From a virus, in IMG/VR virus record IMGVR_UViG_3300036668_000492, positions 1-20,033 of that record: DNA of 20,033 bases; one strand, given 5' to 3'. The notes below the pieces were generated by a model. The model was not told the DNA's origin. It saw only the letters and a list, made by a program, of their open reading frames with translations, and searched no databases. The position numbers and the translations under genes were made by a program. Position 1 is the first letter of the stretch, and every line of letters starts with the position of its first letter. Of the stretch, positions 1 through 20,033 are shown piece by piece.

Positions 1-43
1 TGATCTGTTTGATTGCCAGCGGAAGCGGCTTACGACCAGCCAT
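1..43 (-). CDS. Start of a phage terminase small subunit-like gene (partial, runs off the left edge)
   Basis: An ATG at 43 on the minus strand opens a frame that stays open to the window edge and encodes MAGRKPLPLAIKQI. The MAGRKPLP opening is typical of P27-type phage terminase small subunits, which bind phage DNA and guide the large subunit in packaging. It lies just downstream, on the same strand, of an HNH endonuclease gene, which is the usual order at the cos/packaging end of many tailed phages. Only 14 residues are visible and no strong ribosome binding site is seen, so the call rests on the opening residues and on context. Confidence 0.5.
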   Translation of the reverse strand, partial: MAGRKPLPLAIKQI

Positions 44-147
44 GGGGGTGGGCTCAATTCTTCAAAAAAATGTTTTCAATTTGCACGCGCAAAAATCTGT
101 GCAAGCGCACGCATCGCGCCGCGCACGATGTAGAGATTCACCCCCCC

Positions 148-537
148 CTATGGGGGTAGGTCAGCGCCATTTACCCGTCTGCCAGCGGTCTCGCGCGCCG
201 TTTTTCTGTTGTGGCAGGACACGCACAGCGCTTGCAGGTTGGACCTGTCAAAGCGTGCGCCGCCGTCCTTCAATGGCACCACGTGGTCTGCCACCACTGC
301 CGCAACGACGCGCCCAAGGGCGCTACAACGCGCGCACACCGGGTGCTCACGCAGGAACGCAGCACGCACTGCACGCCACGCGGTTGACTGGTAGAAGCAG
401 CGCTCGATATCGAAGCCACGGCGTGCGCGACCGTAGTCACGATGCACCGCAACACGGTGGGCGTCGCAGTAGCCGGGCTTGGTTAGCACAGCACCACAAC
501 CGGGATGTCGGCAAGGTGTTGGGGCTGCTAGTGGCAT
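148..537 (-). CDS. HNH endonuclease, phage packaging-associated type
   Basis: A 129-residue protein with two zinc-binding clusters and an HNH core. The N-terminal half carries C9, C14, C24 and H27. The C-terminal half carries C68 and C71, the D84-H85 pair of the first HNH motif, N100, and C105/C108 followed by H109. This arrangement is typical of small phage HNH nucleases encoded next to terminase, which in phages such as HK97 are needed for specific cutting of concatemers during packaging. The gene points toward the terminase-like gene at the left edge, about 100 bases away. The start at 537 has only a weak upstream purine run, so a slightly different start is possible. A C-rich/G-rich run sits across the stop codon. 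Confidence 0.85.
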   Translation of the reverse strand: MPLAAPTPCRHPGCGAVLTKPGYCDAHRVAVHRDYGRARRGFDIERCFYQSTAWRAVRAAFLREHPVCARCSALGRVVAAVVADHVVPLKDGGARFDRSNLQALCVSCHNRKTARETAGRRVNGADLPP

Positions 538-656
538 GACATCAACACTCTCAAAATTGTTCGCAACTATCTGCAGAAACTGTTGATTTACCGCTTGGCT
601 TCCACCTTGAACAGAGCGTTACTACCAACACCATCAACCGGCCCAAAGGAGAAAAA

Positions 657-866
657 ATGACACTTACCACCCACGAATTCACGATCGACGAGGTCGGCTT
701 CATTCAGATCGCATTGACCAAAGTCCTCGCTGCTGCAGCACGCGGAGAACTCGATCTCAACCTCCTAGCCCGCGAAGAACTTGCGTCGCGAGGCCTAGAC
801 CAACAAGGCGACTGGGTTGGCTTTGAGCGCGCTCGCCAGATCCACCAGGTCGGGGGTGCCAAGTGA
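657..866 (+). CDS. Small hypothetical phage protein (69 aa)
   Basis: A 69-residue protein with an excellent AGGAG ribosome binding site eight bases before the ATG at 657. It has no recognisable motif. It is mildly acidic and predicted mostly helical, with an Ala/Leu-rich central stretch (roughly residues 18-40), and no signal peptide or membrane segment. Its stop codon overlaps the start of the next gene by one base (TGATG), so it is the first gene of a short plus-strand operon that also holds a 63-residue protein and a DUF3489 protein. This group is transcribed against the rest of the left half of the window. I cannot assign a function. Confidence 0.65.
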   Translation: MTLTTHEFTIDEVGFIQIALTKVLAAAARGELDLNLLAREELASRGLDQQGDWVGFERARQIHQVGGAK

Positions 867-1057
867 TGGACAACGCCGACCGAGATCAACTTCTCCAGCA
901 AATCGCGCTAGACCATCTTTTTGTCGAAACGCTCTCGACACGTAACAGCGACCGACTCGACTTTCATGAGGTGAGCTTCTGGGGCATCAAGACTGCCCTG
1001 CTCGCCGCCTTTGAAGCCGGAAAGCAGTCGCCCCAATCCAACCAACAACAACCGTAA
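866..1057 (+). CDS. Small hypothetical phage protein (63 aa)
   Basis: A 63-residue protein starting at the ATG at 866; a GTG three bases earlier is an alternative. The ATG shares one base with the upstream stop codon, which suggests translational coupling. The N-terminal part is acidic and helical (MDNADRDQLLQQIALDHLF) and the C-terminal end is Gln/Asn-rich (QSPQSNQQQP). I see no catalytic motif, cysteine cluster or membrane segment. It ends 13 bases before the next gene. It could be a small phage regulator or host-takeover protein, but nothing in the sequence decides this. Confidence 0.6.
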   Translation: MDNADRDQLLQQIALDHLFVETLSTRNSDRLDFHEVSFWGIKTALLAAFEAGKQSPQSNQQQP

Positions 1058-1070
1058 TCAGGAGATCGCC

Positions 1071-1571
1071 ATGGCCATGCAACTCAGCCAAACACAACAC
1101 GCCATCCTCGCTCACGCCACCGAATTTACTGACGGCAAGATCGTCTGGTTTCCCGACAACATCAAAGGCGGGGCACGTAAGAAGGTTCTTGACAGCCTGC
1201 TTAACCGGGCACTCATTACAACGGATGGTGCCGCTTGGTTCGTTACCGCCGAGGGCTACGATGCCCTCGGGTTACCGTGCCGCGCTCCGATTAGCCTTGC
1301 AGCGCTTGATAAAGTCATCGAGGCTGCCGAAGCCGTACAGCCAACTGAAACACCCAAGTCCCGCAGGCGGGACAGCAGCAAACAAGCTATGGTCATTGCC
1401 ATGCTCAAGCGCGCCGAGGGCGCAACGATTCAGCAAATTTGTGAGGCCACGGGATGGCAAGCGCACACGGTGCGCGGCACCTTTGCCGGCGCATTCAAGA
1501 AGAAGCTGGGTATTGAGATCACGTCGAGCAAGGCGCAAGGTGGTGAACGAATTTACGCAGTCGCCGGCTGA
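1071..1571 (+). CDS. DUF3489 domain protein
   Basis: A 166-residue protein. The start at 1071 is chosen because it has an AGGAG ribosome binding site seven bases upstream; the open frame extends further left without one. The C-terminal 65 residues match the DUF3489 pattern as I know it: a Lys/Arg-rich linker, then SKQAMVIAMLKRAEGATIQQ, then an ATGWQAHTVRGTFAGAFKKKLG block and a GGERIY end. That segment reads as a winged-helix fold, so DNA binding is likely but unproven. The N-terminal half (residues 1-75) also looks like a small HTH unit with an ALITTDGAAWFVTAEG wing. The family is common in proteobacterial phages and mobile elements and has no settled function. Its 3' end overlaps the convergent methyltransferase gene by 19 bases. 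Confidence 0.8.
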   Translation: MAMQLSQTQHAILAHATEFTDGKIVWFPDNIKGGARKKVLDSLLNRALITTDGAAWFVTAEGYDALGLPCRAPISLAALDKVIEAAEAVQPTETPKSRRRDSSKQAMVIAMLKRAEGATIQQICEATGWQAHTVRGTFAGAFKKKLGIEITSSKAQGGERIYAVAG

Positions 1572-2806
1572 GAATCCTCAGCCAACGCGTCAAACGCCAC
1601 CCCGTCTTTGAAACGGGCGGCCTGTTTGCCGCTGAATTCCTGCCAGCGCTTGACGATCACGTCCACGTACTTCGGATCAAGTTCGATGAGTCGAGCGCGT
1701 CTACCCGCCTTCTCGCAGGCAATGACCGTGGTGCCGGATCCACCAAAGGGGTCGAGCACCAGGTCACGCGTCTTGCTGCTGTTCCTCACAGCCCGCTCAA
1801 CCAATTCCACCGGTTTCATGGTCGGGTGCAAATCGTTCTTGTGCGGCTTCTTGATCTGCCAAACGTCACCTTGGTCGCGGGCGCCACACCAGTAGTGCTG
1901 AGCGCCGTCCTTCCAGCCGTAGAGGATGGGCTCGTACTGGCGCTGGTAGTCGGCGCGTCCCATGGTGAAGGTGTTCTTGGCCCAGATCACAAAGGTCGAC
2001 CACTTGCCACCGGCGGCGCGAAACGCTGACTGCAGGGTGTCAAGTTCGGATGAACTCATCGCGATGTAGACCGCGCCTTTGGTGACGGCCAGAATGTTGA
2101 CGCACGCAGCCTGCAGGAAGGCGCTGAAGTTCTCCCCCATGTTGTCGTTCAAGATCGGGCGGTTCGTGCCGCGCATCTTGTCCTTGGCCGTGTTGGCATA
2201 GTTGACGTTGTACGGCGGGTCGGTGAAGGTCATGTCGACCAGTTCATCGCCAAGCAGCCGTTTGTAGTCCTCGGCCTTGGTGGCGTCGCCGCACAGCACC
2301 TTGTGCTCGCCCATCAGCCAGATGTCGCCGGTCTGCGTAATAGCAGTTTCGGTGACTTCCGGCACCTGATCGTCATCAGTCAAGCCGTCGTTGCCGATGT
2401 CGCCTGCAATAAGCTTGTCCCACTCTTCTGGGGTAAAGCCCGTGATGTCCAGATCAAACCCTGCGGCCTGCAACTCGGCCAACTCCAAACCCAGTAGGGC
2501 GTCATCCCAGGATGCGTTTTCACCAATTTTGTTATCGGCCAGGATCAAAGCCTTGCGTTGGATGTCAGTCAAATGCTCCATCGGAACGACAGGTACATCG
2601 GTCATGCCGAGCTTGCGTGCTGCCAGCAGGCGACCATGGCCAGCGATCACATTGTTCTGACCATCCACCAAGATCGGCGCTCCCCAACCAAACTCGGTGA
2701 TGCTGGCTGCAATCTGTGCCACATGGGCGTCCGAGTGCTGCTTAGCATTTCGGGCATAAGGGATCAATAACTCGACCGGCCGATATTGGATTTGCAGGGA
2801 TGGCAT
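1553..2806 (-). CDS. ParB-domain DNA methyltransferase (beta-class N4/N6 amino methylase)
   Basis: A 417-residue protein in two parts. Residues 1-90 form a ParB/Srx-like domain, with a conserved IAGHGRLLAARKLG segment near residues 54-67. Residues about 160-395 form an S-adenosylmethionine-dependent methylase with catalytic DPPY at 196-199 and the cofactor-binding DPFGGSGTT at about 352-360. DPPY comes before the FGG motif, which places it in the beta class, methylating adenine N6 or cytosine N4. Such ParB-methylase fusions are common orphan methylases of phages, thought to protect phage DNA from host restriction or to regulate it. No restriction endonuclease gene lies nearby. The start is set at the ATG at 2806, with a weak GGAA upstream; a TTG lies one codon earlier. 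A terminator-like hairpin stands 22 bases before the start. Confidence 0.92.
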   Translation of the reverse strand: MPSLQIQYRPVELLIPYARNAKQHSDAHVAQIAASITEFGWGAPILVDGQNNVIAGHGRLLAARKLGMTDVPVVPMEHLTDIQRKALILADNKIGENASWDDALLGLELAELQAAGFDLDITGFTPEEWDKLIAGDIGNDGLTDDDQVPEVTETAITQTGDIWLMGEHKVLCGDATKAEDYKRLLGDELVDMTFTDPPYNVNYANTAKDKMRGTNRPILNDNMGENFSAFLQAACVNILAVTKGAVYIAMSSSELDTLQSAFRAAGGKWSTFVIWAKNTFTMGRADYQRQYEPILYGWKDGAQHYWCGARDQGDVWQIKKPHKNDLHPTMKPVELVERAVRNSSKTRDLVLDPFGGSGTTVIACEKAGRRARLIELDPKYVDVIVKRWQEFSGKQAARFKDGVAFDALAEDSQPATA

Positions 2807-2819
2807 CAATGGTTCCAGA

Positions 2820-2860
2820 AATGCGAAAACCCGCCAAGAGCAGGAAGCTCAGAGCGGGTT
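2820..2860 (-). terminator. Terminator-like hairpin upstream of the methyltransferase
   Basis: On the minus strand a 7-bp stem (AACCCGC at 2860-2854 with GCGGGTT at 2834-2828) encloses a second 4-bp stem (GAGC/GCTC at 2850-2847 and 2841-2838). It is followed by TTCGCATTTC, so four T residues in a row come at the stem end. This looks like an intrinsic terminator for transcripts arriving from the long replication operon. Because it lies in the leader of the methyltransferase, it could also act as an attenuator. The T tract is imperfect. Confidence 0.5.
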
Positions 2861-3038
2861 CGGGGTGTTAGTCAGGCGCGATGCGATGCCGCTTGGCACT
2901 GCTCACACGTCTGTCCAGAAGATAGCTGAAATATACGCCTAAACCCCTCAATGTGTTGCACGATCAAAAGGTCGTTTCAGCCGCACATGCACGCACGCTA
3001 TGTAAGTTCGCCGCTTATGTGCGCCAAAACCCTCTGAT
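2861..3038. other. Intergenic spacer between the DUF6362 gene and the methyltransferase hairpin
   Basis: This stretch holds no gene that I can support well. On the minus strand it contains a -10-like TATATT (2935-2930) without a good -35, and a 29-codon frame starting with GTG at 2961 and ending at 2872 whose product carries a CEQC pair. It is the longest gap on the minus strand inside the left half of the window, in an otherwise gene-dense region. A leader, a small RNA or a decayed gene are all possible. Confidence 0.4.
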
Positions 3039-3428
3039 TCACAGTTTGGCATTGAGTTGCCCCACAACGATTTGGATTGAAAGCTTCCAACGTCGCCACG
3101 CGGTGGTTCGACAACAACCGAAACGTCGGCCAATCTCAAGCCACTCGTAATTGTCAGCCCGCATCCATACCAAGTGGCGACTCTCGACCTCAAGCCACTG
3201 CACCCAGCTCATGGCCTCCAACATCCGGTCGACGTCTGCAGGTGATGGCGGAAAATGGATCACGCGGTCGTCATCTGTGTAGCGCTCCCAACCCTGGCGG
3301 ACCATGGGCGGCCAGAGATTGAAGTAGCCCTGCACGCGAACTGGCGGCAGCCGCCGACCTGTCACGACGGCCTCCTGGAAGCGTGCAGCAACATCCTCAT
3401 CGCACCAGGCGGTGCAGTGCTTATTCAT
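3039..3428 (-). CDS. DUF6362 family phage protein
   Basis: A 129-residue protein matching the DUF6362 family pattern as I remember it: an acidic N-terminal helix ending in RRLPPVRVQGYFNLWPP, a middle PPSPADVDRMLEAMSWVQWL segment, and a C-terminal HTH-like block with RFGCCRTTAWRRWKLSI. The last block resembles a sigma-factor region 4 or resolvase-type DNA-binding helix, so a DNA-binding regulatory role is plausible. The family is phage-linked and not characterised. The start at 3428 is supported by a GGAGG ribosome binding site; an in-frame codon ten residues earlier lacks one. It overlaps the upstream gene by 8 bases and is the last gene of the long replication operon. Confidence 0.85.
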   Translation of the reverse strand: MNKHCTAWCDEDVAARFQEAVVTGRRLPPVRVQGYFNLWPPMVRQGWERYTDDDRVIHFPPSPADVDRMLEAMSWVQWLEVESRHLVWMRADNYEWLEIGRRFGCCRTTAWRRWKLSIQIVVGQLNAKL

Positions 3429-3624
3429 GGCGCCCCCCTCCATAGAGTCGCTCACCAATGCGGCGAATCATCTGCCGCTCAAGAAAATCCAGGCGTTCGT
3501 CAGCATCGGAGACAACCAGGATGTGCTGGTCTTGCCACCCACGTTGCTTGATGACATCCAGATCGACAGCCACAGGCTGCAGGCGGCCCAAGGGTGACGG
3601 GTAGCGCGGTTGTGGAAATTTCAT
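3421..3624 (-). CDS. Small hypothetical phage protein (67 aa)
   Basis: A 67-residue basic protein beginning MKFPQPRYPSPLGRLQPV. The start at 3624 has an AGGAAGG ribosome binding site; an upstream in-frame start would overlap the resolvase gene and has no such site. The middle contains VDLDVIKQRGWQDQHILVVS, which looks like a beta-helix unit. The end, LDFLERQMIRRIGERLYGG, is a basic amphipathic helix. Similar short genes occur between the RuvC-like and DUF6362 genes of related phages, but no function is known to me. It overlaps DUF6362 downstream by 8 bases and begins two bases before the resolvase stop. Confidence 0.65.
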   Translation of the reverse strand: MKFPQPRYPSPLGRLQPVAVDLDVIKQRGWQDQHILVVSDADERLDFLERQMIRRIGERLYGGGRHE

Positions 3625-3625
3625 G

Positions 3626-4252
3626 TCAGCCTTCCTGTGTATCAATTGCCCAGTGCAGCAAGGCCAGGGCGTCGGCTTCGTTGTCGTCGGTTACCGGATG
3701 CCCCTTGGTGCGCATGGCAGCAATCACCTCGCCCTTGCTTGCGTTGCCTTTGCCGGTGGCGTGCTTCTTGATCGTGCCGACTGGCACACCCTGGTAGGGG
3801 ATGTTGTGGTGTTCGCACCAGGTGGTGAGCGTGGCCATCAGGCCGCCATAGACATGGGCCGCATCTACGCCCGCATGGCGGCGGACTTCCTCGAAATACA
3901 CGGCGTGGATGTCGTTCGCCATCGACTTGAGTTCGGAAAGCCAGCGCTTGAAACGGAGATAGCGCATGCCACCGCCCTCGAACCGCTGCGGTCGCAGACT
4001 GACAAACCCATGCACAATGTCGTTGTCACGCGAACGCAGTGCCCACCCGGTCGTGGTGCCCAGATCAATGGCCAGAATGGTCAGCACGCGCCTGGTTGGA
4101 CTGCCAAACCCGACCTCGTTTTCGACTCGGTCTGACGCAGCGGACTCAGCACAACGTAACCCCTCTTTAGGTGCGCCCGCGCGCACGTGTAGTAAGTTAA
4201 TGTTGTGAGAAGTCAGCTGCGTCAGACGGTGGCTGGAAATTTCATTTTTCAT
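3626..4252 (-). CDS. RuvC-like Holliday junction resolvase (phage)
   Basis: A 208-residue protein whose core, residues 57-205, is a RuvC/RNase H fold. Beta-strand 1 reads TILAIDLGTTTGWAL with D63. The second acidic site is YFEEVRRH with E121/E122. The C-terminal helix carries DDNEADALALL with D190/D194. These match the metal-binding acids of RuvC-type nucleases. It would cut branched recombination or replication intermediates. The start at 4252 is 11 bases after the primase stop and has a GAGG upstream. Residues 1-55 have no counterpart in RuvC and look like low-information sequence, so translation may instead begin at the GTG encoding V56. The gene lies between the primase-helicase and two small genes. 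Confidence 0.85.
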   Translation of the reverse strand: MKNEISSHRLTQLTSHNINLLHVRAGAPKEGLRCAESAASDRVENEVGFGSPTRRVLTILAIDLGTTTGWALRSRDNDIVHGFVSLRPQRFEGGGMRYLRFKRWLSELKSMANDIHAVYFEEVRRHAGVDAAHVYGGLMATLTTWCEHHNIPYQGVPVGTIKKHATGKGNASKGEVIAAMRTKGHPVTDDNEADALALLHWAIDTQEG

Positions 4253-4263
4253 AATGGTCAGCC

Positions 4264-6573
4264 TCAGTTGTCGATGTAGGGATAGGACGGCCGCGCCATG
4301 CTGGTAGGCTCTTTCAGGCCAATGCCAACGAAGCCGCGCATGCCACCGCTGTTGCGCCATTTTTCGAAACGCCGGGTCAGCAGCGCATCCGAGAAACGGC
4401 GCATAGCCCCCACGAACTCGCCGTTGGATTCCGCCCATTGCTTCCAGTCGTTGAACAACTCGAAGGTCAGCGCTTTGGCATTGCCATGCAACACGCAGCG
4501 GTCCTCGATCCAGCGACCCATGGCGTCCTCGGCCTCGAAATACTCTTCGGTCGCATCCATCACGCTTTGCGGCTGCTTGAGGCCAGACTGCTGCCACAGC
4601 AGGCAACCCTCCAATGCCCATGCCAAAATCCCGTCGCGCTCTTGCAGCAGCTTTTCGGTGAGCTTGCCGTCACGTCGCTCTGGCGGAATCGTCACCGTGA
4701 ACGGAATCAGGTGCAGTCGCCGCTTCATGGCCTCATCCACGTTGCGGATTGATGGCTTGTGGTTGCCAGCGATGACCAGCTTGAAGTGCGGCGTGTAGTC
4801 GAAAAAGTCCTGGCGCATGAAACGCGCCGACACCTTGTCGCCGCCGGTGATGGTCTTGATCTTGGATTCGTTCCAGCGCCGACCCTGTTCGGTCTCGATG
4901 GACGCCACAAAGCGTGCGCCGCGCAGACCCGCCAGATCGGTGGGATGGCGGTCGGAGCGCGTTTCCATGAACGTATCCATGGGCGCATTGGCGGCGTAAT
5001 CACCCAGGATGGTGGCGATCACGTTCACGAACACCGACTTGCCGTTGGCTCCCGTGCCATACAGAAAAAACAATGCGTGCTCGCTGGTTACACCCGTCAG
5101 GCAATAGCCCACCATGCGCTGCAGATAGACCATGAGTTCGGCGTCACCGCCGGTCACATCAGACAGGAATCTCAGCCAGATCGGGCAGTGGCCTTTCGGA
5201 ACAGCAGTAGCAACCTTGGTCATGCGATCTGCGCGATCGTGCGCACGCATGTGTCCAGTGCGCAGATCCACCACGCCGCCCGGTGTGTTTAAGACCCAGA
5301 CGTCGGCATCCCAGTGCTCGGCCAGCGAGGCATGTTTCGGATCGCTGCGTGCGATGCGCTCCACCGCGCTGATGGTGGAGGAACTGGCCAGGCGCGCCCG
5401 CAAGCGTGGCGTATCAGCCTTGAAGGACGCGGCCCGGCAGATGTTGCGTGACAGGTGCTGGATGTAGAGCATCTGGTCTGGATTCCAGCGAATGCCGGTC
5501 CATACCAGCCACTTGCCCCATTGCGAACAGAAGCGCCAGTCGTCGCCATAGCGGCGTGTGAACGCGGTGGCCAGCCCATCCTCGGTGGTCCAGTCGATGC
5601 CCTCGACCAGATGGTCGTCGATCGGCGCATCCGTCTGCACCGACACCGGCACGCGGTCCCCGGTGGCGAGGAAGCCCCGGACGTCAAAACCTTCTGCTAT
5701 GGCATCAAACGCATCCCATCCATCGGGTTTGTCTGCAGGCGGATACAGGATGACGCACGACGCCGCACCGGTGGCCAGGATGGCTTGGGATGCACGGTCG
5801 GCATATTCCCATCCCGGTTTGTCGCGGTCCGGCCAGATCAGCACAACCTTGCCGACCAGGGGCGACCAGTCAGTTTTGTCGACCGGCGCGTTGGCACCGT
5901 GCATGGCTGTGGTGGCGCAGATGCCCAAATCGATCAGCGCCTGTGCGCATTTCTCGCCCTCGACGACAACGATTGCATCGATGTGCACCATGCCTGGTTG
6001 GTTGTACAACGGCCTGGGATTGGGTGGGGCCATCTTGCGACGCTTGGCATCCCACGGCCTGAATTCCTTGCGCCGACCAGGCGGGTCGTAGCGATAGACC
6101 ACCGCGATCAGCGTGCCGCCGGCGTCCAGGTAGTCCCACTTGGCGGTGGCCTGCCCAAGGTCGTCGACGGGCGCTTCGCGCTTAGCTTTGCGCGTTGGCG
6201 CAGGACTGGCGCAACCGGCCAAGTCACTGGCGTGCTGCAACACCCGCGCGAAATCGATGTGCACATCCGCCGCCAGGTACCGCGCGATCAGATCGAAGAT
6301 GTCGCCGCCGTCGCCCGTTGCGCGGTCCGTCCATAACCCGGATTTTTCGCCATTGATGACGATCTCCAGGCTGTCGCCCGGACTGCCCAAAATGTCACCG
6401 ATGTGGAACTTTCCGCGCAGAACCTTACCGGCGGGAAATAGAGAGAACAGCACCGATTCAATTCGCGCCAGCAACGCAGTGCGGATTTCATCGCGCTCTG
6501 CACTGCGATCATTTTCTCCGGGAGCGGTGCAATCGTTGAAGTCCAGGGGATCTCGGTTTATTTGTTCACTCAT
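4264..6573 (-). CDS. Phage primase-helicase (Toprim primase plus SF3/D5 helicase)
   Basis: A 769-residue two-module replication protein. Residues 45-120 form an N-terminal region with the GLWTDRATGDGGDIFDLI signature of primase zinc-domain-like folds, but without the expected Cys/His ligands. Residues about 196-280 form a Toprim domain with EGEK (205-208) and DRD (249-251). Residues about 340-480 resemble the D5_N linker. The SF3-type helicase carries a Walker A GTGANGKS at 506-513, and its sensor region includes KLVIAGNHKP. It would prime and unwind phage DNA at the fork. The start at 6573 has a GAGGT ribosome binding site and overlaps the upstream HTH gene by 8 bases. The length is normal for the P4-like family. 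Confidence 0.93.
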   Translation of the reverse strand: MSEQINRDPLDFNDCTAPGENDRSAERDEIRTALLARIESVLFSLFPAGKVLRGKFHIGDILGSPGDSLEIVINGEKSGLWTDRATGDGGDIFDLIARYLAADVHIDFARVLQHASDLAGCASPAPTRKAKREAPVDDLGQATAKWDYLDAGGTLIAVVYRYDPPGRRKEFRPWDAKRRKMAPPNPRPLYNQPGMVHIDAIVVVEGEKCAQALIDLGICATTAMHGANAPVDKTDWSPLVGKVVLIWPDRDKPGWEYADRASQAILATGAASCVILYPPADKPDGWDAFDAIAEGFDVRGFLATGDRVPVSVQTDAPIDDHLVEGIDWTTEDGLATAFTRRYGDDWRFCSQWGKWLVWTGIRWNPDQMLYIQHLSRNICRAASFKADTPRLRARLASSSTISAVERIARSDPKHASLAEHWDADVWVLNTPGGVVDLRTGHMRAHDRADRMTKVATAVPKGHCPIWLRFLSDVTGGDAELMVYLQRMVGYCLTGVTSEHALFFLYGTGANGKSVFVNVIATILGDYAANAPMDTFMETRSDRHPTDLAGLRGARFVASIETEQGRRWNESKIKTITGGDKVSARFMRQDFFDYTPHFKLVIAGNHKPSIRNVDEAMKRRLHLIPFTVTIPPERRDGKLTEKLLQERDGILAWALEGCLLWQQSGLKQPQSVMDATEEYFEAEDAMGRWIEDRCVLHGNAKALTFELFNDWKQWAESNGEFVGAMRRFSDALLTRRFEKWRNSGGMRGFVGIGLKEPTSMARPSYPYIDN

Positions 6574-6838
6574 CGCGCACCTCACCGCAGATCTCGCTTC
6601 CTGCTGTGACAGCTTCGGGCACGCTCGTGCCGTTCACGTGCTGCCACTCGGCAAGCTCGGAGAGTTTGAAGCGCACCATCCGACCAATGCGGTAATGCGG
6701 GATGCGCATCTTGGTGCGTTGCCGCGCATTGGTCAGGTAGTACATCGGAAGGTTCATGGTGTAGGCCGCTTCGCGAGCATCGACGAACGACTCCGGAACC
6801 AACCGGGTCAGGTTGGAATTGGGCTGTGCGATATTCAT
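6566..6838 (-). CDS. Helix-turn-helix DNA-binding protein (excisionase/MerR-like, 90 aa)
   Basis: A 90-residue protein starting at 6838, with a GGAGG ribosome binding site eight bases upstream. Residues 18-64 (VDAREAAYTMNLPMYYLTN, then RIPHYRIGRMVRFKLSELAEW) match the HTH_17/excisionase-like winged-helix pattern: recognition helix, a short basic wing with an R-x-G-R-x-V-R-F run, and a closing helix. Such proteins bind DNA as small regulators, directionality factors or origin-binding helpers. Its place directly before the primase-helicase, with an 8-base overlap, and after the nuclease with a 4-base overlap, suggests a role in replication initiation or in controlling this operon, but that is inference. 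Confidence 0.75.
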   Translation of the reverse strand: MNIAQPNSNLTRLVPESFVDAREAAYTMNLPMYYLTNARQRTKMRIPHYRIGRMVRFKLSELAEWQHVNGTSVPEAVTAGSEICGEVRDE

Positions 6839-7572
6839 GGGGTAGTCCTCCAGCAACGATCTGCCCACGCGCAGAACTTGCATTCGAAATGGGTGGAATC
6901 GGTGAACGAGCGCGGTAGCAGATCGCAAGCCTCACTGGCGGTGATCACGCGTGCAGCGCGGTCCGACATGCGTTGCGCCAGTCCTGCGTCGAATGGAATC
7001 AGTTCGGCATATATCTCCATCGTGTCGGCGTTGACGGCCGTAAACAGCGCCGGATGCTCGTGCAGTTCGAGGTAGCTTTGGTACAGTGCGATCTGCGCGG
7101 CATAGATGGGTTTGGAAACCGCGAGCTTGCGTTTCTCGACGTCGCGCCAGGACTTGGCGCCGAGGCATTTGTTCTCCCAAAGTGATGGGTAGGCAAAGCC
7201 ATCGGGGCCGCTAATCAGTACGCCGTCGACGTGACCACGCAGTCGGCCACCGGCCACCGAGAAACCAAATTGCTGACCATTGGCATCTCCGGTCTTGAGG
7301 TTAAAACCGGCCATGCGCAGCCAGCGGATCACCATGTCTTCTGTCAGATGTCCGCGCTCAAAGATGCGCAGCAGTCGCCCCGAGAAACCCTTGCCATGAT
7401 CGACTGCTGCATGGACGTACTCGTATTGCAGTTGGCGCTCGCACGCCGCACCCAGACGCGAAGCACCTAGGTACTCGCGCGGCGGTGTTGCGTCCCGCTC
7501 GGCTTCCAGCTCAAGATCGAACAGTTCCTGCAGCCGGCCCGAGAGACTGGCCGACGAATTGAAATCGATCAT
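6835..7572 (-). CDS. PD-(D/E)XK nuclease of the Cas4/RecB family with likely Fe-S cluster
   Basis: A 245-residue nuclease. The catalytic residues are H76-E79 (GHLTED), D116 in GHVDGV, and E133/K135 in LWENK, followed by the RecB-family YAAQIALYQ helix at 157-165. Four cysteines, C44 in AACERQ and C231, C234 and C240 in ECKFCAWADRC, are spaced as in Cas4 and AddB, where one N-terminal and three C-terminal cysteines hold a 4Fe-4S cluster. It probably acts as an exonuclease making single-strand ends for the adjacent annealing/recombination proteins. The start at 7572 has a GGGAGA upstream and overlaps the DUF6511 stop by four bases (ATGA). Confidence 0.88.
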   Translation of the reverse strand: MIDFNSSASLSGRLQELFDLELEAERDATPPREYLGASRLGAACERQLQYEYVHAAVDHGKGFSGRLLRIFERGHLTEDMVIRWLRMAGFNLKTGDANGQQFGFSVAGGRLRGHVDGVLISGPDGFAYPSLWENKCLGAKSWRDVEKRKLAVSKPIYAAQIALYQSYLELHEHPALFTAVNADTMEIYAELIPFDAGLAQRMSDRAARVITASEACDLLPRSFTDSTHFECKFCAWADRCWRTTP

Positions 7573-8072
7573 CGTGTGGTCTCCCATGGCAAGTCATCCT
7601 CCATGTCCGCGAACGGGCTCTCCTGTGCGGGTGGAACCAACTCGCGGATGGGGTCACTGACGGGTGTCGTGCCGGGCATGCGCACCGGCGGATACTTGGT
7701 GCGTTCATGCTGCGCGGCCATCTCATCGACGTAGGCCGTGACGATGGCCTCGATCACTGACAGCGCCTCCGCTTCGGAGTAAGCCCCAAGGGGCTTGTCG
7801 AAACCGATAGCACCGGCCGCTTCACCGAAGAATTTGAGGCACATGCGCATGGCGGATTTTTCCAGCGGCGTGGCATCAACCATGGCAGCCTCCGGTGGCA
7901 ACCCGTCGTCCCGTGCGCGTGACCAGGAGCCGTACATCTTGTGAAACGCGTTCTGGCAGCGACGTGAGCAGAACACCCAGTCGATCGGGTATCGGCGCGG
8001 GTCGCCCACCTTGTGCCGATTCTCGGTGTGACCATAACCGCGCGCTTCGCGTGAGCAGACCCAACATTTCAT
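7569..8072 (-). CDS. DUF6511 zinc-ribbon phage protein
   Basis: A 167-residue protein. Residues 1-50 carry a zinc-binding motif with C3/C6 and C35/C39 around a VGDPRRYPIDWVFCSRRCQ block, which I recognise as DUF6511. Residues 80-125 form a helix-rich segment (MCLKFFGEAAGAIGF and a following Ala/Glu-rich helix). The tail is proline-rich and acidic, ending MEDDLPWETTR. That type of acidic tip is common in proteins that bind single-strand binding or replication proteins, though this is only an analogy. It sits between the putative SSB and the Cas4-like nuclease and overlaps the latter by four bases, so a role in DNA metabolism is likely. The family has no established function. Confidence 0.82.
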   Translation of the reverse strand: MKCWVCSREARGYGHTENRHKVGDPRRYPIDWVFCSRRCQNAFHKMYGSWSRARDDGLPPEAAMVDATPLEKSAMRMCLKFFGEAAGAIGFDKPLGAYSEAEALSVIEAIVTAYVDEMAAQHERTKYPPVRMPGTTPVSDPIRELVPPAQESPFADMEDDLPWETTR

Positions 8073-8084
8073 GGCGGGCTCGCA

Positions 8085-8729
8085 TTACTGTGCCCACGAT
8101 GGTTTGCCCGTCGCGGAAGGTTGTGCAGCGCGTACCGGTGCTGCAGAGGCCGGCGCGGCATGTGCCGGCGGTGCCGCGTGACCAGCGCCAGGAGCCGCCT
8201 TGGGGACGCCGCCCATAAGCGCCGCGTAGTCCTTGTGATCCGGCTCAATGGCCAGTTTCACGACGTTGCGGTCTTCGCCCTTGGCATCTTTCTCCACATC
8301 CACGCGGGCGATGAATTCGATGCCGTCCAGATCCGCGAAGCTGTTGATCCGACGCGCAGCTGCCGCCTGCGGCGTGTTGTCCTGCGGATGGACATTGCGT
8401 GAGCTGTTGAGCGCGGCGCGGATGAAACTGCGGCCCATCTGCCCCCATGTCGGCCCCTTCTTGGAATGCAGGCCGACGTTGGACCACATCTTGCGTTTGA
8501 CGAACGGCCCGCCAGTGACAACGAATTCGCAGGCTAGGTACACCGCACCGGTGTCGAAGGACTCGGTGGCGTAACCACCGGTCCAGCCCTGGCTGGGGTC
8601 GTCATGGCCACCGGGTTTGATGGTCATGCGCAGTGGCACGATGGCGCCCTTGGGGATCAGGTCGAATGCACCTTGCTGGGCTTCGGCGTCGTTGAAATCG
8701 TTCCAGTTGCTGGAGGTATTGGTGTTCAT
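8085..8729 (-). CDS. Putative phage single-stranded DNA-binding protein (DUF669-like)
   Basis: A 214-residue protein. The start at 8729 follows an AAAGGAAA ribosome binding site. Residues 10-130 have the DUF669-like layout: a WNDFNDAEA opening, FDLIPKGAIVPLRMTIKPGG, an aromatic GYAT segment, a YLACEFVV strand and a MGRSFIRAALNS helix. This is a beta-rich domain thought to act as a phage SSB. Residues 160-205 form an Ala/Pro-rich disordered linker, and the extreme end is GKPSWAQ. This matches SSB design (OB-like core, flexible tail), but the tail lacks the acidic DDDIPF-type tip of bacterial SSB. It lies 10 bases after the Sak4-like ATPase gene, its likely functional partner in single-strand annealing. 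Confidence 0.65.
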   Translation of the reverse strand: MNTNTSSNWNDFNDAEAQQGAFDLIPKGAIVPLRMTIKPGGHDDPSQGWTGGYATESFDTGAVYLACEFVVTGGPFVKRKMWSNVGLHSKKGPTWGQMGRSFIRAALNSSRNVHPQDNTPQAAAARRINSFADLDGIEFIARVDVEKDAKGEDRNVVKLAIEPDHKDYAALMGGVPKAAPGAGHAAPPAHAAPASAAPVRAAQPSATGKPSWAQ

Positions 8730-8739
8730 GCGGTTTCCT

Positions 8740-9561
8740 TTACATTGATGGGTTCTGTGCCGGCGTGTCCTGGCCCAGGCACTTGGCGATGAGTTTTCCG
8801 AGATGGGGTTCCTCGATGGCTTCCAGCCGGCCGCTGCGATCCTTGGCCGGGAAGCCAAACGGGTTGTCGGCGCGGGTGACAAAACCCCGGTAACTGCTGC
8901 CGTCGTCGGCTTTCAGGACCGAGAGCACGACAACCTCGTCCAGCACGCCGGGCAACTCCAGCGCGGTCTTGCTGCCTTCGAGTTGTAACTGGTAGTAGCG
9001 GCGGTTGAAGTCGTCGGTTTTTTCTTCCAGGATGGCGACGTAGATCACGTGCTTGTCGCGCACGTGCTGCAGGTGGGTAAGTGCTGTGATCATTTCCTGG
9101 CCCAACAGGCCATAGGCACCCCGGTTGTCGGGCTTGCCGGTTTTCTCACTCAAGGCCTGCGGCTGGGTCTTGCACCAGGCAAAGCACAGTCGCGAGAGCA
9201 CGGTCAGGCTGTCGACGAAGTAGGTGTCGTATTTGGCCAGTTGCGCCGGATTGCCAAACTTGGTGCAGACGTGCTCGAAGTGCGCTTGCGAGAAAGCCTG
9301 GTCGGCGCTCGCTGTCGGCATGGGACCGGCCAGGAATACAACCAGATCGCGGAATTCGGGCCAGGTGCGCGGTCGCACCGTGTCGCCAGGCCAGTCGCGC
9401 ACCGACAGGTCCCCGGCTTCCAGATCCACAAACAGGGTGGTTTCCGGCGGCAGCGTTTTGAGCTGAGAGGTTTTACCCACGCCCGGGACACCGACCAGTC
9501 CAACTTTGGCGCTGTGACGTTCCTTGAGCCGTTCTTCGGCAGAGATGATTGGGAGTGCCAT
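8740..9561 (-). CDS. AAA/RecA-like ATPase of the Sak4 type (phage recombination)
   Basis: A 273-residue P-loop protein. Walker A is GVPGVGKTS at about 24-32, followed by a TTLFVDLEAGDLSV strand (motif with D46/E48). A Walker B-like strand KYDTYFVDSLTVLS is at about 110-123. A later strand HVIYVAILEEK contributes sensor-like residues. The layout matches phage nucleotide-binding proteins (AAA_24), which include Sak4-type single-strand annealing ATPases. It probably works with the SSB-like protein encoded just downstream and with the Cas4-like nuclease to repair or recombine phage DNA. The start ATG at 9561 overlaps the upstream BRO stop codon by one base (TAATG), implying coupling. Confidence 0.82.
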   Translation of the reverse strand: MALPIISAEERLKERHSAKVGLVGVPGVGKTSQLKTLPPETTLFVDLEAGDLSVRDWPGDTVRPRTWPEFRDLVVFLAGPMPTASADQAFSQAHFEHVCTKFGNPAQLAKYDTYFVDSLTVLSRLCFAWCKTQPQALSEKTGKPDNRGAYGLLGQEMITALTHLQHVRDKHVIYVAILEEKTDDFNRRYYQLQLEGSKTALELPGVLDEVVVLSVLKADDGSSYRGFVTRADNPFGFPAKDRSGRLEAIEEPHLGKLIAKCLGQDTPAQNPSM

Positions 9562-10310
9562 TACGCCACCTCGCGAATCTGTTCGGTCACGGACGGATTC
9601 CAGAGGATCTGGTAACCCGAGTGTCCGTTACGCGAGAACGGCAGGGCCTCGGCCCATTGCTGGCCGGCGTCAGTCAGCTCCCATTCGTCACGATCGTTCT
9701 TGAACTGAAAGCCCAGGGACTGCAGACGCGTGTTGACCGCTCGGGCCGACATGCCCACACGCTCACCTATCTGTGTGGGGTTCAGACTGCAGATCGGTTC
9801 ATTGGCCGCCGGAAGCACCTTGCGCAGGGACTCAACCGCCAGTCCGGTGTTCTCATGGATCACTGTCAGAGTGGCCGCCATGGCGATGCCGGGTTTCACG
9901 CCGGGCACGCGGGCGATCGCTTCGCCAATGGACAGGATGGCGTTGACGCGATCCTGTGTCGGCATAGGCAGGGCCGCGACTGACACTGCTGACGCATACG
10001 ACCCCGTCGTGCGGATTGATGGCAACACGTCGTGGGTGATCCAGCGCTTGAAGCGTTTGGCCTCGGGCTTGCGGCTGCCCAGCACCAGGTTGTACAGGCC
10101 GGACTCGTTGACCGCCGTCATGTCCTGCGGGCCGCCAGGGGTGTGAATTGAACTCACACCCTTTTCGTCGTCGTCCAGGCGCTCAAGCGCTTTGCGGTCC
10201 AGACTCAGCGTAGACAACACGTCGGCTGCGACAAACATGGGCTCGCCGTTCTCGCCGACGCAGACGCGCACGTTGTGGGATTCAAAGTTGAAAGCGACGA
10301 GTTGGTTCAT
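9561..10310 (-). CDS. BRO-N domain phage antirepressor-like protein
   Basis: A 249-residue protein. Residues 5-108 form a BRO-N (prophage antirepressor) domain: FNFESHNVRVCVGENGEPMFVAADV, then a DDDEKGVSSIHTPGG turn, then NESGLYNLVLGSRKPEAKRFKRWI and DVLPSIRTTGSY. These are strong family hallmarks. The C-terminal part (about 165-235) contains SLNPTQIGERVGMSARAVNTRLQSLGF, an HTH-like unit, so the protein probably binds DNA at both ends. BRO proteins regulate phage lysis-lysogeny or early genes. It starts with an ATG overlapping the upstream gene's stop by four bases and follows a GAGGTGACG stretch. Confidence 0.88.
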   Translation of the reverse strand: MNQLVAFNFESHNVRVCVGENGEPMFVAADVLSTLSLDRKALERLDDDEKGVSSIHTPGGPQDMTAVNESGLYNLVLGSRKPEAKRFKRWITHDVLPSIRTTGSYASAVSVAALPMPTQDRVNAILSIGEAIARVPGVKPGIAMAATLTVIHENTGLAVESLRKVLPAANEPICSLNPTQIGERVGMSARAVNTRLQSLGFQFKNDRDEWELTDAGQQWAEALPFSRNGHSGYQILWNPSVTEQIREVA

Positions 10311-10597
10311 TTCGTCACCTCTGCCGCCACGGTGCCAAGCGTGTCCGAACCCAGACAGCCATGGTCACGTGCGAGGGTATACAGGCCGTCCAGCGCATTG
10401 CGGCGGCGATGAATCGCACTTCCCTCGGCGTTCAGGGTCTGGATCGCGAATGCCACTTCGTCCAGGGTTGCTTCGAACAATGGCTTTTCAACGGGGTTGC
10501 CATAGCGATCCTGGTAGCGCAGCGTCGTGGTTAGATGCTCACCGGCGAAGGGGCCGAGCTTGGTTTGCAGCGATTGATGCAGGGTTGGGGTTTTCAT
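10307..10597 (-). CDS. Hypothetical phage protein (96 aa)
   Basis: A 96-residue protein with an AGGAGAA ribosome binding site eight bases before the ATG at 10597. It reads as a compact alpha/beta protein: an N-terminal helix (TLHQSLQTKLGPFAG), a strand with TTTLRYQDRYGNPVEKPLF, and two helices (DEVAFAIQTLNAEGSAIHRRR and LDGLYTLARDHGC). No catalytic or metal-binding motif is visible. Its stop overlaps the BRO start and its start overlaps the upstream stop, each by four bases, so it is firmly part of the operon. I do not recognise the family. Confidence 0.7.
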   Translation of the reverse strand: MKTPTLHQSLQTKLGPFAGEHLTTTLRYQDRYGNPVEKPLFEATLDEVAFAIQTLNAEGSAIHRRRNALDGLYTLARDHGCLGSDTLGTVAAEVTK

Positions 10598-11097
10598 TCG
10601 TGGTTCTCCTGTACGAGGGCGAGGCGGTAGCTGGCCTTGCCGGGTTTGACGGTGCGGGCTTTGGCGAACGTTTCCTTGAGGGACGAAGGCCAGGCGTTGA
10701 AGCGAGATTCGGAAACCGAGTAGTCGGTGTCGATGTAGTCACCGACCTTGTCGCCAGCGACAGCGATGCGTTGAGCGATCTCGGCCAGTTGGGTTTGATC
10801 CCAGGACACCCGCTTGGGCACATCAACCGTGATGCGCAGCGGGCCATCGGAAATGTGGCAGACACCGAAATCACGACCGTTGGCCTGGCGGGCAGCCGAT
10901 GCCTGTTCGGCATAGCGCTGGTCGAGGGCTGCGCTGAGGCGTTCCAGAACACCCTTGATGGCCGACTGCAGCGTGAGCAGGTTGATGTGTGCTTCCTGCA
11001 ACTGCGCAGGCGGCAGCGCGGCAATCTGGGCAACGCTCATGTCAGCTAGGGGTGCGGCGTGATCGAACGCGACGCTGGTGAGAAGGGAGTCGTTCAT
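10594..11097 (-). CDS. Hypothetical phage protein (167 aa)
   Basis: A 167-residue protein beginning MNDSLLTSVAFDHAAPLADM, with a GGAGGT ribosome binding site seven bases before the ATG at 11097. Residues 18-70 form a long Ala/Gln/Leu-rich helix pair likely to be coiled coil (IAALPPAQLQEAHINLLTLQ and following). Residues 78-95 form a beta hairpin (VCHISDGPLRITVDVPKRV), and the rest is helical and basic, including SWDQTQLAEIAQRIAVAGDKV. The sequence is of the kind often seen beside phage HTH genes at the head of replication operons. I cannot assign a function. It overlaps both neighbours by four bases. Confidence 0.72.
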   Translation of the reverse strand: MNDSLLTSVAFDHAAPLADMSVAQIAALPPAQLQEAHINLLTLQSAIKGVLERLSAALDQRYAEQASAARQANGRDFGVCHISDGPLRITVDVPKRVSWDQTQLAEIAQRIAVAGDKVGDYIDTDYSVSESRFNAWPSSLKETFAKARTVKPGKASYRLALVQENHE

Positions 11098-11378
11098 GCG
11101 CGACCTCCGTCTTTTGCTACCCGCTCGGACGTCGAGATGTGCAAGGCGCAGCGTTCGTACTCGGTGATCGCCTCCAGCGGATAGGTCACCCGCTTGGAGA
11201 GCTTCAGATACTTCGGGCCACGGCCCTCGGTACGCCAACGTTGCAGCGTCTTGGGACTGACGCCCCAGCGCTGAGCCAGCTCGGTTTCGGAAAGTACGCG
11301 CCGCTCGTGCGGTGCCGCCGGTGCAGGCATCGCCGTGAGGGCAGATGCACTGCGATTTGCTGTTGTCGATTGCAGCAT
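11094..11378 (-). CDS. Helix-turn-helix protein (AlpA/excisionase-like), first gene of the replication operon
   Basis: A 94-residue protein. The start at 11378 is preferred because GAAAGGGG precedes it at correct spacing; a TTG five codons earlier lies inside that site. Residues 28-75 (RRVLSETELAQRWGVSPKT, a LQRWRTEGRGPKYLKLSKRV wing, and a YPLEAITEYER helix) are a clear HTH_17 domain as in AlpA and phage excisionases. The first 25 residues are Ala/Thr/Ser-rich and probably unstructured. Being first in the operon and adjacent to the repeat-rich intergenic region, it may regulate this operon or act as a directionality factor. Its stop overlaps the next start by four bases. Confidence 0.8.
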   Translation of the reverse strand: MLQSTTANRSASALTAMPAPAAPHERRVLSETELAQRWGVSPKTLQRWRTEGRGPKYLKLSKRVTYPLEAITEYERCALHISTSERVAKDGGRA

Positions 11379-11617
11379 TGGTACCCCTTTCAATTAGGTT
11401 GGGAACAACGCTTGCAGTGTCGAAAACGGGTGGCGAACTGTTAATGGACTGACTGGCGAACTGCCCTGAAACTTTCAGTTCGCCAATGGCAATCACGGCT
11501 TGCATACAAGTGCTAAATTGGCACCAATGAGCCGAACAAATGGCGCAGTTGTCCGTGAAAGTGGCGCTGTTTGTAAAACTGCGCCATAATGGCGCTACTT
11601 ACAGCGGAAACAGCGCC
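11379..11617. promoter_or_regulatory. Divergent control region between the replication operon and the Fic gene
   Basis: A gap of 239 bases between two divergent genes. It carries eight related 10-mers starting TGGCG (or their complement), listed in a separate entry, and a -10-like CATAAT at 11585-11590 for the plus strand that is flanked on both sides by repeats. I find no convincing -35 for either direction, so the promoters are not resolved. The replication operon must start somewhere in this gap or within the Fic gene. Confidence 0.6.
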
Positions 11618-11618
11618 A
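11431..11618. repeat. Array of eight TGGCG-type 10-mers (putative operators)
   Basis: TGGCGAACTG occurs at 11431-11440 and 11454-11463, and its exact complement CAGTTCGCCA at 11476-11485. TGGCGCAGTT at 11541-11550 has its exact complement at 11577-11586. TGGCGCTGTT at 11562-11571 has its exact complement AACAGCGCCA at 11609-11618, which overlaps the first base of the Fic start codon. A further TGGCGCTACT is at 11590-11599. Copies come in direct and inverted orientation with spacings of about 13 to 23 bases inside two clusters. The pattern fits repeated binding sites for a dimeric HTH protein, most simply the N-terminal domain of the Fic protein itself. Confidence 0.7.
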
Positions 11619-12961
11619 TGGTCAATGAACAGCAGATTTTGAATACCATCACCACAGCAAACGCTGGAGTGACGTTGGCCGAGTTATTGGCACAGCATCC
11701 GGTACTGGCCCGCCGCACCGCCCAACGCTGGATCAGTCAATGGATTGCCCAAGGGTGTCTGCGCGCGCAGGGCGAAGGCCGGGCGCGGCGTTACTTTGCC
11801 CAAGCCGATTTACAAGAAGATGCGCTTCCATCGTGGGCCGCCGCTTTGCCTCTTTCGCCCGACAGCAAAGACATCCTGGCCTATGTCGAACAACCCTTGT
11901 CAGGGCGCAAGCCGGTGGGGTATCAGCAGGAATTTTTGCAAAGCTATCAGCCAGGTATCACCTGGTACCTGCCACTGACACTACGTCGGCAACTGCATAA
12001 GATGGGTCAAACCGTGAAGGCCAGCGAGCCTGCCGGCACCTACAGCCGCGATATCTTGAGCCGATTGTTGATCGACCTGTCATGGGCATCGAGCCACCTA
12101 GAGGGCAATACCTACTCCCGGCTGGATACGCGCGAATTGATTGAGCGCGGCAAAGCAGCGCAGGGGAAAGGCGCTATTGAAACGCAGATGATCTTGAACC
12201 ATAAGTCGGCCATTGAGCTGCTGGTAGAGAACATCGCTGTCGTTGGCTTTGACCGCTTTACGCTCATGAATCTGCACAGCGCCTTAGCAGAAAACTTGCT
12301 GCCCAATCCAGCCGATGAAGGCCGCATCCGCCAGCATGCCGTAGACATTGGACTGAGTGTTTTTCGGCCACTGTCTGTACCGGCTCAGATTGAAGCCGCC
12401 TTTGATTTGATGCTGAATAAAGTCAATCAGATCACAGACCCGTTTGAGCAATCCTTTTTCATGATGGTGCACCTGCCGTATTTGCAGCCATTTGCCGACA
12501 TCAACAAACGGACCTCACGCCTGGCAGCCAATTTGCCCTTGTTTCGTGCCAACTTGTGTCCTTTGACTTTTCTGGACGTGCCTGAGCCAGCCTATGCACG
12601 AGCCGTACTTGGGGTATATGAAATGACCCGGGTAGAGTTGCTGCGCGATCTGTTCGTTTGGGCTTACGAGAGATCGACGCAGGAGTATCTGGCCATCAAG
12701 CAAGATCTGGCAGAACCTGACCCACTGCGGTTGGCGTGGCGCGATATCATCAAGCAGACCATCCGTGAAGTCGTCATGCATCCGGATCAGGACGCCATGA
12801 CCTTGATCATTGCAGCCGTGGACTCCGGTATCCCGCAAGGCGATCAAACGGATGTGCGTGCGCTAATTGCAGACGAGCTGCGGCGGTTGCATGAGGGCGT
12901 ACTGGCGCGCTACGGGTTGCGCCCCTCGGAATTTACCCGCTGGAAGTCGCACCAAAACTGA
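11618..12961 (+). CDS. Fic domain protein with N-terminal HTH and degenerate Fic motif
   Basis: A 447-residue protein. Residues 1-62 form a winged-helix-like DNA-binding domain (HPVLARRTAQRWISQWIAQG, then a GEGRARRYF wing). Residues 158-163 read SSHLEG, matching the (S/T)xxxE(G/N) inhibitory helix of self-inhibited Fic proteins. The Fic core motif is at 290-301, reading QPFADINKRTSR where the canonical form is HPFxDGNGRxxR. The NKR part resembles Doc, but the catalytic histidine is glutamine (CAG). Fic proteins transfer AMP or other groups to target proteins; here that activity may be lost or altered. The start at 11618 follows a weak GGAAA and lies inside a repeat; an in-frame ATG at 11540 would put most repeats in coding sequence. 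Its 3' end faces the next gene with 23 bases between. Confidence 0.88.
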   Translation: MVNEQQILNTITTANAGVTLAELLAQHPVLARRTAQRWISQWIAQGCLRAQGEGRARRYFAQADLQEDALPSWAAALPLSPDSKDILAYVEQPLSGRKPVGYQQEFLQSYQPGITWYLPLTLRRQLHKMGQTVKASEPAGTYSRDILSRLLIDLSWASSHLEGNTYSRLDTRELIERGKAAQGKGAIETQMILNHKSAIELLVENIAVVGFDRFTLMNLHSALAENLLPNPADEGRIRQHAVDIGLSVFRPLSVPAQIEAAFDLMLNKVNQITDPFEQSFFMMVHLPYLQPFADINKRTSRLAANLPLFRANLCPLTFLDVPEPAYARAVLGVYEMTRVELLRDLFVWAYERSTQEYLAIKQDLAEPDPLRLAWRDIIKQTIREVVMHPDQDAMTLIIAAVDSGIPQGDQTDVRALIADELRRLHEGVLARYGLRPSEFTRWKSHQN

Positions 12962-12984
12962 AACCATCTGCCGTAAAGCTTAGG

Positions 12985-13953
12985 TTATTTTTGGTGCAAG
13001 CCAACTGATGCGCACGGCATGACATAAGTTCCGGCGCGCCGGTTGGTTTTTACCAAGGCTTTGTATGCGCGCAGAGGGGCCTCATACTTCGGGTTCCCCT
13101 TATTTTTCGTTTTCACCTTGAAGACGTCGATGGGCTTGTCACTCGATAGCCCGGCACGCGACATGACAGCGTGGGCTTCCTGCTCCTGCCCGCCGAAATG
13201 CCACAACGCGCTGAATACGGCGGCGTGCGCATCGGACAATGCGATCGGTCCATGTTGATCGCCAGGCAGGTGAACCCAACGAAAGTCCGCCGAGAACGAA
13301 CCGTTGACCGCTTCGGTTGTGTCCAACGCAACATCATCGACAGAAGCCCCAGGAGCCACAAAGCTGAGATTGCCACCATACAGCGTGAATCGCTCCTCCA
13401 GCGGGAGCCAGGTCGCAAGGCCGGCGACAGGATCGTGATCGATGTCCCGAAGTGGTTTCGGTGTGATCAACCAGGGAAGTGACATGCCTCTCGTTCGCCC
13501 GATCAGGGACCGCTGCTGTAACACCTGATCCAGAGTCCGCGCAAGGACGACGGGACTGCGCTGATATGCCCCTAAGCGCCACATGTCGCTGACAACCGCA
13601 ACCGGCCCCTGTTGTGCAGGGATGTCGAGAGCGCCACGCAGCTTGCGGATCAGCCAGTCGGCATCCAGCATCCAGGCGCGCGTGTCCGACTTGTCGATGG
13701 ATACCGGCCCACAGTCCTGGCAGTTGCACAGGAGGCCGGTGCTGGCCTGAACCACCGAACCACGCTGTAACTGGCAATAGGGACACAGGATAAAGCGCAC
13801 GTCGAACTTGGCCGGTTTGACGGCCTTGAGCTCCACCAGCAGCGCCAGCGCGTCTCTTTCAGCGTCCGACAGTGCCGACTCTATGGTTGGCCCGTCGCGC
13901 CCGAAGAAGCTGCACGCCAGCGCCCATGCCGACGCATTGCCACTGGCCATCAT
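12985..13953 (-). CDS. Unknown protein with a zinc-ribbon motif (322 aa), second gene of a two-gene module
   Basis: A 322-residue protein I do not recognise. Residues 53-82 hold a zinc ribbon: CPYC near 57-60, then CNCQDCG about 17 residues later. Residues 90-140 are helical with a WLIRKLRGALDIP segment. Residues 140-215 include a LITPKPLRDIDHDPVAGLATWLPLEERF stretch. The C-terminal third contains SDAHAAVFSALWHFGGQEQEAHAVM, then a Lys-rich loop (FKVKTKNKGNPKYEAPLRAYKALVKTNRRAGTY) that could touch nucleic acid. No nuclease or ATPase motif is seen. It begins at an ATG overlapping the 411-aa gene stop by four bases, with no clear ribosome site, so translation is probably coupled. Confidence 0.75.
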   Translation of the reverse strand: MMASGNASAWALACSFFGRDGPTIESALSDAERDALALLVELKAVKPAKFDVRFILCPYCQLQRGSVVQASTGLLCNCQDCGPVSIDKSDTRAWMLDADWLIRKLRGALDIPAQQGPVAVVSDMWRLGAYQRSPVVLARTLDQVLQQRSLIGRTRGMSLPWLITPKPLRDIDHDPVAGLATWLPLEERFTLYGGNLSFVAPGASVDDVALDTTEAVNGSFSADFRWVHLPGDQHGPIALSDAHAAVFSALWHFGGQEQEAHAVMSRAGLSSDKPIDVFKVKTKNKGNPKYEAPLRAYKALVKTNRRAGTYVMPCASVGLHQK

Positions 13954-15185
13954 TCACTGCGCTCATCGACGAGGTCGTTTAGGTTTCCAGCGCTATCCGC
14001 CTGCGGCGACAACACCTGCTTTTCCTGCAAGATGCCAATCTGCACCAGATAGCTCTCCAGCTGGGCGCGCAACTTTTCGTCGAACTTGTGCAGGTTCAGG
14101 CGGCCCCGGCGCGTCACTTCCACGGTCACCACCGGGCTGCGCTGTTTTCCGGGCGGCGGTGCGTAGTAGAGATTGATAGTGGCGGCGCTGACCAGCCAGT
14201 GGTGGACGAGCGGATTGTCCTGGGGGAACATCTCGGCAATCAGTTCGGTAACGCATTGATGTTCGCTGCTGGCCATGGCGGTGAATTCCACCTTGAGCTC
14301 GGTGTCGGGACTCATCAGCGTGAGTGATTTCACCTGCAATGCCACGAACCCGTCATTGATGGCCTCCTGCACCTGAAAGCCGAGTTTCAGCGAAGAAAGA
14401 TCGAGCGTCGGCGGCTTAATCCGCTGGGCGCTGACATTGACGCCTAGCAGATGTTCGGCGAAGGCTTGCGCCAGCATCTCATGGTACTTGGCGCCGCCGC
14501 GAATGATGGTGCGCGTCACGCCCGTGGTTTCGGAATACTCCAGCACCATGTGAATGTTCGGACTGCCGACGCGCCGCGTCAGAACCATGCCCTCAAATTC
14601 CAGCCGCAGCATGGCTAGGTCCTTGGCGTGTACCGTGACCAGTTGGGTGCCTTGTGCCCGGTCGAGAATGTGCGCTACGCACACCTCACCACAGCCGAGC
14701 TCGATTTTGTAGAACGCCTTGATTGCTTCGATGAACGCGTTCATCGAAGCATCGTCGCGGCGGATCGGCGGTTTTACGCCCAGATCGTGCTGCTGGGCCT
14801 GCTGGACGTGACTGTCGACATATTCGATTTCGGCCGCCTGCTCGAACAAGCCGGGATGATGGACAAACAACCAGAACGCACGATGTTGATCGCTCTGGCA
14901 AGCGATCAACCCCATCAAAGCGTCAGCGTGCCAGGAGCCGATCTGGAACATGGCCTGTTTGCCGCGCGGATGGGCAAGCTGGGTGCTCACGAGCAGCCCG
15001 GCCACGATTTTGTCGCGCACCGCAAGGTCGGTGCAATTCTGGACCGATTCGATCAACCGGGTAGTTGTGGAACTGTCGTCGGTCCAATCGAAATCGACTG
15101 GCAAGGCAAGACCATGGAGATCAAGGTAGGCACGCAATGTCGAATCCACGGGTAGGTCGAGGAGCACGTCAGCGTAAGTCTTCAT
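13950..15185 (-). CDS. Unknown protein (411 aa), first gene of a two-gene module
   Basis: A 411-residue protein I do not recognise. It has an AAGGA ribosome binding site nine bases upstream and a strong sigma70-type promoter 130 bases upstream. Residues 1-130 are mostly helical with several aromatic and histidine residues (FWLFVHHPGLF). Residues 165-230 look like a mixed alpha/beta domain (MNAFIEAIKAFYKIELGCGEV). From about 210 the sequence is strand-rich with repeated amphipathic patterns (LRLEFEGMVLTRRVGSPNI). The C-terminal part contains YYAPPPGKQRSPVVTVEVTRRGRLNLHKF. No enzyme motif, transmembrane helix or signal peptide is evident. It is coupled to the 322-aa zinc protein gene and divergent from the XRE/ImmA pair. 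Confidence 0.75.
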   Translation of the reverse strand: MKTYADVLLDLPVDSTLRAYLDLHGLALPVDFDWTDDSSTTTRLIESVQNCTDLAVRDKIVAGLLVSTQLAHPRGKQAMFQIGSWHADALMGLIACQSDQHRAFWLFVHHPGLFEQAAEIEYVDSHVQQAQQHDLGVKPPIRRDDASMNAFIEAIKAFYKIELGCGEVCVAHILDRAQGTQLVTVHAKDLAMLRLEFEGMVLTRRVGSPNIHMVLEYSETTGVTRTIIRGGAKYHEMLAQAFAEHLLGVNVSAQRIKPPTLDLSSLKLGFQVQEAINDGFVALQVKSLTLMSPDTELKVEFTAMASSEHQCVTELIAEMFPQDNPLVHHWLVSAATINLYYAPPPGKQRSPVVTVEVTRRGRLNLHKFDEKLRAQLESYLVQIGILQEKQVLSPQADSAGNLNDLVDERSE

Positions 15186-15314
15186 TTTTATTGATCCTTA
15201 TGTGCTGTCGTCGTAGGGCTCGATACCATGAAGCGGACGTGCTGCCGGCGGCGACTGAGTTACAAGAAAAACTACATATAGCGGCCACAAGTAAAGTGAA
15301 ACGATACAAGCGCA

Positions 15315-15342
15315 ATTCTACCCGCGCATTTCCGCTTGTCAA
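15315..15342 (-). promoter_or_regulatory. Sigma70-type promoter for the 411/322-aa operon
   Basis: On the minus strand a perfect -35 TTGACA (15342-15337) is followed after 16 bases by TAGAAT (15320-15315), five of six matches to the -10 consensus. Transcription would start near 15308, giving a leader of about 120 bases before the ATG at 15185. The -35 overlaps one copy of a TCAATCAA direct repeat. Confidence 0.65.
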
Positions 15343-15366
15343 TCAAAGTAGGACATATTCAATCAA
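15339..15366. repeat. TCAATCAA direct repeat between divergent promoters (candidate operator)
   Basis: TCAATCAA occurs exactly at 15339-15346 and 15359-15366, 20 bases (two helical turns) apart. One copy covers part of the minus-strand -35 and the other the -35 region of the plus-strand promoter. This is the layout expected of an operator for the XRE regulator encoded just to the right, controlling both directions at once. Confidence 0.45.
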
Positions 15367-15386
15367 TTGGATCTTTTTGCTATACT
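15358..15386 (+). promoter_or_regulatory. Extended -10 promoter for the XRE/ImmA genes
   Basis: TATACT at 15381-15386 is preceded by TGC, forming an extended -10, and by a weak -35-like TTCAAT at 15358-15363 (17-base spacing). Transcription would start near 15393, only about 13 bases before the ATG at 15406, so the mRNA leader is very short or translation begins at 15418. Confidence 0.55.
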
Positions 15387-15405
15387 TTCTAGTTCTGACT
15401 TACCA

Positions 15406-15768
15406 ATGAGAACACCCATGCCATCTCCTTTTGGAATACGCCTGCGGGAGTTTCGGGAAACCAAGGGTCTGACGCTGCAACAGGTCGCCGACACCGTTGG
15501 CTGCACCAAGGCCTATGTCTGGGAACTGGAAATGCGCGAGGGTCAAAAGCCTACGGCAGAACGGCTGAACGCCATCGCCAAGACCCTCGGCGTCACCATT
15601 CAGGATCTGCTCGGTGAGCCCGTCGCCCCGATGCAAACCGCCACACCGACCGATGTTGCTTTTTTTCGTGAGTACGCTGGTATGAGCGAACCCGAGAAAG
15701 CCAAGTACCGCGAAGCAATGAAACTGATGTTCGGGTCAGCCCTAAAGCCCGACTCGGAGGGCTCTTGA
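15406..15768 (+). CDS. XRE-family HTH regulator (repressor-like)
   Basis: A 120-residue protein with an N-terminal HTH_3 domain at residues 9-68: FGIRLREFRETKGLTLQQVA, then DTVGCTKAYVWELEMREGQKPTAERLNAIAKTLG, then VTIQDLLGE. The C-terminal part (80-110) is a helical tail with MSEPEKAKYREAMKLMF, likely for dimerisation or for contact with the peptidase. It resembles ImmR-type repressors of mobile elements. The ATG at 15406 is used here; ATG at 15418 is an alternative with a GAGAA before it, and the short leader makes either possible. Its stop overlaps the TTG start of the ImmA/IrrE gene (TTGA), so the two are coupled. Confidence 0.85.
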   Translation: MRTPMPSPFGIRLREFRETKGLTLQQVADTVGCTKAYVWELEMREGQKPTAERLNAIAKTLGVTIQDLLGEPVAPMQTATPTDVAFFREYAGMSEPEKAKYREAMKLMFGSALKPDSEGS

Positions 15769-16688
15769 CCGTCGCGGGCGACCTGAACGCCTTCAAGGCC
15801 GCCGCCCGCATCCTGACCTGGCTTGGCGCGACCGGTCGGCTGACGCTGCCCATTGACCTCGATCTGGTAAGACAGATCCTGCCCGAGACCCCGTTTGGGC
15901 GGGGAAGCACCCTCAAGGCACCTGCTGACCTGACCTGGAACGCCAGCGAGGGCGCATTGGTGCGTAACCCCGACAATGAGAGTGATTGGGGAATTTTTGT
16001 GAACCCCAAGGCGCGGCCGGAACGTCGACGCTTTACGGTCGCCCATGAGCTTGGACATTTCATCCTGCACCGCGCCAGTCAGCCCAGTTTTCTGTGCGAC
16101 AAGGAAAGCGTCTACTCAGGCATCGACAATCTGAAGCAGATCGAGCGCGAGGCCGATGATTTCGCCAGCAACCTGCTGATGCCCGGCGACATGTTGCGGG
16201 ACCGGATCACCGGCAAGCGAATCGACTTCCATCTGATTGGCGCACTCGCCAAGGAATTCGGTGTGTCGCTCGAGTCAATGTCCATCCGCATCGTCAAATA
16301 CACCGAACAGCGTGCCGTGCTCGTGTACTGGGACCACGGTTTTCTTAAATACCAATGGCCAAGCGGTGATGCCCGCAAAACCCGCGTCCGTTTGCGCAAA
16401 ACTGGCGATCCGCAAGAGCCGTTGACTGGCACCCTAGCCGCCGATGACACCACCGAGCAGGAATGGGATGGTATCGATATGCCAGCGAAGGTCTGGTGCA
16501 CCAGCGAGGCCGATGAGATCACATTGCGGGAGTTGAAGCACACTTATACCAGCGGCAATCGTGTGTTGTCGCTGCTGATGCTGGAGTCTGCACCACCGCG
16601 AACCTGTTTTCGTAGTGGGTGGGAAGACGAGGAAACCCACGACACTTTCGATCGCTTTATCGACAACGGTCAATTGCCTGTGCGTTAG
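15765..16688 (+). CDS. ImmA/IrrE family metallo-endopeptidase
   Basis: A 307-residue protein with a TTG start, supported by a GGAGGG ribosome binding site and a four-base overlap with the regulator stop. The zinc protease motif HELGH is at 94-98 (AHELGHFILHRAS), and the third ligand region is EREADDFASNLLMP with E129. This is the ImmA/IrrE fold, whose members cut or inactivate a partner XRE repressor to induce phage or mobile element genes. Residues 170-307 are an extra C-terminal domain with no known match to me, containing DHGFLKYQWPSGDARKTR and an acidic end. Such extra domains may sense a signal. The pair XRE plus ImmA is likely the element's switch or a toxin-antitoxin-like unit. Confidence 0.9.
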   Translation: MTVAGDLNAFKAAARILTWLGATGRLTLPIDLDLVRQILPETPFGRGSTLKAPADLTWNASEGALVRNPDNESDWGIFVNPKARPERRRFTVAHELGHFILHRASQPSFLCDKESVYSGIDNLKQIEREADDFASNLLMPGDMLRDRITGKRIDFHLIGALAKEFGVSLESMSIRIVKYTEQRAVLVYWDHGFLKYQWPSGDARKTRVRLRKTGDPQEPLTGTLAADDTTEQEWDGIDMPAKVWCTSEADEITLRELKHTYTSGNRVLSLLMLESAPPRTCFRSGWEDEETHDTFDRFIDNGQLPVR

Positions 16689-16689
16689 C

Positions 16690-16749
16690 AAGGACTTTGG
16701 CGGTGACACGATTGAGTTCAACAAGGTGATGCGCTTCTTCCAGAATTAA
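16690..16749 (+). pseudogene. Possible C-terminal gene remnant
   Basis: Just after the peptidase stop and in a different frame, codons for KDFGGDTIEFNKVMRFFQN end at a TAA (16747-16749). The residues look protein-like rather than random, yet no start codon with a ribosome binding site precedes them. This could be the tail of a gene lost by deletion, or chance. Low confidence. Confidence 0.2.
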
Positions 16750-16868
16750 TTGCAGTCGTATCGCCTGTACATTGCTCCGCGCGCATCCGCGTAAGCGCCC
16801 CCAAACGAGTTACTCCGAATGGGTTCGGCCCATAGCATTGATAGCGTTTCCCAACTGGAGCGCTACCC

Positions 16869-17105
16869 ATGCCAATCATCGAATCACCCTTATCCATACG
16901 GCCGTCCACAGACGACATTTCCCCCCGCCAGCCACATAGAGAAATCGCCGAACTCCTTGCCACCGCCATCGTACGAGCGCGACTCAAGGGAGCCATAGCG
17001 TTGGAAGCAACACAAGAATGGCAAGACAGCGAAGTTTGTCTTGGCTTCTCTGGCGACCAGAGCGTTCATACAAACCCGTCTCAACCAGAAGGAGTTTTCG
17101 TATGA
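16869..17105 (+). CDS. Small protein of the integration cassette (78 aa)
   Basis: A 78-residue protein with a GGAG ribosome binding site nine bases upstream of the ATG at 16869. It has a Ser/Pro-rich first third, a helix with REIAELLATAIVRARLKGA, and a Thr/Gln/Ser-rich end. Similar short proteins stand before DUF2924 genes in phage integration cassettes, but no function is established. Its stop overlaps the DUF2924 start by four bases. The ribosome binding site lies in the loop of a possible 5-bp hairpin (TAGCG at 16842-16846 with CGCTA at 16861-16865). Confidence 0.65.
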   Translation: MPIIESPLSIRPSTDDISPRQPHREIAELLATAIVRARLKGAIALEATQEWQDSEVCLGFSGDQSVHTNPSQPEGVFV

Positions 17106-17572
17106 CAGCGCACGCAACCACCACAACCCCCATCGCCGCTCAACTGGCGCAATTACCCACGCTTCCCATGGAAAATCTCTGGGCGCTGTGGGACGATTTT
17201 TTTGATCGTCGCCCGGGCAACCATCACCGCACCTATCTGGAAAATCGCATCGCCTACAAGCTTCAAGAACGCGCCTTCGGCGGATTGCCTGGTGGCCTGC
17301 GGCGCAAATTGGAAAAGATTGGCGAGACGGGTGAAGTTCCCAACCAAAAACGCCGTAGTGAAAATCAGCTCGCTGTCGGCACCACCTTGGTCCGCGAATA
17401 CAACGGGATCGAGCACAGAGTTGTCATCAAGGAAGATGGCCGGTTCGAGTACCAGGGGCGCCCCTACAAAAGTCTGTCGGGCATTGCCAAGGCGATTACC
17501 GGCACCCAATGGTCTGGCCCCGTGTTTTTTGGGATTAAACCATCGTCTACAAGAAAAGGGAGCCGAGCATGA
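17102..17572 (+). CDS. DUF2924 domain protein
   Basis: A 156-residue protein with an AAGGAG ribosome binding site nine bases before the ATG at 17102. Residues 12-70 carry the DUF2924 hallmark: LAQLPTLPMENLWALWDDFF, then a RTYLENRIAYKLQERAFGG helix. Residues 100-150 contain a GTTLVREYNGIEHRVVI strand pair and a YKSLSGIAKAITGTQWSGPVFFG end typical of the family. DUF2924 proteins are found almost always next to serine recombinases in proteobacterial prophages, and are thought to assist integration or excision. The C terminus is basic (KPSSTRKGSRA), consistent with DNA binding. It overlaps the recombinase start by four bases. Confidence 0.9.
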   Translation: MTAHATTTTPIAAQLAQLPTLPMENLWALWDDFFDRRPGNHHRTYLENRIAYKLQERAFGGLPGGLRRKLEKIGETGEVPNQKRRSENQLAVGTTLVREYNGIEHRVVIKEDGRFEYQGRPYKSLSGIAKAITGTQWSGPVFFGIKPSSTRKGSRA

Positions 17573-19002
17573 AAAACCCAACCCCTGGCCAAACCAGCCT
17601 GACCCCAAAACGACGCTGTGCCATCTACACCCGCAAGTCCACCGATGAGGGTTTGGACCAGGAATACAACAGCCTGGAGGCTCAGCGCGACTCCGGGTTG
17701 GCATTCATTGCCAGCCAGCGGCACGAGGGCTGGATCGCCATCGACGATGGCTACGATGACGGCGGGTTTTCTGGTGGCAACACAAACCGCCCGGCCTTAA
17801 AGCGCCTGCTGGCCGATGTGGAGGACGGCAAGGTTGATGTCATCGTGGTCTACAAAATCGACCGTCTATCACGCTCGCTCTCGGACTTTGCTCAAATCGT
17901 CGATCTGTTTGACGCGCATGGCGTGACCTTCGTCTCTGTCACCCAGCAGTTCAACACCACCACCAGCATGGGCCGCTTGATGCTCAACGTGCTGCTGTCC
18001 TTTGCGCAGTTCGAGCGCGAGGTGACCGGTGAACGCATTCGCGACAAGATTGCCGCGAGCAAGGCCAAGGGGATGTGGATGGGCGGCGTGCCGCCGCTGG
18101 GCTACGACGTAAAAGACCGCAAGTTGGTGATCAACGAGCCGGAGGCTGAACTGGTCAGAGATATATTTTTGCGTTACGCCGAACACGGCTCGGCGGCTCG
18201 GCTGGTGCGAGAGCTTCAGATTGAAGGGCACACCACCAAGTCGTGGCAGACCCAGTCCGGGTCTTACCACCATGGCCGCACCATCGATCAGCAATTTCTC
18301 TTTGTGCTGCTGCGCAACCGGCTCTACCTTGGCGAGATCACGCACAAAAGGCAGGTCTTCGCGGGGCAGCACCAAGGTATTGTGAGCCAGCAACTCTGGG
18401 ATGCCGCGCACGTCATCATTGCCGAGCGCAAACGTGGGACGCGTGACCGCCACAACGAATCCCCGGCATTGTTGGCTGGACTGCTCTACGCACCGGATGG
18501 TCAGCGCATGTTGCCGACCTACACCCAGAAGAAAAACGGCAAGCGATATCACTACTACGTGCCCTATTTGGAAAAGCGGCAGACTGCGGGAGCCACCAAG
18601 AAGCCTGGCGTGGGTGGCATGGGCGCGTTACCTGCGGGGGAAATTGAAGCCACCGTGCTGGCGCAGGTACACCGCGTTTTGCAGACGCCGGAGATGGTCA
18701 TCGGCATCTGGCGCGCAAGCCTGTCACTCAAGGAACGGGGTGAGCTGGATGAACCGACGGTGGTAGTGGCCATGCGCCAGATCAGCACCGTTTGGGCGCA
18801 ACTGTTCCCAACCGAGCAGCACCGTCTCATGCGCTTGTTGATCGAGCGTGTCCAGCTGCATCACGATGGCTTGGATATTGTGTGGCGGGAAGACAGTTGG
18901 CATCGCTTCCGCCGCGAACTGGAGCAGCACCCCTTCGTTGCCGAGCAACGGGCCGCCATCGAAGAAAAGCAAAACGAAACGGTATGGGAGGCAAGCGCAT
19001 GA
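17569..19002 (+). CDS. Large serine recombinase (phage integrase)
   Basis: A 477-residue site-specific recombinase. The N-terminal resolvase domain carries catalytic S24 in YTRKSTDEG, then DDGGFSGGNTNRPALKRLL, and the KIDRLSRSL arginine cluster. A QFEREVTGERIRDKI helix leads into the recombinase domain at about 165-275 (ASKAKGMWMGGVPPLGYD). The expected zinc-ribbon region (LLAGLLYAPDGQRMLPTYTQK) has no cysteines. The C-terminal part has no long coiled coil and is shorter than in phiC31-type integrases. It cuts and joins attP and attB in the prophage. It is flanked by DUF2924 upstream and an accessory gene downstream, each with a four-base overlap. Confidence 0.95.
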   Translation: MKNPTPGQTSLTPKRRCAIYTRKSTDEGLDQEYNSLEAQRDSGLAFIASQRHEGWIAIDDGYDDGGFSGGNTNRPALKRLLADVEDGKVDVIVVYKIDRLSRSLSDFAQIVDLFDAHGVTFVSVTQQFNTTTSMGRLMLNVLLSFAQFEREVTGERIRDKIAASKAKGMWMGGVPPLGYDVKDRKLVINEPEAELVRDIFLRYAEHGSAARLVRELQIEGHTTKSWQTQSGSYHHGRTIDQQFLFVLLRNRLYLGEITHKRQVFAGQHQGIVSQQLWDAAHVIIAERKRGTRDRHNESPALLAGLLYAPDGQRMLPTYTQKKNGKRYHYYVPYLEKRQTAGATKKPGVGGMGALPAGEIEATVLAQVHRVLQTPEMVIGIWRASLSLKERGELDEPTVVVAMRQISTVWAQLFPTEQHRLMRLLIERVQLHHDGLDIVWREDSWHRFRRELEQHPFVAEQRAAIEEKQNETVWEASA

Positions 19003-19553
19003 GCCCCGAGAATTTGATGCGGCGGAGCGTGGAGGTAAAGCCGTCGGGCGCGCCACGTCAATACGAGGACTCAGGGCGCTCTGTGACGTTTGTGCCGCTA
19101 ACCATCAAGCGTCGGCATACCGCGAAGCTGCTGCTACCGCCACCGGGCTGCGAAGACGCGAGGATCACCGCCTCACTGGATTTGCCAATGATCCGTACCC
19201 TGGGCAAAGCGTTTTACTGGCAGAAGCTGCTCGACTCAGGTCAGGTGGCCAATGCCACCGAACTTGCCCGCCAACTCAAACTGGAATCCGGCTGGGTGGC
19301 CGAAGTGCTTCGCCTGACGCGACTGGCACCGGATATCGCGCAGGCCATCGTCGATGGTCGGCAGCCACGACACCTGAATTTGCATGCTGTGCGCGGGCGG
19401 CAGGCCGAGGTGCCGGTGAGTTGGGTGGCGCAAAGAGTGATTTTTGGATTCACAGCGTCGCATGGCCAGACAAGCCGTGAGAGATTTCCTGAATCTTCGC
19501 CTTGTAATACTCCAGCGCCATCTGAGCCAGCTCGTGAGGAAGGCGGCTTTTAA
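18999..19553 (+). CDS. Recombinase-associated protein, likely extended across the phage end
   Basis: A 184-residue protein that overlaps the recombinase stop by four bases (ATGA). The N-terminal 50 residues are rich in Arg, Lys and Pro (RRSVEVKPSGAPRQYEDSGR). Residues 60-140 contain an HTH-like unit with DSGQVANATELARQLKLESGW, a VLRLTRLAPDIAQAIVDGRQP helix and RHLNLHAVRG. This pattern is typical of proteins that follow DUF2924-linked serine recombinases and resembles ParB-type HTH segments. From about residue 152 on (after VIFGF), the reading frame continues into TASHGQTSRERFPESSP, which has no family character and is the complement of the neighbouring minus-strand gene. The normal stop may have been lost when the element integrated. 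Confidence 0.75.
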   Translation: MSPENLMRRSVEVKPSGAPRQYEDSGRSVTFVPLTIKRRHTAKLLLPPPGCEDARITASLDLPMIRTLGKAFYWQKLLDSGQVANATELARQLKLESGWVAEVLRLTRLAPDIAQAIVDGRQPRHLNLHAVRGRQAEVPVSWVAQRVIFGFTASHGQTSRERFPESSPCNTPAPSEPAREEGGF

Positions 19554-20025
19554 CTGGGCTCCCCATATGATTTTCCGGTGGAGGATACGTTACCCCTCGA
19601 CTTGTCACCGAAATCACTTCAAGCCGATCTGGGTGGAATTTGATCTCCAGATCGCCGTCATACACAAGGTTGTCGACTTGTCCCGAGCCATTAAAAACTC
19701 CCTTGTGAATGCGACCGCCGCCCGGGCCACCCGTAATTGTTAGGCCCCCTGACCGGTTGACCACGATCGCTTGAATCGTATGCTCGTCGGTGTTTCTTGC
19801 CTGTACGAGATAGCGCAGCAGGTCGTCTTCTTTGCGCCACCGATTTACCTCACTCAAATGCCGTTGAGATCCGCCGTCAGCATGGAGCTCCTTTTCCAGC
19901 TTGTTCCATGCGCGGTCAAGATAGTGCAGGAAGTCCTTCCAGGATTTTTCATAGCCGACCATGTCGGCGGCAGATTGCATCCGCAGGAGCGCCTCACGCG
20001 CCCAGGCAAGTTCGTTCACGTCCAT
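19450..20025 (-). CDS. Unknown protein, probably host gene beyond the phage boundary (may extend past the window edge)
   Basis: A protein of about 191 residues read from an ATG at 20025; the frame is still open at the window edge, so the true start may lie further right. It is a helical N-terminal half (MDVNELAWAREALLRMQSAA, then SWKDFLHYLDRAWNKLEKEL) followed by DDLLRYLVQARNTDEHTIQAI, which resembles a conserved motif of unnamed bacterial proteins. The C-terminal half is strand-rich (VDNLVYDGDLEIKFHPDRLE) and ends with HELAQMALEYYKAKIQEISH. I do not recognise a named family. Its last 104 bases lie antisense to the recombinase-associated gene. It reads well to its stop at 19450. Confidence 0.65.
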   Translation of the reverse strand: MDVNELAWAREALLRMQSAADMVGYEKSWKDFLHYLDRAWNKLEKELHADGGSQRHLSEVNRWRKEDDLLRYLVQARNTDEHTIQAIVVNRSGGLTITGGPGGGRIHKGVFNGSGQVDNLVYDGDLEIKFHPDRLEVISVTSRGVTYPPPENHMGSPVKSRLPHELAQMALEYYKAKIQEISHGLSGHATL

Positions 20026-20033
20026 CACACCCC

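Follow-up and report, generated by a model that had tools for sequence, protein, structure and literature searches.

A CapHP-like regulator pair and the divergent P411-P322 operon as a candidate lysogeny switch of a temperate phage family

The window, the whole 20,033-nucleotide stretch of viral DNA analysed here, carries two coupled genes, P411 and P322, divergent from a CapH-like repressor and a CapP-like metallopeptidase, and these four genes would represent the region that controls lysogeny in a temperate phage family. The best explanation found, to which an even chance is given, is that CapHP serves as a lysogeny switch and P411-P322 as a trans-acting early DNA-binding complex for lytic commitment. 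CapH would repress its own promoter and that of P411-P322 via an inverted pair of 18-bp operators. ssDNA originating from damage or infection would activate CapP, and CapH would be cleaved and P411-P322 switched on. Both products would then form one DNA-binding complex, acting in trans as an early induction effector, which would commit the prophage to leave lysogeny and start the surrounding integration and replication modules. If this is true, a protease switch known from immunity doubles as the phage's own lysogeny switch, and CapHP, a damage switch familiar mainly from defence, is tied to apparent phage lysogeny control. The fold common to RexA, RdgC and the kinetochore proteins CENP-N/L would also gain a new phage branch. 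Since the switch comprises two operator-like sites and a single output operon, it is directly testable.

P411 (411 aa; 13,950–15,185, minus strand) is the first gene of the operon and is preceded by a Shine-Dalgarno-like AAGGA, while P322 (322 aa; 12,985–13,953, minus strand) follows with an ATGA overlap. The initial annotation described two long, uninterrupted and translationally coupled reading frames with no known domain except a zinc ribbon, and both statements are upheld, the former by the lengths, the overlap and the conservation of the genes, the latter by Pfam, NCBIfam and PADLOC. Neither protein had a significant match in Pfam or NCBIfam, and the PADLOC scan of both returned no family at E ≤ 1; the sole match of P411 was phrog_37634, a family of unknown function. 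No match to either protein was obtained by tblastn in sequenced phages and only distant or partial ones in plasmids, a search of PDB sequences with the profiles of both gave no credible match, and no published description of the pair was found. Among 73 homologues of P322 the cysteines C57-C60 and C78-C81 are invariant or nearly so; they are missing in many distant versions, and the zinc site is therefore lineage-specific. On a plasmid of Eleftheria terrae (L180) P322 is annotated as intact and P411 is matched in fragments only, which suggests decay of P411.

Searching viral contigs with P411 yielded 31 loci; with profiles, 80 were recovered from genomes and 70 from viral contigs, and these sets overlap. 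Among 180 P411 loci, P322 adjoins P411 in 177, and a CapH match is present in 107 and a CapP match in 105. The reading frame of P411 is complete in 173 of the 180, the others being truncated at contig edges, together with one that contains a stop codon. Where a comparison with close relatives of the window was usable, NG86 dN/dS amounted to 0.07–0.14 for P411 and 0.12–0.21 for P322, one P322 comparison being saturated. Judging from these substitution patterns, both genes are under strong purifying selection, and nearly all relatives recovered have them intact. Relatives of P411 were detected in 8 of 369 genomes of the class to which genome G012 belongs and in at least 30 of 398 genomes sampled across Pseudomonadota, the latter being a lower bound because few candidates were scored per genome. 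The P322 partner was detected in most of the 30 sampled loci, with absences mainly at contig ends. The co-occurrence of the four genes is wide and extends down to about 20% identity, a distance at which the partner of P411 is still present and is twice fused with it in a single polypeptide of about 720 aa (L319, 556–2730; L321, 556–2721), directly divergent from the genes for DUF2924 and the serine recombinase. The profile of P322 was linked to those of the distant versions with E 2e-15 over 283 columns, and the homologues of the pair are neither structural nor lysis genes. Genome G012 contains a second copy of P411 with an in-frame TGA (C1, 1766392–1767269). Five loci (L047, L051, L077, L094, L098) are prophages of betaproteobacterial type in bins labelled Akkermansia, Bacteroidetes or Planctomycetota, and these are probably misbinned contigs.

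The XRE repressor (15,418–15,768, plus strand; Pfam HTH_3/HTH_31) matched the PADLOC capH profile with E 1.7e-23 over positions 3–98 of 103. The ImmA/IrrE (M78) metallopeptidase (15,765–16,688, plus strand; Peptidase_M78), which carries a HELGH motif and whose start overlaps the stop of capH, matched capP with E 5.9e-53 over positions 12–242 of 242. According to the starts of homologues and the local sequence, the ATG at 15,418 is the likely start of CapH, and that at 15,406 is also possible. These near full-length matches agree with the divergent XRE and ImmA genes and the regulated architecture proposed earlier. The CapH/CapP pair is reported as an ssDNA-activated protease with a repressor of adjacent operons (PMC13373217), and cleavage of CapH by CapP is stimulated by ssDNA in this family (PMC13373217, PMC10904395); by analogy, ssDNA-triggered cleavage of CapH may also be expected here. 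The regulators resemble CapH/CapP of CBASS in the near full-length profile matches, the single divergent regulated operon and the M78 motif. However, unlike in CBASS, the scanned ORFs of the neighbourhood include no CD-NTase, and PADLOC detected neither CD-NTase nor effector genes among the four module genes, a Fic gene and a gene for a 192-aa protein. The arrangement is also comparable to ImmR/ImmA of ICEBs1, CapHP being here apparently the prophage's own switch.

The module occupies a constant genomic position. Its constant neighbour, the gene for a DUF2924 protein (17,018–17,572, plus strand), is followed by that for a large serine recombinase (integrase; 17,569–19,002, plus strand), and on the other side the gene for an AlpA-like DNA-binding protein (11,094–11,393, minus strand), whose position is conserved in class A relatives and in distant prophages, is the first of a replication/recombination block downstream of P322. 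In class A, the window type, the order is recombinase, DUF2924, CapP, CapH, divergent P411-P322, AlpA, Sak4, Cas4-type exonuclease and primase. In class B, which comprises most betaproteobacterial relatives, the replication genes are found on the far side of the recombinase; P411-P322 is located at the edge of the provirus, and several viral records stop immediately behind P322. Since the pair is not upstream of replication genes in class B, a role in replication in cis does not fit and a role in trans is assumed. In class C, the Limnohabitans type, P411-P322 is divergent from DUF2924 without CapHP. Longer regions of distant prophages showed the backbone of the window type, with the slot between the DUF2924-recombinase and the AlpA-replication genes. 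An independent scan anchored on DUF2924 revealed that close clades have P411 wherever the slot falls inside the record, and that another clade has a divergent P411 (22–25% identity) with a divergent CapHP. The surveys anchored on P411 and on DUF2924 led to rejection of the view that P411-P322 is patchy cargo. Its presence in all DUF2924-recombinase prophages was rejected as well, because in 20 further DUF2924 loci, picked for having no listed P411, the slot was occupied by CI-S24, LexA-like, CapHP-like or unrecognised genes, one of the 20 carrying a very divergent P411. DUF2924 was found in 77 of the 398 sampled Pseudomonadota genomes, with P411 more often absent than present. The module was assigned by the initial annotation to an accessory spot, which has to be revised, as the pair sits in a fixed slot in the backbone of a large group of uncultured prophages. 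Its reading as defence or toxin-like cargo appears mostly wrong too, given the fixed slot, the lack of a PADLOC match and the retention of the pair in a clade without CapHP.

The strong promoter attributed earlier to P411 is indeed present (TTGACA-16-TAGAAT; 15,315–15,342, minus strand), with 11 of 12 consensus matches, and it is conserved in homologous intergenic regions. The repeat described between the divergent genes is real; its form is different, namely an inverted pair of an 18-bp operator-like element. One copy (15,369–15,386, plus strand) overlaps the −10 box of capH (TATACT), and the second, inverted one (15,290–15,307, minus strand) lies at the predicted transcript start of P411. 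The pattern read by eye from class B intergenic regions is GTATCTCGNNGCTWTACT. The inverted pair, about 80 bp apart, was found in 36 of 37 non-redundant intergenic regions including that of the window, beyond dinucleotide shuffles, and since the pattern was derived from some of the tested regions, those of the window type are the more independent test. At three mismatches or fewer, 18 class B loci of 17–21 kb contained the two sites only, with one extra site in L080. All 12 related prophage records (44–62 kb) had exactly two sites, at the capH and P411 promoters only. CapH may be the protein that binds this element; if CapHP is the switch, with P411-P322 as its sole mapped output besides itself, the pair should carry the signal in trans.

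Other recognised repressors are scarce in these elements. The 26 related records searched yielded no S24 repressor, and the CapHP-bearing ones usually have one HTH_3 match, the position of which is that of CapH where checked (G773, G775); a second match was present in G774, G776, G777, G780 and G785. In class C, neither HTH_3 nor S24 was detected in 6 of the 8 records searched (G787, G789, G790, G792–G794; 36–54 kb), and these records also lack CapHP, so that the argument from a missing repressor is not watertight. The P411-P322 loci of these six records are L132, L127, L128, L143, L124 and L136. The regulators of the 30 sampled Pseudomonadota loci were judged with home-made profiles, L296 from the longer region L329. 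A divergent XRE-ImmA pair was present in 14, a codirectional upstream ImmA in 4, a LexA-like S24 protein within the operon in 4 and a WYL protein in 2; in 2 others the fusion proteins are directly divergent from DUF2924-recombinase, and the remaining loci had no detected regulator or another arrangement. The regulator beside P411 is thus interchangeable between XRE-ImmA, LexA-like and WYL types. In relatives without P411 (L205–L207, the complete arrangement being read in L205 and L206), a CI-type S24 repressor is divergent from a protein of 229–251 aa. This protein has the C-terminal domain of P322 in common with the pair, its C-terminal 90 residues being matched by the distant P322 versions (hhalign E 7.5e-12). 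A wider proposal, held tentatively as one possibility, is that P411-P322 is a widespread unnamed phage regulator on the CENP-N/L-RdgC fold, which would execute induction for interchangeable damage sensors such as CapHP, LexA-like or WYL proteins.

The predicted structures are consistent with a function on DNA. The P411 model (pLDDT 85.6) gave Foldseek matches to CENP-N/Chl4 (E 7.6e-5) and RdgC (E 4.7e-4, prob 1.0), and viral RdgC-like proteins match it as well. The VIA Z was 9.9 for Chl4, 9.4 for CENP-N (P411 residues 59–258), 7.9 for RdgC (rmsd 6.2, 192 aligned) and 7.1 for CENP-L (211 aligned, over 118–394); with such moderate Z values and an rmsd of about 3–6 Å, this similarity is a statement at the level of fold only. 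P411 is accordingly predicted to be a DNA-binding protein of the RdgC/RexA/CENP-N/CENP-L fold. The P322 model (pLDDT 92.6) combines a winged-helix-like N-terminal part, which includes the C4 zinc ribbon, with an OmpR/ToxR-like C-terminal winged helix (Z ~7), both predicted folds being common ones. By analogy with these families, both proteins may be expected to bind DNA. The inner kinetochore proteins CENP-N/Chl4 and CENP-L/Iml3 are the best fold match of P411; however, they are eukaryotic centromere proteins with only about 4–8% identity to it, and common ancestry is only a possibility. The kinship of RexA, RdgC, IML3 and CHL4 has been published (PMC11077077; also PMC5095916, PMC4080450), and lambda RexA, which has this fold, biases the CI-Cro switch (PMC11077077). 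The top structural matches of P411 did not include RexA itself; a related fold may be indicated by the common similarity to RdgC and Iml3/Chl4, and both proteins are encoded beside the repressor in the immunity region. In contrast to RexA, which is cotranscribed with the repressor, P411 is divergent from it, and instead of RexB its partner is the winged-helix/zinc protein P322.

Alternatively, P411-P322 would be a regulated anti-phage or superinfection-exclusion pair, which CapHP derepresses in response to ssDNA of an invading phage and which then stops that phage, in the manner of RexA and RexB in lambda lysogens. This would agree with the reported location of CapHP and CapW (WYL) controllers beside defence operons (PMC13373217), with the fold common to RexA and RdgC, with the class B cassette at the provirus edge with its private operator-like pair, and with the type I methylase, DUF262-type and dGTPase genes in the neighbouring cargo of relatives. 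Nevertheless, the explanation is rather unlikely, as P411-P322 has no PADLOC match, its fixed slot and near-universal retention differ from patchy cargo, and a membrane-protein partner of RexB type is absent, P322 being a soluble winged-helix protein by its model. Moreover, all module contexts examined resemble a prophage or a satellite-type mobile element and thus offer no sign that the module occurs elsewhere. That defence loci are the best-known setting of CapHP, and that the fold match of P411 is structural only, count to some extent against lytic commitment as the task of the pair.

A recombination controller similar to RdgC is less probable still. P411-P322 would then coat or encircle DNA, limit RecA and, along with Sak4 and the exonuclease, direct how the induced phage replicates or recombines, which accords with the inhibition of RecA functions by RdgC (cited in PMC11077077), with the place of RdgC among the closest folds in PDB and viral libraries, and with the window-type operon preceding AlpA, Sak4, Cas4-type exonuclease and primase. 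However, P411 differs from RdgC in an extra N-terminal helical region and in being almost always paired with P322, and it has no relation to it by sequence (no match to PF04381 in Pfam; hhalign probability 0.1–0.2%). In addition, 20 of the 26 host genomes checked encode their own RdgC, and the winged-helix partner and the private operator-like pair suggest a regulatory role. Only a slim chance is given to P411-P322 being a recombination directionality factor for excision by the adjacent serine recombinase. Excision factors are normally induction-dependent and the pair is linked in most cases to DUF2924-recombinase, from which it diverges directly in some, but the same recombinase type and DUF2924 occur without P411 in L205–L207 and L365, and in L311 and L290 the pair, as read by eye, lies beside a tyrosine-type integrase. 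An early regulatory complex is the best reading, being favoured by the output logic, the slot, the CI partner that replaces the pair and contains a P322-like domain, and the precedent of RexA.

In some relatives the stretch beside CapP contains known defence-type genes, which encode a DUF262-type protein (PADLOC Orf5/HEC-06), a dGTPase or a type I methylase (L099, 1290–3125; L330, 8457–9815; L097, 6357–7853). A Wadjet assignment guessed by eye for a large ORF of L097 was unconfirmed by PADLOC. In L330 a Y-family DNA polymerase (IMS domain; 6766–7890) directly follows CapP. In the window, a Fic/DOC protein (PF02661, 5.8e-10; 11,540–12,961, plus strand) is encoded between P322 and AlpA and, being unmatched in the other loci of the 180, looks like window-specific cargo, while a 192-aa protein of phrog_23516, whose function is unknown, is encoded at the window end (19,450–20,028, minus strand). 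Distant P411-partner pairs, read by eye, adjoin a tyrosine-type integrase in L311/L324 and L262/L290, with AlpA-like and primase-like genes in L324, which suggests that these are satellite elements.
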